DNA from: Bacillota bacterium
GTDB lineage: Bacteria; Bacillota; SHA-98; Ch115; JABLXJ01
Length of the DNA: 64,000 nucleotides
Assembly (NCBI GenBank): GCA_013178125.1
Contig: JABLXJ010000005.1
Location: 62,001 to 126,000, forward strand
Reading direction: 5' to 3'
Shown: positions 1-64,000 of the stretch, piece after piece
How the letters are laid out: each line of letters opens with the position of its first letter
Numbering within the stretch: the stretch's first letter is position 1
Translations under genes and position numbers: made by a program
Notes under the pieces: generated by a model
The model's input: only the letters and a program-made list of their open reading frames with translations
What the model was told of the DNA's origin: nothing
Databases searched by the model: none

Positions 1-146
1 AGAGAAAGTAAAACAAAAACGCCCACTTCAACGAAGCACCATCGCTCCGGTGAAGTGGACGTCATTGCCCACATTTACCTGCCTGCCTGGCCATTGGCAG
101 CAGGATCAAACCCATTTTACCTTCTTAATCTCTGGTTTATCTCCAA

Positions 147-365
147 TTATAGCACGTAAACCTGACATGTCAAGAAGAATTTCCATAGCTTGCGTCCTTC
201 TGCGCGAGCAAAAAGGTCCAGCCATCCCCTCCCGCCACGTATATCCATGATATCTATGCCATACCACCCGCTACGTACCGCCTCATATTTGGAAAGGGAC
301 GCGCCGTCTGGTGCGTCCCTGATTGCTAATATTACGCCGAATACTCCAATATCGTACTGGATCAC
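147..365 (-). CDS. possible small ORF, unknown
   Basis: A 72-codon reading frame opens with GTG and lies downstream of the GH3 gene on the same strand. A GGGAGG sequence sits about 11 bases before the GTG, which is longer than usual spacing. The peptide has no recognisable domain. The rest of bases 1-429 shows nothing else I can assign. It may be a chance frame or the remnant of a gene. I include it only because the stretch otherwise has no annotation. Confidence 0.2.
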   Translation of the reverse strand: MIQYDIGVFGVILAIRDAPDGASLSKYEAVRSGWYGIDIMDIRGGRGWLDLFARAEGRKLWKFFLTCQVYVL

Positions 366-429
366 ATGGAGAATAGCCTCCCATGCCGCGGCGCGCCGCC
401 ACAGAGAATGGAAGTACCTTTATAGATAC

Positions 430-3400
430 TCAACAGGCACCTTGGGCGAAGAATTCCCGCGAGCCTCCTACCTCTCTCTTTCCCCCGGCCACCTCGAACC
501 TCCCAGTCAGCCTTATGTCCTCGGAGGAGCTGCCCACTATGACTTCGAAGGCGCCCGGTTCCACGACGAGGTTCATGTCCCTATCATGGAATGCGAGCTG
601 GTCCGTGGAGATCACGAAGGTGAGGGTTCTCTTGCCGCCCGGCTCGAGGCTTACCCTCTTGAACCCTTTCAGCTCCTTGACGGGCCTCGATATGCTGGCC
701 ACAACATCGCGCACATACACCTGGGCGACCTCATCGCCCTTGCGGTCCCCGGCGTTTCTTACATCAAATCTTATAGTGATCCTCCCGGCCGGCCCCACCT
801 TATCCGGGCTTATCTCGAGATTTTCATATTCAAACCTGGTGTAGCTGAGGCCGTGCCCGAATGGGAAGAGTGGCTTCGCGCTCGTGAATACGTAGTCCCT
901 CCAGGAGGAAGGCCTGCGGTTATAATAAACCGGAATCTGGCCGACTTCCCGCGGGAACGAAACCGGTAGCTTCCCGGCTGGATTATAGTCGCCGAAGAGC
1001 ACATCAGCGATGGCGTTACCACCTTCCTCCCCAGGCAGCCACGCCTCGAGGATGGCTGGCACGTTCCCGGCGATCCACCCTATGGTGAGAGGCCTCCCGT
1101 TCACGAGAACCACCACCACGGGAGTCCCAGTCTCGTACACCGCCCTGACCAGGTCCTCCTGGACGCCCGGGAGCCCCAGCTCCGCCCGGTCACGCCCCTC
1201 GCCGCACGTATCCGAATCCGACAGGCCGGACCTCCCGCCGACCACAACCACGGCCACATCCGATTCCCTGGCAGCTCGCACCGCCTCCTCGAATCCCGCG
1301 GTCGAGGTCCCCGCGATATCGCAACCCATGGCATAGCGAACCACGGTACCCGGGGAGACCTTATTCCTTATACCCTCGAGCACGCTCACGACCCGCACCG
1401 AATCCTCATCACGGGACAGGTGCGCCGTGTAGCTGTAATCCCCGAGGAGGTTCCGGGTGCTGGCGGCGCTGGGCCCTATAACTGCGATGGACTTTATGTC
1501 CTTGGCGAGCGGCAGGAGGCCGCCCCCGTTCTTGCCGCCATCGTTCTCGCTGCCCTTGTTCTCGCAGCCATCGCTCTCGCAACCCTCGCTCTCGCAACCA
1601 TCATTCTTCAAGAGAACGATGGATTCGCGGGCCGCCCTGAGCGCCACCTGCCGGTGTTCCACGGTATCAAAGACGCTGGCGGCCTTGTCCGGGTCGACGT
1701 ACCGGTTCTCGAAAAGCCCCAGCATGAATTTGGTCCTCAGGTGCCTCCTGACGGCCTCATCGATGGTCGCCTCTGATACCAGCCCCTTCTTCACCGCCTC
1801 GAGCAAGGGTTCCCCATAATAGTCGGCCTCCGGTAGCTCTACATCGATCCCGGCTTCGATGGCCATCTTCGCGGCTTCCATCTTGGTCGAAGCAACGTAA
1901 TGGTGGGTTTGAAGCCTCTTTATAGCCCAATAGTCGGAAACGACGACGCCCCTGAAGCCCCATTCCTCTCTGAGAATATCAGTAAGGAGCTCCCTGGAGG
2001 CGACGCACGGTATTCCATCGATATCGTGGTATGCGTTCATCACCGACCCAGCATTTGTCTTCTTCACCGCCGCCTCGAATGGAAAGAGGAAGGTGTCCCT
2101 CAGCTCCCTCGGTGAGACGTGCACAGGGGCGCAGTTTCGTCCGCCCTCGGAAAAGCCGTGGGCCGCGAAGTGCTTGAGGGTCACGACCACGCCGGCTTCA
2201 GGCCTATCGCCCTGAAGGCCTTTCACATATGCCACACCTAACTGCGAGACGAGGTATGGGTCCTCCCCGAAGGTCTCCTCGACCCTTCCCCATCTCGGGT
2301 CCCTGACCACGTCGAGGACGGGCGCGAGGCCGTGGTGGGCGCCGGTCGCCCTCATCTGCCCTCTTATGATGGTAGTAATTTCCTGGACAAGCTCCGGGTC
2401 CCACGTGCTGGCCATCCCTATAGCCTGTGGGAAAACGGTGGCAGACGTCGCCATATAGCCGCTCAGGCATTCCTCGTGCACGATCGCCGGTATCCCCAGG
2501 CGCGTATTCTCGACCAGGAACCTCTGGATCGCGTTTGCGAGCTCCGCTGCTTCCTTTGGGCATAGCGGGCTCCCGCCGGCGACGCGGGTTATCTGGCCAA
2601 TCCCGTTCTTAAGGAGCTCGCTGGCCTTCTCAGGGGAAAACCCCCCATCCACGAGGAGGGATCGAGCCCATATCGAGCCCAGCTGGGCGATTTTCTCCTC
2701 GAGCGTCATGCGGGACAACAAATCCTCGACGCGCGCTTCTATGGGGCGAGTGGAATCCAGGTATACCGGTGGGGCCGGGACCGCTACGATATCCCCCTTG
2801 CGGATGGCGTTCAATAGATACCCGCCCTTATCCCCCGCCGCCAGGAGCTGGTGCAGGGTATCCACCTCCATGAATACGCCGAGGCCCATAGGGGAATATT
2901 TCTCGTTGCAGAGGTCGACGAGGCTGCGGCAGTCGCGGCGCCAATCGGCGATTGTTGGCACGCATGCGAGCGAATCGGTGGTCGTGATGGTGACGATCTT
3001 GCCGTCCTTCACCTCTGCTATCAGGCTGGTCCAGATGTTCCACTGTGCCGTCGTGCCCTCGCCAGCATTGCCAGCCTCAGCTCCACAGCGTGCTTCCGCC
3101 GTTCCTGTTCCTATCTGGATCATCCGGCCTTCGCCTCGATCTCCCTCTCCTGTTCCTACCTTGCGCTCAAACACCGCCAGCATAAATGTGGAGTCATCCG
3201 GCATGGCCCTCCTGAGGAGCTCGCGGACTCCCTCCCAGTCATAAGCCCACCAGCGGTAGCTTTCCAGGGGATAGCATGTTATATATTTACGATACTCGGC
3301 CTCAAATAAATGCTTTATCTTGATGGCGTAATCGTCCGGGTCCTCATGCCGGTCATATCTCGCCTGAGCCTGGGCGGCAAACTCCTGGATCGCCCGGCGG

Positions 3401-3960
3401 TCGATCAAAACCACAGGCGACGCGTAGCCGTAACGTTCATGGAAACGTTCATAGATCACCCGGGCGAGCTCCTCGCAGGACTGCTCCTCGCAGGACCTAT
3501 GCCTATGTTCGCTGGGTTGTTCGCTGGGATTGCAGCAGGGCTGCGAAGACGAGATCCCGCCAGCCCCGCCGCTAACCCCTTCAGGTTGCCCGCATTCCTG
3601 CATGCATCCTTGAGCAGGCCTAGGGGATCTATTAGATTCATATTCAGCCCTGTATTGAGTGAATTCGCATGGGTCGAGCCGCCCCCTGCGGCTGTGCACA
3701 AGCTTCACCAAGGCCCCGCCGTCGAGGATGCCATAGATTCGACCCTCTACGCGCCCCGCAGGGTGCCCCTCAAGCTCATACCCTTTCTGCTCATGATCCC
3801 TCTGCAGATACCCCTTCCCACTCTCATAGCCGCCTGCCTCGCCCGGCTCTATCTCGCTCGGCTGTCCCGAGCCCTGATTCCCTCCGCCCCAGAGCAGGTC
3901 ATATAAGTTTCGCCACTGGCGGTAGTCTATATCAACCCACTTTACATCCTTTGAAAGCAT
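430..3960 (-). CDS. GH3 family beta-glycosidase with ~395-residue N-terminal extension
   Basis: Predicted beta-glucosidase/beta-xylosidase-type enzyme acting on oligosaccharides inside the cell (no signal peptide seen). The GH3 part starts near residue 398 (MTLEEK at about 417-422). KHFAAHG is near residue 596 and the nucleophile motif SDYWAI gives D676. The (alpha/beta) sandwich domain and a C-terminal fibronectin-III-like domain follow. Residues 788-814 are a Gly/Cys/Glu/Asn-rich pentapeptide insertion. Residues 1-395 match no domain I recognise and contain their own low-complexity stretches (around 125-160 and 270-305), so the protein is about 400 residues longer than a usual GH3. The ATG follows GGAGG by 8 bases, that site lying in the end of the GH35 gene. 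The two genes abut with no gap and are surely cotranscribed. Substrate is inferred only at the family level. Confidence 0.9.
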   Translation of the reverse strand: MLSKDVKWVDIDYRQWRNLYDLLWGGGNQGSGQPSEIEPGEAGGYESGKGYLQRDHEQKGYELEGHPAGRVEGRIYGILDGGALVKLVHSRRGRLDPCEFTQYRAEYESNRSPRPAQGCMQECGQPEGVSGGAGGISSSQPCCNPSEQPSEHRHRSCEEQSCEELARVIYERFHERYGYASPVVLIDRRAIQEFAAQAQARYDRHEDPDDYAIKIKHLFEAEYRKYITCYPLESYRWWAYDWEGVRELLRRAMPDDSTFMLAVFERKVGTGEGDRGEGRMIQIGTGTAEARCGAEAGNAGEGTTAQWNIWTSLIAEVKDGKIVTITTTDSLACVPTIADWRRDCRSLVDLCNEKYSPMGLGVFMEVDTLHQLLAAGDKGGYLLNAIRKGDIVAVPAPPVYLDSTRPIEARVEDLLSRMTLEEKIAQLGSIWARSLLVDGGFSPEKASELLKNGIGQITRVAGGSPLCPKEAAELANAIQRFLVENTRLGIPAIVHEECLSGYMATSATVFPQAIGMASTWDPELVQEITTIIRGQMRATGAHHGLAPVLDVVRDPRWGRVEETFGEDPYLVSQLGVAYVKGLQGDRPEAGVVVTLKHFAAHGFSEGGRNCAPVHVSPRELRDTFLFPFEAAVKKTNAGSVMNAYHDIDGIPCVASRELLTDILREEWGFRGVVVSDYWAIKRLQTHHYVASTKMEAAKMAIEAGIDVELPEADYYGEPLLEAVKKGLVSEATIDEAVRRHLRTKFMLGLFENRYVDPDKAASVFDTVEHRQVALRAARESIVLLKNDGCESEGCESDGCENKGSENDGGKNGGGLLPLAKDIKSIAVIGPSAASTRNLLGDYSYTAHLSRDEDSVRVVSVLEGIRNKVSPGTVVRYAMGCDIAGTSTAGFEEAVRAARESDVAVVVVGGRSGLSDSDTCGEGRDRAELGLPGVQEDLVRAVYETGTPVVVVLVNGRPLTIGWIAGNVPAILEAWLPGEEGGNAIADVLFGDYNPAGKLPVSFPREVGQIPVYYNRRPSSWRDYVFTSAKPLFPFGHGLSYTRFEYENLEISPDKVGPAGRITIRFDVRNAGDRKGDEVAQVYVRDVVASISRPVKELKGFKRVSLEPGGKRTLTFVISTDQLAFHDRDMNLVVEPGAFEVIVGSSSEDIRLTGRFEVAGGKREVGGSREFFAQGAC
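1521..1606 (-). repeat. 15-bp tandem repeat inside the GH3 gene
   Basis: About five imperfect copies of a 15-base unit (TCGCTCTCGCAACCC on the plus strand) encode GCESE-like pentapeptides at residues 788-814 of the GH3 protein. The insertion falls just before the conserved LLPL segment and keeps the reading frame. The pattern suggests expansion by replication slippage in a surface loop. Confidence 0.75.
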
Positions 3961-6402
3961 CTACCGCACCTCCCATATCTGGATCGTGTAGGGCCCGAGC
4001 TCTAGCCTGAATCGAGCCTGAGCCCGGGCCTCGCCATCAGGCTGCGCATCTCCAGCACTTCCTGAGCTGAATCTTGCCCCTACGGGTTCCGCAACCCCTC
4101 TCCTGCTATGATCCGCGCTCTCACTTATAGGAACCACGGGTCCACCAGAGGCCGGCCATAGAGGCCTCAGCTCGCGGGCCGCCTGCAACGCTGGACCGGG
4201 TGCGAAGCTAAAAACCTGGGGTCTGGCAGTCGGGTTGGCTGTGAATAACAGTTTCCCCTGGCCACCGCCACAACAATCCCCCCGCGCGTGCAGGGCAAAG
4301 TCGATGGCCGGGTTATCACAGTCGACGAGCGGGTCAACCTGGGCCGCCTTCATTATCGCATCAACGATCGCGCCGGCCGCACCAGTGCCTGTACGAGTGC
4401 CCTCATCAGGACCTGCATCAGGGTCCGGGGCTGCCGCACTAACGCCTAGCGCTGGAGCCTCGCTCCCGGGCCCGGGCCCCGCCGGGATGGATTTCGCCGG
4501 GACGAACGGTACGTGTATCAAGGTGCCCTTGCCAATTCTATAAGCCCGCACTTGACGCGTTTGAGTCTGGATGCCGGCTGAGATACCAGCTGAAGCCTGA
4601 GCCGGGGCCTTAGCCGGAACCCCGGAGGGAACAGTGCCCGGCACCGAAGCTTGGGCTGACATCGAGGCCATAATCGGCACCGGCACCGCGGTGTGCATCG
4701 CGATGTCGATGTCTACGAACTCTGACCCCAAGGCGCCAGCCAGCCTGAAGGATGGTTGTATGAATTCATTCAACCTGGGCATGCGTGGCCCCATCACGAG
4801 CGTCCCGCCTCCCTCTACATAGCTTAGAAGCTTCGCCTGGACCCCTTCGCTCATGAATTCGAAGGCGGGGCAGATCACCACCTGGTATTGCCGCAAGACT
4901 TCAGCCGGGGACTCGCTATCCCCCATGCGGAACGCGTAATGGCCCTGTGTGAGCCCGTCGAAGAACGCGTCCTGCCAGGCTTCCTTTTCGACGGCGACCG
5001 CATCCTCGAACCCGAGCTTCCGCTCGCTTGCGAGGAGATTGCCGGGCAAGTCGGCGAAGATGCCCGCAAATGGCCCCATAAACGGCAACGACAGGAGGCG
5101 CGAGGCGAAATCCAGCCGCTCGTAGTCGCGCTCGAGAAGCAGCAAGACATCGATATGAGCCCTGTATGATGCGAAATCCGAATCATTCAGGAAACCGAGG
5201 AGGCTGCGGTAAAAATCGAAATACGGCTCGCGCACGCGCCCGTCCCTCGTGACCGGCGACCCGAGCCACCTTTCGCGCTCCACGATCATGTAATAATTGA
5301 AGCCTTTCACCCCGTGCATGAGGACCGTGAGTGCGTTAAATAACTGGTCGTCGGGCATGATCGGCTTGTCCCACGCCCAGATTCCGGCCCCAAACTCGGG
5401 GATCGTCGGGAACTTGCTGGTCCCCGCTATATATTGGCAGGCCTTCTTGGTGAAGGAGTAGCCCTCTTTATGCGGATAGAGGTCGACACCCTGCAAATCC
5501 AGGACTTCCTCGGTCTTAATCTGGTTGAAGGGGACGTTGTAGGCCGCGGGCAGATTGTGATAGACGGGGATGCCGGTGATCCCCCGCTGCCTGTACATGT
5601 CGGCTATGCGCTTCAACCCATAGTTCAGGTAGAATTCCTTGTACTCCGCCCAGTCCAGGAAATATGGGATATCATTCATGGTCTCTGCCGTAAAATCGCG
5701 CGGCGGCTCAATCTCATCGAAGCTCGAATAGGCTGTGCGATACGCCGAGTTGAGCCCCGCTATGCTCCCGTATTTCCCGGCAAGGAACCTCCTGTAGAGG
5801 GCCACGGATGCATCCGAATAGTCGACATCGTATGGCGTAAGCTTAAAGAAGTATGAGTTCTCGTTATCCGCCTGGATCGCTATGACCCCGCCCCGCGGGT
5901 ACTGGTGTTTCGCGATGATGGGGCAGATGGCGTCGAACCACACGGCCACTTCCTCATAGAACTCGTCGCAGGCGTAGCTCGGGATCGGAAATGGCTTGGG
6001 CGGCACCGTGAGGATCGCCGGGGTGCCGGACGCCGTCCTGGCCTGGAACCTCGGGTCCTCGATCACCCTCTCAGGATAGCCGAAATAGGTGAGCTCGGCG
6101 TTGATATGCGGGCCCGGGCGGACAAGAATTTGAAACCCCTTTCCCTCGCAGAGCGTGAGAAATGCGTCAATGTCTTTGCTGGGGTCTATCTCGCCGAAAT
6201 CGAACCTGCCCCTCTCGATCTCGTGAACGCCCCAGGGGATATACGTCTCGATCATCTTGAAACCCATGGCCCTTACCTTATCGAGAATCCCGGGCCACAG
6301 CGCGCGCTCGATCCGCCAGTAGTGCATCGTGCCGCTGTAAAAAGGAATCCTCGCTTTTCGATCCCCAAGATCGAAGCCGGTTTCTCCGATTGCAACTTCC
6401 AC
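3961..6402 (-). CDS. GH35-like beta-galactosidase family glycosidase
   Basis: Predicted exo-glycosidase of the GH35 type. The N-terminal TIM barrel is recognisable: FYSGTMHYWRI near residue 21, ETYIPWGVHE near 52 and VRPGPHINAE near 94. IQADNENSYF aligns with the GH35 acid/base motif (E181). PTIPEFGAGIW carries the likely nucleophile E336. The C-terminal region contains two Ala/Pro/Gly-rich low-complexity insertions (roughly bases 4380-4490 and 4560-4690). The gene starts at GTG with GGGGG eight bases upstream. It directly precedes the GH3 gene and follows the sugar transporter genes, so it probably trims imported oligosaccharides. No signal peptide is evident. The catalytic residues are inferred from alignment by eye, and GH42-type activity cannot be ruled out. 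Confidence 0.8.
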   Translation of the reverse strand: MEVAIGETGFDLGDRKARIPFYSGTMHYWRIERALWPGILDKVRAMGFKMIETYIPWGVHEIERGRFDFGEIDPSKDIDAFLTLCEGKGFQILVRPGPHINAELTYFGYPERVIEDPRFQARTASGTPAILTVPPKPFPIPSYACDEFYEEVAVWFDAICPIIAKHQYPRGGVIAIQADNENSYFFKLTPYDVDYSDASVALYRRFLAGKYGSIAGLNSAYRTAYSSFDEIEPPRDFTAETMNDIPYFLDWAEYKEFYLNYGLKRIADMYRQRGITGIPVYHNLPAAYNVPFNQIKTEEVLDLQGVDLYPHKEGYSFTKKACQYIAGTSKFPTIPEFGAGIWAWDKPIMPDDQLFNALTVLMHGVKGFNYYMIVERERWLGSPVTRDGRVREPYFDFYRSLLGFLNDSDFASYRAHIDVLLLLERDYERLDFASRLLSLPFMGPFAGIFADLPGNLLASERKLGFEDAVAVEKEAWQDAFFDGLTQGHYAFRMGDSESPAEVLRQYQVVICPAFEFMSEGVQAKLLSYVEGGGTLVMGPRMPRLNEFIQPSFRLAGALGSEFVDIDIAMHTAVPVPIMASMSAQASVPGTVPSGVPAKAPAQASAGISAGIQTQTRQVRAYRIGKGTLIHVPFVPAKSIPAGPGPGSEAPALGVSAAAPDPDAGPDEGTRTGTGAAGAIVDAIMKAAQVDPLVDCDNPAIDFALHARGDCCGGGQGKLLFTANPTARPQVFSFAPGPALQAARELRPLWPASGGPVVPISESADHSRRGVAEPVGARFSSGSAGDAQPDGEARAQARFRLELGPYTIQIWEVR

Positions 6403-6594
6403 ATTTTATTCCCCCAATGCTTGCTTCACTCATTCCATCATCCTATAATCTATAAAATGAACCTCGCCCTGCAAGAGCCGGGCCCTACCAGGCTAATCTT
6501 CATATGCTCTTGTACTTAAGGTATCCTCGTTGATTCCGTCGTTTCGTTGATTGACTACGCATGAAACACATGAAAACGCATTCTCTATAAAGAT

Positions 6595-7683
6595 TTAGGC
6601 TGAAAATAGCTGTAGAATTTGCTCTCGATAATCATCATCCCATATGAGCTTCTTGCCTGTGGGCGTCGTGGCAAGGTCGATCTGGATAAGGAGACCCCGA
6701 GGGTCTTTCTTTAAAGTATGAATGTACTTCGCGTATTCGAGGAAGTCACTGAACTCGATATCCTTATTTAGACCCACCCTGGGAGTCAGCAATGCCTTGC
6801 CATCGAAATACCTGATAATCTCCACAAGAGGAACCTCCGTAACCCCAAAATCTAACCCGCGGAGGTTTGGTATCTTGCTCATATTCTCCAAGTTATGGGC
6901 GAAATTTCCGCACGAATGAATGAAAAGGCCCCCGAACTCCTCTGAAAGCTCTATCATATATGGCAAAGAATATTCAGCATATAGCTTTGGTCCGATTACA
7001 GCAGAGATATCTTCACTGATCGCTATGCCGAAACCGTCGGGCATCCAAATACGTGGAAAATGAATCGGTACGAATTCCCGCACGTGCTTTCGCTGTTCCT
7101 TTACAAATGCGATTATGAGGTCCGTAATCTTCCTCAGGAGGCTATGAACTTCCTTCGAGCCCGAATACATAGCCATCATTATATCCTCGTTATTCCAGAT
7201 TAGATAGGCAACATCAAGCGGTCCCTGGATATCGGTAACCCTGATAGGATAGTTCATTCCTACTTTAGCATTAAAGAAATCAGTGTAATCCAGGACTCTC
7301 CCGAGCAACCCCGCCGTAACCGAAGGGCCCTTAAGGACTTCCGCATCTCGAGGGTTGTCAAAGATACGGGGGCGGGCCCAGGGGAAGGTATCTTCAAGCC
7401 ATACAACATCACATCCGAAAGCTGATGGAAAAATTGCAGTACCTAAATCTGTGGATATTACCGGGACATAATTATCAGCTACTTCAGCCTTCGTCCTGAA
7501 CTCCTTGAATTGGTGATCTAACATCCTCTGAGGATCCTCAATCATTTCTCGAAAAGACCCATCAGGCAAAATTTCATAATTTATTTGAACCCCAGGTCGC
7601 GCGACTTTTTCCAAATTCCATAGCCGCATCATAAATTCTTTCCGGGCTTCTATTAGTTCTTTTGTGAATGCACTCGCTGTCAC
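6595..7683 (-). CDS. URO-D-fold protein (uroporphyrinogen decarboxylase/MtaA-like methyltransferase family)
   Basis: A 362-residue member of the uroporphyrinogen-decarboxylase superfamily. It is recognised by overall layout and by GGLFIHSCGNFAHNLENM, which contains the His-X-Cys pair that binds zinc in MtaA/MtbA-type methyltransferases; haem-pathway HemE lacks this pair. A TTG 27 bases further upstream is in frame, but the GTG at 7683 has AGGGAG about 8 bases before it, so I place the start there. The gene sits between the MalG-type permease and the GH35 gene in the same direction. No corrinoid-binding protein is encoded nearby. A role in haem synthesis is unlikely in this context. Methyl transfer is an inference from the motif. 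Confidence 0.8.
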   Translation of the reverse strand: MTASAFTKELIEARKEFMMRLWNLEKVARPGVQINYEILPDGSFREMIEDPQRMLDHQFKEFRTKAEVADNYVPVISTDLGTAIFPSAFGCDVVWLEDTFPWARPRIFDNPRDAEVLKGPSVTAGLLGRVLDYTDFFNAKVGMNYPIRVTDIQGPLDVAYLIWNNEDIMMAMYSGSKEVHSLLRKITDLIIAFVKEQRKHVREFVPIHFPRIWMPDGFGIAISEDISAVIGPKLYAEYSLPYMIELSEEFGGLFIHSCGNFAHNLENMSKIPNLRGLDFGVTEVPLVEIIRYFDGKALLTPRVGLNKDIEFSDFLEYAKYIHTLKKDPRGLLIQIDLATTPTGKKLIWDDDYREQILQLFSA

Positions 7684-7781
7684 ACCGCCACTCTCCCTCA
7701 TGTATGTCAATTTATATTCATAATTTGTATCAACATCAAATCAATATTAGTTTAGTATCTTCATTCCCGTACCGTATACCT

Positions 7782-8633
7782 TCATGATTTGACAGCTCCA
7801 AGAGTTAAACCATCAACTATATGACGCTGAATTATTAAAAACAAAATATAAACCGGGACAACTGCAAGGACGCATCCGGCTATAATTACGCCCGGCCTCA
7901 TATTACTTGCGTAACCAACCAAGGACAGCAGTTCGGCGGATAGGGTACGATTCTGTGAAGACTGAATAAAAGTGATAGCAAACACGAATTCGCTCCATGA
8001 CAACAGAAAACTAAACGCCCCCGCTGCTGCTATTCCAGGCCTAGCGAGCGGAACTATAATCCGCCATAATACCTGTCCATGGGTGCATCCGTCAATTCTC
8101 GCAGCCTCATCCAATTGCTTGGGAATAGACGAAAAAAAGCCAACAAGCATCCAAATCGAAAATGGAAGAGCAAACGTAGTATCTGCTAGGATTAACGACC
8201 ATAGGGAATCGACTAAACCCAATGACCGAATGGTTATAAATAGCGGTGTCACTAACAGCACCGAAGGAAACATATAGACAAACAGTATGAACTTACTAAG
8301 AGCGCTTTGGCCTCTAAATCGAAACCTAGCTATTGAAAATGCTGCAATGGAACCGATTAGCAAGCTTAGCACCGTGACAAATGAAGCTACTAAAATACTA
8401 TTGAACAATACACGGCCAAAACTGCCCAATCTGAATAGATACTCATAGTTTTGTAGACTAAACCGTTTCGGGAACAAGTGCGGAGGATACTTCCCAAATT
8501 CCGGTAAAGACTTAAATGAAGAAAAAAACAAGTCAACAAAGGGGAAGAGAATGATTCCGAGTATCATTAGCGCTACAGAGTAGAACCCAACGTAAATCAC
8601 AAGCCTCCATATTTTTCTCTTTCTTTGAGCCAT
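7782..8633 (-). CDS. carbohydrate ABC transporter permease, MalG type
   Basis: Inner-membrane subunit of a sugar importer (binding-protein-dependent transport inner membrane family). It is 283 residues long with about six hydrophobic segments. The coupling loop EAARIDGCTHGQVLWRI, which docks the ATPase, is clear near residue 195. The N-terminal FPFVDLFFSSFKS is typical of MalG-type subunits. The ATG follows the MalF-type stop by six bases, and the GAGGAGTGA site overlaps the end of the upstream gene, so the two are translationally linked. No ATPase gene is present in this operon. Confidence 0.92.
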   Translation of the reverse strand: MAQRKRKIWRLVIYVGFYSVALMILGIILFPFVDLFFSSFKSLPEFGKYPPHLFPKRFSLQNYEYLFRLGSFGRVLFNSILVASFVTVLSLLIGSIAAFSIARFRFRGQSALSKFILFVYMFPSVLLVTPLFITIRSLGLVDSLWSLILADTTFALPFSIWMLVGFFSSIPKQLDEAARIDGCTHGQVLWRIIVPLARPGIAAAGAFSFLLSWSEFVFAITFIQSSQNRTLSAELLSLVGYASNMRPGVIIAGCVLAVVPVYILFLIIQRHIVDGLTLGAVKS

Positions 8634-8639
8634 AGTTTT

Positions 8640-9530
8640 TCACTCCTCGATATACACATAACGAAGGTAGATCGACGCTAGAATTAATAGAATTAAAAAC
8701 ATAATTGTGGAGATTGATGAAGCATATCCTGCTTCAAGTGAGAGGAAGGCCGTCTTATAGCTAAAGGTACTCAGGAGTTCTGAAGCGTGTAAGGGGCCTC
8801 CTTGCGTGAGAGCATAGGTGAGATCAAAGTAATTGAATATCCATATAATGTCTAATAATGTCAGTATCGCTAATGTAGGACGTATTACAGGAACTGTAAT
8901 GCTTATAAATTTCTCCCATGTGTTTGCTCCATCGACAGAAGCAGCCTCATACAATTCCTTAGGGACACTTTTCAACGCCGCAGTTAGAGCAAGCATAGCG
9001 AGGGGGAAACCCCGCCAAACCAAAGGGATGATAACAAGGTAGAGGACTATACGCGTGTTTCCCAATAAATTGATAGGGCCTGAACTAAGCCCGGTTTCTT
9101 TAAGGAAAAACGCGATCCATCCGTGATGATCATTATAAAGGTATTGCCAGATAATCGCAGCCCCGATTCCGGGTGTAATCCAGGGTAACATAAGAAGGGC
9201 ACGGAAGATCCCAACACCCTTAAGCTTCTGGTTAAAGAATAACGCCAGTGCCAGGCCTAACAGTATACTACCTAGTGTTCCAAGCGCTGACCAAATCAGG
9301 TTATGCCACATAGAAACCCAAAATAGATTGTCTCTGAACAGCCTAGTAAAGTTTTTTAGGCCGATGAAGCTGTATTCATGAGTGAGAAGTTGCTTATCTG
9401 TAGTACTTAGCCATAATCCGTTCAATATCGGGTAGATTATTATAGTAAGTATGAGTATAACCGTAGGAACCATCGCACCGTATGGCCATATATACCTATG
9501 ACTCCCCCAAAAAAACTTCTTGTTTTCCAA
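8640..9530 (-). CDS. carbohydrate ABC transporter permease, MalF type
   Basis: Partner membrane subunit of the sugar importer, 296 residues with six predicted membrane segments. The coupling loop EAASVDGANTWEKFISI lies near residue 200, and the region before it, PWITPGIGAAIIWQYLY, is typical of UgpA/MalF subunits. The start is TTG, with a GAGGTG site about eight to ten bases upstream. It lies between the binding-protein gene and the MalG-type gene, in the same direction. Substrate cannot be told from the permease alone. Confidence 0.92.
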   Translation of the reverse strand: MENKKFFWGSHRYIWPYGAMVPTVILILTIIIYPILNGLWLSTTDKQLLTHEYSFIGLKNFTRLFRDNLFWVSMWHNLIWSALGTLGSILLGLALALFFNQKLKGVGIFRALLMLPWITPGIGAAIIWQYLYNDHHGWIAFFLKETGLSSGPINLLGNTRIVLYLVIIPLVWRGFPLAMLALTAALKSVPKELYEAASVDGANTWEKFISITVPVIRPTLAILTLLDIIWIFNYFDLTYALTQGGPLHASELLSTFSYKTAFLSLEAGYASSISTIMFLILLILASIYLRYVYIEE

Positions 9531-9623
9531 TGCTACAACACCTCAGCCTCGGATGATCATAAATCAATAGCGAACGTGACGTAAAGGCGAGGCCATGGCC
9601 TTAGGCCTCGCCCAACCCTCGCC

Positions 9624-10928
9624 TTAGTATTTTGCAAATATGTCTTCGTAGATTCTCTGATATTTATCCAGAGCCTTGTATAGAGACATCCCGTTCACTA
9701 TGTCAAGTATCATCTTTGAGAGGATATACCGTCCTTCAACCTCACCGTTAGCCGGGTGAGCACCATATCCTACACCATTACGAACAACCCTACCTGCCTC
9801 AAGTAAGTTAACGATCGACTTATTCCATGGCTGCATTTTCAAGATTTCCGGCGTGTTAAGCCGCTTCACTGGTGAAAGCCAGCCACACATCTTGATCCAA
9901 CCTGTTAAATTATCATCCCGCATCATAAACTTAAGGAGTTCCTTAGCTTCTTTTTTATGCGGAGCCTTCGAGAATAACCAGATTCCACCTGTGGCGCCAT
10001 AGCTTCCTGATACGGCACCGAGTGTATGCGGTATCACACCGTAACCTGTATTTTTAAACACATCGGGGTACTGCTGGCTATATAATGAGCCTAGCCAGCC
10101 ATAACTCATCATCATAGCGGCTTCGCCGTTACCATATATCGGTTCAACGGGGTTAGTCCCGGCTCCACCTTCTACTCCAGGGGGCACAACCCTATACTTC
10201 ATGTAAAGATCCACGTAGAATTGCACTACTTTCTTCATCTCTGGCGTATTAATAGCGGGGTGTCCATCCTCGCCTATTTCCCTCGCTTTGCTTGAAGCGA
10301 TAAAGGACAAAAGAGCTTGGTTGGTGGCATACGAATCGTTATATGGTAGTGCAATCCCCCACTGGTCACTTTTTCCGTCACCATTAAGATCCTTCGTTAG
10401 TTTTTGGGCCTTTGTCAATAGTTCATCCCACGTTTGCGGTGGGCTGTTGATTCCAGCTTTGGCAAATAAATCTTTTCGATACATCAGGACCCATGCACCT
10501 TCGATATAGGGAACCAACCAATAATGGCCATTCCACTTGTACCAACATAAAGTGGAGTAATATTGATTAGGACCGCCAAGCCACTCTATTACATCATCAA
10601 GAGGCTCAAGCGCACCTTTAGAGGCAAACTGAATCCCAGCTTCTGTACCACCTGTTGATAAGTCGGGTACTGTTCCTGATTCGATAGCGGTCGTCCACTT
10701 GCGATAGACTTCAGCCCACGGTACGACTGTCATCCGAACTTTTACCCCTGTCTCTTTTTCAAACCGTGAAAATAGATTGTCGAAATACATCTTCGCCGCT
10801 ATCGGATCCGGATCCCACGGCGTGTACCAGAAATCAATGGTTGTCGCAGCCGCTGCAGGAAGCACAAGTAATCCTAGAAACAATGCTATACTTACAAGGA
10901 AACATATAGCTTTGTGTCCCATTATCAT
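9624..10928 (-). CDS. extracellular sugar-binding protein of ABC importer
   Basis: Solute-binding protein of the carbohydrate family (MalE/UgpB-like, 434 residues). An N-terminal signal peptide of about 27 residues ends in LPAAAATT, with no lipobox cysteine seen. The mature start TIDFWYTPWDPDPIA and the middle segment TAIESGTVPDLSTGGTEAGIQFA are typical. An AAGGAG site lies nine bases before the ATG. It is first of the transporter genes, directly ahead of the two permeases, and presumably delivers the oligosaccharide cut by the GH35 and GH3 enzymes. The ligand is unknown. Confidence 0.92.
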   Translation of the reverse strand: MIMGHKAICFLVSIALFLGLLVLPAAAATTIDFWYTPWDPDPIAAKMYFDNLFSRFEKETGVKVRMTVVPWAEVYRKWTTAIESGTVPDLSTGGTEAGIQFASKGALEPLDDVIEWLGGPNQYYSTLCWYKWNGHYWLVPYIEGAWVLMYRKDLFAKAGINSPPQTWDELLTKAQKLTKDLNGDGKSDQWGIALPYNDSYATNQALLSFIASSKAREIGEDGHPAINTPEMKKVVQFYVDLYMKYRVVPPGVEGGAGTNPVEPIYGNGEAAMMMSYGWLGSLYSQQYPDVFKNTGYGVIPHTLGAVSGSYGATGGIWLFSKAPHKKEAKELLKFMMRDDNLTGWIKMCGWLSPVKRLNTPEILKMQPWNKSIVNLLEAGRVVRNGVGYGAHPANGEVEGRYILSKMILDIVNGMSLYKALDKYQRIYEDIFAKY

Positions 10929-11510
10929 AATTTTACACTCCTTCCATAATAATGGTAATAAGTAGATAACGTCGAGCGACCGACCTGTAGAGGGGGGCTT
11001 TTCCCCCCTACAGGCTTGTTAGGCTGAGCATTTCTGAGGTCAGGAGAAAGTTTCTCGCGAAACTGGCCCTGGCCGCAGCTGCCTGGATGTTATACAAACA
11101 TGAGCAGAGCCTTTATCAGGTATTTCGTATCTAACCGAGTAGTACTAGATCATATTTTCATTGCCCGTAACGTTCCGTCAACACATAGGGGTCTACCAAT
11201 AACTCTGAATTACATTTCCACCGCCTCCCCTTGAGTAGACCTAGACTCCCGGAGATTCCGAAGTCGCAATCACCAGATTTATACCCTCATCCCCAAAGAA
11301 GTGTGCCCTTTCCCTCTGCAAAGCCCCTAAGAGGGGCTACGAAGTAAGAGATACCCAGGCTAACACGCACCAGATCCACCATATTGTGGTGCTACATGAA
11401 GATTACGGTATTATCTCGTTTATCAAGGTGCAGTCATTACTCCCATTTAGTTGGGAGAAATCAATGGTCTCATGGACTAACTTAGACGAAAATAAATGAT
11501 TCCCGTCATT
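10929..11510. other. 582-bp spacer upstream of the sugar ABC operon
   Basis: No gene is visible. The stretch lies between the second URO-D-fold gene and the binding-protein gene, both read leftward, so it should hold the transporter promoter or leader. It contains two hairpins: 10984-11014 and AGCCCCT-AAG-AGGGGCT at 11322-11338. No clear sigma-70 promoter could be fixed by eye. Confidence 0.5.
10984..11014. repeat. strong inverted repeat in the transporter leader region
   Basis: CCTGTA and GGGGGG pair with CCCCCC and TACAGG around a CTTTT loop, with a two-base GA bulge. There is no U-tract on either strand, so it is not a standard terminator. Lying 56 bases before the binding-protein gene, it could stabilise or process the mRNA or act as a protein site. 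Confidence 0.55.
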
Positions 11511-12599
11511 TCAATTTATGACCTTTTTGTATCCCCTATGCTCAAGGCCATAGTCATACATAGTCTCAAATAGAGCTCTAACATTTTCTATTGGGGTATC
11601 AGGCATAATAGTATTTGCGGGGGCCAGCATAAAACCTCCTTCTTTTCTATCGAAGATGTCTATCACCCTAATCACTTCGGAACGTACTTGATCTGGGCTG
11701 CCGTACATAAGCTGTTGAACATCTATGCCGCCAAAGAAGCAAATCTTTCCCCCAAAATCACGAGCCACTCTTTCTATATCGTTGGCATGGGGCTGTACCG
11801 GATGTAGGATATCTAATCCGACATCGATGAGATCCGGGATAATTTCTTCTATATGACCACAGGAATGCAGTGCCGCATGTAGGCTGTATTTGTGGGCTTC
11901 ATCTATCATCCTAGAATACCAAGGCTTAAAAATCTGCCTCCAAAGATTAGGATCTATCATGAGAGCGTTCTGGGTTCCCCAATCGTCACTGAAAAAAATT
12001 CCATCAACACCTGCATTAGCAAAGTTTCTGATTATTTCACAGTAAAAATCGACCAATGCTTCTCCCAGCTTTAATACATTCGCACGGTCGAAGTACAGAT
12101 CGGCAAATAAATTCTCCATCCCTCTCAAAATGTGCATTCTTTCAAAAGGCCCGAGCCACCAATGCCCCATGATGTAAGTGTCCGGATTCTCCTTCACTAA
12201 ACGATGCACATGTTCAAATCTCCCTGGCGCATTTGCATCCGGCATTGTAGCAATGTAGTCGTCTAATTGGGCCCAATCTTGAAGGGGATGATTTATAGGC
12301 CGAGATCCAACCCCGCCCTCCGCATGCTGAATCCGTACGCCCCATTCGTCTGTTCCTAAACCCTCGGATTCGGCAATCACAAGTACACCTACAGAGAACT
12401 GAAGCTGACCTGGATCCCGTTGTCTCTCAAGCGGAGGAGCATAAGATGTAATCAGGAGGTCATTAGGGTATTCCTTCTCAAGCGCTAATATCTGGTCGCG
12501 ATTTCTTGATATAAACTCTTCCGAAACAAAATTGTACCAGACCGGGATCCTCTTAGGATAATTACGAGTTATGGCCCTCACAACTTCATCTCTGGACAT
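11511..12599 (-). CDS. URO-D-fold protein with HSCG motif
   Basis: A 362-residue protein of the uroporphyrinogen-decarboxylase superfamily. HAALHSCGHIEEIIPDL near residue 235 carries His-X-Cys, followed by VGLDILHPVQPHA and CFFGGIDVQQL, an arrangement shared with the protein at 51259. This points to the large uncharacterised branch close to MtaA-type methyltransferases rather than HemE. AGGAGG lies nine bases before the ATG. It is upstream of the sugar transporter in the same direction and downstream of the lacI-type gene. Whether it acts on the imported sugar, on a cofactor or on a methyl donor is not known. Confidence 0.82.
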   Translation of the reverse strand: MSRDEVVRAITRNYPKRIPVWYNFVSEEFISRNRDQILALEKEYPNDLLITSYAPPLERQRDPGQLQFSVGVLVIAESEGLGTDEWGVRIQHAEGGVGSRPINHPLQDWAQLDDYIATMPDANAPGRFEHVHRLVKENPDTYIMGHWWLGPFERMHILRGMENLFADLYFDRANVLKLGEALVDFYCEIIRNFANAGVDGIFFSDDWGTQNALMIDPNLWRQIFKPWYSRMIDEAHKYSLHAALHSCGHIEEIIPDLIDVGLDILHPVQPHANDIERVARDFGGKICFFGGIDVQQLMYGSPDQVRSEVIRVIDIFDRKEGGFMLAPANTIMPDTPIENVRALFETMYDYGLEHRGYKKVIN

Positions 12600-12722
12600 T
12601 CGATTTAACCTCCTGCTAAATCGCTAATATATTTTAAAGCGGTTCCTTCACGGCAACTTACATGACAATGCCTCAAAATTCGTTACTCTTTGAATAACCC
12701 TGCCATTAATCTGATTATCAAA

Positions 12723-12772
12723 CCCCAAATTGAATTATTCAACTTCCCCGTAGCCGGGGGAGTTATTTGGGG
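12723..12772. repeat. nested inverted repeat upstream of the URO-D-fold gene
   Basis: Outer arms CCCCAAAT (12723-12730) and ATTTGGGG (12765-12772) enclose a second stem, AACTTCCCCG (12741-12750) with CGGGGGAGTT (12755-12764) around TAGC. One mismatch is seen in the inner stem. It lies in the 387-bp spacer between the lacI-type gene and the next URO-D-fold gene. It could end lacI transcription, although no good U-tract follows, or be a leader structure for the downstream gene. Confidence 0.55.
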
Positions 12773-12986
12773 AACATATTACGAAGGAACATATGCAGAT
12801 GCCAGCGTAGGGTCACAATTCCAAAGCAATCTAACCCTGCCATAACACCTTTATAACCTGTAGCTTGGAAGATAAGTTTTGTGATCCTTGTCAGACTCCT
12901 ATTGATCAACTATGGCTTTTATCCCCTGTGGATCAAACCACCCTTTCGCCCCGCCAATCACATCCCCTTGGGCCCCTATAGAATTC

Positions 12987-14009
12987 TTAGCTTGATTCCC
13001 GCACCACCAGCTCCGGCTCAAGGGCTATCCGAATCACAGAATCCATGTTCCCTAGGATGACCTTATACAGCACATCCGCCGCCTGCTCGCCCAGGTCAAA
13101 CAGCGGCTGCCTCACCGTGGTCAACGCCGGGCTCGTGTACGCTGCGGCCTCTATATCGTCAAACCCGATAATGGCAATATCGTCGGGGATACTCAGCCCC
13201 CTATCCCGTATAACCTGCATGGCGCCCAAGCACATGTTGTCGTTCGCAACAAATACCGCCGTGGGGGGCTCCGGCAAATCGAGTATGCGCCTCATACACT
13301 CTCGCGCGCTCGCCTTGTGGAAATCTCCACGAAAGATTAAACCATCGTCTACCGCCAACCCGGCGCTTTCAAGGGCCCGCCTATATCCTTCGAGCCGCGC
13401 CTCAGCCTCATGTTGTCCCGCTGGGCCTGTGATATGAGCAATCCTGGTATGTCCCCTCTTGATCAAATGAGATGTGGCCTCAAAAGCCCCCTTTACCTGG
13501 TCAACGATGACAGAATTGACATCAAAGATCGACATGTCCTGTCCTACGACCACAAACGGAAACTTACGTTGGACGAGTTCTCCTACATCCTCCCATCGAA
13601 GGGGCCAGTGAGAGAGGATCAGTAGACCATCCAACTTTCGTTGCCGCGCCACTTCGGCCAGCATCTCGGCCCGGCTCGACGATGAACCGCCTCTATTCTC
13701 CCCCTTGATATCTATCTGAAATGAATAGCCATACTCTCGCGATGCCTCGATCATGCCCTGGATGACCGGCATGTAGAAACCACCATATGGCTTGTCGCCG
13801 CTGATAAATGCGTAAAGGCCGATAGTGTTTGTGCGGCTTGTTGCGAACCTTTGCGCGATGCTGCTGGGGTGGTAATTGAGCTTACGTATAGCCTCGAGCA
13901 CCCTGGACTTTGTCTCGGGTGCGACATTAGGCCTGTCATTCAATACAAGCGATACAGTTGATACAGATACCCCGGCCAAGCGTGCTACATCTCTTATCGT
14001 GGTTGACAT
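12987..14009 (-). CDS. LacI-family transcriptional regulator
   Basis: Sugar-responsive DNA-binding regulator of usual length (340 residues). The N-terminal helix-turn-helix and hinge read TIRDVARLAGVSVSTVSLVL and continue with the LNYHPSSIAQ hinge. The periplasmic-binding-protein-like effector domain includes IAIIGFDDIEAAAYTSPALTTV. A CAGGG site lies six bases before the ATG. It is embedded in the glycan locus, so it most likely controls the transporter, the glycosidases and the URO-D-fold genes. A repeated motif upstream (14144 and 14323) may be its operator. Confidence 0.93.
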   Translation of the reverse strand: MSTTIRDVARLAGVSVSTVSLVLNDRPNVAPETKSRVLEAIRKLNYHPSSIAQRFATSRTNTIGLYAFISGDKPYGGFYMPVIQGMIEASREYGYSFQIDIKGENRGGSSSSRAEMLAEVARQRKLDGLLILSHWPLRWEDVGELVQRKFPFVVVGQDMSIFDVNSVIVDQVKGAFEATSHLIKRGHTRIAHITGPAGQHEAEARLEGYRRALESAGLAVDDGLIFRGDFHKASARECMRRILDLPEPPTAVFVANDNMCLGAMQVIRDRGLSIPDDIAIIGFDDIEAAAYTSPALTTVRQPLFDLGEQAADVLYKVILGNMDSVIRIALEPELVVRESS

Positions 14010-14143
14010 CTTTTACCCTGCTCCCTATTTACACACGAGCCTCCGCTTCCAGTAGCCAAAAGATTAGAAGCTACGGCACCGAAGCAATTAAATCATTTCA
14101 TATCAATAAATTAGCAGCTAAATGTCATATTGCCCCTCCACTA

Positions 14144-14158
14144 TTAAACTAGTTCGAC
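14144..14158 (+). promoter_or_regulatory. candidate LacI-type operator, copy 1
   Basis: TTAAACTAGTTCGAC contains the palindromic core AACTAGTT and lies about 135 bases upstream of the lacI-type start. A near-identical copy is at 14323. LacI-family sites are usually short palindromes, but the outer arms here match only in part. Confidence 0.4.
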
Positions 14159-14322
14159 ATTGATTTAAAAATTCCTTCCTCGTTTGCAAAAATTAATGCT
14201 ACCCTTACACTCCCTGCGCACCTCGAACTCCCCTGAAAAATCAAGCTTGATAGGTCAATCTTACCATTACCCAACCCCATGATCACAAGTGCAGGAAATC
14301 TAAATCATCGAGCGTATTGGAC

Positions 14323-14337
14323 TTAAACCAGTTCGAC
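14323..14337 (+). promoter_or_regulatory. candidate LacI-type operator, copy 2
   Basis: TTAAACCAGTTCGAC differs by one base from the copy at 14144. Both are in the 517-bp spacer 14010-14526. A shorter relative, GTTCGAC on the minus strand, lies at 14383-14389. Repetition in a regulatory spacer is the evidence; binding is inferred. Confidence 0.4.
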
Positions 14338-14359
14338 TAGATGACTAGTATTACTGAAA

Positions 14360-14395
14360 GACCCGGCGACTGCCTCGCATTTGTCGAACCGGGTC
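14360..14395 (-). terminator. possible terminator hairpin after the URO-D-fold gene
   Basis: GACCCGGCGAC pairs with GTCG and CCGGGTC across a 12-base loop with an AA bulge. It lies about 130 bases past the stop of the gene ending at 14527. The run of T after it is short, so termination is uncertain. Confidence 0.3.
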
Positions 14396-14526
14396 CCAAA
14401 AGCCTCAGTATACCTCATGATTATAGCTTAGGGGGAATGCGCCCTCTACCATCACGGCTTTCTCCTGAACAGAGTCTAGAATAAAATGGCATAAGTAGCT
14501 GATAAGGCACAAAATGGCTAGTAACC

Positions 14527-15807
14527 TCACAGCGCCTCAGCCTCCTCCCGCGCTATCTGGCACCAGCGAATCACATTCTGCGGGTTACGGCCGATTGTGT
14601 GATTGTCCTTCATGATAACCTCCACTCGGCAATTCCGGATGAGCTGCAGGGTCTCCCGGAGCCCCTTGCGGATGTATTCCTCATCCAGGTGCGGCACGGC
14701 CAGGTGGGCCGGGTTGGGTTTCATTGAATAGATATAACGATCCCCAAGGTTCTCAACCATAGCGGCCAGATTAGCCCAGGGGGACACGGAAACCCGCCGG
14801 AGCCGTGGAGCCTTCTTCACAACATGCCACCGCGGGTCCAATGGCTCGCAGCAACCATAACAGTTCAGTCCAAACCGTTCGAGGATCGGGAGCTGGTATT
14901 GGAACACGAACTCCTCAAAGGCCTCCGGGGAGAAGTAGACTGTCTCCTGGCTTTCACAGAACCCCCACATATCGCAGGTGCGCACCTTCTTGCCATCGAA
15001 GTCTCTTTGGGGAAGCTCCCGGGTGTACCCAAAGCCACCCGAACCTACATATGTCCCATCGTTATTTAGGCTCAATAAACCATTCTCCTCGAGGAAGTCA
15101 AGCTTGGCCAGGTGCCCGTCCCGCAGGATGCCCATCAACCGGTGGAGCTCATTCGGGTGGTCGTATATATCATACATAATCTGTTCTATGCCGCGCAGAT
15201 TCACCAATGTCCACGTCATGCCCAGGCTCCACCACCAGACCCCCTTGAGTCGCACTATGAGCAAATCGCCCAAGACCTCCTGGGCCAGCGAAAGAACCCT
15301 CTGAGTCGTCTCGTAATCGACAGTTATCTGCGGAAAATGCAACTTATCTATATCCTTGTAATCCTTTAGAGGAGCCTCCCACCGGTAGGAACCACCGCCC
15401 GTCCCCCCGATTTTCGTCTCGTGCATCCCCCAGTCGCTCTCGGTGTAGGTATAAGGGATGTTAAAATAGGGTTCTACCACCCGGTCATCCCCCATGGATT
15501 CGCCCCAGAAGACCTCCTTGCGCAGGGTCATTTCCCACTGCCGCGCCAGCCCCCCCTCGCACTGCATCTGGTCCTCGGTTATGATCTCGTTCCAGCCGTT
15601 CTCCGGGTCGCAAAAGATCACCGGGCGCGTAGCCTCGAGTGCATTATGGCGGTACCAGAGATCCCGTTTCTCATCCTCGATAGGCCGCGCCGCGAGCTCG
15701 CGGACACGCGCAGCCAGGCGCCGCAATACCTCCCGGTCCCTCTGACTTACGCTTACATCCATCACTACACCCTTTTGTGTGCTCAAGGAAAATTGCGTTT
15801 GGTCCAT
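14527..15807 (-). CDS. URO-D-fold protein, divergent subtype with YGCCEPL motif
   Basis: A 426-residue member of the URO-D superfamily that differs from the other three. Where they have HSCG it has NCYGCCEPLDPRW near residue 310, so the histidine of the zinc pair is replaced and two adjacent cysteines are present. The N-terminal part is longer. The C-terminus ends with DNHTIGRNPQNVIRWCQIA, as in related proteins annotated only as URO-D domain proteins. A second plausible start is ATG at 15762, with AAGGG seven bases upstream; the annotated ATG has GGGGGG about 11 bases before it. It is the first gene of the minus-strand glycan locus. Function is unknown. Confidence 0.75.
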   Translation of the reverse strand: MDQTQFSLSTQKGVVMDVSVSQRDREVLRRLAARVRELAARPIEDEKRDLWYRHNALEATRPVIFCDPENGWNEIITEDQMQCEGGLARQWEMTLRKEVFWGESMGDDRVVEPYFNIPYTYTESDWGMHETKIGGTGGGSYRWEAPLKDYKDIDKLHFPQITVDYETTQRVLSLAQEVLGDLLIVRLKGVWWWSLGMTWTLVNLRGIEQIMYDIYDHPNELHRLMGILRDGHLAKLDFLEENGLLSLNNDGTYVGSGGFGYTRELPQRDFDGKKVRTCDMWGFCESQETVYFSPEAFEEFVFQYQLPILERFGLNCYGCCEPLDPRWHVVKKAPRLRRVSVSPWANLAAMVENLGDRYIYSMKPNPAHLAVPHLDEEYIRKGLRETLQLIRNCRVEVIMKDNHTIGRNPQNVIRWCQIAREEAEAL

Positions 15808-16152
15808 TGCAGTAAATGCCCCCCTTCACTTAACACTTCCTCATATGTCTACAGCTACATTATACCTCGCTGTGCCTCGCTATGCTACTTCCTGGAAGGC
15901 CTGTGATCACACTGTTAATACACTTTGCTCTCTTCTCACAACCTGCACTGCTACTCCCTCACGGAGCATATCCCTCACATATCTATATCTGTAGCAAACC
16001 CATAATAACCATCTGATCTGGCGCCATTCACCTCCAGCACTTGAATTCTTGGATGTAGCAGGCCTGATGGAGCCGGTGGAAAAGGCACATCAACCTCATT
16101 AGGGGCCTCATGTAGAGTCCCACAGTCCCGGGTCCCGAGTCCCACCAGAGAT
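15808..16152. other. 345-bp spacer between divergent transcription units
   Basis: No gene is seen. It should hold the promoter for the leftward URO-D-fold gene: a perfect TATAAT on the minus strand lies at 15859-15864, but no good -35 element is at the right distance. TGTGATCACA, a perfect 10-base palindrome, is at 15902-15911. The sequence is otherwise rich in short degenerate repeats. Confidence 0.35.
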
Positions 16153-16181
16153 TTGACAGCTATGCTGTAATACAGTATAAT
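16153..16181 (+). promoter_or_regulatory. consensus sigma-70/sigma-A promoter of vapBC-like pair
   Basis: TTGACA at 16153-16158 and TATAAT at 16176-16181 are both perfect hexamers with the ideal 17-base spacer. Transcription would begin near 16188, only about 12 bases before the antitoxin ATG, so the leader is very short. Confidence 0.85.
16165..16175. promoter_or_regulatory. probable autoregulatory operator inside the promoter spacer
   Basis: CTGTA-A-TACAG is a perfect palindrome with one central base, placed between the -35 and -10 elements. Ribbon-helix-helix antitoxins usually repress their own operon from such sites. Binding here would block RNA polymerase directly. Confidence 0.6.
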
Positions 16182-16199
16182 GTAAGTGAGGTGAGTAAT

Positions 16200-16490
16200 A
16201 TGGGAAAAAATAGATATCGGACCCAGCTCTACCTTGATGAGACGCAATACCTCTTTCTTAAGGAAAGTGCAGCAAAATACAATACAAGTATTGCCGGAGT
16301 AGTCAGGACCCTTATTGACAAGGAAATGGGAGTTGGGGAGCCAATCAAAGACGATGATCCCCTGTTTCATATTACGTCCACTGCTGTAGAGACGGGACGC
16401 GTGGATGGATCTATCGATCATGATCGTTATATTTATCGACAGAGCCACATGCGCCACACGCGGGCCAATCAGCAGCAAGAGCCCGATTAG
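16200..16490 (+). CDS. VapB-like ribbon-helix-helix antitoxin
   Basis: A 96-residue protein beginning with RYRTQLYLDETQYLFLKESA, a typical beta-strand plus helix of the CopG/RHH fold, then YNTSIAGVVRTLIDKE as the second helix. The acidic and polar C-terminal half would wrap the toxin. ATG 16200 is preferred over an in-frame GTG at 16191 because AGGTGAG lies just before it. It is followed after 36 bases by a PIN-domain gene. Type II toxin-antitoxin membership is inferred from fold and pairing. Confidence 0.75.
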   Translation: MGKNRYRTQLYLDETQYLFLKESAAKYNTSIAGVVRTLIDKEMGVGEPIKDDDPLFHITSTAVETGRVDGSIDHDRYIYRQSHMRHTRANQQQEPD

Positions 16491-16526
16491 GATGCTGTTC
16501 AAAATCAAGAATGGGGGTCATCACCG

Positions 16527-16967
16527 GTGACGCGCCTTGTTGAGTGGCTGTTTGTTGATACCTCGGCGTTTATCGCCCTACATGATGCAAGCGATCGCTA
16601 TCATAAAATGGCAAAAGGCTTCTTCACTCCGGAAAGGATCCGGGACCTGAGGGTCCATCTGGTGACAACAAGTTTCGTTTTTGCCGAAGTATACTCTTAC
16701 TTCTGCAAAAACCACACCGACGCCATAGCGGTTGGCAGTTATATCCGCGATAGCAAGATTCTGCGCCATATTCGTCCGGATCTGACCGATGAAGAAGCGG
16801 CGTGGCAGATTGCCAAGAAATACAACGACAAGGATTTTAGCTTTGTCGATTGCCTGAGCTTTGCCATAATGTTCAAGATCGGCTGTAATAAAGCCTTTAC
16901 ATTTGACTCACACTTTCGGCAGATGGGCTTCGAAGTATTCCCGTCCCCAATAAGGCTATCACCATAG
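16527..16967 (+). CDS. VapC-like PIN-domain ribonuclease toxin
   Basis: A 146-residue PIN-domain protein. The acidic residues of the metal site are visible: D11 in FVDTSAF, E54 in FAEVYSYF, D108 in FSFVDCLSF and D127 in FTFDSHFRQMGF. VapC toxins cleave tRNA or rRNA and are held inactive by the cognate antitoxin; this target is unknown. The start is GTG with GGGGGT about nine bases upstream. It lies 36 bases after the antitoxin gene and shares its promoter. Confidence 0.85.
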   Translation: MTRLVEWLFVDTSAFIALHDASDRYHKMAKGFFTPERIRDLRVHLVTTSFVFAEVYSYFCKNHTDAIAVGSYIRDSKILRHIRPDLTDEEAAWQIAKKYNDKDFSFVDCLSFAIMFKIGCNKAFTFDSHFRQMGFEVFPSPIRLSP

Positions 16968-17113
16968 ATTACCCCACTTCCCTCTTTTTCTGTTCTCTGT
17001 AGACTCTCGGAAATTGCGAAGCCCCGTGGTTGCCAGATGTATAGGCTGGACACCTTTTCCCCGCCTCTAAAGAAATAGCTGAACGAGGAGATCCTCATCC
17101 TAAATTCATCAAT

Positions 17114-18493
17114 TCATTCTAAATTCGCATGTCTATCAAACATCTTCTCAGGCTTCGCGCCCAGCCGCTCCGCGATTTGCATGATGAGGTCATCACAAAG
17201 CAGAAGGAGACACTGTTCGAAAAGGCTACCCATGGGCTGAATCGATTGAAGCTTAATCAGAGGTGCGGGAGAAGTTGGAACCGATTCAGGATTTGATAAA
17301 TCAGATACCACCAGCGGCACGTCGTCGCCGTCATCGCCGACCTTGGCTTTTACCTTAGCCTTTGGTGTGTTTACCGGGATTTCTATGACAACCCCTCCCG
17401 CAGCACGTGTAAGCCGCCCAGATTCAGAAGTAGCCGAGGTGGTTATGACCGCGACCTGGACCCCAGATGTCCCTAACGCCTTCCGGATCATCTGAACGAT
17501 TGATGGGGTCTCGCCCGACCCTGTTCCGGCCACGAGCAAATCCCCTCCCCTTATAGCAGGGGTCACTACCTCACCAACCGAGTAGGCAGTGAGGCCGAGG
17601 TGCATAAGCCGCATTGCGAACGCCTTCATCATCAAGCCCGAACGGCCCGCCCCGGCTAGAAAAACCTTCTTGGCCGCCAATATCCGGCTAAGAAGCGCAT
17701 CCACGGCATCCCTATCGATCATCTCGAAAGCCCGGGCTATTTCCGTCAAAATGTCTTTAATATCTTTTGTGTGTGAGCCCATAGCGCCCAGGGATGGAGT
17801 CGATTCTATATCCCCCAGGTCTATCCCCGGGAAACGGGAACGTAACGCCCTTGCCGCCCCGGCCGGGTCCGCTGAACCCGTGATCCACGAGCCGACCACC
17901 ACCACATTGGGCTTATAGCGCAGAACCTCATCGATCGTTTCAGGGCTTATCCCGCCCGCGACCATGATGGGCAGATTCGTCACGGCCGAAACCTGCGCGA
18001 GAGCAGCCAGCGGGTCTTGGCCAGTCGCCTGCTCGTCCGTTCCTGTATGCACCCCTATCATGTGCACGCCGAGTCCCTCCAGCCTCCTTACGGTCTCCAC
18101 CCTCTCATGGTCATGGGTGCCCAGGAGGTCGGCTACAACCCTCTTACCAGTAGAATTCGCTGCACTTACGGCACCCACTATCGTAGCGTCATGCGCAAGT
18201 GCCAGGACGCTTATAACGTCAGCGCCCGCGTCAAAAGCCATCTCTGCCTCGCGTGCACCGGCATCTACGGCCTTCATATCAGCAACAATGACTTTATCTG
18301 GGAAGGCAGCCTTCAGGCGTTCAACCGCGCGTATTCCTTCTTTCTTAATTAATGGAGTCCCCGCCTCTATCCAATCGATATGCTTCTCTAGACGCGTACA
18401 CAGGGAGAGTGCTTCGTCTAGCGGAATAAAATCGAGAGCAAGTTGTAGATTCAAGAGCGCACCTTCTTCTTTGGTATTCATTAAGTATTCCAT
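17114..18493 (-). CDS. bifunctional hexulose-6-phosphate synthase / 6-phospho-3-hexuloisomerase
   Basis: A fusion of the two ribulose-monophosphate enzymes. Residues about 10-215 form the synthase: LALDF (D21), WIEAG (E43) and ADMKAVDAG (D72, K74, D77), as in the orotidine-decarboxylase-like family. Residues about 240-459 form an SIS-domain isomerase with VFLAGAGRSGLMMKAFAMRL and GTGSGETPS. The synthase joins formaldehyde to ribulose 5-phosphate and the isomerase makes fructose 6-phosphate; run in reverse they can supply pentoses. The isomerase half carries an insertion rich in Val, Asp, Ser and Pro (about bases 17260-17355) before SLFEQCLLLLCDDL. The start is unsure: ATG 18493 or ATG 18481, both without a clear ribosome site. 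The homologous 3-keto-L-gulonate-6-phosphate decarboxylase is an alternative for the first half, but the SIS fusion favours the synthase. Confidence 0.88.
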   Translation of the reverse strand: MEYLMNTKEEGALLNLQLALDFIPLDEALSLCTRLEKHIDWIEAGTPLIKKEGIRAVERLKAAFPDKVIVADMKAVDAGAREAEMAFDAGADVISVLALAHDATIVGAVSAANSTGKRVVADLLGTHDHERVETVRRLEGLGVHMIGVHTGTDEQATGQDPLAALAQVSAVTNLPIMVAGGISPETIDEVLRYKPNVVVVGSWITGSADPAGAARALRSRFPGIDLGDIESTPSLGAMGSHTKDIKDILTEIARAFEMIDRDAVDALLSRILAAKKVFLAGAGRSGLMMKAFAMRLMHLGLTAYSVGEVVTPAIRGGDLLVAGTGSGETPSIVQMIRKALGTSGVQVAVITTSATSESGRLTRAAGGVVIEIPVNTPKAKVKAKVGDDGDDVPLVVSDLSNPESVPTSPAPLIKLQSIQPMGSLFEQCLLLLCDDLIMQIAERLGAKPEKMFDRHANLE

Positions 18494-19057
18494 TTAGTAT
18501 CCATAGTAAATCATCTATCTCTAAACTTTTTTGCAGAGTGCAGTCCAGGAAGCTGGAAATTGACGTGGAGTAAAAAGGAAACAGACAAGACTGCACTTCT
18601 GTAGCATAAAGGAATTAACAAAGCTGCCTTTATCTAACAAGAGTGACAGCGCATGCCTACGCCACTTATAGTATAAGAAGATCAGTGCCTAGTCAAGATT
18701 CCTTTGCACCATGGTCTTTTACCCCATGGGTCAAAATCTGCGGTTGAAATAGTGCTCGGCGGCACGGGCGGGGCGGGAAGAGTTATATGCATCACGGGTT
18801 GGGTGGGAAGTGTGATGTACATCAGCGTTTGGGTCCTGACGCGTGACGTAGGGTACTGCTCAGGAGGAACCCGTGATGTAGGTCACCGGTCCCAGGAATC
18901 TCCGTATCCCCGTGGGCCCGGTCCTCATAGAATGGGCTAGGAAGGGGTATTTTGAAAGACACCCGGGTTAGAGCGTGAGTAATGGAAAGGCAGTAAGGAT
19001 AGAAAGATAGAAAGACATTTAGGCAGGCGGTTAAAGATGATTAGAAGGTGATCGCCC
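18494..19057. other. 564-bp spacer with degenerate GTGATGTA-type repeats
   Basis: No convincing gene. Between about 18780 and 18900 short related words recur (GTGATGTACATCA, GTGACGTAGGGTA, GTGATGTAGGTCA) in GC-rich surroundings. The promoter for the leftward fusion gene is presumably near 18520-18600 but is not clear. Confidence 0.3.
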
Positions 19058-19438
19058 GTGAAGTTCCGGTTATCCAGCCTCATTGGCTGGCCGTGGAAGG
19101 CTGTAGCGGGAAAATTCCGGAGACTGGGGGCGGGGCGTGCGATCAGGGCGAGAAAGGCGACGCCCCGGGCCGTGATTAGATCGAGTGGGGCGGGGGGGTT
19201 AGGGGTAATCGGCTCTGCCCCGAGCAACATGGACGAGGTAAGCGTACATCTCAACGGGTTTGAGATCTTCATGCAGCGCTGGTACACATATGATGTGCCC
19301 CATGAGGTCTCCATTTTCATTCCCCGGGCGGAGATGCGTACCCGCAGGGACCGCGGCGCCGAGGAGACAGAGCTGATTCTAAATACCATTACCATTGTCC
19401 ACGCCCCGCGCTTCCCTCCGCGCCGTTCGACAGAATAA
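19058..19438 (+). CDS. hypothetical small basic protein
   Basis: A 126-codon frame starting at GTG with GAAGGTGAT about six bases upstream, which is good support for translation. The N-terminal half is rich in Arg and Lys. The C-terminal half reads like a folded segment (MDEVSVHLNGFEIFMQRW, then VPHEVSIFIPRAEM). I recognise no family. It converges with typA and stands alone. A long frame on the opposite strand covers the same DNA, but lacks an equally good start. Confidence 0.45.
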   Translation: MKFRLSSLIGWPWKAVAGKFRRLGAGRAIRARKATPRAVIRSSGAGGLGVIGSAPSNMDEVSVHLNGFEIFMQRWYTYDVPHEVSIFIPRAEMRTRRDRGAEETELILNTITIVHAPRFPPRRSTE

Positions 19439-19537
19439 AACTTCGACAGAGTAAAATAAGGCAAGGGGAGAGGGAGGGAGGGAGGGGGAGAGGGGCACGG
19501 CGCCTACCAGACAACCAGACCCTACCAGACCTCAACC

Positions 19538-21406
19538 TTACCGTACCTCCCTCTTCCGCATTCTGAGCGACTTAGGCGTGACCTCCAATAGCTCGTCATC
19601 GGCTATGAATTCAAGGCACTGCTCGAGGCTCAACTGGCGCCGCGGCGTCAACTTGACGGCGATATCCGCCGTTGAACTGCGCATATTCGTGAGCCGCTTC
19701 TTCTTGCATACATTAACCATGATGTCATCCGCCCGGGCATTTTCACCCACTATCATCCCACGATATACCTCAACACCCGGCCCCACAAAGAGCTCCCCGC
19801 GCTCCTGGGCATTTTCGAGGCCGTAGGCCGTGGTCTCACCCGTCTCAAACGCCACGAGCGCCCCGCGAGTGCGGGTTGGGATGTCGCCCCCCCACGGCGC
19901 GTAATGGTGAAAGGTATGATACATTATGGCGAGCCCCTTGGTATCAGTCAGTAACTCCGAGCGCAGCCCAAATATCCCCCGCGTGGGGATGTTGAACGTC
20001 AGGTGCACATGCCCGTCCGGGCGGTTATTCATGTTGACGAGCTCCGCCCTGCGCTGCCCCAGCCGCTCCATTACGACCCCAACATAGTCGCCAGGGACAT
20101 CCACGAGGAGCTCCTCAACGGGCTCGTGCTTGACCCCATTGATATCCTTTGTTACCACCTGCGGCCTGGATACTTCGAATTCATAGCCTTCACGCCGCAT
20201 AGTCTCGATGAGGATGGAGAGATGAAGCTCGCCGCGGCCGTATACCACGAATGCGTCCGGCGAATCGGTCTCCTCCACCCGCAGGCTGACGTTGGATTCA
20301 AGCTCCCGCAAGAGCCTCTGGCGCAGGTGCCGCGATGTGACGTACTCGCCCTCGCGGCCCGCAAATGGGCTTTTATTTACCATGAATGTCATCGAGACGG
20401 TAGGCTCGTCGATTCTCACGAATTGGACCGGGGCCGGATTGTCTGGGTCCGCGATAGTGTCCCCCACATTTATGTGTTCCAGGCCCGACACGACCACGAT
20501 CTCGCCCACCCCCGCCTCCTCCACGGGAACCTTCTTGAGTCCGTTGAAAACGTGTACCTCCGCGATCCGCTGCAGCCGGACCGAGGAAGAGGGGCCGGCT
20601 CCAGCCGCGCCGCTCGCACCGCTCGCGCCATTCGTGCCACTCATGCCGCTGACACCCGACACGGTAGCACCACCGCCACCCGGGATGATCGCGACATTCT
20701 GTTTCGCCCGGATTCGCCCGTTTAGCACCCGGCCTATAGCCTGCCGGCCGATGTATGAGTCGTAATCGATCATTGCGACGCCGATCTGGAGCGGGGCACC
20801 CGCATCGCCTCCTGGCGCCGGGATGTGGTGGATTATCGTCTCGAATAGCGGGGTCAGGTCCTGGCCCTCCATGTTTGGGTCGAGCGAGGCTATTCCCCTT
20901 GTCGCCACGGTGTAGACAACAGGGAAGTCGAGCTGTTCGTCGGACGCGCCAAGCTCGATGAAAAGCTCCAGGACCTCGTCCAGGACCTCGGCGGGCCGGA
21001 CGTTCGCCCTGTCCATCTTGTTGATCACCACAATGGGCGTGAGTCCAGCCTCCATGGCCTTTCGCAGCACAAAACGCGTCTGGGGCATCGGACCTTCAAA
21101 GGCGTCCACCAGGAGCAGGGCGCCATCCACCATCTGCACGATTCGCTCCACCTCTCCGCCGAAGTCTACGTGCCCGGGGGTATCGACGATATTCAACCTG
21201 TAGCCTTTGTAAAAAACCGCCGTATTTTTGGACATAATGGTAATGCCGCGCTCACGCTCCAGGTCGTTGCGATCCAGGATGCGCTCCTCCACCACCTGGC
21301 CCTGGCGAAAGACGCCGCTCTGCTTGAGCATGCCGTCCACGAGAGTGGTCTTGCCGTGATCTACGTGGGCGATTATTGCAAGATCTCGAATGAATTCCCT
21401 ATCCAT
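19538..21406 (-). CDS. typA: TypA/BipA ribosome-associated GTPase
   Basis: Translational GTPase needed for ribosome assembly and stress adaptation in many bacteria. G1 (AHVDHGKTT), [14 protein letters not shown] (G3) and NKMDR (G4) are all present near the N-terminus, followed by EF-G-like domains and the TypA C-terminal domain ([17 protein letters not shown]). The length is 622 residues, slightly more than the usual ~610, because of a Gly/Ser/Ala-rich insertion in domain II (bases about 20590-20682; residues about 242-273). AAGGGAG lies eight bases before the ATG. It stands alone as a transcription unit. Confidence 0.96.
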
Positions 21407-21738
21407 AGTGATTTCTCCCTTGTGGTTGCTCCCCTATAGTTGCTCCTTTACTTACCATCGCCAGTAACATAGTCGACAATGATGACTGATTAAGATAAAG
21501 AGTGGGAAAGCTATACCGCCTCTATAATTTTAACACCCGGCATGGTTCCCCAATATAGGTACCAAAATGCCAAAGATGCTAAGTCGAAGTCCTCAGAGAT
21601 GCCAGCGCCTTCGGTTGCAACGGAAGGCGGTGGATACCGGTTATAATCTTAGTCCAACATTCGCTTTCTGTAAATAGCCCAAGACCGCCAGACCGCCTAG
21701 CTACCCGCCCTCGGCCGGGGCGGCCTCGGGACGAAACG

Positions 21739-21879
21739 AAAGCCGATGGCCACTTCCGTAAGGCAGCACTAGAAACGCTAATGACGGTCGTAGGGAAAGA
21801 AAGGGTAAAAAGAAATGTGTCTGAGGAAGAAGTGATGGCCGATTTTGAAGCCTTCCGGAAAGATTACAGTAACCACTAG
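21739..21879 (+). pseudogene. possible remnant of a small antitoxin-like gene
   Basis: From about 21739 to a TAG at 21877-21879 one frame reads as plausible charged protein (KADGHFRKAALETLM, then NVSEEEVMADFEAFRKDY). The only ATG in it, at 21781, would give 32 residues and has no clear ribosome site. It ends 32 bases before the convergent vapC-like gene. The ending DFEAFRKDY resembles antitoxin C-termini, but this is a weak impression. The rest of 21407-21738 shows no gene. Confidence 0.25.
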
Positions 21880-21910
21880 ACTATTGGGCCCCGCGACCCG
21901 GACAATGATT

Positions 21911-22339
21911 TTAAGAAAATGGGTTCAGAGCCTTTACGCCTTCGTAGCATTGGCCGCAGTTAAAGTCTTCGGTCCAGATGACCTCGCACCCGAGGGCTTT
22001 GGCACTACGGAGGATGAGCGAATCCCAAAATGATAACTTGTTCCGCTGGTGTATGCGAATAGCTCCTAGGATATCGCTGATATCAGGTACATGCACCCTC
22101 CATTGGGACAAATCAGATATGACCTGAAATGCCACTTCCGGTTCGAGTGGCCTTACAACCTTGCGGACCATAGTCACGTAAAACTCTTGGAGCACCTGAA
22201 TACTGAGACAACCGTTACCGCTGTTCCACATGTCAGTTATGAGGGCTTTGGCTCGCTCATGCTTCTCCCCCGCAGATACATCATGTGCGTAGACTAGCAC
22301 ATTCGTATCAACGAATTGGAGCACCGGACTATCTTTCAT
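21911..22339 (-). CDS. VapC-like PIN-domain ribonuclease toxin
   Basis: A 142-residue PIN-domain protein with the acidic set D11 (FVDTNVLVYAHD), E52 (VLQEFYVT), D106 (SFWDSLIL) and E124/D125 (WTEDFN). This matches VapC-type endoribonucleases. AGAGGGG lies six bases before the ATG, within the end of the antitoxin gene, so the two are translationally coupled with an 11-base overlap. It is not closely similar to the toxin at 16527, so the two pairs were probably acquired separately. Confidence 0.87.
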   Translation of the reverse strand: MKDSPVLQFVDTNVLVYAHDVSAGEKHERAKALITDMWNSGNGCLSIQVLQEFYVTMVRKVVRPLEPEVAFQVISDLSQWRVHVPDISDILGAIRIHQRNKLSFWDSLILRSAKALGCEVIWTEDFNCGQCYEGVKALNPFS

Positions 22340-22571
22340 AGAGGTCCCCTCTCCCCCATGTTATATTGCCATGTGTTCCGAGGTCAGGGGCATCGTTTAA
22401 TATCCTAATATGGTGTTCACGCGCCTTATTGTATGAATCTTCCTTTTGAACGAGATCCTCGAGGATCCTAGCCAGAAGGCCTGATACCGAGGTTTGTCTC
22501 TCGATAGCAATGTGCTTTACCCTTCGCAATAAATCTTTACGAATAGAAAGGGTGATATTCTGGTAATCCAT
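22329..22571 (-). CDS. VapB-like ribbon-helix-helix antitoxin
   Basis: An 80-residue protein with an RHH N-terminus (NITLSIRKDLLRRVKHIA then TSVSGLLARILEDLV) and a flexible C-terminal tail ending WGRGDLYER that would bind the toxin. The ribosome site GGAGGTGAG lies five bases before the ATG and is itself part of a long palindrome. The gene overlaps the toxin gene. Its own product probably represses the operon through that palindrome. Confidence 0.85.
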   Translation of the reverse strand: MDYQNITLSIRKDLLRRVKHIAIERQTSVSGLLARILEDLVQKEDSYNKAREHHIRILNDAPDLGTHGNITWGRGDLYER

Positions 22572-22579
22572 TTAACTCA

Positions 22580-22618
22580 CCTCCACGTAAATGAGTGTAT
22601 CACTCCTTTACGTGGAGG
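22580..22618. promoter_or_regulatory. 18-bp-arm palindromic operator of the vapBC-like operon
   Basis: CCTCCACGTAAATGAGTG (22580-22597) and its inverse (22601-22618) match at 17 of 18 positions around TAT. The palindrome covers the promoter spacer and -10 element, and one arm includes the ribosome-binding site. Because transcription should begin near 22587, only one arm would be in the RNA, so this is best read as a DNA operator rather than an RNA hairpin. Confidence 0.8.
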
Positions 22619-22622
22619 TCAA
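22594..22622 (-). promoter_or_regulatory. promoter of the vapBC-like operon
   Basis: On the minus strand TTGACC (22622-22617) and TACACT (22599-22594) are separated by 17 bases. Agreement is five of six and four of six with the consensus. Almost the whole promoter lies under the palindrome. Confidence 0.65.
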
Positions 22623-22703
22623 GACCTACATCGCCTCGCCACTTTAGCTAAAGGTTACTCAAAGCTTCGAAAAGCCGCTCCTCAAACCCTTTCAAAGGCC
22701 TCA

Positions 22704-23264
22704 TCAGGCTCTGACCTCGACCGCTGAAGCAGCCACGGCATACCAGTGGCCGCCCATATGGTGGATGCTCCTCGCATCAGGGTTCCCCATATGCCACCGG
22801 TCCGTGAAAAGCCCCTCCTCCGCCGATGCTGCGACTACCTCCGCGAAAAAGAGCGTGTCCTCACCCCAGGGTTTTGTCTCCGTGACACGACATTCAAGGT
22901 GGCCGATGCACTCCCCGACGAGGGGGGCCTTAACCTTTTGCGCAGGAACAGCCGTTAGGCCGGCAGCCTTGAATTTGTCGATGTCCCTGCCTGATACGTT
23001 GCCGCAATAGTCCACCTTCTCCACGAGCGAGCTATTGGGGATGTTCACTACAAACTCCCCTGTCTCAGAGATCAACTTGTGGGAGTAGTTCCCGGCGCCT
23101 ACCAGCATCACGAGCGCAGGGGGCTCGAACCCCACCGGCGTGATCCAGGCCAGCGCGAAAACGTTGGGCTTGCCGAGCCCTGGATCATCCACGGAGATCA
23201 GCACCGTGGGGCCGTGGTTTATCAGGGTCACCGCATCGCTTAGGTTCACAGGTTTCTTCGCCAC
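22704..23264 (-). CDS. flavin reductase-like FMN-binding split-barrel protein
   Basis: A 186-residue protein of the flavin-reductase-like family (FMN-binding split barrel). NVFALAWITPVGFEPPALVMLV and GEFVVNIPNSSLVEKVDYCG are typical for the fold. The open frame runs further upstream, but GTG 23264 has GGAGGG six bases before it and gives the normal family length, so I place the start there; the upstream part lies over the amidohydrolase gene. It follows the amidohydrolase by 22 bases and is likely cotranscribed with it. The electron acceptor is unknown. Confidence 0.88.
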   Translation of the reverse strand: MAKKPVNLSDAVTLINHGPTVLISVDDPGLGKPNVFALAWITPVGFEPPALVMLVGAGNYSHKLISETGEFVVNIPNSSLVEKVDYCGNVSGRDIDKFKAAGLTAVPAQKVKAPLVGECIGHLECRVTETKPWGEDTLFFAEVVAASAEEGLFTDRWHMGNPDARSIHHMGGHWYAVAASAVEVRA

Positions 23265-23286
23265 AAATATCCCTCCAAATGTAACT

Positions 23287-24129
23287 TTAATCTTGCCCCA
23301 TCCCTCCGTTACTATTGGCACCCAGACCGAGGAGCGCGGCTGCGTTCCCGCCCAGAATCGTCTTCTCCATTTCGAGGGGTAGCCCGAGGTCGTGGATTTC
23401 GGCCACGGCCTGCGCCTGGTCCGCCCATGGAGAATCCGTGCCAAACAGGATACGGTCCACACCGTGCGCCAGGATGAGGCTCCGCATGCGGGCCGCTCCA
23501 AGCCACGGATAGGAATAAGATGTATCGAAATAGAGGGGCTGTCCGACCAGACCGGCCTCGACCTCATCCCAGCACCGCCACCCACCCATGTGGGCCGCCA
23601 CCCACTTCCCCTCGGGGAGGCGTTGAATCACCTTGCGCAGCCGCTCCGGGGGGCAATGGCAGGGTTCGGGGAGCCCGATATCGATCCCGGCGTGAAACAG
23701 AATTACCAGTCCCTCAGCGCACAGCGCCTCATAAACCGGAAACACCCGCGGCTCATCGACATAAAACTCCTGGTAGTCGGGGTGAAACTTCACCCCTTTC
23801 AGGCCGTAGTCCGCAATGCGCCGGATTTCGTCGCGCCAGTCCCGGGAATCCGGGTGAATGCTACCGAATGAGAGTATCCTCCCCGGCGCCCGGGCGGTGC
23901 AGGCCCAGGCCCATTCATTTATACTGCGTTCCTGGCCGGGCCGGGTCGCCACAGGCTGAAGGATGGAGAGGTCGATCCCCGCCCGGTCCATAGACCTCAA
24001 TAACCCGCTGACCGTGCCATCCAGATATGCCTTCTCGCCGGCGCTCTCCTCCAGCTTTGCGATGGCGCGGCGCGCCAGTTTGTCAGGGAAACAGTGAGTG
24101 TGAAAATCAATGACCATATCATCTACCAT
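23287..24129 (-). CDS. amidohydrolase-family (Amidohydro_2) metal-dependent hydrolase
   Basis: A 280-residue TIM-barrel hydrolase or decarboxylase. The metal-site elements are VIDFHTHCFP near residue 7, GVKFHPDYQEF near 118, HAGIDIG, AAHMGGW and FGTDSPWAD near 240. The ATG lies directly before the Dtd stop codon, so the two genes are tightly coupled; ATG 24117 is an alternative start. The substrate cannot be told. Related proteins are annotated only as amidohydrolase 2 family. Confidence 0.87.
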   Translation of the reverse strand: MVDDMVIDFHTHCFPDKLARRAIAKLEESAGEKAYLDGTVSGLLRSMDRAGIDLSILQPVATRPGQERSINEWAWACTARAPGRILSFGSIHPDSRDWRDEIRRIADYGLKGVKFHPDYQEFYVDEPRVFPVYEALCAEGLVILFHAGIDIGLPEPCHCPPERLRKVIQRLPEGKWVAAHMGGWRCWDEVEAGLVGQPLYFDTSYSYPWLGAARMRSLILAHGVDRILFGTDSPWADQAQAVAEIHDLGLPLEMEKTILGGNAAALLGLGANSNGGMGQD

Positions 24130-24579
24130 TTAGAAGGCCTTCTTGCTGTCCAAAAGGATCGTGACCGGCCCGTCGTTTTGAATCTCCACGAGCATCATGG
24201 CTCCGAACTCCCCGGTAGCTACTGCCAGCCCTTGCTCGCGCAGCTGCTGAACATATGCGACGTAAAGGGCGGTAGCGATATCGGGCGGCGCGGCCTCGGA
24301 AAAGCTTGGCCTCCGGCCGTGCCTGCAATCCCCATAGAGGGTAAATTGGGAGATAGCAAGCACCTCCCCGCCAACGTCAAGACAGGATAGATTCATTTTC
24401 CCGTTACTATCCTCGAATATCCTGAGGTTCGCGGTCTTCTCCGCAAGATAGCGGGCATCCTCCGGGCCGTCGCCGCGCCCGACGCCGACGAGGGCCACAA
24501 GCCCTCGCCCTATCTCGCCCTTCACGGCGCCATTTACGGTGACTCTACCGGAGCGAACCCTCTGTATCACGGCTCTCAT
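24130..24579 (-). CDS. dtd: D-aminoacyl-tRNA deacylase
   Basis: Editing enzyme that removes D-amino acids (and glycine from tRNA-Ala) from charged tRNA. The 149-residue length is normal. The two signature motifs are present: SQFTLYGDC near residue 78 and NDGPVTI near 137. GAGGA lies about nine bases before the ATG. It lies in a run of four leftward genes with the coiled-coil gene ahead and the amidohydrolase directly behind. Confidence 0.96.
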
Positions 24580-24611
24580 TCAATACTTTCCTCGGCTTTC
24601 CTATTGAGAGA

Positions 24612-25379
24612 TTATCTAGCAATCTCCTCGAGCTTGGCGACCCGAGTGACAAGATAGCGGGTGTCAGTGGAAATAGCTTCCAGCCTATTCTCTATGTGGC
24701 CAAGCCTATCCTCATGGGACTGGAACGCATCGAAAAGTATGCGAATTTTATCAATGACCTCATTTTCGAAGCGGGTCTCGAGTCGTATCTGCCCCTTCTC
24801 GATATTGTCAACACGAGAAGTGAGACTATCAACATGAGCGCTGAAACTGTCAACATGGGAACTAAGATCGTCAACATGAGAACTAAGATCATCAACGCGA
24901 GAACTGAGACTGTCAACATGAGAACTGAGATCCCCAACGCGAGAATTGAAACTGTCAACATGGGAACTAAGATCGTCAACATGAGAACTGAGATCCCCAA
25001 AATGGGAAGTGAGATCGTCAACACGGGAACTCAAACCGTCAACATGAGAACTAAGATCATCAACGCGAGAACTGAGACTGTCAACATGGGAACTGAGATC
25101 CCCAACATGAGAACTGAGATCGCCAACATGGGAAGTGAGATCGTCAACACGAGGAGTGAGATCGTCAACATGAGACGCAAGGCTGTCAACACGGGACGCA
25201 AGCTTATCTTGCCCCGCCTCGATATTATCAAGACGAGATACAACCTTAGCTTGCTGCGACTCCATATTGTCAAGACGTGACTCAAGCCTTGCCTGACCGG
25301 TTTTTAGATCGCTTACGTCGGACTTGGCACTCTTGATCTCGCTGAGGATCTCTTTTAGAAGGTCTTCCACGTGATTCAC
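24612..25379 (-). CDS. long coiled-coil protein with 19 tandem heptads
   Basis: A 255-residue protein of no known function. Residues 60-192 are 19 unbroken heptads of the type V-D-D-L-S-S-H, with Val and Leu at the a and d positions. This predicts one continuous coiled coil of about 20 nm. The conserved C-terminal part (IDKIRILFDAFQSHEDRLG, then DTRYLVTRVAKLEEIA) resembles short coiled-coil proteins common in Firmicutes, in which the heptad block is far shorter. The start is GTG 25379, or GTG 25370 with AGGGAG ten bases upstream. It may share a transcript with dtd, 32 bases away. No signal peptide or membrane segment is seen. Confidence 0.8.
   Translation of the reverse strand: MNHVEDLLKEILSEIKSAKSDVSDLKTGQARLESRLDNMESQQAKVVSRLDNIEAGQDKLASRVDSLASHVDDLTPRVDDLTSHVGDLSSHVGDLSSHVDSLSSRVDDLSSHVDGLSSRVDDLTSHFGDLSSHVDDLSSHVDSFNSRVGDLSSHVDSLSSRVDDLSSHVDDLSSHVDSFSAHVDSLTSRVDNIEKGQIRLETRFENEVIDKIRILFDAFQSHEDRLGHIENRLEAISTDTRYLVTRVAKLEEIAR
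24804..25202 (-). repeat. 21-bp tandem repeat array encoding coiled-coil heptads
   Basis: 399 bases made of 19 imperfect copies of a 21-base unit (plus-strand form close to ATGGGAACTAAGATCGTCAAC). Neighbouring copies differ by a few bases, and longer blocks of two to three units recur. Every copy keeps the 21-base length, so the reading frame and heptad phase never break. Confidence 0.9.
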
Positions 25380-25582
25380 GCTCCCTAAATTCCTTGAAAT
25401 CTCGCCTGCCTGACCAGTCTTTACTAGACGCAGCTATGTATCTATCTTACCCTGTTTTAGCACCGGTTCCTTTGGCTCTTGTAGTCTCTGGTTATTAACC
25501 TCTTGCTGTCACTGTTGCCAACCCCGGCATATTTGACATGATGATTATACCATAAACTGGATAAATGAGGCAAGCCCATGAT

Positions 25583-25735
25583 CTAAAAATTTACTTCTAA
25601 AAATTGTATATAGCTCCCCGCCCTTTCAGATCCCATTTCAGGTGGCACGCCCTTGTTGCACGGCACTTTCGCGATCTCATACTCGAGCTTAAACTTATAA
25701 AGAAGCTTAAGACCGGCCTTGACATGATGGTCCAC
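25583..25735 (-). pseudogene. possible gene remnant, 50 codons
   Basis: A GTG-started frame reads as plausible protein (VDHHVKAGLKLLYKFKLEYE, then PEMGSERAGSYIQF) and stops at 25583. No ribosome site precedes it and a stop lies just upstream, so it looks like a decayed piece of a larger gene. I cannot name the family. The rest of the 453-bp spacer 25380-25832 shows AT-rich sequence near 25745-25795 that may hold the arsR-type promoter. Confidence 0.22.
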
Positions 25736-25832
25736 AACGAGCTATAGTTTATTTAAACGGTTGCTTAATTTATAAGTTTTTATTAAATCTCCGAGGCCTT
25801 TGATATTCCGGTGACTCGGCAAACGGGGGTGC

Positions 25833-26222
25833 ATGTTATCACATATGAACGCCAGCCCTTCTCCTTCGAATGGGGACATCTGCGACGATTTCTGCCCATC
25901 CCCCGTGAAAAGCGGGAAAGATGCCCACCTCAGAGCTAAGCTCTTGGAGGTAGCAGGATTATCTGAGATATTCAAGGTGCTGGGGGATGAAACACGCACC
26001 AAGATACTTTATCTTCTCGCCCAGGAAGAGCTCTGCGTCTGCGATATAGCTCAACTCCTGGAGATGAGCCTCCCGGCCATATCGCACCACCTCCGGCTCC
26101 TGAGGGCCCTGCGCCTCGTTAAATACCGCCGGGGGGGCAAGATGGTCTACTATTCCCTGGATGATGACCACATCGTAAATCTCATCCGGCAGGCCCAGGA
26201 GCATTTTGCCGAGAACAGATAA
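25833..26222 (+). CDS. ArsR/SmtB-family metal-sensing repressor
   Basis: A 129-residue winged-helix repressor. EELCVCDIAQLLEMSLPAIS places the Cys-Val-Cys metal motif in the recognition-helix region, as in ArsR and CadC. The N-terminal extension has further thiols and acids (ICDDFCPS near residues 16-23) like the CadC N-terminal cadmium/lead site. It lies 241 bases ahead of a P1B metal ATPase in the same direction. Metal binding would release it from the DNA. The start may be ATG 25833 or ATG 25845. Confidence 0.9.
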   Translation: MLSHMNASPSPSNGDICDDFCPSPVKSGKDAHLRAKLLEVAGLSEIFKVLGDETRTKILYLLAQEELCVCDIAQLLEMSLPAISHHLRLLRALRLVKYRRGGKMVYYSLDDDHIVNLIRQAQEHFAENR

Positions 26223-26463
26223 TCTGCCGGGAATAGATATCAGGGATAAATAACAAGTAATGATAACTAGCGCGGCTTCTGGCCCCGACTACCGGCTCCT
26301 GCAGGGCCACCCGGGCCGTTCTCATTATTTCATTGATTTCATCATTTCTTTACGGGCGAGGCTATCCGGGCGATTTTGATTCCGAGCAGGACTATCCAGG
26401 CTCTATCAAAGGCCATTATTATTGCGGAATCAATTATGAATCGATTGCGAAAGGAAGATAATA

Positions 26464-28479
26464 ATGGGTTGCACTTCAACAGAATGCCCGCTACGAAGTG
26501 ACGAGTCCGGGGCCACCGCCACCAAGATCGGGGCTGCCGGGGCTGGAGCCGGTGCCGCTTCCGAAGAGAAGGGCTCAGGCAACCGGAACCGGGTCCTCAC
26601 CGTCATTATCGCGGCCGCGCTCTTTATATTTGGCCTCATATTCAGGCGCCGCCTACATGAGACGCCATACGCCTCCATGGAGTACCTCGTGTTTCTCGTC
26701 GCTTACTTCCTCGTCGGCGGCAGGGTTGTATGGATCGCCTTAAAAAATCTGGCGCGCGGCGAGTTTTTCGACGAGAACTTCCTGATGACCATTGCGACTG
26801 CCGGAGCCATCCTCATCCACCAGCTCCCCGAGGCCGTCGGGGTAATGCTCTTCTTCGCTGTGGGGGAATTCTTTCAAGACATGGCCATAAACCGCTCGCG
26901 CCGGTCCATTTCGGCCTTGATGGACATCCGGCCGGACTATGCCAACCTTAAAGTCGAGGGGGAAATCCAGAGGGTATCCCCAGGGGATGTCGCAGTAGGT
27001 CAGGTCATAGTGGTGAAGCCCGGTGAGCGCATCCCACTGGACGGCGTTGTCATCCAGGGAGCGTCTTTCGTCGATACCTCCGCCCTGACGGGCGAGTCAG
27101 TCCCCAAAAAGGTGGAGGCCGGCGAGAGGGTATTGAGTGGAATGATGAACGGAAGCGGCCTCCTCGAGGTCCGGATCGAAAGGAGTTTCGCTGAATCATC
27201 TGTTTCGAGAATCCTCGACCTTGTGGAGCGCGCCAGCGCCAGGAAGGCCCCCACGGAGCAGTTCATCACCAGGTTTTCGCGGCTTTACACCCCTGTAGTT
27301 ACCGCGGGCGCTCTCGCCCTGGCGGTCGTGCCGCCGCTGGTGGTGCCCGGTGCCACCTTTGGGGAATGGGTATACCGGGCGCTCGTCCTCCTCGTGATCT
27401 CATGCCCGTGCGCCCTTGTAGTTTCCATCCCTTTGGGTTATTTCGGCGGCATCGGTGGGGCATCGCGCCAGGGCATACTGGTCAAGGGCGCCAACTTCCT
27501 CGAGGCGCTGACCCACCTCCACACTGTAGTGTTCGACAAAACGGGCACCCTTACTAAGGGGGTGTTCCGGGTTTCGGAGGTGGCTACCAGGAACGGTTTC
27601 TCAAAGGAGGAGCTCTTGCGCTTTGCGGCCCTTGCGGAATCGCACTCCAACCACCCCATAGCAAAGTCGATCCGGGAGGCTTACCTTGAGGAAGGCAGCG
27701 GGGAAGCTAGCGGCGGGCAGAGGCAACAGCAGGAGGTTGGTTACCAGGAGATCGCGGGCCATGGAATAAAGGCGCACGTGGATGGAAGGGTAATTGTCGT
27801 GGGCAATGACCGCCTGATGCACCGGGAGAATATACCCCACGACTCCTGCGACGTGGAGGGCACGGTAGTGTATGTGGCCATAGACGGGGTATTCGCGGGT
27901 TACATCGTCATCTCCGACGAGATAAAGCCTGATGCCGCCCGGGCCATTCAGGGCCTGAGGCGCCTCGGCGCCAGGAGGATCATCATGCTGACGGGCGATG
28001 ACGAGGGGGTGGCCAGGATGGTGGCCTCAAAGCTCCGCATGGATGGGTATTTTGCGGAGCTCCTGCCCGAGGACAAGGTAGGAAAGCTGGAGGAGCTCGA
28101 GTCGTCGCTCGCCAGGAGAGACGGCCAGAAGCTGGCTTTTGTAGGGGATGGGATCAACGATGCACCCGTGATCACCAGGGCGGATGTGGGGATAGCCATG
28201 GGCGGGCTCGGGTCCGACGCGGCGATCGAGGCCGCCGACGTGGTCATAATGGAGGATATGCCCTCCAGGCTGGTCACTGCAGTCGAGATCGCGCGCCGCA
28301 CCAGGGGAATCATAGTCCAAAACATAGCCCTCGCCCTCGCCACAAAGGGCGCCTTCATAGCCCTGGGCGCGGTAGGGGCGGCAACTATGTGGGAAGCTGT
28401 TTTCGCCGACGTGGGCGTCGCGCTCCTGGCCATCCTCAATGCTACAAGGGCCCTGAGATGCAATAGGATGATGCAATAG
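26464..28479 (+). CDS. heavy-metal-exporting P1B-type ATPase (CadA/ZntA-like)
   Basis: A 671-residue metal efflux pump of the inner membrane. The channel motif CPC is at residues 314-316, the phosphorylated aspartate is D358 in DKTGTLT, SHSNHP is the P1B HP motif, and GDGINDAP closes the ATP-binding part. The N-terminus has no intact heavy-metal-associated (GMTCxxC) domain; only MGCTSTECP and an Ala/Gly-rich stretch precede the first membrane helix. CPC plus an ArsR neighbour suggests Zn, Cd or Pb export. A GGAAG site lies eight bases before the ATG. It is the second gene of the metal-response unit. Confidence 0.94.
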   Translation: MGCTSTECPLRSDESGATATKIGAAGAGAGAASEEKGSGNRNRVLTVIIAAALFIFGLIFRRRLHETPYASMEYLVFLVAYFLVGGRVVWIALKNLARGEFFDENFLMTIATAGAILIHQLPEAVGVMLFFAVGEFFQDMAINRSRRSISALMDIRPDYANLKVEGEIQRVSPGDVAVGQVIVVKPGERIPLDGVVIQGASFVDTSALTGESVPKKVEAGERVLSGMMNGSGLLEVRIERSFAESSVSRILDLVERASARKAPTEQFITRFSRLYTPVVTAGALALAVVPPLVVPGATFGEWVYRALVLLVISCPCALVVSIPLGYFGGIGGASRQGILVKGANFLEALTHLHTVVFDKTGTLTKGVFRVSEVATRNGFSKEELLRFAALAESHSNHPIAKSIREAYLEEGSGEASGGQRQQQEVGYQEIAGHGIKAHVDGRVIVVGNDRLMHRENIPHDSCDVEGTVVYVAIDGVFAGYIVISDEIKPDAARAIQGLRRLGARRIIMLTGDDEGVARMVASKLRMDGYFAELLPEDKVGKLEELESSLARRDGQKLAFVGDGINDAPVITRADVGIAMGGLGSDAAIEAADVVIMEDMPSRLVTAVEIARRTRGIIVQNIALALATKGAFIALGAVGAATMWEAVFADVGVALLAILNATRALRCNRMMQ

Positions 28480-28574
28480 AGTGACGCAGTTGCAGGCCAC
28501 ATCTGGTCGAGAGGCGGGGACCAGTGGTAGGCCTGCTCCCACCCTAAAGATTCTACTATGAACTGAAACTGGAG

Positions 28575-30101
28575 CTATGAATGAAGCTTCAGGAACAACC
28601 CTTTCAAAACCCTGTAGGTAGCCTTATAGACCTCGAAAAGCTCGTCGTATTCCCCACGTCCGCCGGTAGACGGCTCATATACTGACGCTATCTTCACCAT
28701 CCCCTCTGTGGCCTGACGAACGCTCTCGTAGATGCCCGCGCCAACAGAGGCCAGGATAGCGGCCCCGAGGGTCCCGCTCTCCACAACCTCCAGCACCTCC
28801 ACGGGCCGGCCCAGCACATCCGCCCTCACCTGGCTCCACTCCCCGTTGCGGGCCCCACCACCCGCAAGGGCCACCGAGGTCGCCGTGACGCCGGAGGACT
28901 CCTCCGCTGTGGTGAGGACGTGCCTGACGCTGAATGCCACCCCTTCGAGCACGGCCCTTATGAAGTCGGCCCTCCCGTGCTCGCGGGTCACCCCGAGAAA
29001 GACCCCTTTCGCCAGGGGGTCCCATATGGGCGCACGCTCCCCTCTCAAATAGGGCAGGAATATGATAGGGCCTCTCGAACCCCAGTTCGAACTCGCGGTG
29101 CCCTCCCGCACCAGCTCGTCGAATGTGTCGAATGTAGTCGCAGTCACCGGCGGCCCAAATGCCTCAATAAACCACTTCAACGAATCGCTCCCGCACTGGG
29201 TTGGACCGTAGGTGATCGCCACCTCACCCGTTAGCTCCCGCGGCACCGGCACGAGGCCCAGCGGGTCGCTCACCGTGTCCCGCGAGCTGACCCCCGCTAT
29301 CTCAGACGTCCCGGACAGGTTGAAGCCCCTGGCTGGACCGCTGAAGGCCTTCAGGGCGAGCATACCGCACAGTGCATCGCTCCAGCCCGAAACCACCGGT
29401 ATCCCTGGAGGGAGCGATGTTTCCTCCGCGGCCCCGGGCGTCGTGTAACCTGCAACCTCAAATGGGCGGAAGCATCTTGGCGCGTGGCCGGCATCTACCC
29501 CAACAAGCTCCAGGTATTCATGAACCGGCCGGCCTGTTATGAGATGGACCAGGCCCTTCGATGACCATGAATCTGAAAAAAACTCCCCGGTGAGCTTGAA
29601 ACCTATATAGTCCTTCGGCTGCAGTATCTTATAGGTCCGCTCCAAGCTCCCAGGTTCATTGCGGGATAGCCAGAGCAGCCTCGCGGGGGTCCAGGTGGGC
29701 TCGATGGGAAGGTCCATGCCCAGGAACCACTGCAACCGCTCCCGGCCCACCTCCTCCCTGAGCCACCTCGCCTCGCCTGCGGCCCTCGCATCCTGCCAGA
29801 TTATAGCGGGCCTTACAGGGTTACCCTGCCTGTCTACAAGAACCTGGGTCGGGGTCTGCCCGCTGAGGCCTATACCCTTTATCGCCGCCCTATCCACTCC
29901 GGGGCTGTTCAGGACCCCGGCGATCGCCCGTCTCGCAGCCTCCCACCAGTCAGCCGGGTCCTGCTCCGCCTCCAGGGGCGATGGCCGCGACACGGGGTAA
30001 TCCCCGCTCGCCTGCGCGATGAGATTCCCATGGATACCGTATAGCGTAACCTTACATGAACTCGTTCCTACGTCTATGCCAAGCAAACAAGCCTGCCCCA
30101 T
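28575..30101 (-). CDS. FGGY-family carbohydrate kinase (xylulokinase-like)
   Basis: A 508-residue sugar kinase. The N-terminal phosphate loop GIDVGTSSCKVTLYG and the segment LSGQTPTQVLVD and PAIIWQDARA are close to xylulokinases. The C-terminal ATP-site motif reads SVALAGGGARNGEWSQVRAD. It is the last gene of the leftward IclR block. AGGAG lies eight bases before the ATG. The sugar may be a ketopentose, but FGGY specificity is not safely read from sequence. Confidence 0.9.
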   Translation of the reverse strand: MGQACLLGIDVGTSSCKVTLYGIHGNLIAQASGDYPVSRPSPLEAEQDPADWWEAARRAIAGVLNSPGVDRAAIKGIGLSGQTPTQVLVDRQGNPVRPAIIWQDARAAGEARWLREEVGRERLQWFLGMDLPIEPTWTPARLLWLSRNEPGSLERTYKILQPKDYIGFKLTGEFFSDSWSSKGLVHLITGRPVHEYLELVGVDAGHAPRCFRPFEVAGYTTPGAAEETSLPPGIPVVSGWSDALCGMLALKAFSGPARGFNLSGTSEIAGVSSRDTVSDPLGLVPVPRELTGEVAITYGPTQCGSDSLKWFIEAFGPPVTATTFDTFDELVREGTASSNWGSRGPIIFLPYLRGERAPIWDPLAKGVFLGVTREHGRADFIRAVLEGVAFSVRHVLTTAEESSGVTATSVALAGGGARNGEWSQVRADVLGRPVEVLEVVESGTLGAAILASVGAGIYESVRQATEGMVKIASVYEPSTGGRGEYDELFEVYKATYRVLKGLFLKLHS

Positions 30102-30153
30102 GCCCGCAGCTCCTAGTTCTTCCTAGTTCTATTCGTCCCTGGATATTCTTACC

Positions 30154-30945
30154 TCAATGCTTAATTGCAAATGCAGAGCCTTCTTTCAAATCCGCCACCA
30201 TCCGCCTGCACGCCTGGTCGAAGATGGCCACGTCCACGGATATGGCTATGAACTGGACGCCCAGGGCTCGCCACCTGCGCGCCGCCTCCGGGGTATCAAC
30301 GTATATACCCACAGCCTTCCCGGCCTCCCTGGCCAGGTCGACGATTTCCTTTACCTTCGCCACCAGGTCCGGATGGTCGATCTGGCCCGGTATGCCAATT
30401 GACTGCGAGAGATCGTATGGGCCGACGAATATCACGTCTATACCGGGAACCTTTAGAATATCACCGAGGTTCTTTACACCTTCGGCCCCCTCTATTTGAA
30501 TGGCAACGAGGGTCGTTTCATTTGCCTGCCTGAGGTAATCGCCCTTTGGAACCTCTCCGAAGCCCGAGGAGCGAGCGTATATATCCATCCCGCGTTCTCC
30601 CTCGGGAGCAAACTTGGCAGCGATCACCACCTGCCTGGCTTCCCCGGCAGTGCTCACATGCGGCACGAGTATGCCGTGCGCGCCGCCATCAAGAGCCTTC
30701 AGGATAGCATTCTCTCGATTCTCGGGCACCCGGATTATAGCGTCGAAATTGGCCACGTTTGCGGCCCGGATGAGCCCCTCCACGGTTTCCGTGGTGTGCG
30801 GGCCATGTTCCATATCGATGAGGACGAAATCGAACCCCGCGTTGCCCATGACCTCGACGAGTTGAGGGGCCGAGCATTTCAAGAATGGCCCATAGACTGT
30901 TTCCCCCGTCCTGATCCGGTCTTTTACCCTGTTTATTCGAAGCAC
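30154..30945 (-). CDS. HpcH/HpaI-family class II aldolase
   Basis: A 263-residue metal-dependent aldolase that cleaves 2-keto-3-deoxy or 4-hydroxy-2-oxo acids to pyruvate and an aldehyde. DFVLIDMEHGPHTTETV near residue 40, VAIQIEGAEGV near 148 (metal-binding Glu) and VIFVGPYDLSQSIG near 172 (metal-binding Asp) fit the family. The start is GTG with GGGGG eight bases upstream. It lies between the DapA-type gene and the kinase. The exact substrate is unknown. Confidence 0.92.
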   Translation of the reverse strand: MLRINRVKDRIRTGETVYGPFLKCSAPQLVEVMGNAGFDFVLIDMEHGPHTTETVEGLIRAANVANFDAIIRVPENRENAILKALDGGAHGILVPHVSTAGEARQVVIAAKFAPEGERGMDIYARSSGFGEVPKGDYLRQANETTLVAIQIEGAEGVKNLGDILKVPGIDVIFVGPYDLSQSIGIPGQIDHPDLVAKVKEIVDLAREAGKAVGIYVDTPEAARRWRALGVQFIAISVDVAIFDQACRRMVADLKEGSAFAIKH

Positions 30946-31074
30946 ATTTTGAGCCCCCTGACTTCTTCAACCTGACTTCTTTACTTTAAAGTATGGAGAT
31001 ATGACCAGAGATACGACCTTGCCATGCAATCTGCCTATTCCATAACCGTCTAGAGACTATTCCACAACAATATC

Positions 31075-32076
31075 CTACTCTCCTGCCGCAATTGACACCT
31101 TCTGCGCCTTCTTGTTCTTATCTATATGCTCGTCTTTGCCTATATACCCGGGACCCCCTCCAGCCGCCCCCAGCTGCTCAGACTCCAGCCGCTCAAGAGC
31201 ACGCTTCAACGCGGCCACTTCCTCCCCCGAGGCCCGCACCAGGGGCGCCCTGACCTCGCCAACATCCACCCCCCGCAGTCTGAGCCCATTCTTCAAAAAA
31301 CTTATGTCGCCGCCATCCCTCAGCGCATCCTTAACCGCGTCTATACCCCTCTGGATTTCGCGGGCGCGACCGAGGTCGCCTGCCTTCCAAGCGCTATATA
31401 GCTCAACATAGGGCTCAGGGAAGACGCAGGCATTCCCCGAAACAGCCCCTCTCCCGCCCACGCACAACGAGGCCAGCAGCAGGCCGTCACACCCGAGGTA
31501 GACGGAGAAGTCCGGGGCCGGGGCCAGCTCCACGAATGAGCGGAATTCCGCAAGGTCGCCGGTGCTGTTCTTCACCCCGACGATATTTGGGTAATCAGAC
31601 ATCAAGCGCTTTACGACCCCCGCCCTGATCCTGTTCACCGTGCACTGAGGTATATTATAGAGAAGGAGAGGGAAATCAGGCACAGCCTGCGCAATCTGCG
31701 CATAATACCGGTAGATCCCTTCATCCCCGACATTATAAAAATAGGGAGCCACGATCCCGGCCCCTGCCGCGCCGATGTCGCGTGCGTGCCGGGTGAGCTC
31801 GATGGCAGTCTCTGCGCAGATGTGCCCCGTATGGATGATTACCGGGACTCGCCCCCGTGCTGCCTCGACCACGCTCTCTGCCACATATTTGCGCTCCTCC
31901 GTAGATAAGAGGAGCGCCTCCCCCGTTGTGCCACAGGGGTATAGGCCATTTACGCCCTTTTCGATCAAGAAATCCACAAGATTCCCGATGCAAGCTGCAT
32001 CAACCGACCCTTCATCGTCAAATGGCGTGACCATGGCCACGATTATGCCTTCTATACCTTCGACCCTTGATCTCAT
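31075..32076 (-). CDS. DapA-superfamily (class I aldolase/dehydratase) protein
   Basis: A 333-residue pyruvate-type class I lyase. GTTGEALLLSTEE near residue 50 binds the keto acid, LYNIPQCTVNRI has the catalytic tyrosine and VGVKNSTGDLAEF carries the Schiff-base lysine. True DapA is usually ~295 residues; here a Gly/Lys-rich tail of ~35 residues is added. The catabolic context makes lysine synthesis unlikely. Members of this family also act on N-acetylneuraminate, keto-deoxy sugar acids and hydroxyproline-derived acids. It sits behind the transporter permeases. Confidence 0.9.
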   Translation of the reverse strand: MRSRVEGIEGIIVAMVTPFDDEGSVDAACIGNLVDFLIEKGVNGLYPCGTTGEALLLSTEERKYVAESVVEAARGRVPVIIHTGHICAETAIELTRHARDIGAAGAGIVAPYFYNVGDEGIYRYYAQIAQAVPDFPLLLYNIPQCTVNRIRAGVVKRLMSDYPNIVGVKNSTGDLAEFRSFVELAPAPDFSVYLGCDGLLLASLCVGGRGAVSGNACVFPEPYVELYSAWKAGDLGRAREIQRGIDAVKDALRDGGDISFLKNGLRLRGVDVGEVRAPLVRASGEEVAALKRALERLESEQLGAAGGGPGYIGKDEHIDKNKKAQKVSIAAGE

Positions 32077-32243
32077 CTAAACCGTCATTCCCTTCGTAAA
32101 TTCCCTCCGTGCCGGCGCTCGCCCAGCTGCCCGCACGCCCGCACAAACATCCGCCCGGCATGTGCAACCGCTATATGTGCAACCGGTATCTACAACCTGT
32201 ATTCACAACCAGCACCACCACATAACACACACGTATCACAGGA

Positions 32244-32933
32244 TTAGTGCTTTACAGCTATTGCAAACCTGTGCTCGAGTCTATCGCTTAGCGCATTCAA
32301 CGCCGAACAGAGCAACAAGTATATCATGAGGATGAAAACGAATATCTCGAAAGTAGCCGCGCTTTCCCGCCTCATAACCTGGGTGGCGGCGCCAGTAAGC
32401 TCGACAACCCCAATAAAATACGCGAGGGAGGTATCCTTTATCAAGCTTACATAAAGGTTGACAAAGGATGGTATCATATTGCGAAAGGCCTGGGGGAGTA
32501 CAATATAAATCATCAACTGTAATGAATTCAGCCCTGTAGCGAGCGCAGCCTCGGTCTGGCCTCTGGGCACAGATAATATGCCGGCACGCACTATTTCCGT
32601 CGCATAAGCCCCGAAAAAGAACGTCAAAGCTATCAGCGCGCTCTGCACCTCCGTCATCTGCAGCCCGACCAGCCTGGGGAAGAGGAAGTAGAACCAAAAC
32701 AGCGCCATTATGAACGGGATACCGCGCACTACCTCGACGTATACCGTCGCTATAATACGGATAAGCTTGAACCGCGACACCCGGCACAACCCAAACACCA
32801 GGCCGACCGCAAAAGATGCCACTCCGGCCACCAGGGAAAGCATCAACGTCAAGAGAAGGCCGCCGAGGGGGCCCTCCGGGAAGGCGCCTGAGAGCAAGAA
32901 TTTACTGAAGCGCATTACTGTTCCCCAATGCAT
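32244..32933 (-). CDS. amino-acid-type ABC transporter permease (HisM/GlnP family)
   Basis: A 229-residue membrane subunit of a polar amino-acid-type importer. It has the family motif TVYVEVVRGIPFIMALFWFY, the ATPase-docking segment LSVPRGQTEAALATGLNSLQ and VLPQAFRNMIPSFVN. AGGAG is eight bases before the ATG, which overlaps the end of the previous permease gene by 32 bases, so the two are coupled. The pair would form a heterodimeric channel. Confidence 0.93.
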   Translation of the reverse strand: MHWGTVMRFSKFLLSGAFPEGPLGGLLLTLMLSLVAGVASFAVGLVFGLCRVSRFKLIRIIATVYVEVVRGIPFIMALFWFYFLFPRLVGLQMTEVQSALIALTFFFGAYATEIVRAGILSVPRGQTEAALATGLNSLQLMIYIVLPQAFRNMIPSFVNLYVSLIKDTSLAYFIGVVELTGAATQVMRRESAATFEIFVFILMIYLLLCSALNALSDRLEHRFAIAVKH

Positions 32934-33657
32934 ACCTGTTTCTCCTCTTTCTGGGCTTATCGTTGCGAGTCTCTATATTCAGGACCCGGCTGTTGTAGTA
33001 GTTCAAAACCAGCGAAGTCAAGAGGGATAGGATCAAGTATACGGACGTAGCCACAGTGAAGGACTCATACGCCCTGAAGGTATAAGACTCCACCCTCCGG
33101 GACATCGCCGTTATCTCAGCCACCCCGATCGTCATGGCAACAGATGAGTTCTTGGCTATGCTGAGGTATTCACTGATAAGGGGCGGCAAGCTCAGCCTGA
33201 AGGCTTGAGGCAGTATGATGTATCTCATGCTCTGCATATATGTCAACCCTGTAGATAGGGCGGATTCCATCTGGCTTTTTGGTATTGCATTTATCCCCGA
33301 CCTGAAGTGCTCTGAAATATAGGCAGATGTATAGAGGATCAGGGCTACGGAGGCTGCTATGAACTCGAAATTCCTATCGTAGAGATAGGTGCGCACTCCT
33401 CCTGGAAGCACTGTGGGGAACGCAAAGTACCAGAACAGTATTTGAACAGGGAACGGAGTGTTCCGAAAGAAATGAACATATGCTTTTACTATGCTACCCA
33501 GGACCCGCTGCCCCGACATCCTCAAGACTATCAGAATCACGGCCAGCGCTGTGCTACCTGCGATCGCGACCCCCGTAAGCTTCAAGGTGGTCAGGAGGCC
33601 GCTCAGGAGCCACTCAAAATAAGGTTTTTCAAGCAGTATACTGAAGTCCAGTCCCAA
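32902..33657 (-). CDS. amino-acid-type ABC transporter permease (HisQ/GlnP family)
   Basis: A 251-residue partner permease. VKAYVHFFRNTPFPVQILFW and INAIPKSQMESALSTGLTYM are the family signatures, and IILPQAFRLSLPPLISEYLS follows. The start is TTG with GGGGGG eight bases upstream. It follows the binding-protein gene by 220 bases and precedes the second permease. Confidence 0.93.
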   Translation of the reverse strand: MGLDFSILLEKPYFEWLLSGLLTTLKLTGVAIAGSTALAVILIVLRMSGQRVLGSIVKAYVHFFRNTPFPVQILFWYFAFPTVLPGGVRTYLYDRNFEFIAASVALILYTSAYISEHFRSGINAIPKSQMESALSTGLTYMQSMRYIILPQAFRLSLPPLISEYLSIAKNSSVAMTIGVAEITAMSRRVESYTFRAYESFTVATSVYLILSLLTSLVLNYYNSRVLNIETRNDKPRKRRNRYALGNSNALQ

Positions 33658-33877
33658 GGGACGAACCCCCCGTCTTCGAGCATCGCATTTTCAATTTCAG
33701 AGGCCGGGGCCGCAGCAGATCAAGCCTCTATCAGGCTTCTGGCCGGAGAGCAAACCCCCCGCACCAAGCTGGCACTATTATCTCTCTGCTGCGGCCTACC
33801 CCCGTATAAGGGTATATCAGGTCACTCGGGTTATGGAGCTCGGCTTAGCTCATGGCTTACAGCTCGCAGTCTACGGC

Positions 33878-34723
33878 TTACGGCCACACTTCCATCTCGA
33901 AGTTCAACGGCAATTCATACTTGGTGCCAGGGCCATACCATTTATCGTAGATTTTCCGGTACTCCCCGCTTGTCCACAGCTCCATCAGGGCATTATTTAT
34001 AAAATCGCGGAGCTTGGAGTCATTCTCGCGCATCGCAATCCCAAAAGGCTCCGAGCTGAAGTATTCACCCACAACCTTCCAAGCATTGGGATTCTTCGCA
34101 TCCGCCTTCACGGAGAGCAATACGCTTTCATCACTGGATATGGCATCGACGGCGCCCTGCTGCAACGCCAAGAATGCAGTGGGGATATCGTCGAAGGCAA
34201 GGATCTTCGCCTTCGGCTGCTTTCTTGCAATATTTTGCTCGCTCGTGCTGCCCCGCGTCGTGCCGACCTTCTTGCCCGCTAAGTCCGCAATACCCTTGAT
34301 GGAGCTATTCTTGGGCACCATTATCCGCTGGCCGGTTACAAAGTAGGTTATGCTGAAATCGACAACCTTATCTCTTTCCCGAGTATGCGTCATCGTCGCT
34401 ATGACGATATCTGTTGCTCCTTGCTGGATCGATGGAATTCTGGTTGCATCGGTGAGCTGCTTGAACTCCACCTTGACGCCCAATTTTTCGGCTATGGCCT
34501 TTGCGAGGTCGACTTCGAACCCAACGATCTCGCCCTTCTCATTTACCATAGATGCCGGGGGAGCCGATGTCTGAACCCCGACGATGATTTTGCCTCTATG
34601 CTTGATTGTATCAAGGAGGGAATCGCTCGCCGAGGCAAAAGTAGCGAAGCCAACCACCAGCAGGGTTAGGCAAATTGCAACTGTAAATAACAACCACGGT
34701 TTCCCAGAAAACGATGTCTTCAT
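33878..34723 (-). CDS. amino-acid-type ABC transporter substrate-binding protein
   Basis: A 281-residue periplasmic-binding-protein family 3 member. A signal peptide of about 32 residues (LLVVGFATFASASD) is followed by LLDTIKHRGKIIVGVQT. The motif IVGFEVDLAKAIAEKLGVKVE is typical. No lipobox is seen. GAGGAGG lies ten bases before the ATG. The ligand could be an amino acid or a related amino or carboxylate compound; the enzyme genes beside it suggest a degradable one. Confidence 0.93.
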   Translation of the reverse strand: MKTSFSGKPWLLFTVAICLTLLVVGFATFASASDSLLDTIKHRGKIIVGVQTSAPPASMVNEKGEIVGFEVDLAKAIAEKLGVKVEFKQLTDATRIPSIQQGATDIVIATMTHTRERDKVVDFSITYFVTGQRIMVPKNSSIKGIADLAGKKVGTTRGSTSEQNIARKQPKAKILAFDDIPTAFLALQQGAVDAISSDESVLLSVKADAKNPNAWKVVGEYFSSEPFGIAMRENDSKLRDFINNALMELWTSGEYRKIYDKWYGPGTKYELPLNFEMEVWP

Positions 34724-34987
34724 AATCTTAGAACCTCCTCAGATATCTTTGGATATATCCTTGGTGTATCTATCTTTGATGCCTTACATTTTAAATTAAA
34801 CACTCTAGCTAGCCGATTGCCTCCGGCCTTCAATTACAAACCCGGCCTCCTCATATGTCTCACTTATGCCTCACTCATACTTCACCTGTACTTAGCTCCC
34901 CATACCTCTGCTTCATTAGACTTGTCTTTTACTTTTACCCTCGCACCACCACCTCACCTCGTAGGAATCTCATGAGAAATCAGGGCA

Positions 34988-35719
34988 TTAAAGTATCTGG
35001 CTCAAGAATTTCTTTGTCCGCTCCTCACGTGGGCCCGTAAAGAAGAGCTCAGGGGTCCCCATCTCTATAATTAAACCTTGATCCATAAAGGCGATCCTGT
35101 CCGCAACCTCCCTGGCGAAGCCCATCTCGTGCGTCACGACGACCATGGTCATCCCCCCCTTGGCCAGATCAATCATGGCATCCAGAACCTCGGCAATCAT
35201 TTCCGGATCGAGGGCGCTCGTCGGTTCGTCGAAGAGCATTATCTTGGGGCTCATCGCCAGCGCCCTGGCGATCGCAGCGCGTTGTTGCTGGCCTCCTGAG
35301 AGAGCCGCGGGATATTTGTGGGCCTGATCCGCGATGCCCACGCGGTTCAGATAGGACATTGCTATCTCCTCGGCCTCGGCCCTCTTCATCTTTCTGACTT
35401 TTATCGGCGCCAGTGTTATGTTCTGGAGAACTGTCATATGCGGGTAGAGGTTAAACGACTGGAATACAAAGCCTATTTCTCTTCGAAGAGCTACCAGCCC
35501 TTGTCGACTTTTGACATTAAACCCATCCACTATAATCTCGCCGCCCTGAATGGCCTCCAGTCCGTTGATGCAACGCAGAAGCGTCGACTTCCCTGAACCG
35601 GACGGTCCTATCAGGACAAGCACCTCCCCGCGTTCGATAGTGAGGTCTATCCCTCTAAGCACGTGGTGACTTCCATACCATTTCTCTACGCCTTTGAGGC
35701 TTATGATGGTATCGCCCAT
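34988..35719 (-). CDS. amino-acid-type ABC transporter ATPase (GlnQ family)
   Basis: A 243-residue ATPase. Walker A is [19 protein letters not shown], the signature is [17 protein letters not shown], Walker B is [15 protein letters not shown] and the switch histidine lies in [14 protein letters not shown] lies about nine bases before the ATG. It precedes the binding-protein gene in the same direction and completes the four-gene importer. Confidence 0.95.
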
Positions 35720-35825
35720 CTAAAGACTCTCCTCTTCTCCTCTATTCCTTATCTACATCTACTGCTTAGCCTACCGTCTATTGCCTCTCTTATTGCCCCT
35801 CTTATTTGCCCCTGACCCCTCATGG

Positions 35826-37019
35826 CTAACTTCTCGCCGCCTTCATAAACTCGGCGATCCTCCTGGCGCCCTCAACGATCGACTCTTCATCCTTGCAGAA
35901 CGATATTCGAACGTAATTGTCGCTCTGGGGTCCAAAGGTCAATCCAGGAGCCACCGCCACGTGTTTGGCCTCGAGCAACTTTAGAGTAAAGGTATATGAA
36001 TCTAAACCTGTGTTCCCGATATCCAGAAGCATATAGAATGCGCCGGCTGGCTTGTACGCAACTACGCCAGCTTCAGCAAAAGCGCTCAGGATGATGTCCC
36101 GGTTGCGCTTGTACTGCGCAACCATTGCAGCTATAGAATCCTGCGGGCCTGTTATAGCCGCCTCCGCGGCCTTCTGCGATACCGAGCTGACGCATGAAAC
36201 CATTGACTCGGAGAATTTGGAGAAATTCTTGCATATCTCCTCCGTGGTAGCTACATAACCGATCCGCCAGCCTGTCATCGCGTATGCCTTCGAAAAGCTG
36301 AAGACCGTAAGGACCCGGCCCTCGTCATCCCAGGCTCCGGGGCTGTAGTGTTTACCCTCGTACACGATATCCTCGTATACCTCATCGGAGATCAAGTATA
36401 GATCATGATCGCGCGCAAGATCGAGAATGCCTCGCAATACCGATTCCGGGAACACGCTCCCACATGGATTCGAAGGCGAGTTGATCAAGATAGCCCGGGT
36501 CCTCTCATTAATGAGAGAACGCATCTCGTCTACATCAGGCAGGAATCCTGTAGCCGGGTTCAGGTGGTAGTATACAGGCTCGACCCCGATAACCCGGGTC
36601 TGGAAGCTATAATTGGGCCAGCCGGGCTCCGGCAGGAGAACCTGGTCGCCGGCCTTGGCGATGGTGAAGAGCGCCGATGCGCACGCGAATACGCCTCCAG
36701 GGGTTACCGCAACGCCCTCGGGAGAGATATTTATCCCATTAATGTGCCTCAGCTTATCCGCAAGCAAGGCCCTGAGGGAAGGTAATCCTGCGTTGGGCGT
36801 GTACCTCGTATATCCATCCTGGAGCGCTTTGTTGGCGGCCTCCTTGATATGCGCGGGCGTGTCGTAGTGAGGCTGGCCAACCTCCAGGTGGATGACATCG
36901 TCCATTTGCTCCGCAACGTCCATGATCCCGCGGATGCCGGATCGTGGTATCTTCACTACATTGTCCGATAAAGGCTTCAACGGATCATTACCCCCTTCAG
37001 GATCGAGCTCTGTCCCCAA
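35826..37019 (-). CDS. PLP-dependent aminotransferase, class I/II
   Basis: A 397-residue fold-type I aminotransferase. INSPSNPCGSVFPE and FSFSKAYAMTGWRIGYV (Schiff-base lysine in FSKAYA) are clear, and YVRISFCKDEE holds the carboxylate-binding arginine. The start is TTG with GAGGCG six bases upstream. It lies directly ahead of the ATPase gene and after the IclR operator at 37165. It would turn the imported amino compound into a keto acid for the two aldolases; this link is inferred from gene order. Confidence 0.92.
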   Translation of the reverse strand: MGTELDPEGGNDPLKPLSDNVVKIPRSGIRGIMDVAEQMDDVIHLEVGQPHYDTPAHIKEAANKALQDGYTRYTPNAGLPSLRALLADKLRHINGINISPEGVAVTPGGVFACASALFTIAKAGDQVLLPEPGWPNYSFQTRVIGVEPVYYHLNPATGFLPDVDEMRSLINERTRAILINSPSNPCGSVFPESVLRGILDLARDHDLYLISDEVYEDIVYEGKHYSPGAWDDEGRVLTVFSFSKAYAMTGWRIGYVATTEEICKNFSKFSESMVSCVSSVSQKAAEAAITGPQDSIAAMVAQYKRNRDIILSAFAEAGVVAYKPAGAFYMLLDIGNTGLDSYTFTLKLLEAKHVAVAPGLTFGPQSDNYVRISFCKDEESIVEGARRIAEFMKAARS

Positions 37020-37164
37020 TGATATCGCCTCAATACATATGTCATGTTATCCCTTTATCCCTGATATGTCGTTCTTGATATATCTTCATGAGATATGTGT
37101 TCCTGTATCTTTCAGGTGTTTCCCAGGATATGATTCTCGTCAGGTTATGCCTCCCGGCGGCTCC

Positions 37165-37187
37165 ATCGTTCAGGAATACTGAACGAT
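37165..37187. promoter_or_regulatory. probable IclR operator upstream of the aminotransferase gene
   Basis: ATCGTTCAG and CTGAACGAT are perfect 9-base arms around GAATA. A further GTTC half-site follows at 37189-37192. The same core, GTTCAGNAATACTGAACNATGTTC in two parts, recurs upstream of the iclR gene at 38363. It lies about 146 bases before the aminotransferase start. A possible promoter on the minus strand (TTGAGA 37259-37254, TAGATT 37235-37230, 18-base spacer) lies just before it. The 370-bp spacer holds no convincing gene. Confidence 0.65.
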
Positions 37188-37389
37188 GTTCAAGAATTTT
37201 GGTGTAAAAATACTCGCCGAACATTCCGTAATCTACCCCCATGATTTGTCGGATCTCAACCCTGGCGTTAGCCTTAATATAACCCCTAGTTCCATAAGGA
37301 GTCAATGGACGTGTGACATACAGGTAAACTAAGCTGACACGCCCTATAAATATGGCGACAGCCCTACCCAACCCCAGGACAGTTGCCAG

Positions 37390-38247
37390 TCACGGTAGCC
37401 GCAAACCCTGTGCCACACCCTCGCCATGAGCTGGCAGGATAACTGCGTCAGAAAACGGCAGCTCCATGACCTTCCTGCCTATCTGTCGCGCGGTATCCAT
37501 GACGAGCTCCGCATAATACGGTATACGCTCGTCTGAGAAATGCAGGGCGGGCCCGGATACGCTTATAGAACCGACCGCGTTCCCTGACCGCCTATCCCTT
37601 ATGGGCACGGCTACACATTTGATCCCGGGGTCGTGCTCCCTGTTGTCTATTGAATAGCCGCGCTGCCGGGTGAGGGCGAGCTCCCTCTTCAGAGCCTGGG
37701 CGTCGGTGATGGTGTTCTCAGTATACCTGGTCAGGCCCTTTATGCGGATAATCTCGTCGACCACCTCGTCCGGGAGATAGGCGAGAATCGCTTTGCCAAC
37801 CCCTGTGCAGTGCATTGGGGCCTTGCGTCCTACAATCGAGTAATGAACCAGCCGTTTCGATGGGTAGACTGCCTCAATATACAGGACCTCGCCCTCGCAT
37901 GGGACGGTCAGATAGACTATCTCCTGGGTCTTCTCCTGGAGATCTTCGAGATAGGGAATCGCATACTCACGAATGCCCATGCTACAGCGAACTACGTAAC
38001 CCAGCTCAAATATCCTCAGGCCGAGCCTGTAGCAATTATTGCTAGGGTTTTTCTCTACAAACCTGCCTTTCTCAAGGGTCGCGAGAATGCTATGCACCGT
38101 GCTCTTGGGCAGGTCGAGGCGCCGGCTGAGTTCGCTCACACCCCACTCGGGCTTGTCCTCGGAAAAACACCTGAGTATATCCATTACTTTAAAAAGCGAC
38201 TTGACCGTGTTCCCACGGTCCCGGTCAAGCCCCTGGATGGCGCGCAT
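37390..38247 (-). CDS. IclR-family transcriptional regulator
   Basis: A 285-residue regulator. The N-terminal winged helix reads VSELSRRLDLPKSTVHSILA, and the C-terminal effector domain includes GRKAPMHCTGVGKAILAYLP and SIDNREHDPGIKCVAVPIRD. IclR proteins control catabolic genes in response to small carboxylates. It is the first gene of the leftward block and probably regulates itself and the genes behind it through the palindromes at 37165 and 38363. Confidence 0.95.
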   Translation of the reverse strand: MRAIQGLDRDRGNTVKSLFKVMDILRCFSEDKPEWGVSELSRRLDLPKSTVHSILATLEKGRFVEKNPSNNCYRLGLRIFELGYVVRCSMGIREYAIPYLEDLQEKTQEIVYLTVPCEGEVLYIEAVYPSKRLVHYSIVGRKAPMHCTGVGKAILAYLPDEVVDEIIRIKGLTRYTENTITDAQALKRELALTRQRGYSIDNREHDPGIKCVAVPIRDRRSGNAVGSISVSGPALHFSDERIPYYAELVMDTARQIGRKVMELPFSDAVILPAHGEGVAQGLRLP

Positions 38248-38362
38248 CTAAAACCACCAGATCATCTCAATATTAGCTGGTACCTGGTAATGGCCAATTA
38301 CCTCCAGTATCAAGAATCGAAGCTATCACGGCCAACGGCGAATTATTATCGCATCATCATGG

Positions 38363-38381
38363 TGTTCAGCAATACTGAACA
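38363..38381. promoter_or_regulatory. probable IclR operator upstream of iclR
   Basis: TGTTCAG and CTGAACA are perfect 7-base arms around CAATA, followed by ATGTTC at 38382-38387. It lies about 116 bases before the regulator start, next to the AT-rich stretch 38388-38410 likely to hold the -10 region. It matches the site at 37165 in core, spacer length and the trailing half-site. The 390-bp spacer 38248-38637 has no other assigned content. Confidence 0.65.
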
Positions 38382-38637
38382 ATGTTCCGTATAAAATATA
38401 ATTCTATACTCGTTATGTTTTTCCTTCTACCTTCCCTTAAAATTTAACGGGAAATTCCTCCAGACCAGTACCCTTGAGACTCACCCTATTACCTTCTATC
38501 GAATAACTTTACGTGCAGGAGTAAAATGCCAAAGCTCGGCTCGTTACGGAGATTCAGGGTAGCCCCGCGCAGCCCGGGTGAGAGTTAACCTGAGGTGAAA
38601 CTTGAATCTAATAAGATGGGGGATGGAGGGATTCGTT

Positions 38638-39528
38638 GTGAAGGGCATTGTCGGCATAGAAAGATACCTCACGGGGAAATACGTTAAAGCAGCCCTAAAG
38701 CTAATCGCAGCCGCCATAGTCGGCGCTATCCTCTGCCTGGGGATTTACCTGGCCAGCCCCCCTGGCGTGCTGCTGCCGGTCCCCATGGGGGCGTCAGTTA
38801 TGGAGGCGTCACCGCAAACAGCTCTGGCCGTTGGGCTATCGCAGCCGCCCAAATCGGGGTCCGGATCAGCCTCGTTTTCAATAACATTTACAGGATCGAG
38901 CGACCCCTCGGTATCCTTCCACCTGGCGGTCAACAATCCCGACGCGGAAGTCGCCGATGCCCTCTTCCTCGGCTGCATGTCAGCATTTTTTGGAGTGGAT
39001 AATCATATGATCTTTGAATTCGAGAGCTGGGGGAGCGGATCAATGCCGCCTACGCCCACGGCACTCGTTTCCCTCTTTTATATATCAGCGGACAGCTACT
39101 ATAGCCCCACAGAGGTCCTGGTGATGCGCCGGAAGGGCCACGGCTGGGGAAAACTGGCCTCCAGCATCATGAAGACCAAGAAGAAGGGTCACGGCTACAG
39201 TAGGGTTGCGGTTTATAGGAGATACAGCAGCTACAGCGGGTACAATGACGACGGATTCGAACGGGCTATGTACGCGAGGTTCCTCTCGGAATACTACGCC
39301 GTGCCGGAGCGCGATATAACAATCTGGCTCACGAAGGGCTATACATATTCTGACATCACTGTGGCCTTGAACCTCTCGGCGCGTGCGCGCGTGGCACCCG
39401 CCAGCGTGCTGGCCCTGAGGGCGCGCGGGACCAGCTGGAGGGGGATAGCCGGCAAATACAAGGTTAAGTATGAGGATATCTCCAAGCCTGTGCCACCAAG
39501 GCGCTCGTACCGGCTGCGCCGCGGGTGA
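38638..39528 (+). CDS. hypothetical membrane-anchored protein with repeated G-x-x-W motif
   Basis: Unrecognised protein of 296 residues. After a short basic N-terminus one membrane helix (LIAAAIVGAILCLGIYLA) would leave the rest outside. The C-terminal half has two related segments: VLVMRRKGHGWGKLASSIM and VLALRARGTSWRGIAGKY. A third weaker one (IWLTKGYTYSDITVALN) lies between them. I choose GTG 38638 because GGAGGG lies seven bases upstream; TTG 38602 with GAGGTG four bases upstream is also possible and adds 12 residues. It stands alone on the plus strand. No enzyme motif is seen. Confidence 0.7.
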   Translation: MKGIVGIERYLTGKYVKAALKLIAAAIVGAILCLGIYLASPPGVLLPVPMGASVMEASPQTALAVGLSQPPKSGSGSASFSITFTGSSDPSVSFHLAVNNPDAEVADALFLGCMSAFFGVDNHMIFEFESWGSGSMPPTPTALVSLFYISADSYYSPTEVLVMRRKGHGWGKLASSIMKTKKKGHGYSRVAVYRRYSSYSGYNDDGFERAMYARFLSEYYAVPERDITIWLTKGYTYSDITVALNLSARARVAPASVLALRARGTSWRGIAGKYKVKYEDISKPVPPRRSYRLRRG

Positions 39529-39630
39529 AAAACAGCCGGCAAGGGGCAAATGAAGTAGCGGATCAGTTGACGGTACCGATTTATTGGCTGGTTAGCCTCC
39601 ATTAACTGGTTAGCTTGCGCTGCGCGTAGG

Positions 39631-39654
39631 GTAGGGTGCCGGGAAGCACCCTAC
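39631..39654. repeat. hairpin after the unknown membrane-anchored gene
   Basis: GTAGGGTGC and GCACCCTAC are perfect 9-base arms around CGGGAA. An outer GCGCG/CGCGC pair flanks it. No U-tract follows on either strand. It may protect the 3' end of the upstream plus-strand transcript. Confidence 0.5.
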
Positions 39655-39756
39655 CTGAACGCGCGGCGAGGTCGGCTCGGCTGATGATGCAGGTCCATGC
39701 AATGCGCAGCCAACCACAGGCCACAAGAGGTGCACAATAGACAACGATAGGGGATG

Positions 39757-39790
39757 GGCCTGAGCCTATGAATGTCCATAGGCTCAGGCC
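39757..39790. repeat. perfect 13-bp inverted repeat between convergent genes
   Basis: GGCCTGAGCCTAT (39757-39769) and ATAGGCTCAGGCC (39778-39790) are perfect arms around an 8-base loop. It sits in the 363-bp spacer between the convergent unknown gene and trpP, where a two-way terminator would be expected, yet U-tracts are lacking. Confidence 0.6.
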
Positions 39791-39891
39791 TACAATTAGC
39801 CTGCAGTTAATACCTAATACACCATTAGCACTCGAACACTCGGAGATAATCTAATCTCCTGAACTCTTAATTTTGGCTCCACGGCTCTAAA

Positions 39892-40419
39892 TCAAGTCGT
39901 CTTAAGTTTCTGCTTCCCGCTCACCGCTCGCTCGCTCATTAGGACCAGCGGGTAGAGGACGACTACTGCTATGGTATTAACCAGCGTAGCCGGGAGCACC
40001 ACCGTTGTAAAAAGCACTTTGAAGGGCCCCGGCAGCCCGACGAGCAAGAGCGCTGACCCCAAAAATACCGCGCCGCTCACTATCGTCCCGAGTATGGGCA
40101 CTACAAAAAGCAATATCCTGTCACTCACTCTATGGCGCAGCAGCCCTATTAACCCAAGCACGAAGAATGTTGTGATAATCTTGTCGATGAGGTTCGGGAC
40201 TTGCCCTCCAGGAAACCCTGTCGTAAGCGCGGTCAGGATCCCACCAATGATCCCGGCTTCAAGTGCCAGTTTAAGATCGGTTTCCATCAAAATTACAATA
40301 AATAACATGCTGAGAAGGAGATCAGGTTTCATGCCGAGAACGATTGGAGGAACAACATAGTGGAGTATGAGCCCGATAGCCATAAGCAAAGCGACCCTGA
40401 CGAATCTGTTCAATTTCAC
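39892..40419 (-). CDS. trpP: TrpP-type tryptophan transporter
   Basis: A 175-residue membrane protein with about five hydrophobic segments. The N-terminal ALLMAIGLILHYVVPPIVLG and MKPDLLLSMLFIVIL, and the later TTGFPGGQVPNLIDK, fit the TrpP family of Firmicutes. The tRNA-Trp T-box in its leader independently supports tryptophan as cargo. The start is GTG with GGGGG about nine bases upstream. It is a single-gene unit; under tryptophan shortage readthrough of the leader terminator would raise expression. Confidence 0.88.
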   Translation of the reverse strand: MKLNRFVRVALLMAIGLILHYVVPPIVLGMKPDLLLSMLFIVILMETDLKLALEAGIIGGILTALTTGFPGGQVPNLIDKIITTFFVLGLIGLLRHRVSDRILLFVVPILGTIVSGAVFLGSALLLVGLPGPFKVLFTTVVLPATLVNTIAVVVLYPLVLMSERAVSGKQKLKTT

Positions 40420-40670
40420 TCGTCACATCCCCCTTCTTTTCATTTACTTGTCTTTTGTTTTTTGCATGACTTCCTCTGGTTTCCCGATTCTCGGTTCCCC
40501 GGTTCCGGCTCCGACCCGCCTCAATGTTCCCTAGCCGACCGCTCCGTGACCACTCACTCCGCGACTACTCACTCCGTGACCATTCGACCATTCCACCCTC
40601 GCCGGCCCGTGGAGTAGAGATGGAGAACAGGGGGAACCGCCGGGGCTGAGCCGAGGACCAGGTGCATAAC

Positions 40671-40706
40671 AAAAACCCCCGCCCCTGAATGAGGGACGAG
40701 GGTTTT
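40671..40706 (-). terminator. T-box leader intrinsic terminator
   Basis: On the minus strand AAAACCC-TCG-TCCCT pairs with AGGGG-CG-GGGGTTTT and runs into TTTTTG. It directly follows the T-box sequence, as needed for the exclusive terminator/antiterminator choice. Confidence 0.85.
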
Positions 40707-41095
40707 CCCGCGGTGCCACCCTGATTGGCCTGCCCTGTAATATGTAGTAGCAAGCCCACTCTCATAAAGCACGGACCTCAGCGCACCCCACTACTCTGAT
40801 GACGCAACAACATTGTCGGGACAACAGCAGCCCCAATTAACGCCAAACCAAAGCGACAACAAGAAAATAAAACAACATAGCGAGAGGCAGCTTTCGTCGA
40901 TGCTCTCTCCCTGATAACGGTGGGAGCCTTCCGGCACAGCCTACTGGCGAGCCACCTCGCTATCTCCCGCGCTACCCCGCGTTCAGCCTGCGGCTCACGG
41001 GCCCATTCGGCACAGTCCACGGTGCCGGATTCCCACCAGCGCCGGCTCTCTTAGACCGTCACAGCCCGTGCCTACTCTCCCCGGTCATCGCCCTT
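40671..41095 (-). ncRNA. tRNA-Trp-responsive T-box riboswitch controlling trpP
   Basis: The T-box sequence AGGGTGGCACCGCGGG lies at 40722-40707 (minus strand) directly before the terminator. Stem I is visible: a kink-turn-like GATGA/TGAGC pair and a CGGG/CCCG helix at its base, the loop-E strands AGTA (41076-41073) and GAA (41008-41006), and the upper helix GGCAC/GTGCC. The codon directly after GAA is UGG (41005-41003), so the specifier is tryptophan. Distal stem I shows AGAGAGCCGG and GGTGGGAATCCGGC. Uncharged tRNA-Trp would bind and stabilise the antiterminator. About 250 bases of leader separate the terminator from the trpP start. Confidence 0.93.
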
Positions 41096-41135
41096 ATTTT
41101 ACTGGCCCTATATGTATATAGTTTATTTTAAATAA

Positions 41136-41165
41136 ATTATAACAGGCGGCATATAGCGCTGTCAA
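41136..41165 (-). promoter_or_regulatory. promoter of the T-box/trpP transcript
   Basis: On the minus strand TTGACA (41165-41160) and TATAAT (41141-41136) are perfect hexamers separated by 18 bases. Transcription should begin near 41129, about 35 bases before stem I. Confidence 0.85.
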
Positions 41166-41221
41166 TGACGAAATCTACATAATCTGCATACATCTATACG
41201 AAATCTATCCCAATATCCATC

Positions 41222-44200
41222 TCACGCCCATTTGATCATCGTTCTCGGACCGCGCTCGAAGCCAAGGCCGGCCAGGATCTCGCCGGCCGCAGTATCAGCA
41301 ACCGGCCTGCCATTCCACTCGGCTATCTCTATGCGGTTGCGGCGCCCCCTCAAATAATGAACCCATCTAAGGACCCTGGTAAGTTCCCCCAGAGCACACG
41401 CCAGATCACTGGTGTTGTTATCAATATCACCACCAGAGGATGCAAGCGACACGATCTTCACCTTGTTACCCCCGGCAACGATAACCGGGGCTCCCTCCCT
41501 GAATACGACGGCCGATGGGATCAGAGGAAGCACCGGCATAGCTGAGCTAGCAAGGTGCGGACGCGGGACGGGTGAGGCAGGGCCGGGAGCAACAGGCCAG
41601 GGGAATAGGCTTCCCCATGGATTTGCCGGGTCGCCTACCACGAGCCCCCAAAATCTGGGTAGACCCGCATCGCGTGGCAAGCGAAGGCCATCTACTGCAT
41701 CTGCCGTCGCGTACTGGATACCAGATAGCCCCCGGACATAGTATCCCCTGCGCACCCTGCCGGCCATCTCCCAACCTGCGAGGATCTCGTTCAGCGGCCC
41801 CCATGCAAATCCCTCCAGGGACGCCACTTCCCTGCTGACGATGCCGTAACGCGCCAGGAGACGCTTGCATGCCTGCGCCAGGTCACTCGCCATCCGGTCC
41901 TCGCTGGAATTACAACAATTACGACCTTCTCCAGGATTATCTTCTCTGTAACTATCCCCAAGACTATCCCCGCCGCAAGCATGCTGGCAGCCGCGGTGCA
42001 TCTCTCCCGCACTCCTCCATCCTGTATTCCCCCGTGGAGCCCCGGCCTGCGGCCATTCAACAAGGGACCATCTCCCCATCTGGTTCAGCATAGAATAATT
42101 CAGGGCGGAGCGGCCTGAACGGCCTCCGATAGACCCGCGCCCGGCCTTGAATCCAGGCCCGACCCTCCTGATGCCCGGCCTCCAGCCTGAGCCTGCCTGG
42201 ACCGCACCACAGCCTGCGCCCCCATCACGATCCCTCGGCCTGACACCGGCCGCAAGGATGCCTCTCAGAGCGCTGAATGTATCGTTTGTAACCTCCCCGC
42301 GGCGCACCATCTCCTCCAGGGCAAGGAGAATCTCATCAACGGATAACCCTGTTTGTTGCCAGATTTGCGGCAGGAAAAGCGCGCCTCTCCTCTCCATGAG
42401 GGCGGTTATCTCCGCGCGCGCATTCATGATCCGCGCGGAAACGCCCGCCAGATCAACCCCAGCCCCGTCCAAGCGAGCACCGGCGCCAACACTAGGATCA
42501 GCAGCAAAATCAATATTACCATTAGCACTAGCACTAGCTACATTAGCACCAGCTATTATATGGGCCACAGCGGGGGAGCTCCCGGGACTTCCGGGGAACT
42601 CGCCGGCCGGGCAGATGGCGATCTCGATTTCTTCCCCGTTTCCTCGCCCAAACCATGTGAAAAAGCCGCTGCTGATCAACTGGTCCAGGAGCCCCGGCTC
42701 ATACCCGCGTATCCTGGCCTGCAGGACGCCACCTTCCCAGAGCCCAGCTGGTAGAAATACTCCCGCAAGTTGTTCGAGAGCCCGGCTGAGGGCCTCCACC
42801 CCGGCCCCGGGAGCGCCGATGCCCTGCCAGCGGGCGAGGAAGGCGCAGTAATCCTCAGGGGCGCGCGGCGCCACCTCCCGCCGGGCCTTTGCCAGGCTGC
42901 GCCGGTAAATCTGCTGCAACAGACCAACATCGCACCATTCAAGGCCCGTCCCATCAGGGAGGAACTCCCCGCTCCGGAGGAATCCGGCCGCCTCCAGCCT
43001 CAAGAGAGATGCCCTGACTTCCTCCTCGGAGAATCCATAAAAACACGCAGCATCCTCAACCTTGAACGGGCCGCGGGCCCGCGCGAAACGGCGTATAACC
43101 CTATCCCTTGCCTCCTCAGCGCCGCTTGGGGCGCCATCCTCCGCGAGGCCCAAGCCCGCATCCGCAAAATCGACTAGCTCCAGCCGGTTCCCCAGCGCGG
43201 CGCGGTAGTCCAGCAGGTTCTCGGCGGCGATCCAGGCCCGCTTCATCCTGCAGGCCCCACCGCCCGAACTCGATCTCCAACCAGATCTCGAACCCAATCC
43301 TAAATCGGAACCCGAATCGGAGCCCGCACCCGCGACCCACCCTATATGCACCGCCCGCCCCGCAGCCCGGAGCTCGGCTAGAAAACTGCAAAGCTTGGAA
43401 TCGTCTCCGGTATCAGAGGACCTGATATCATCAAAGGACCCATCGCACTCGACCCATTCCCCGGCCCTGAGCAGCCATGCGTGCAGTTCATCGGCGCTTC
43501 GAAATTCCCGCCCTACCCCATGCCCCGCTCCGCCCCCGTGGAGGGCATCATCGATAACCTCGCGGATCACCTGCGGGTCGAGGACATGGCGCAGTTGAGC
43601 GTGACCGGCCCGTCCCAGCAGATCCCTGAGCGCGCTCTGATCCATGGAGAGGGCATGCAACCTGCGCTCCCCCTTGGGAAGGTCAGCCTCATACATATAG
43701 GCCGCTACAAGGCCGAAGACTAGCGGCTGGGCGAAGGGCGACGGGGCGGCCCGGCGGCAACGGTGCACCTGGATCGCGCCGGTGCGCAGCCCCGTGATCA
43801 CCTCCCGCAACCCCTCAACATCAAAAACCTCGCTCAAGATCTCCCTGTAGGTCTCCATAACGATTGGAAAAGACGGATAGCGGTCTACTACCTGGAGCAG
43901 ATCAGCCGCCTTGAGCCTGGATAGCCAGAGCGGCGTCCGTTTTCTCGCGTAAGGGCCGCGCGGCAGCATGAGGGCTCGCTCAGCGCTGTGCCGAAATACC
44001 ATACCAAAAAGCGGGGTCGGCCTGACCAACACGGCAAGTTTCCTCTCCAGGTCGTCCGGGTCAAGGGACGCAGCAAAAGACGCGGGATCGATGAAGGGAG
44101 GCTCGGGGGCAGCGGGGCACAAAAACAGGATGCCGTCGTCGGTTCGCACGGATTCGACCTGGAGCCCGTATTCCTTATACAACATATCCGTGAGAAGCAT

Positions 44201-46246
44201 CGCGAGGGGCCCGTTAACGCGCTGTCCAAATGGTGAATGGATCACGACGCGCCACTCCCCGAGCTCGTCGCGGAATTCCTCCACAATCATAGAGCAGTTC
44301 GACGGCAGGACCCCCGTCGCCCTGCGCTGAGCCAGGAGGTAATCCCGGAGGTTCCGGGCGGCAGCCTCATCCGTTAGGCACTCGCGCCTGAGCCACCCGG
44401 GGAGGTCAGGCTCATCCAGCCGCGCCGCGACCTCCTCGAGAAAACGACCCAGGGTGCATCCAAGTTCATAAGGCCGCCCGAATCCCTCTCCCCTCCAAAA
44501 CGGAAGGACGGTCGGCGCGCCCCTGGCCGGAGATACTATAACCCTATCCTGCCGGATCTCCTCTATCTCCCATGTATTCGTTCCCAAGACAAACCGGTCT
44601 CCTACACGGCGCTCATATACAAACTCCTCGTCGAGCTCACCTAGGCGTACAGGTGAATCAGCCGCGTAAACCCCGAAATACCCCCTGTCGGGGATGGTGC
44701 CCCCGCTCGTGTATACCAGGTGCTTACCGGTTTCGCTCGCCCGCACGAGGCCGTTAACCCTGTCCCAGAAGATCCTCGGCTTGAGGTCTATGAATTCATC
44801 CGCCCCGAATTGCCCCGAGAGCGCGGCAAGAACCGCCTCAAAGTCCTTCCACGGGAGATGCCGGTAATTATATGCCCGCCTCACAAGCCGGTACAGGTCG
44901 TCCACCGGCGTCGCACGATCGACCGCCAGCCCCACGATTTGTTGTGCGAGGACGTCAAGGCAATTCATAGGGGCGCGGCTCCGTTCGATGCGGCCGGCCC
45001 CCATCTCACGGGCTATAGCCGCCGCCTCGAGGAGGTCCATGCGCGTCTTGACGACAACCCGCCCCTTGCTGGGAAGCCCCACAACATGGCCAGCCCGCCC
45101 CACCCGCTGAAGGCCTCGAGCCACCTCGTGCGGGGATTCCACCTGGATGACCAGGTCTATGGAACCGACATCGATTCCGAGTTCCATAGAGGAGGTAGCC
45201 ACAAGGCAGCGCAGCTTGCCCTCTTTCAGGAGCTCCTCAACCTCCAGCCTGTGTTCCCGTGACATGCTCCCGTGATGAACCCTGGCGATGTCGGGAAGAT
45301 CGTGAACATCACGGGCGAGGTCATTGAGATTGGCTGCTATCCGCTCCGCAACCCTCCTGTTGTTAACGAAGATAAGGGTCGAACGGTGCTCGAGAACCAG
45401 GCCCAGCAGGCACCTGTAGATTTCCGGCCAGACCGTCTTCTCGGGCAGCTCCCGCAGGTCATTTACGGGCACCTGAACCAAAAGGTCCAGCTCCTTTCGC
45501 TGGCCCGTATCAATGATCTCGACCGGGCGAGGGGTCCACTCCAGGCCGCTGCCGCTCGAAACGCCACCGCCGAGAAACGCTGCGACCTCCTCGAGGGGCC
45601 TCTGCGTAGCCGACAGCCCAATTCGCAGGAGGGGGTGCCCGGCCAGCTCCTCGAGGCGCTCCACGCTGATTGCAAGATGGGCCCCGCGCTTTGTCGGGAA
45701 GAGCGAATGGATCTCATCTACGATAACGAACCTGACGCTTCTCAATATCTCCCGCGCCCTGGAGCACAGCATCAGAAAGAGAGACTCCGGGGTGGTGATG
45801 AGGATGTGCGGCGGATGCTTCAACATCGCCTGGCGTTCCCTCGCAGGGGTATCTCCGGTCCGGATTGCCGAGGTCAAACGGGGTAATTGCAGGCCCATGC
45901 GTTCCGCCGTGCGCTTTATACCGTCTAACGGAATTTCGAGGTTGCGATATATATCATTATTCAAGGCCTTGAGAGGGGATATGTAAAGGACTTGAACTCC
46001 ACCGCCGATATCCTCCCCCGCCTCGACTCGCTTGTAGAGCCAATTCAGGCACTGGAGAAAGGCCGCCAGCGTCTTGCCCGAGCCGGTAGGAGCCAGGAGA
46101 AGGACGTTTTTACCCCCGGCGATGGCAGGCCACCCTCGCGCCTGTGGCGGGCTCGGCTCGCGAAAGGTCTCCTGAAACCAGGCTGCTATCGCCGGATGAA
46201 ATTGAGAAAAGGAAAAGTTCATAATCTCTTTCATCCCTCTCCTCAT
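41222..46246 (-). CDS. Lhr-type large DEAD/DEAH-box helicase
   Basis: A 1674-residue superfamily 2 helicase of the Lhr family, linked to DNA repair. Walker A is LLAPTGSGKTLAAFL, the DEXH box is IVDEIHSLFPTKRGAHLA, SATQRP is motif III and the second RecA-like domain contains VATSSMELGIDVGSIDLVIQ and QRVGRAGH. Lhr winged-helix and C-terminal domains follow; the end holds GDPANPWGSLFPWP, as in full-length Lhr. It is longer than the usual ~1500 residues because of low-complexity insertions (about 43255-43340 Gly/Ser/Asp, 42480-42545 Ala/Ser/Asn, 41860-42250 Gly/Cys-rich). The true start may be ATG 46234, which has AGGAG just upstream. It stands alone. Confidence 0.93.
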   Translation of the reverse strand: MRRGMKEIMNFSFSQFHPAIAAWFQETFREPSPPQARGWPAIAGGKNVLLLAPTGSGKTLAAFLQCLNWLYKRVEAGEDIGGGVQVLYISPLKALNNDIYRNLEIPLDGIKRTAERMGLQLPRLTSAIRTGDTPARERQAMLKHPPHILITTPESLFLMLCSRAREILRSVRFVIVDEIHSLFPTKRGAHLAISVERLEELAGHPLLRIGLSATQRPLEEVAAFLGGGVSSGSGLEWTPRPVEIIDTGQRKELDLLVQVPVNDLRELPEKTVWPEIYRCLLGLVLEHRSTLIFVNNRRVAERIAANLNDLARDVHDLPDIARVHHGSMSREHRLEVEELLKEGKLRCLVATSSMELGIDVGSIDLVIQVESPHEVARGLQRVGRAGHVVGLPSKGRVVVKTRMDLLEAAAIAREMGAGRIERSRAPMNCLDVLAQQIVGLAVDRATPVDDLYRLVRRAYNYRHLPWKDFEAVLAALSGQFGADEFIDLKPRIFWDRVNGLVRASETGKHLVYTSGGTIPDRGYFGVYAADSPVRLGELDEEFVYERRVGDRFVLGTNTWEIEEIRQDRVIVSPARGAPTVLPFWRGEGFGRPYELGCTLGRFLEEVAARLDEPDLPGWLRRECLTDEAAARNLRDYLLAQRRATGVLPSNCSMIVEEFRDELGEWRVVIHSPFGQRVNGPLAMLLTDMLYKEYGLQVESVRTDDGILFLCPAAPEPPFIDPASFAASLDPDDLERKLAVLVRPTPLFGMVFRHSAERALMLPRGPYARKRTPLWLSRLKAADLLQVVDRYPSFPIVMETYREILSEVFDVEGLREVITGLRTGAIQVHRCRRAAPSPFAQPLVFGLVAAYMYEADLPKGERRLHALSMDQSALRDLLGRAGHAQLRHVLDPQVIREVIDDALHGGGAGHGVGREFRSADELHAWLLRAGEWVECDGSFDDIRSSDTGDDSKLCSFLAELRAAGRAVHIGWVAGAGSDSGSDLGLGSRSGWRSSSGGGACRMKRAWIAAENLLDYRAALGNRLELVDFADAGLGLAEDGAPSGAEEARDRVIRRFARARGPFKVEDAACFYGFSEEEVRASLLRLEAAGFLRSGEFLPDGTGLEWCDVGLLQQIYRRSLAKARREVAPRAPEDYCAFLARWQGIGAPGAGVEALSRALEQLAGVFLPAGLWEGGVLQARIRGYEPGLLDQLISSGFFTWFGRGNGEEIEIAICPAGEFPGSPGSSPAVAHIIAGANVASASANGNIDFAADPSVGAGARLDGAGVDLAGVSARIMNARAEITALMERRGALFLPQIWQQTGLSVDEILLALEEMVRRGEVTNDTFSALRGILAAGVRPRDRDGGAGCGAVQAGSGWRPGIRRVGPGFKAGRGSIGGRSGRSALNYSMLNQMGRWSLVEWPQAGAPRGNTGWRSAGEMHRGCQHACGGDSLGDSYREDNPGEGRNCCNSSEDRMASDLAQACKRLLARYGIVSREVASLEGFAWGPLNEILAGWEMAGRVRRGYYVRGLSGIQYATADAVDGLRLPRDAGLPRFWGLVVGDPANPWGSLFPWPVAPGPASPVPRPHLASSAMPVLPLIPSAVVFREGAPVIVAGGNKVKIVSLASSGGDIDNNTSDLACALGELTRVLRWVHYLRGRRNRIEIAEWNGRPVADTAAGEILAGLGFERGPRTMIKWA

Positions 46247-46497
46247 GACCCCCTACTTCGTTCTTACCTCTAAAGGTTCCTTTTTATGATATCGTAGTTT
46301 TATTCTAAAAACAACCTCCGCTGGAACCTGGACCAAGTATAATTAGGGCTTGAAGAAGATAAAATGGTAGGGTAGAATAGATATGGTATTCAATCCCAGA
46401 TTTAGCCGGGCCACGAGGGCTCACCACAGACTCGCGAGGCCCGGCATGAAGCTATACATGAAGCTATATTTGTACGAGACATGATTGGGGCGGGGTG

Positions 46498-48288
46498 ATG
46501 AATGACATGAAGCACCAAGGAGATCTAATTTATGCCATAGAGGAGAGGATAGGCCAGCCCGAGCTCTTTGTCGGGAGGAGAGAGGAGCTATCCTTTCTTG
46601 AAGAATGGGTGGATAATATACCCCGAAAGCTCTCCCGCTCCACAGCCCTGCTCTCCAGGAGGAAGAAGGGCAAGACAGCGCTCGTCGAGAGGCTGTATAA
46701 TATCGTCTATACCCTGAACGGCAAGGTCATCCCCTTTTACTTCGAGGTAAAAGAGGGAAGCAAGTGGATAGTCGACTTTGCAGAGGTTTTCTATGCCACC
46801 TTTATATCACATTATATCGGGTTTAAGACCCGGAACCCCGGCCTTTGCAGGAAGTCTTCTAACCTTGATACCCTCGCTGAACAGGCCCGTAAGCATGGTC
46901 TGGATGTTGTGGCTGACGACATTCCATTATTCAAGGAGAAGCTAGCCCGCACACACATGGTTGACACCATATGGGACCACGCCCAATCTGCCCCACACAG
47001 GATCGCCAGTGTAACCGGGGACTACATAGTCCAGATCATAGATGAATTCCAGTTCCTGAATAGCGAGATATACTGGGACAGGGAAAAGACCAGGGTCGCT
47101 AATGACCTCGCGGGCTCGTATCTTTCACTTGCGGAGTCCAAGATAGCCCCCCTGCTCGTGACCGGTAGCTGGGTGAGCTGGCTCAAGAACATAATCCACA
47201 TGCAGCTGCCGGGCAGGTTCATCGAGATGGAGCTCGGCAACCTCACAGAGGAGGAAGGCCTCGAGGCTGCCCTGAACTATAGCCTCATAACAGGGGTGCC
47301 TGTGGCAGAGGATGTAGCTGTATATCTCAATAAGCTCGTGGACTCAGATCCCTTCTACATAAGCGCTGTAATACGGAGCACGTATAAGAACAAGGATCTC
47401 ACCACAGTGGACGGGCTCCTGGACACTATAGAGTATGAGCTCCGTAGGGGCACCATCTACGGGACATGGCTCGAGTATATAGGCAGGACCCTTGGGCAGG
47501 TGAATGACCTGAATGCCAAGAAGATAGTGCTCTTTCTCTCAAAGAACCGTGATAAGGAGTGGACAAGGCAGGAGATCATAGAGCGCCTCAAGCTCGACTA
47601 CACTGACCGCGAGGCCGAGGAGAAGCTCCAGATGCTGGTCAAGGGGGACCTCATAGCTGAGGGGAGCACGAGCCTGAGGTATCGCGGGATGAGGGATGAT
47701 ATCTTCTACAAGGTATTCAGGTATAAGTATGAAGAGGAGATAGAGAATCTCCCCCTCGAGGATGCCCTGGCTGAGGAGAGAAAGAGGCAAAAGGCCGAGA
47801 TAGAGAAGCTAAGACGAGAACTGCGGGGACTCAAAGGCCTGTATGGTTACCACAAGGGACACATCCTGGAGTATTTGTTGATGCGCTACTTGAGATTCGA
47901 GGAATACAAGAAGGAAGGAGACAGACTCAGGGATAAGGTGTATAACTACCAGGAGGGTGCCGAGTTCACCTCGTACCGGGAAGTGAAATCAGCCAGGATA
48001 AACCTCGAGGGAGGCCGGGAATACGAGATAAATATATGGGCAAAAAGCCTTGAAGAGGGTCAGGATCTCATAATAAATGTAAAGGGTCATGAAAGAAAGG
48101 CCGGGCAGGGCGAGGTGGAGGAGTTACTCAAGGTAAAGGAGACAGCCGACAGGCTCGGGATGAAAGGGTATTATATCTTCTATAGCAGCAGCGGCTTCGA
48201 CGATAATGCAAGGGAACTGCTCCGTCAGAACAAAATCATGTATGCGGATAGGGAAAGCTGGAAGCTATACACCTGGTATAGCGAATAG
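46498..48288 (+). CDS. AAA-type ATPase with winged helix and possible PD-(D/E)XK-like C-terminus
   Basis: A 596-residue protein like the archaeal-type ATPase families. In numbering from GTG 46495, the degenerate P-loop is LSRRKKGKTALVE (K60, T61; the usual glycines are replaced by charged residues) and Walker B is IVQIIDEFQF (D183, E184). RQEIIERLKLDY near 360 suggests a winged helix, and a charged helix near 435-460 is probably coiled coil. The final 130 residues include EYEINIWAKSLEEG and LIINVKGHERK, a spacing that hints at a restriction-endonuclease-like core. Start choice among GTG 46495, ATG 46498 and ATG 46507 is open. No toxin, methylase or phage gene is beside it. A nuclease or DNA-handling role is inference. 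Confidence 0.6.
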   Translation: MNDMKHQGDLIYAIEERIGQPELFVGRREELSFLEEWVDNIPRKLSRSTALLSRRKKGKTALVERLYNIVYTLNGKVIPFYFEVKEGSKWIVDFAEVFYATFISHYIGFKTRNPGLCRKSSNLDTLAEQARKHGLDVVADDIPLFKEKLARTHMVDTIWDHAQSAPHRIASVTGDYIVQIIDEFQFLNSEIYWDREKTRVANDLAGSYLSLAESKIAPLLVTGSWVSWLKNIIHMQLPGRFIEMELGNLTEEEGLEAALNYSLITGVPVAEDVAVYLNKLVDSDPFYISAVIRSTYKNKDLTTVDGLLDTIEYELRRGTIYGTWLEYIGRTLGQVNDLNAKKIVLFLSKNRDKEWTRQEIIERLKLDYTDREAEEKLQMLVKGDLIAEGSTSLRYRGMRDDIFYKVFRYKYEEEIENLPLEDALAEERKRQKAEIEKLRRELRGLKGLYGYHKGHILEYLLMRYLRFEEYKKEGDRLRDKVYNYQEGAEFTSYREVKSARINLEGGREYEINIWAKSLEEGQDLIINVKGHERKAGQGEVEELLKVKETADRLGMKGYYIFYSSSGFDDNARELLRQNKIMYADRESWKLYTWYSE

Positions 48289-48370
48289 CCTACATACTAT
48301 ATATACCTGTGACGACATCAAAGATGAAAATGGCCCTTGCAGAGGCATTCTCAAAGCAGAGAGGGGAAAG

Positions 48371-49483
48371 ATGTCACGTATGATAAGCATGATCGGTATT
48401 CCACAACTTGATACCCCTTTAACCATAAAAAACACCCATATTCGCAATCGCATAGTGATGCCCCCCATGGTTAGATTTGGCTGGGCCGATGAGTCCGGCA
48501 AGGCGACAGACCGTTTTGTTGAGCACTACGCCCGCCGGGCGAGAGGGGGCGCCGGGCTTATAATCGTGGAGGCGACCTCGGTCATGCCCAACGGGAAGCT
48601 GGCCAGGTCTCAGCTTGGCATCTGGGATGACGAGCAGATTCCCGGCCTCAGGCGGATAGCCCTTGCGTGCCGTAAGGCGGGGGCTAGGGTCCTCATACAG
48701 CTGAACCACGCCGGCGCCAACACCAGTCGCGATGTTATAGGCGAGCTACCTGTAGCACCTTCGGCGGTCGTCGTACCGGGCTTGCGCAATGGCGACGAAC
48801 CTCCCCGCGCCCTGTCACAGCCTGAGATTCGTGCGATCATCAGGGCTTTTGGCCTCGCCGCCGCTCGTGCGGAGGCCGCGGGTTTTGATGGAGTAGAGAT
48901 ACATGGTGCCCACGGATTCCTCGTAACCCAGTTTCTATCCCCTATAAGCAATAGGAGGTCGGATGAATACGGGGGTAGTCTCGAAAACCGGATGCGGTTT
49001 GCAATCGAAATCATCCGCGAGGTGCGGGGGCGCGTAGGACCGGATTTCGTCATTGGTTACCGGTTGGGAGCGGTGGATTTCACGGAGGGAGGGCTCACGC
49101 GCGAGGAGGGCCGGGAGGTAGCGCAGGCGCTCGAGAAGGAAGGCGTCGACCTTATCAATGTTTCAAGGGGCCTACCTGGGGATTCGGGTCCAGACCTGCC
49201 GGAGGACTACCCGTTTGATTGCCTCGTGAGCCTCGCGGCACCGATCAAGGAATCGGTCAAGGTCCCGGTGATCGCAGTGGGTCGTATCGTGGAACCGGCC
49301 ACTGCAAAGGCCATTCTGGCCCAGGGCATTGCGGATATGGTCGCCGTTGGGCGCGGGATGCTGGCCGACCCGGAATGGGCAAACAAGGCTATAGCGGGTA
49401 GGGATTCGGAAATCATGAAGTGCCGCGGGTGTGCGGACGGCTGCAAGCGGGCGAGCGGCGGGTGCCCATGGGGGAAGGATTGA
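48371..49483 (+). CDS. old-yellow-enzyme family FMN oxidoreductase, short form
   Basis: A 370-residue NADH:flavin oxidoreductase barrel. Features are RNRIVMPPMVRFG near residue 27, VLIQLNHAGANT, GFDGVEIHGAHGFLVTQFLS, SDEYGGSLENRMRF and AVGRGMLADPEWANKA. The C-terminus has CRGCADGCKRASGGC, a cysteine cluster like the iron-sulphur site of dienoyl-CoA-reductase-type members, but the following FAD/NAD domain of those ~650-residue enzymes is absent. ATG 48371 has AGGGGAAAG directly upstream; the frame extends further back over the previous gene without a better start. The substrate is unknown. Confidence 0.9.
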   Translation: MSRMISMIGIPQLDTPLTIKNTHIRNRIVMPPMVRFGWADESGKATDRFVEHYARRARGGAGLIIVEATSVMPNGKLARSQLGIWDDEQIPGLRRIALACRKAGARVLIQLNHAGANTSRDVIGELPVAPSAVVVPGLRNGDEPPRALSQPEIRAIIRAFGLAAARAEAAGFDGVEIHGAHGFLVTQFLSPISNRRSDEYGGSLENRMRFAIEIIREVRGRVGPDFVIGYRLGAVDFTEGGLTREEGREVAQALEKEGVDLINVSRGLPGDSGPDLPEDYPFDCLVSLAAPIKESVKVPVIAVGRIVEPATAKAILAQGIADMVAVGRGMLADPEWANKAIAGRDSEIMKCRGCADGCKRASGGCPWGKD

Positions 49484-49554
49484 CAAAATGGGGACCGGCA
49501 AGATCGACAAACCGGTAAAACCAACAAATTAGAATGGGACTAAAGACCAGGGTG

Positions 49555-49641
49555 GAATTAGGATAGGGTTGGGATAGAATTAGGATGATAGAATTAGGAT
49601 AAAGTTAGTAGGATGAAGTTGGGTAGAAATAGAATTAGGAG
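49555..49641 (+). repeat. degenerate GAATTAGGAT repeats in spacer
   Basis: GAATTAGGA(T/G) occurs at 49555, 49577, 49591 and 49632, with related GGGTTGG and AAGTTGG words between. It fills most of the spacer before the flavoprotein gene. No regulatory role is evident. Confidence 0.6.
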
Positions 49642-49671
49642 GAAAGCATCTCGTCTCAAAACCCAGGACTT

Positions 49672-51120
49672 ATGAGGACTTATGATGTCATCATCGTCGG
49701 GGCAGGGCCGGCCGGCTCCACTGCCGCGCGCCTCCTTGCCGCTCACGGCCTCGCCGTCCTGCTCATCGACGCGAAGAAGCTCCCCAGGGACAAACCCTGC
49801 GCCGGCGTCGTGAGCGCGAAGACGTTATCGCTGCTAGAACAGGAGGGCCTGGGGGTCCCGCAGGACCTGGTCGAGGCCGAGATATATGGCTTGAAGGCAT
49901 TTGGGCCCCATATGGAGCCTGTATACGCGGAACCCGCATATGAGGTCTCTGGAATCTCCCTGCCCGGGCGCCCGAGGCTCGGGATCACTGTGAGGCGGCG
50001 AGCGTTTGACTGGTTCTTAACCGAGCCCGCGCGCAATGCTGGCGCCCGGCTCATTGATGATTGCCGGCTCCTAGGCCTCTCCGGCGTCGGCGAGACCTCC
50101 CAGGGGCCTTCGGCACTTCCGGCGCTCTCGCTCGATACGTCAAAAGGGGAGTTCGAGGCCAGGGTTGTTATTGGCGCGGACGGGGTCTTTAGCGCCACGG
50201 CGCGGCTGGCCGGGATACGGCCCCGCTTCCGATGGTGGGAGCTGGCCCGGACATGTAGCATGGATATATCCGTTGCGCATATCGCCAATTGTCGCAATCG
50301 TCCGGCTGAAGATACGGGGGTTAGAATTGACGGGGGAAGCATGAGAAACGCTGGCGAAATATGCTTTCCTCCTGTGCTCTTCGGGTCGGGTTGGCTTTTC
50401 CCGCATGGCGACCATGTCAATGTAGGCATCGGCTGCGCGGCTTTCGCTTTTACCCGGCGGATGTCCATAAAAACGCTATGGTCGACAGCTCCGGCAATCC
50501 CTACACTACCATCACCACCATCACTACCATTAGCCTCCTTCCCAGGTGAGCCGCCTTCTCAAAACGAGCCGCTTTCTCAAAGCAAGCCTCATCAAGCATT
50601 CTTAGCCTTCCTTGATAGTCTGGCCCGCGCAAAGGGCTGGGAAATCCGAACGATTTCCCCCGCTAAGCAGGGGGGACCGAAGGAATATCTCGTGCCCGCC
50701 GGCGGCTTCAGGCGCCCGATAGCACGCGGTCAGGTCCTGCTCGTTGGCGATGCCGCCGGCCTCGTGGATCCCTTCACGGGCGAGGGCATATTCAATGCAA
50801 TGAGAAGCGCAAACATAGCCGCGGAAACCATAGCGGGTTTCCTCGGTCGTGATCATGATGACTATGGTGATTATGATAACGGAGTCCCGGGGCACCCCCT
50901 GGCGCGCGAGTATACCAGGAGGTGCTATGGCGCCCTCCTGCCCGAGCTTCGACGCTCGCTCCTCCTCACTGCTATCTTTTTCAATAAAGGAGGTCTGTTC
51001 TTTCGCCTCCTGCGGCGCGACCCGCGCCGCGTCGCCTGGCTCGCCGAGATAATGCACTCCGAGGGGGCTTACGGCCGGATTTTGAGTGAGCTTGCTCCAT
51101 GGCGTAGTCCCCGGGACTAA
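49672..51120 (+). CDS. geranylgeranyl-reductase-family FAD oxidoreductase
   Basis: A 482-residue flavoprotein of the GGR/FixC-like group. The N-terminal FAD motif DVIIVGAGPAGSTAARLLA, the LPRDKPCAGVVS cysteine motif and GQVLLVGDAAGLVDPFTGEG are clear, and FNAMRSANIAAETI follows. Such enzymes saturate prenyl chains or oxidise polyprenyl-type substrates. Two low-complexity insertions are visible: Pro/Ser-rich at about 50485-50600 and Asp/Tyr-rich at about 50845-50885. AGGA lies five bases before the ATG. No prenyl-lipid genes are nearby, so the substrate is open. Confidence 0.88.
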   Translation: MRTYDVIIVGAGPAGSTAARLLAAHGLAVLLIDAKKLPRDKPCAGVVSAKTLSLLEQEGLGVPQDLVEAEIYGLKAFGPHMEPVYAEPAYEVSGISLPGRPRLGITVRRRAFDWFLTEPARNAGARLIDDCRLLGLSGVGETSQGPSALPALSLDTSKGEFEARVVIGADGVFSATARLAGIRPRFRWWELARTCSMDISVAHIANCRNRPAEDTGVRIDGGSMRNAGEICFPPVLFGSGWLFPHGDHVNVGIGCAAFAFTRRMSIKTLWSTAPAIPTLPSPPSLPLASFPGEPPSQNEPLSQSKPHQAFLAFLDSLARAKGWEIRTISPAKQGGPKEYLVPAGGFRRPIARGQVLLVGDAAGLVDPFTGEGIFNAMRSANIAAETIAGFLGRDHDDYGDYDNGVPGHPLAREYTRRCYGALLPELRRSLLLTAIFFNKGGLFFRLLRRDPRRVAWLAEIMHSEGAYGRILSELAPWRSPRD

Positions 51121-51258
51121 CGCACAGGCGTTTGCTGGGCTTCTCCAGGGCGTCATAACTCTTAATGCTAATGCTCAGGTCGCTATGAATATTGCACGCC
51201 GGCCTGGCCTGCCGGAGTGCCCTAACAGCCCTGCAGCCCGTAGGCGGCCCGAGAGGTT

Positions 51259-52461
51259 TTAGCGCCCCTGCGCCGCCGCATAGGCCGCAACGATGTTCTC
51301 CGGCGGCACGCCGGGCTGGATGTTATGGACCTGGTTGAAGACGTAGCCGCCGCCAGGCGCGAATATAGAGAGCCTCTCCCTGACCTGCTTCCTCACCTCG
51401 TCGGGCGTCCCGAACAGCATCACGGTCTGCGTATCGACCCCGCCTCCCCAGAAGGCTATATCCCTGCCAAACTCCCTCTTTAACGTGGCAGGGTCCATCT
51501 TGGCGGCCGTGGTCTGGACGGGATTCAGCACATCCACCCCGATTTCGATGAGATCGGGGATCAAATCGTATATACTCCCGCATGAATGCAGGAAAACCTT
51601 GACCCTCGGGTTCAGCTTATGCGCCGCCTCATACACCCGCGCCTGGTACGGCTTTATAAGTTTCCTGTACATTTCCCGGGAAATATAGAGGCCGTTCTGG
51701 GTGCCGAGGTCGTCACCCATCTGGATGATGTCGATATAGTCCCCTACGGCATCCATGTACTTCTTGAGGTTCTCCACATGCTTATCAGCCATGCGGTCGA
51801 GGAAATACTCCACGAGCCTCGGGTTTATCGCAATCTCCGTCAGGAACTTCTCTATCCCAAATGTAAACATACCGTTCTCGAATATATTCCCGCCGAAGGC
51901 GCCGAGCACGGCATACTCCCCCATGGTGGCCTTAAGCTGTTTCGCCTCTTCCCTCAGGAACTCGAGCTCCTCCCCGGTTATGTCCGGGAACTCATATTCA
52001 TCAATATCTTTATAGCTCTCCGCGTTCGCCAGCGGGAAATAGGCAAAATCATACCAAAAGCCATCCTTAGGCATCCTGGCGACCACGGTGCCATCCTGAA
52101 CGATCAGCTTACTGCCATCCTCAGCAACCACGGGGTTAAGATCTAGCGGGTACTCACACTCCGAGCCATCAAGCAGGGTCCCCTTCTTCCAGGCCCGTAT
52201 ATTCACCCCGAAGCTCGGCTCATACCGGTGAAGCTGGACAACGTCGCCCCCCAGTATATCGAGCACCTCCTTCTCCGGCTCCGCAAGCTGCTGCATTATA
52301 TCATAGACCCTGGTCCTCCCGCCCGCGAGCCCGAGGTGCTTCTTGAGCTGGTTGTAAGCCATGGCGTGAATCCCCGTGGACCGCATCCCACCGAAGTCAA
52401 TAGCTACCCTATCAGGCTCCTCATGATTTAGAGATGCTAGCACCCTCTCCCTGTGAGTCAT
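51259..52461 (-). CDS. URO-D-fold protein with HSCG motif
   Basis: A 400-residue protein of the URO-D superfamily. VKVFLHSCGSIYDLIPDL near residue 290 has the His-X-Cys pair, followed by IGVDVLNPVQTTA and AFWGGGVDTQTVM, the same layout as the protein at 11511. THRERVLASLNHEEPDRVAIDFGG at the N-terminus is typical of this branch. It lies ahead of no obvious partner on its strand; the sugar ABC ATPase and the broken MalG gene lie upstream in the same direction, again placing a URO-D-fold gene beside sugar transport genes. Biochemical role unknown. Confidence 0.82.
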   Translation of the reverse strand: MTHRERVLASLNHEEPDRVAIDFGGMRSTGIHAMAYNQLKKHLGLAGGRTRVYDIMQQLAEPEKEVLDILGGDVVQLHRYEPSFGVNIRAWKKGTLLDGSECEYPLDLNPVVAEDGSKLIVQDGTVVARMPKDGFWYDFAYFPLANAESYKDIDEYEFPDITGEELEFLREEAKQLKATMGEYAVLGAFGGNIFENGMFTFGIEKFLTEIAINPRLVEYFLDRMADKHVENLKKYMDAVGDYIDIIQMGDDLGTQNGLYISREMYRKLIKPYQARVYEAAHKLNPRVKVFLHSCGSIYDLIPDLIEIGVDVLNPVQTTAAKMDPATLKREFGRDIAFWGGGVDTQTVMLFGTPDEVRKQVRERLSIFAPGGGYVFNQVHNIQPGVPPENIVAAYAAAQGR

Positions 52462-52486
52462 CGCGCATTCCCCCTACTCTGATCGG

Positions 52487-52733
52487 ACTTGGTATCGGAC
52501 CCGGCTAAATTCTGACCTGGCCGGGGAAATCGGCTAGATTTTGACCAGGTTAACCAGGGAAACCGGCTAAAGCTTGACCGGGCTATAAGAAAAACCGATT
52601 GAATTCTGACCCGCTTTGGGGAAAGCCCGGGTTCAATTTTAACCAGGTGCCGGTCTGATCTTGGCCGGGTGGCGGTCTAACTTTGACCGGGTGCCGGCCC
52701 GGGTTCTGACCGGCTTCATCCTAAGGCGCAACC
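52487..52733. repeat. degenerate CCGG-TCTGAC repeat spacer
   Basis: About nine imperfect copies of a 20-30 base unit of the form ACCGGCTAAATTCTGACC fill the spacer between the ATPase gene and the URO-D-fold gene. Copies drift in both length and sequence. It is not coding and no stem is conserved. Confidence 0.6.
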
Positions 52734-52750
52734 CAAAATAATACTAGTAC

Positions 52751-53893
52751 TTACACCGGGTAGATCCTCTTCTCTGTTTCGACATCAAACAGGTATATCC
52801 TCTCGGGGAATGTAAGAAACGCCTCGCCCCCGACCCTCAGCTCCTCGGCAGTCGGAGCCACGACCGTTATCTCACTCCCCCCTACACCAACTGAAATATG
52901 CAGCTCGCGCCCGACGATCTCTACCACCTCAATCCTGCCCGCGATGTGCCACGGGAGGATCCCACCCGGGAGCGGAGACGGCGGCACACACGAGACCCGT
53001 ATATCCTCCGGCCTAATACCGACGCTCACCGTGCCGCTCGTCCTACCCACCTCGAGCGCCCTGGCAAGCGGCCCGGGCAGGGGGAGCTTGAAGTCATCCA
53101 TATCTACCCAGAGCCCCCTGTCGCCTATGCCGCCTGCATCCCCTATGTCACCCGTAGTAACCTGCCCGATGAAGATATTCATCGCAGGGCTGCCTATGAA
53201 CTCCGCAACAAACCTGTTCGCGGGGTTCCGGTAAACCTCCAGCGGCGTGCCCGCCTGCTGAAGGACCCCGTGGTTCATGACGGCTATCTTCTGGCCCACC
53301 GTCATGGCCTCCTCCTGGTCGTGCGTGACATAGAGGGTCGTGATGCCGAGCCTGCGGTGCAGCTTCTGGAGCTCGGCCCTCATCTGGACCCTCAGCTTGG
53401 CGTCGAGGTTGCTGAGCGGCTCGTCGAGCAGGAATACATGGGGCGACCGCACGATAGCCCTCCCGAGCGCGACACGCTGGGCCTGCCCCCCACTGAGCTG
53501 CGAGGGCCTGCGTTCCAGGAGGTGCTCTATCCTGAGGAGAGACGCCACGTTCAGGACGCGCTCCTTAATCTCATGGTTTGGGACCTTTTTCACTCGCAGA
53601 GGCGAGGCGATATTTTCAAAGACATTCATATGGGGATAGAGGGCATAGTTCTGGAATACCATGGCGATATCCCTATCCCTGGGAGAGATGTCGTTTACGA
53701 CCCTATTCCCTATCCTGATGATCCCGCCGTTCGGGCGTTCGAGGCCCGCCACCATCCTGAGGGTTGTCGTCTTCCCGCATCCCGAGGGACCAAGGAGAAT
53801 AAGGAATTCACCGCTCTCGACCTCAAGGTTCAGGTCCTTTACAGCCTCAACGGCCCCAAATCTCTTGCTCACATTCTCAAACGCTACACGCAT
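52751..53893 (-). CDS. sugar ABC transporter ATPase, MsmK/UgpC type
   Basis: A 380-residue ATPase with an added C-terminal regulatory (TOBE/MOP-like) domain. Walker A is LGPSGCGKTTTLRMVAGLE, the signature is LSGGQAQRVALGRAIV, Walker B is VFLLDEPLSNLDAKLR and the switch is VTHDQEEAM. ATG 53893 has AGGAGG seven bases upstream, so the longer frame is not used. A Gly/Asp-rich insertion lies at about 53095-53165. The only permease next to it is a 70-codon fragment, so it probably serves another transporter; such ATPases are known to be shared. The ATPase-less importer at 7782-10928 is the obvious candidate. Confidence 0.94.
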   Translation of the reverse strand: MRVAFENVSKRFGAVEAVKDLNLEVESGEFLILLGPSGCGKTTTLRMVAGLERPNGGIIRIGNRVVNDISPRDRDIAMVFQNYALYPHMNVFENIASPLRVKKVPNHEIKERVLNVASLLRIEHLLERRPSQLSGGQAQRVALGRAIVRSPHVFLLDEPLSNLDAKLRVQMRAELQKLHRRLGITTLYVTHDQEEAMTVGQKIAVMNHGVLQQAGTPLEVYRNPANRFVAEFIGSPAMNIFIGQVTTGDIGDAGGIGDRGLWVDMDDFKLPLPGPLARALEVGRTSGTVSVGIRPEDIRVSCVPPSPLPGGILPWHIAGRIEVVEIVGRELHISVGVGGSEITVVAPTAEELRVGGEAFLTFPERIYLFDVETEKRIYPV

Positions 53894-53936
53894 GAGGATT
53901 CCTCCTGAATCTTTCAAGCTATGTCGGATAAACCAG

Positions 53937-54149
53937 CTATGTTAGATACAGGCCGCCCAGGAACCAGCGCGGCGGCATGGCATAGACCTCGAGCGGGCTC
54001 TTAAAGGATGTACTCACCACCCAGTATATGGGAAACAAGGTGATCATGATGAGAATTATGAGAGCTGCATAAAAAAGCAACTCCGTCAAAAGCCTGCCCT
54101 GAGTGCCCCGAGATGCTCCTGTCAAGGTCCTTGTCTTTTCGGTATTCAA
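53937..54149 (-). pseudogene. truncated MalG-type permease gene
   Basis: The 70-codon frame is the intact start of a MalG-type subunit: LTELLFYAALIILIMITLFP (first membrane helix) followed by IYWVVSTSFKSPLEVYAMPP, then a stop at GGLYLT. The start is TTG with AGGGGTGA six bases upstream. About 200 codons that should follow are missing; the ATPase gene begins 44 bases later. ACATAGCT occurs twice around the end, at the stop and about 20 bases on. A deletion is the simplest reading. No MalF gene precedes it. Confidence 0.8.
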
Positions 54150-54163
54150 GCGAACTCACCCCT

Positions 54164-54574
54164 TTAATAGCATCCCCAAAATAGCTTTCCAAGTTCCAAC
54201 TTCGAGCTTTGCCCTATGACCACCATCCAGCCAAGGGAATTGACCCTGCTAAAGGAGAGGAGATCCTCCCCCCTCCCCTGGATGCCTTCTCTAACCTCGA
54301 CCAGCCCCCGATCCCGGCCTTCTATTAGCGAAAATACCTGCCTAACAACGGCCCCTAGTAGCATAGCTGGAAGGGCCGAGACGGCGACTATTAAACCTCC
54401 CGACCTTCCGGCTTCCGGCCACAGGGCTCTAAATGAAGGCCTCTCAAATGTTTCATAAATATTGTCGGCCTCATAAAATATTCTCGCTTGATAAGTTAAA
54501 GTCAGCAGGAATCGGCGAAATATTGGAGAAAATGACTCATCGGTTACAGGGGATAATCTAATAAGAAAGATCAA
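54164..54574 (-). CDS. uncertain ORF with one hydrophobic segment
   Basis: A 136-codon frame with a central hydrophobic stretch (GGLIVAVSALPAMLLGAVV) in the spacer 54150-54705 before the truncated permease gene. No clear ribosome site and no family resemblance. It could be a decayed transporter gene or a chance frame. Confidence 0.2.
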   Translation of the reverse strand: MIFLIRLSPVTDESFSPIFRRFLLTLTYQARIFYEADNIYETFERPSFRALWPEAGRSGGLIVAVSALPAMLLGAVVRQVFSLIEGRDRGLVEVREGIQGRGEDLLSFSRVNSLGWMVVIGQSSKLELGKLFWGCY

Positions 54575-54705
54575 GAGAAATAGAGAGCCAAAAAGCCAGG
54601 AGAAAGAATGGCCGGGAAAAGCCCTCGTAGCTCGTCTTTATTTGCTTCCACGTATCCTCCGCAGCTGCCGGGGGGTTTTGGGGGAACTTGTGAGGGGGGA
54701 TTGGG

Positions 54706-55542
54706 GTGAGGAATGCCGAGTATGTTTGGGGGGATGACCCCATAGAATCCATAGTAATCCCCGGGGTTGGAGTAGCGGGATCCGTGCGCATGACCGAGTT
54801 CCTTATTGCAACTGACCTTGTTACGACCCTGGGGCAGCTAGCGACAAGCGTAAACCACAGGCTGCGAGGGCCCCTTACATCAATGAAAGGCATGGCCCAG
54901 GTGATCGGCCTCGGGCTGGCAGATATGGAAACGGCCAAACGCTATGCCGGGAAGATAATGAAGGAGATCGATCGCCTCGACCATATGCTCTCTCAGGTGC
55001 TGCTCTTGATGGACCAGCAAAGGCACGATCCCCAGCCAGTAGATATCCACGAAATGATGGATGAGGTGTTGCTCCTGGTCCAGGCCCAGGCAGCCTTGCA
55101 GGCGGTAACCATATCTAGAGCCTATGCCACTGATATCCCTGAGTTCCTGTGCGATGCCCGCCGGATAAGGCAAGCCATCTTGAATCTTGTCGTTAACGCT
55201 TTACAGGCGATGCCGGATGGGGGAGAGATCAGTATCAGCACTTCGTTGAGCAAAAGCAAGAGCGACGCGAAGACCAATAGAATCGATATCAAGTTCAAGG
55301 ATTCGGGCCCCGGGGTCCCACGAAGTTTAATACCTCGCATATTCACGCCGTTTTTTACCACAAAGAAAAACGGCACTGGTCTTGGATTAACTGTAGCCCG
55401 GCACATAGCGCAACTCCACGGCGGCAGCCTCGAGCTCAAACGCTCCCCGGGCCCGGGAGCTCTATTTGTGCTGAGCCTCCCGGTTGAGCCCCAGTCTCAG
55501 GCGTTAGGCCCCGGCTCCGTCCTGGATCCTGGTTCCGTCTAA
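54706..55542 (+). CDS. soluble sensor histidine kinase without sensor domain
   Basis: A 278-residue two-component kinase core. The phospho-acceptor box reads ATSVNHRLRGPLTSMKGMAQ, with H near residue 52 and Arg in place of the usual Glu that follows it. The ATPase domain has the N box QAILNLVVNALQAMP, G1 DSGPGVP, F box FFTTK and G2 GTGLGL. Before the H box there are only about 45 residues and no membrane helix or PAS domain. The start is GTG with GGGGGGA about five bases upstream. No response regulator is in the window, so it is an orphan. The pattern resembles cytosolic NtrB/sporulation-type kinases. Confidence 0.88.
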   Translation: MRNAEYVWGDDPIESIVIPGVGVAGSVRMTEFLIATDLVTTLGQLATSVNHRLRGPLTSMKGMAQVIGLGLADMETAKRYAGKIMKEIDRLDHMLSQVLLLMDQQRHDPQPVDIHEMMDEVLLLVQAQAALQAVTISRAYATDIPEFLCDARRIRQAILNLVVNALQAMPDGGEISISTSLSKSKSDAKTNRIDIKFKDSGPGVPRSLIPRIFTPFFTTKKNGTGLGLTVARHIAQLHGGSLELKRSPGPGALFVLSLPVEPQSQALGPGSVLDPGSV

Positions 55543-55580
55543 GCAAGCGTCTAAGACCTGGAACGCCGCACACTCCTCAT

Positions 55581-56804
55581 TCATAGAACCTGGAGAATTG
55601 CGCATTTCAGGTAGCGCGTTTCTGGAACGGCGAGGAGCACGGGGTGGTCCTTTGCCTGGGTTCTCATCTCGATGACCCTGAGCTGCCTCCGCGCGTCCGC
55701 GGCCGCATCGTAAATCATCGTCATGAAAAGGTCCTCGGTAACGTGATAGGAGCAGGAGCAACTCACGAGCACTCCGCCTTCGCGAAGGAGCTTCATAGCG
55801 CGCAGGTTGATCTCCTTGTACCCGCGGAGAGCGCCCTCGATCGCCCGCTTGCTCTTCGCGAAGGCCGGGGGATCGAGGATGATCATGTCGAAGCTCTCAC
55901 CTGCCGCCTCGTACCCGCGCAACTCATCGAAGGCATTCGCAACCGCGAAGGTGCACCTGTCGCCGACCCCATTTAGCGCCGCATTCCGCCGCGCCATCTC
56001 GACAGCCGCCCCCGAGATGTCAATACCCATGACCTCTGCGGCGCCGTAGGCTGCCGCGTGGATCGCGAACCCACCTGTGTATGAGAAGGCGTCGAGGACC
56101 CGCGCGCCAGGGCACCATGGCTCAATAGCAGCGTGGTTTTCTCTCTGGTCGAGGAAGCTGCCCGTCTTCTGGCCCATATCCACGTCGATCAAGAATCTGA
56201 GCCCGTTTTCGCTGATTTCGAATTGGGTCCCCGGCGGCCCGTCACCGCCGCCCAGGCCCGCCAGGAGGAATCCCCGCCTGGGCGGCAGCCCCTCGAGACT
56301 CCGCGAGGGAGCATCGTTGCGTTCGTAGATCCACCTTGGCTTCAAAATTCCCCTTACAACCCCGGCTATAGCATCCTTTCGAGCATCCATCCCGCAGGTC
56401 AGGGTCTGCAGGACAACCAGGTCCCCATACTTGTCGACGATGAGGCCGGGAAGGAGATCGGCCTCGCCAAAAACCATCCTGCAGGACTCAACCCCTGGCG
56501 CGACCCTGCGCCGGTAGGCGACGGCGCGCTCCACCCGCCTCCGTAAAAAGGCTTCATCTATAATTTCCGCGGGGTCCCTCGTGAGAATCCGCACCAGGAT
56601 GTTGGACGTGGGGCTTATGAACCCGCGGCCGATGAAATTATGCCTGGCGTCCAGGACATCGACCACATCCCCGGGCCCGGGCCCAGGCCTAAGCCCTGAA
56701 TCCGCCGCACCTTCGATGCCCGCGACCTCCCCCCGGTATACCCACAGGTGCCCCGCCCTCAGCCTTCCCTCCCGGCCCCTCTTGAGAACAACCTTCGAAA
56801 TCAT
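55581..56804 (-). CDS. class I SAM-dependent rRNA methyltransferase, RlmI-like
   Basis: A 407-residue PUA-domain methyltransferase. The N-terminal PUA part is VLKRGREGRLRAGHLWVYRGEV. QKTGSFLDQRENHAAIEPW and VLDAFSYTGGFAIHAAAYGA form the SAM site, MIILDPPAFAKSKRAIEGAL holds the catalytic region and SCSCSYHVTEDLF follows. RlmI-type enzymes methylate a 23S rRNA cytosine. ATG 56804 has AAGGAG about ten bases upstream; a TTG at 56825 is less likely. It follows the flavoprotein gene by seven bases. Confidence 0.93.
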   Translation of the reverse strand: MISKVVLKRGREGRLRAGHLWVYRGEVAGIEGAADSGLRPGPGPGDVVDVLDARHNFIGRGFISPTSNILVRILTRDPAEIIDEAFLRRRVERAVAYRRRVAPGVESCRMVFGEADLLPGLIVDKYGDLVVLQTLTCGMDARKDAIAGVVRGILKPRWIYERNDAPSRSLEGLPPRRGFLLAGLGGGDGPPGTQFEISENGLRFLIDVDMGQKTGSFLDQRENHAAIEPWCPGARVLDAFSYTGGFAIHAAAYGAAEVMGIDISGAAVEMARRNAALNGVGDRCTFAVANAFDELRGYEAAGESFDMIILDPPAFAKSKRAIEGALRGYKEINLRAMKLLREGGVLVSCSCSYHVTEDLFMTMIYDAAADARRQLRVIEMRTQAKDHPVLLAVPETRYLKCAILQVL

Positions 56805-56811
56805 CGGCCCT

Positions 56812-58194
56812 TTACTCCTTATCAAGCCGCCTTAAAATTTCATGGGCGACGATCGCGCCGGACACCGATGCCTGCATCAGGCCGCGCGTCACGCCGGCCC
56901 CGTCCCCGATGGCGAAGAGGTTCTTGATCTCCGTCTCGAGGACGTTGTTGAGGTTGAGGCGCGAAGAATAGAACTTGACCTCCACCCCGTAGAGAAGCGT
57001 ATTCCTGGCGTAAATGCCCGGTGCCAGCTGGTCAAGCGCCCTGAGCATCTCCATTATGCTGACGAGGTGCCTGTAGGGAAACACCAGGCTGAGGTCGCCC
57101 GGGGTGGCCTCTTCAAGGGTCGGTCTCACGGTTCCCTTCGCGATCCGCTCATGAGTCGAGCGTCGCCCCGCCTCGAGGTCGCCAAGCCTCTGGACTATCA
57201 CCCCGCTGCTCAACAGGTTTGCGAGGCCTGCGACATACTTCCCGTATTTGATCGGCTCCCTGAATGGCTCCGTGAAGGTCTTGCTTACAAGCAGGGCAAA
57301 ATTCGTATTCGTCGTCTTGTGCTCCGCGTGGGTGTGGCCATTCACCGTTATCAAGCCGTCGCTGCTCTCCATGACCACCTCGCCGTAGGGGCACATGCAA
57401 AAGGTCCGGACCTTGTCATCAAACGACTTTGAGTGATATATCAGCTTGGATTCATATATGACATCTGTAAGCGGCTCGGCAACAACCGCAGGCAGCTCCA
57501 CGCGCACGCCGATATCCACAGGGTTCACGGCCATCTTGAGGCCGAGCCTCTCCGCCTCCCTGCTGAGCCATTCTGAGCCTTCCCTGCCCGGGGCGACGAC
57601 AACATATTTGCCGTGTATAACCTCACCGTCGTCCGTTTCCACCCCGGTCACGCGCCCGTCCTCGGAGATGATCCTGGTGGCCCCCCTGCGCAGAGCGATA
57701 TCAATGCGGCCCTCAAGATAGTTCTTCATCCCCTCGAGGACCTCCTTGGTCCTGCCAGTCCCCAGGTGCCTGATCCTCGACGGGATCAGCTTCAATTCAG
57801 CGAGTATGGCCTTGCGCTCCAGGTCCCGTATGGAATCCTCATCGACCCCGTAAACCTTATCAGGCGCGCCGAATTTTAGATAAACATCATCCACGTGCCG
57901 GATGAGGGACTCAAGCTCGGCCCGCTTGATGTATGAATCAAGGATGCCGCCGACCTCGGGGGATAGGGTCAATTTACCGTCGCTGAATGCCCCGGCCCCG
58001 CCCCAACCACACACGATATTGCACGGCTTGCAGCGCTGGCACGTTGTCCTCCGTGTGCGCGATAGACACGACCGCGCGTCCAGGTCGCCGCCCTTCTCGA
58101 GCATCATGACCTTGGCGCTTTCCCTGGCTGCAAGCTCGAGCGCCGTGAATATCCCGGCGGGACCCGCGCCGATTATGATAACGTCGTATTCCAT
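56812..58194 (-). CDS. FAD-dependent oxidoreductase of the COG2509 type
   Basis: A 460-residue flavoprotein. The FAD motif YDVIIIGAGPAGIFTALELA is followed by a cysteine-rich segment TTCQRCKPCNIVCGWGGAGA, then FSDGKLTL; the C-terminal NLFAIGDGAGVTRGLMQA closes the FAD site. Family members are widespread and uncharacterised. The start at ATG 58194 is set by GAAGG six bases upstream; the open frame continues 25 codons further back. It sits between asnS (76-base gap) and the RlmI-like gene, all leftward, so the three are probably one operon. Confidence 0.9.
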   Translation of the reverse strand: MEYDVIIIGAGPAGIFTALELAARESAKVMMLEKGGDLDARSCLSRTRRTTCQRCKPCNIVCGWGGAGAFSDGKLTLSPEVGGILDSYIKRAELESLIRHVDDVYLKFGAPDKVYGVDEDSIRDLERKAILAELKLIPSRIRHLGTGRTKEVLEGMKNYLEGRIDIALRRGATRIISEDGRVTGVETDDGEVIHGKYVVVAPGREGSEWLSREAERLGLKMAVNPVDIGVRVELPAVVAEPLTDVIYESKLIYHSKSFDDKVRTFCMCPYGEVVMESSDGLITVNGHTHAEHKTTNTNFALLVSKTFTEPFREPIKYGKYVAGLANLLSSGVIVQRLGDLEAGRRSTHERIAKGTVRPTLEEATPGDLSLVFPYRHLVSIMEMLRALDQLAPGIYARNTLLYGVEVKFYSSRLNLNNVLETEIKNLFAIGDGAGVTRGLMQASVSGAIVAHEILRRLDKE

Positions 58195-58270
58195 ACTTAA
58201 CCTTCTTTCCCTATCATGCGGGAGTGGTGAGGAAGTAAGACTTAGCTTCGCAATAAATCCTAAGGGCATA

Positions 58271-59566
58271 CTAGGGGTATATCCTGTTTAAAAGCCGCGG
58301 GAACGGTATCGCCTCCCTCACATGGTCGAGGCCGCATATCCACGCCACTGTCCGCTCAATCCCGAGGCCGAAACCGGAGTGTGGCACAGAGCCGTACCTC
58401 CGGATGTCCGCGTACCACTGGTAGGCCTCCTCCGGCAGCTTATGCCCCTTTATCCTGGCCTCGAGCAGCTCGAGGTCATCGATCCTCTGGCCTCCCCCGA
58501 TTATCTCGCCGTAGCCCTCAGGCGCCAGGAGATCTGCGCTCAGGGCTACCTCGGGCCGGTCCGGGTCGGGCTTCATGTAGAACGCCTTACACGCCGCAGG
58601 GTACCTGTGTACAAACACAGGCTTGTCGAATTTCTCGGCAAGGATGGTCTCATCGCCGCCGCCGAAGTCGTTGCCCCACTGGAAATCTACACCGTTGTCT
58701 CTCAAGATTCCAACGGCCTCGTCATATGAAATCCGGGGGAATGGGGGCTCGATTTTCTCGAGTCTCGAGGCATCTCGCTTCAAGACGTCAACAAGCTCCT
58801 TAGAGCGCCTCGAGAGAACTCTCTGTACTATATATGAAACGAACTCCTCCTGGAGCTTCATGTTATCATCGAGGTCGTAGAAAGCCATCTCGGGCTCGAT
58901 CATCCAGAACTCCATCAGGTGCCGGCGCGTCTTGGATTTCTCGGCCCTGAACGTCGGCCCGAAGCAATACACCCTGCCGAAAGCCATCGCCCCGGCCTCC
59001 ATGTATAATTGGCCGCTCTGGGTCAGATAAGCCTTGCGGTCGAAGTAATCCGTTTCGAAGAGGGTGGTCGTCCCCTCGCATGCCGCTGGCGTGAGGATGG
59101 GGGCATCCAGGAGGACGAACCCCCTTTCATCTAGAAAATCCCTGCACGCCTTGACGACCTCGCTCCGGATCCTCAAGATCGCATGCTGGCGGGGGGCTCT
59201 GATCCACAGGTGCCTGTAATCCATGAGAAAATCGACGCCGTGCTCCTTGAGGGATATAGGATACTCGCCTGCGACTTGTATGATCCTCGCATCCTTCAAG
59301 GCCAGCTCAAAGCCGCCTAAGGCGCGCCGCTCCTCGCGCACAACCCCGGTCACCGTAAGAGATGACTCCTGAGTGAGCGCCCCGAGTGTTTCAAAGAGCT
59401 CCTCCGGGACTTCCTCTTTCGCCACTACAGCCTGCAAAAAGCCCGTCCCATCGCGAATGATCAAAAAATGTATGCTCCCGCTCGACCTCTTGTTATAAAG
59501 CCACCCGCGAATCTCAACCTCCTCACCCACATGAGCCCCGATATCCGAGATATAGACAGTCTCCAC
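58271..59566 (-). CDS. asnS: asparaginyl-tRNA synthetase
   Basis: Class II synthetase charging tRNA-Asn. The N-terminal OB fold ([20 protein letters not shown]), motif 2 ([20 protein letters not shown]) and motif 3 ([16 protein letters not shown]) are all present. GTG 59566 gives 431 residues, the Bacillus-type length, and starts with ETVYISDIG as expected; GGGGGGTGAT lies just upstream. Upstream in-frame starts would add an unrelated tail. First gene of the run asnS, flavoprotein, RlmI-like gene. Confidence 0.96.
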
Positions 59567-59854
59567 CGCTCGGATCACCCCCCTGAAATGTAAAGGAAAA
59601 GGAAGCGCCTTCATCTGCTTATCCGCCATCCGCATTACATCTTCTATTATATTATGATGCCCAGCCTTTTGGAAGGTAGTAACAAGAAGACAAGAAGGGG
59701 GAAAGCGACAGGAAGGGCCGGAGGACGGGAAATTAAAGGGCCTCATGGCATGCCGCGCCGGCGTGCTACGAGGCCACAAGTCTTACCTTTCCTGCCTAGC
59801 CCAGGCTTTATCTCCGGTCCTCATCTTCATCTTCTCATTTTCATTCAGCCTGGC

Positions 59855-60691
59855 TCAGTCGATCCGCTGCATATTCGCGCTTATGTAGAAGGTCCCGGGA
59901 TAGGTTATGCTCATGCGCCGCGTATAGGTGTAGTAACCCTGCTTTATAAGGGTTATCTCATGGTTGCCGAGCGGGATATTCCTGAACGTGGTCGGCGTAT
60001 ATCCCATCTGCTCCCCATCGATGAAGACGAGGGCCCCGGACGGGGAACTCCATATGCTGACAGCCGCAGACTCAACCGGCGGAGGTGGTAGTGGGGGCGG
60101 CACGATGGGACCAGCCTGTGGCGGCCCACCAACATAAAAGTACGTAGACGTCGAAACCCACGCAGTAGCCGGTATAACCTGGATCTTGGCCCTTATATTC
60201 TTCGTTATTATCTCCGCCTGTCCCTGGATCCTCGGGGCAAACTGCCCGGAGCGGATGGATTGCTCCAGGTAGGGCATGTCGAGCGGCTGCGTGGATGCGA
60301 ACAGGATCAGCCACTCTGTGCCCGGCGGTCCCTCGACCTGGAGGTTGTACCGCCCCTCAGGCAGGGTCCTCGCCTGATTTGCCGGCAGGTAGTTGTTGCC
60401 CCACCACGTGCTCGGCAGGAGCCACTTATAGTTGCCCGAGGTATCGATATCCAGCAGGTAAACGTAACACGACCTCGTGCTCCTGAAAGATATGCGTATA
60501 TTGTCCCCGGGATAATAAGTTGCACCCTGACCCCTATCAACCCACATCTGGACACTGAAACCCGGGTCCGGCGTAGGGTTGATGAAGAGTTTGGCCTTTG
60601 GCTCGTCCGCAAGACCTACGGCTGACAGAGCAAGCACGGCACATAGCACCAGACCCAGCACAGCCCCCCTGAAAACCCTGGCATTACCCAT
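59855..60691 (-). CDS. secreted DUF4384 plus PEGA-domain protein
   Basis: A 278-residue exported protein. A 28-residue signal peptide (LGLVLCAVLALSAVGLADEP) is followed by a DUF4384-like domain (NIRISFRSTRSCYVYLLDID), a Pro-rich linker near residue 200 and a PEGA domain (VFIDGEQMGYTPTTFRNIPLG). PEGA domains are surface beta modules often bound to envelopes. GGAAGGAG lies about eight bases before the ATG. It lies downstream of guaB in the same direction; role in the cell surface is inferred. Confidence 0.85.
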   Translation of the reverse strand: MGNARVFRGAVLGLVLCAVLALSAVGLADEPKAKLFINPTPDPGFSVQMWVDRGQGATYYPGDNIRISFRSTRSCYVYLLDIDTSGNYKWLLPSTWWGNNYLPANQARTLPEGRYNLQVEGPPGTEWLILFASTQPLDMPYLEQSIRSGQFAPRIQGQAEIITKNIRAKIQVIPATAWVSTSTYFYVGGPPQAGPIVPPPLPPPPVESAAVSIWSSPSGALVFIDGEQMGYTPTTFRNIPLGNHEITLIKQGYYTYTRRMSITYPGTFYISANMQRID

Positions 60692-60940
60692 GGCTTACAC
60701 TCCTTCCTTTTCCTTCACAATCTACCGGCCATCGAGGGCCGATGGACGCAACCTGGCGGGAAGCAAGACCTCCAACACACGCCCCGGAGCCTCCCCCTCC
60801 CGGCAGGCCATGGACGATAGGCTGCGAGCGGTAACGGTGATAACCTCTTTTATATATATTCGCTATAAGTGAAGGATTTCTTGCCCGGGCATGCCATTTA
60901 ATTAAAAATTTACCGTGTAAAAATCTACCGTGGGTGAGCC

Positions 60941-62455
<1,515 letters not shown>

Positions 62456-62516
62456 TTAATCATAGCAGAAAGGCCGACCAAACTCAAGGGGCTCAACCTC
62501 GGCTCGCGCTCTTACT

Positions 62517-63434
62517 CTAATACTTTATGGTAACTCGATCCCCCACCTGGATCCTGGGCAGGGCGCCCTGGGTCTCCACGGTGCAGATCGACACCTTCTC
62601 CTCAGTGGAGACCACATTCAAGACGGCTATCTCGGTCTTCTGCTCGGAGAGCACCTCGCCTGTGAACGGGTCCTTGATCACCTCTCCAGGCCTGTAGACC
62701 AGGAGCTTCATGCCCTTTGACACGCCCGCCGGGCGCCCCAGATTCGTATATACTTTGTCGCCAATCTTCGTCACCACATACCCCTCGACGGGGTAGAGCT
62801 GCATTATCTTGGCTATGAGCTGGTCGACGGCCTTCGAGGTTGCCTTCCCCAAGATCGTATTGTGAAAGCCGGAGCTTCCGAAGGCCATGGGCGGGATCCC
62901 CTCGAGGGTGAGCACCACATTTGCCTGGCTCTCCTTGCCCTCGGCGCTATCCGCCAGCAGGATGGAACCTGTATTCGTATCGACCACCCTGATATGAATC
63001 GTGACTGCCGCTTCGGAGGCGGCCACATCCCCCAGGAATGGCAACCTCACCCTGTCTGTCTTGATCGTAAACTGGGTCACGCTCCCGAGAATCATCGCCT
63101 GGACGCCCAAGAGCCGGCCGATCTGCGCAGCGGTCGACGGATCCACCATCCCGGTGGCGCCGAAGCCCTGCTCCTGCATTATGGTATCCAGCCGCTCACG
63201 CTCGATTACATCAAACTGCCCCGTTTTTACAAGCCTGGTTTCAAATTCAACCCTCATCCCGCGGCCAACAGCCCACTGGGGGTTATTGGTCTGGTCCAGG
63301 AAATCCATCACCGCAATGCGTTTCTTGGTCGCCTGGGGTTGGAGCCCCTGCCCGTGAGCGGGCGTTAAAAGAAGCCCCGTCAATAGCATGATCACCAGCG
63401 CCAGCGCGCCAGCTCTCGGCAAAATCCTCTTCAT
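62517..63434 (-). CDS. CsgG-family exported protein
   Basis: A 305-residue protein with an N-terminal signal peptide (ALALVIMLLTGLLLTPAHGQ) and a CsgG-like domain: KRIAVMDFLDQTN, FDVIERERLDTIMQEQGF and GRLLGVQAMILGSVTQF. The C-terminus (NLGRPAGVSKGMKLLVYRPG) resembles the FlgT-type carboxy domain. ATG 63434 has GGGGGT about seven bases upstream; the frame is open further back. The cysteine of CsgG lipoproteins is not seen at the cleavage site. It follows the partial gene at 63610, so the two may share a transcript. Confidence 0.85.
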   Translation of the reverse strand: MKRILPRAGALALVIMLLTGLLLTPAHGQGLQPQATKKRIAVMDFLDQTNNPQWAVGRGMRVEFETRLVKTGQFDVIERERLDTIMQEQGFGATGMVDPSTAAQIGRLLGVQAMILGSVTQFTIKTDRVRLPFLGDVAASEAAVTIHIRVVDTNTGSILLADSAEGKESQANVVLTLEGIPPMAFGSSGFHNTILGKATSKAVDQLIAKIMQLYPVEGYVVTKIGDKVYTNLGRPAGVSKGMKLLVYRPGEVIKDPFTGEVLSEQKTEIAVLNVVSTEEKVSICTVETQGALPRIQVGDRVTIKY

Positions 63435-63504
63435 AAAAGCACCCCCATAAGCTTCCGCTAGAACTTTCATGTTCATGCGGGCGCTACCCACCATCATGCT
63501 TTGT

Positions 63505-63609
63505 CTCATCCTCACCCCATCTTCATCTCATTCTCATCCTAATGCTCTGTCTCATTCTCCATCTCATTCCCTGTCTCATCTTGCCCTGAATTTCACCTTG
63601 ACCTGAATC
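63505..63609. repeat. degenerate CTCATTCTCATC repeat spacer
   Basis: Recurrent CTCAT, TCTCAT and CCTTGACCT words fill the spacer between the partial gene and the CsgG-type gene. Related simple-sequence spacers occur at 35745-35815, 40500-40620, 49555 and 52487. Confidence 0.45.
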
Positions 63610-63999
63610 CTACCTTACCTTGACCTCGAGCTTATCCCGGGTCACCATGACAACCTCGAGGCGCGGATTCTGCATGACATCCAGCCGGGCTGCCAGGTCG
63701 TCGACATTTCCCGTGGTCTGAATATCTATAACCGCTATGTTGTTTTCAAACGTACGGCGGTTAACGCCGGTGACCCCGCGCATGTCGCTGAGCGCCCTCA
63801 TTATCTGATTCATCTGGGTGTAGTTACATCCATTGATGATGATCTGGATGGTCCGGGCGACTCCTCCCGTGCCGCCCACAGCCTTCGGGATATCCCATAC
63901 GAGCTGCGAAGCCACCTTGGCTGCAAGGGACTTGATAGCCTTGATGCCTGCAGCCTCCGGGGAGAGATCCGCCTGGGTATCGTCAATATTCGAGCTCAT
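63610..63999 (-). CDS. C-terminal part of an envelope-type protein, cut by the window edge
   Basis: At least 129 residues, reading in from beyond the end. The segment VARTIQIIINGCNYTQMNQI and VIDIQTTGNVDDLAARL look like a ligand-binding alpha/beta domain like those in FlgT-type or CsgG-associated proteins. An ATG lies at 63999, but the protein probably begins further upstream. It may belong to one cell-envelope group with the CsgG-type gene 175 bases away. No function is assigned. Confidence 0.55.
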   Translation of the reverse strand: MSSNIDDTQADLSPEAAGIKAIKSLAAKVASQLVWDIPKAVGGTGGVARTIQIIINGCNYTQMNQIMRALSDMRGVTGVNRRTFENNIAVIDIQTTGNVDDLAARLDVMQNPRLEVVMVTRDKLEVKVR

Positions 64000-64000
64000 C

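Follow-up and report, generated by a model that had tools for sequence, protein, structure and literature searches.

The window analyzed here, a stretch of 64,000 nucleotides of bacterial DNA, contains on its minus strand a gene for a coiled-coil protein with a tandem heptad array, followed by the gene for a D-Tyr-tRNA deacylase. The following features were recorded at this locus:

24612..25379, minus strand: coiled-coil gene (ORF and translation), 255 aa from GTG 25379
24804..25202, minus strand: 19 in-phase heptads with consensus LSSHVDD, DNA unit 21 bp (repeat analysis)
25184..25290, minus strand: 42-bp repeat encoding 14 residues, N-terminal to the array (Tandem Repeats Finder and unit listing)
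25035..25097, minus strand: units 6-8, a three-unit block duplicated with 96.8% identity as units 14-16
24867..24929, minus strand: units 14-16, the second copy of this duplication, 96.8% identical to units 6-8
25326..25367, minus strand: conserved N-terminal helix segment, EDLLKEILSEIKSA, in relatives EKFQELVLQQLQAL (N anchor, codons 5-18; alignment A3)
24729..24767, minus strand: C-terminal motif ENEVIDKIRILFD, conserved and central to the family signature (codons 205-217; alignments and anchors)
24615..24797, minus strand: conserved C-terminal region, used as the family profile (alignment and profile)
24130..24579, minus strand: dtd, D-Tyr-tRNA deacylase (Pfam PF02580, E 8.7e-58)
25544..25573, minus strand: candidate promoter predicted by a consensus scan, TTGCCT-18-TATAAT with TG before the -10 element (10/12 matches)

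The in-frame GTG at 25370 (252 aa), rather than GTG 25379, is likely the true start of the coil gene, since an AGGGAG-like motif lies 10 nt upstream of it and it fits the N-termini of the relatives better. Several of these relatives start with ME or VE and continue into the same N-terminal helix. The start of dtd lies 32 bp past the coil gene on the same strand, making co-transcription of the two genes possible, and an arsR-type gene and a P-type ATPase gene are located upstream of the coil gene in divergent orientation.

The array comprises codons 60-192, that is, 399 bp or 19 x 21 bp, in a single frame with zero indels. Tandem Repeats Finder independently reports it from the array DNA (period 21, 17.6 copies, score 367, 24807-25175), so the pattern is not due to chance. 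The first-pass annotation had described 19 perfect heptads at these positions; the coordinates, the count, and the phase proved exact, but the sequence itself is imperfect, with a mean identity of 83% (range 57-100%) between the DNA units and their consensus. Identical unit sequences are rare, and only two of them occur twice. Hydrophobic residues occupy positions a and d in all 19 heptads (V in 18 units and F in 1 at position a, L in 17 and F in 2 at position d), while position g holds H in 12 units and R in 7, and unit 3, LTPRVDD, carries a proline at f. Units 6-8 and 14-16, which lie eight units apart, form a 63-bp near-exact duplication whose 96.8% identity was matched in 5 of 1000 shuffles of unit order; units are thus added in blocks, and a recent multi-unit duplication is visible within the array. 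The coil extends beyond the array, with the 42-bp repeat, a type frequent in relatives, on its N-terminal side and helix throughout the structural model. On the minus strand, the segment 24804-25084 also contains a sense-direction ladder of promoter-like TTGACA-17-GATGAT/GATAGT sites (9 observed versus 1.8 expected within 24400-25900 in the consensus scan), probably a by-product of the codons for VDS.

AlphaFold2, run with a 20-row alignment on a single chain, predicts one helix spanning residues 2-254 with a mean pLDDT of 90.4. The rise of an alpha helix is 0.15 nm per residue, giving predicted lengths of ~20 nm for the array and ~38 nm for the whole helix. The protein has the continuous heptad pattern and a single predicted helix, as expected of the coiled-coil class, and no transmembrane or signal segment was seen on reading the translation. 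Because the model of one chain shows the helix only, oligomerization of the window protein should be regarded as presumptive, and the proline in unit 3 counts against it.

Searches with the whole protein matched 212 Pfam (E<=1), 96 NCBIfam, and 220 PHROGs families. The Pfam coiled-coil profiles that matched, DUF7310 and LPP among them, resemble the window protein in coiled-coil composition and heptad period; they were rejected as kin, as matches to 212 unrelated families reflect composition. When the search was restricted to the conserved C-terminal 70 residues, no convincing match was found among the Pfam, NCBIfam, and PHROGs models, the only Pfam hits being PF10437 (E 0.0091) and PF06419 (E 0.069), both below the cut-offs. 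A PDB profile search with the C-terminal region likewise returned only coiled-coil cross-matches (best E 0.013).

On sequence grounds, the window gene is a member of an unnamed and patchily distributed Bacillota family defined here, whose members share a conserved N-terminal helix and a conserved C-terminal region with a variable core between them. It possesses the C-terminal region of the ExEVIDKIRALFD type (E 1.5e-34 with a 9-row profile that includes the window gene itself as a row) and the N-terminal helix of the EKFQELVLQQLQAL / EELLKEILGELKAL type (anchor score 23.5, threshold 12). When genomes of the phylum were sampled, the C-terminal profile A1 matched 40 of 199 and profile A2 80 of 398; in the class of genome G098, profile A2 matched 65 of 113. 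Among 43 loci, one of which is titled Deltaproteobacteria, the carriers include Desulforadius, Desulforamulus, Pelotomaculum, Desulforudis, Desulfotruncus, and many metagenome-assembled genomes. In the tree, the window gene groups with two members of its class, L044 and L011 (support 99/90), whose cores of 193 and 270 residues are built from units that differ from those of the window. Unit sequences are indeed member-specific throughout, with 76 different first-unit peptides in the 76 members that have a repeat. Glutamine is frequent at one hydrophobic core position of the relatives (30% there), within 14-residue GQxRLExRLxxVEx repeats, and this polar core residue is missing from the window array.

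Outside cellular genomes, the window protein showed one weak match among phage records (Clostridioides phage LIBA6276, 39% over residues 6-71, E 1e-3) and none among plasmid records. One viral contig with a family member (L114) was found in IMG/VR, and a search of phage records with this member gave no match. A second match in the window's own genome (G000:C47, loci L002 and L034; 63% over residues 192-254) was not counted as evidence for a paralogue, given that its 1743-bp locus is 98.3% identical over the whole length to the genome of another family, a level that would fit mis-binning as well as recent transfer.

In another genome of the same genus (G001), the flanking regions align at 84-92% DNA identity, while window positions 24593-25859 have no counterpart, and the family profile detected no member in that genome. 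The gene is thus a cassette that has been either gained or lost. The interval between arsR and dtd has the appearance of an exchangeable slot, holding the coil gene in the window and a macro-domain gene in G001 (PF01661, E 3.1e-48; L119 3746-4396).

To compare core lengths across the family, both ends were anchored by position-specific scores that ignore the core, a procedure that supersedes an earlier regex-based count of 24 members. Among 161 distinct ORFs, the C anchor exceeded the threshold in 158 and the N anchor in 125, and 36 ORFs without a confident anchor were excluded; removal of near-copies left 109 members, 107 of them with a core of >=28 residues, in which a few N anchors may have been placed wrongly inside a coil and were kept without manual correction. 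The 107 core lengths range from 32 to 305 residues over 41 values, with a median of 81. At 200 residues, the window core is well above this median, in line with the proposal that homologues have far fewer heptads; however, it ranks only fifth among the 107, and the longest core is 305 residues.

In contrast to this spread of lengths, the phase between the two ends is nearly constant. Taken modulo 7, the distance between the anchors equals 4 in 89 of the 107 members, including the window gene (d = 200), 0 in 11, 1 in 5, 5 in 1, and 6 in 1, so that 105 members are either in the common phase or shifted from it by 3 (11) or 4 (5) residues, other shifts accounting for 2. Shifts of 3 and 4 residues are the stammer and the stutter, which coiled coils accommodate. 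Stricter redundancy cuts left the common phase in 66/77, 48/55, 31/34 (50% identity), and 19/23 members. As a control, the C-terminal tail lengths of the same proteins take all seven residues modulo 7, with the commonest in 36 of 107. Among 47 pairs with ends at least 80% identical, which are not mutually independent, 43 differ in length, 39 of them by multiples of 7 and 4 by 11, 18, 24, or 31 residues. Parsimony on a tree of the joined ends requires at least 96 length changes versus 13 phase changes; this tree (117 rows, 75 columns) is weakly resolved because the ends are short. Length changes in the relatives thus consist almost solely of whole heptads, which points to selection on the alignment of the rod and not on its length. 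The family offers at least 96 countable length changes across a hundred natural proteins, which allows selection on phase to be told apart from selection on length.

The DNA repeats indicate how these changes arise. Of the 76 members in which a repeat was detected, 71 have a best tandem period divisible by 21 bp (21 bp in 18 members, 42 bp in 31); in the other 33 of 109 members, the threshold used revealed no repeat. In the sister species G006 and G014, the arrays are set apart by two in-frame indels of exactly 42 bp and 84 bp; tandem copies adjoin the gaps, and the indels are whole-unit duplications. At one syntenic locus in six species of genus g194, cores of 74, 81, 81, 88, 151, and 186 residues lie between near-identical ends. 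Short-read assemblies can mis-count repeats, but the assembly carrying the 151-residue copy (G454) consists of one contig, one 81-residue copy lies on a 2.86-Mb contig (G455), and fragmentary assemblies therefore do not account for all of this variation. Together with the phase counts, the pairwise differences, and the tree, these cases bear out in relatives the expectation that gain or loss of whole heptads preserves frame and phase, and the g194 locus (74-186 residues) supports the view that the array is fast-evolving between species. Member ORFs in L097, L093, L045, L014, L002, and L044 run off the sequence start, several of them inside the repeat; short-read assemblies seem to break at the arrays, and unit numbers in such genomes need long reads. 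The G006/G014 array (L084 4463-4962 versus L086) lies in an island of ~500 bp with 2 substitutions, whereas neighboring 150-base bins are 85-97% identical, which looks like a recent recombination tract, although it may be an assembly effect.

These observations are best explained, with a probability of about 0.72, by a length-tolerant, phase-locked coiled-coil rod joining two end modules, in which phase is kept and length is free. According to this explanation, the gene would encode a soluble, all-helical rod, probably forming a homo-oligomeric coiled coil, with the N-terminal helix and the C-terminal ENEVIDKIRALFD-type region as two conserved ends joined by the core. The core would grow and shrink by duplication or deletion of 21-bp units or their multiples, through slippage or unequal recombination, and since 21 bp correspond to one heptad, most such events would keep both the frame and the hydrophobic seam. 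Selection, acting beside mutational bias, would presumably hold both ends in phase within one continuous coil while tolerating almost any core length. The rod may serve as a connector or scaffold, and its function is directly testable with the short and long natural alleles. In those members that sit directly behind an XRE-type regulator gene, a subset to which the window copy does not belong, the rod may act on or with that regulator.

Among the alternatives, a role as accessory partner of XRE-type regulators, with an ancestral gene residing in an XRE operon (some of these in prophage-like loci), modulating the regulator, and giving rise to orphans such as the window gene as escaped copies with longer arrays, is possible, though on the unlikely side. 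It is compatible with the phase-locked rod and adds a function to it. Of the 106 loci with at least 350 bp of upstream sequence, 15 have an XRE gene as the immediate upstream neighbor in the same orientation, 9 times at a distance of 1-3 bp, a count to which no background rate is attached and for which the XRE profile was built from the XRE genes of the same loci. Pfam HTH_3 was found in all three XRE examples scanned, an IrrE-like Peptidase_M78 gene follows in the viral contig L114, and L121 (G002:C138), a frame-broken member from the window's order, also follows an XRE gene. In addition, linked cores are shorter, with a median of 46 (n=15) versus 88 (n=92; Mann-Whitney p 1.3e-4, uncorrected for kinship). 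However, the link is missing from 91 of the 106 loci, and the window locus has no XRE neighbor, for which reason the association is treated as a rival and not as the function of the window gene.

A more ambitious proposal, which we consider rather doubtful, is that these proteins are phylum-wide self-extending rods that keep the rotational phase of their end modules at free distance, each lineage with its own heptads, and that they originated as partners of XRE repressors. If this were true, a rod adjustable in its length could bridge XRE-type regulators bound to DNA or gather them into clusters, and the histidines at 12 of the 19 g positions, beside the divergent arsR/P-type ATPase pair, would allow a pH- or metal-sensitive zipper.

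Mutation alone might also produce the phase lock, as a by-product of slippage on an old repeat with a period of a multiple of 21 bp, without any need for a common phase of the ends. Units of 21 bp can add only 7n residues, and the lock could be largely mutational in this sense, as the tandem periods (71/76) and the whole-unit duplications in G006/G014 illustrate. Three results nevertheless make this improbable as a full account. First, members without a detectable DNA repeat stay in the common phase in 27 of 35 cases, with the other 8 shifted by 3 or 4, which supports selection beside mutational bias, even though these 35 cores may be old decayed repeats. Second, exceptions to the common phase fall at the two coil-compatible shifts 16 times out of 18. 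Third, core positions remain hydrophobic family-wide (91% and 69%, compared with 13-18% at other positions) despite 76 different first-unit peptides in 76 members.

We consider it very unlikely that the gene is a mobile ORF, non-functional or in decay, and that this patchily distributed repeat gene plays no part in the cell. Its presence in 80 of 398 sampled phylum genomes, its replacement by a macro-domain gene in G001, the stop codons in three matches of the window's class (G006:C70, G009:C48, and G008:C31), and the broken frame of L121 would all suit such an origin, but ends and phase are conserved over the phylum and long open frames are kept. Least credible is the molecular ruler suggested by the first-pass annotation, in which heptad number sets a cellular distance tuned by unit gain and loss: although length moves in fixed steps and fast between species, and E. 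coli Lpp shows that added heptads can set such a distance (PMC5736177), orthologues with nearly identical ends at one syntenic locus span 74-186 residues, a spread of up to 2.5-fold that a ruler of fixed distance would hardly tolerate, and the rod has no known pair of fixed anchoring sites and no transmembrane or signal segment seen by reading.

The preferred reading, a rod with locked phase and free length, can be set beside several known systems. In the cytoplasmic tail of chicken MHC BG proteins, 21-nucleotide exons encode one heptad each of a presumed coiled coil, and size polymorphism results from the length of the heptad region (PMC4046983), as in the window family; in contrast, BG genes consist of eukaryotic exons with introns and encode transmembrane immunoglobulin-type proteins, and sequence kinship is not expected. 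The poly-psi domain of NeuO from E. coli K1 is a bacterial VNTR translated as heptads (RLKTQDS), like the window array, with 1-31 copies whose number alters activity (PMC3046976). However, its 7-bp unit switches the frame on and off, the domain is appended to an enzyme, and the crystal structure did not bear out the coiled-coil model that had been proposed (PMC3046976). The window array has a 21-bp unit and both G006/G014 indels are in frame, unlike phase-variable VNTRs of this type.

In the linkers of PadC phytochrome-diguanylate cyclases, 54% of length differences are multiples of seven, with -4 as the main exception (PMC9587094). As in the present family, lengths in multiples of seven have been read as a phase constraint on an inter-module coil, and the same paper cites work on stammer and stutter shifts (PMC9587094). 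These linkers differ in being short segments within a known enzyme, with few lengths and no tandem DNA array described in the portion of the paper available. Engineered Lpp variants are similar in that a helical lipoprotein becomes a longer rod when heptads are added (PMC5736177), but Lpp is a trimeric outer-membrane lipoprotein fixed at both ends and thus a true ruler. No anchors of the Lpp type were seen in the window protein, and length among orthologues is free instead of conserved or tied to a distance.

Heptad-wise length change as a principle is therefore already known; new here are this family and how widely it occurs, together with the separation of phase from length. A literature search, with most subscription journals outside its reach, found no description of this family, and the text of PMC4350178 mentions no indel, insertion, or duplication. 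At two Pelotomaculum loci (L075 4806-5189 and L090 4620-5192), the coil gene has an ABC-type ATPase gene on one side and, downstream, a gene common to both loci that appears ECF-transporter-like by eye.
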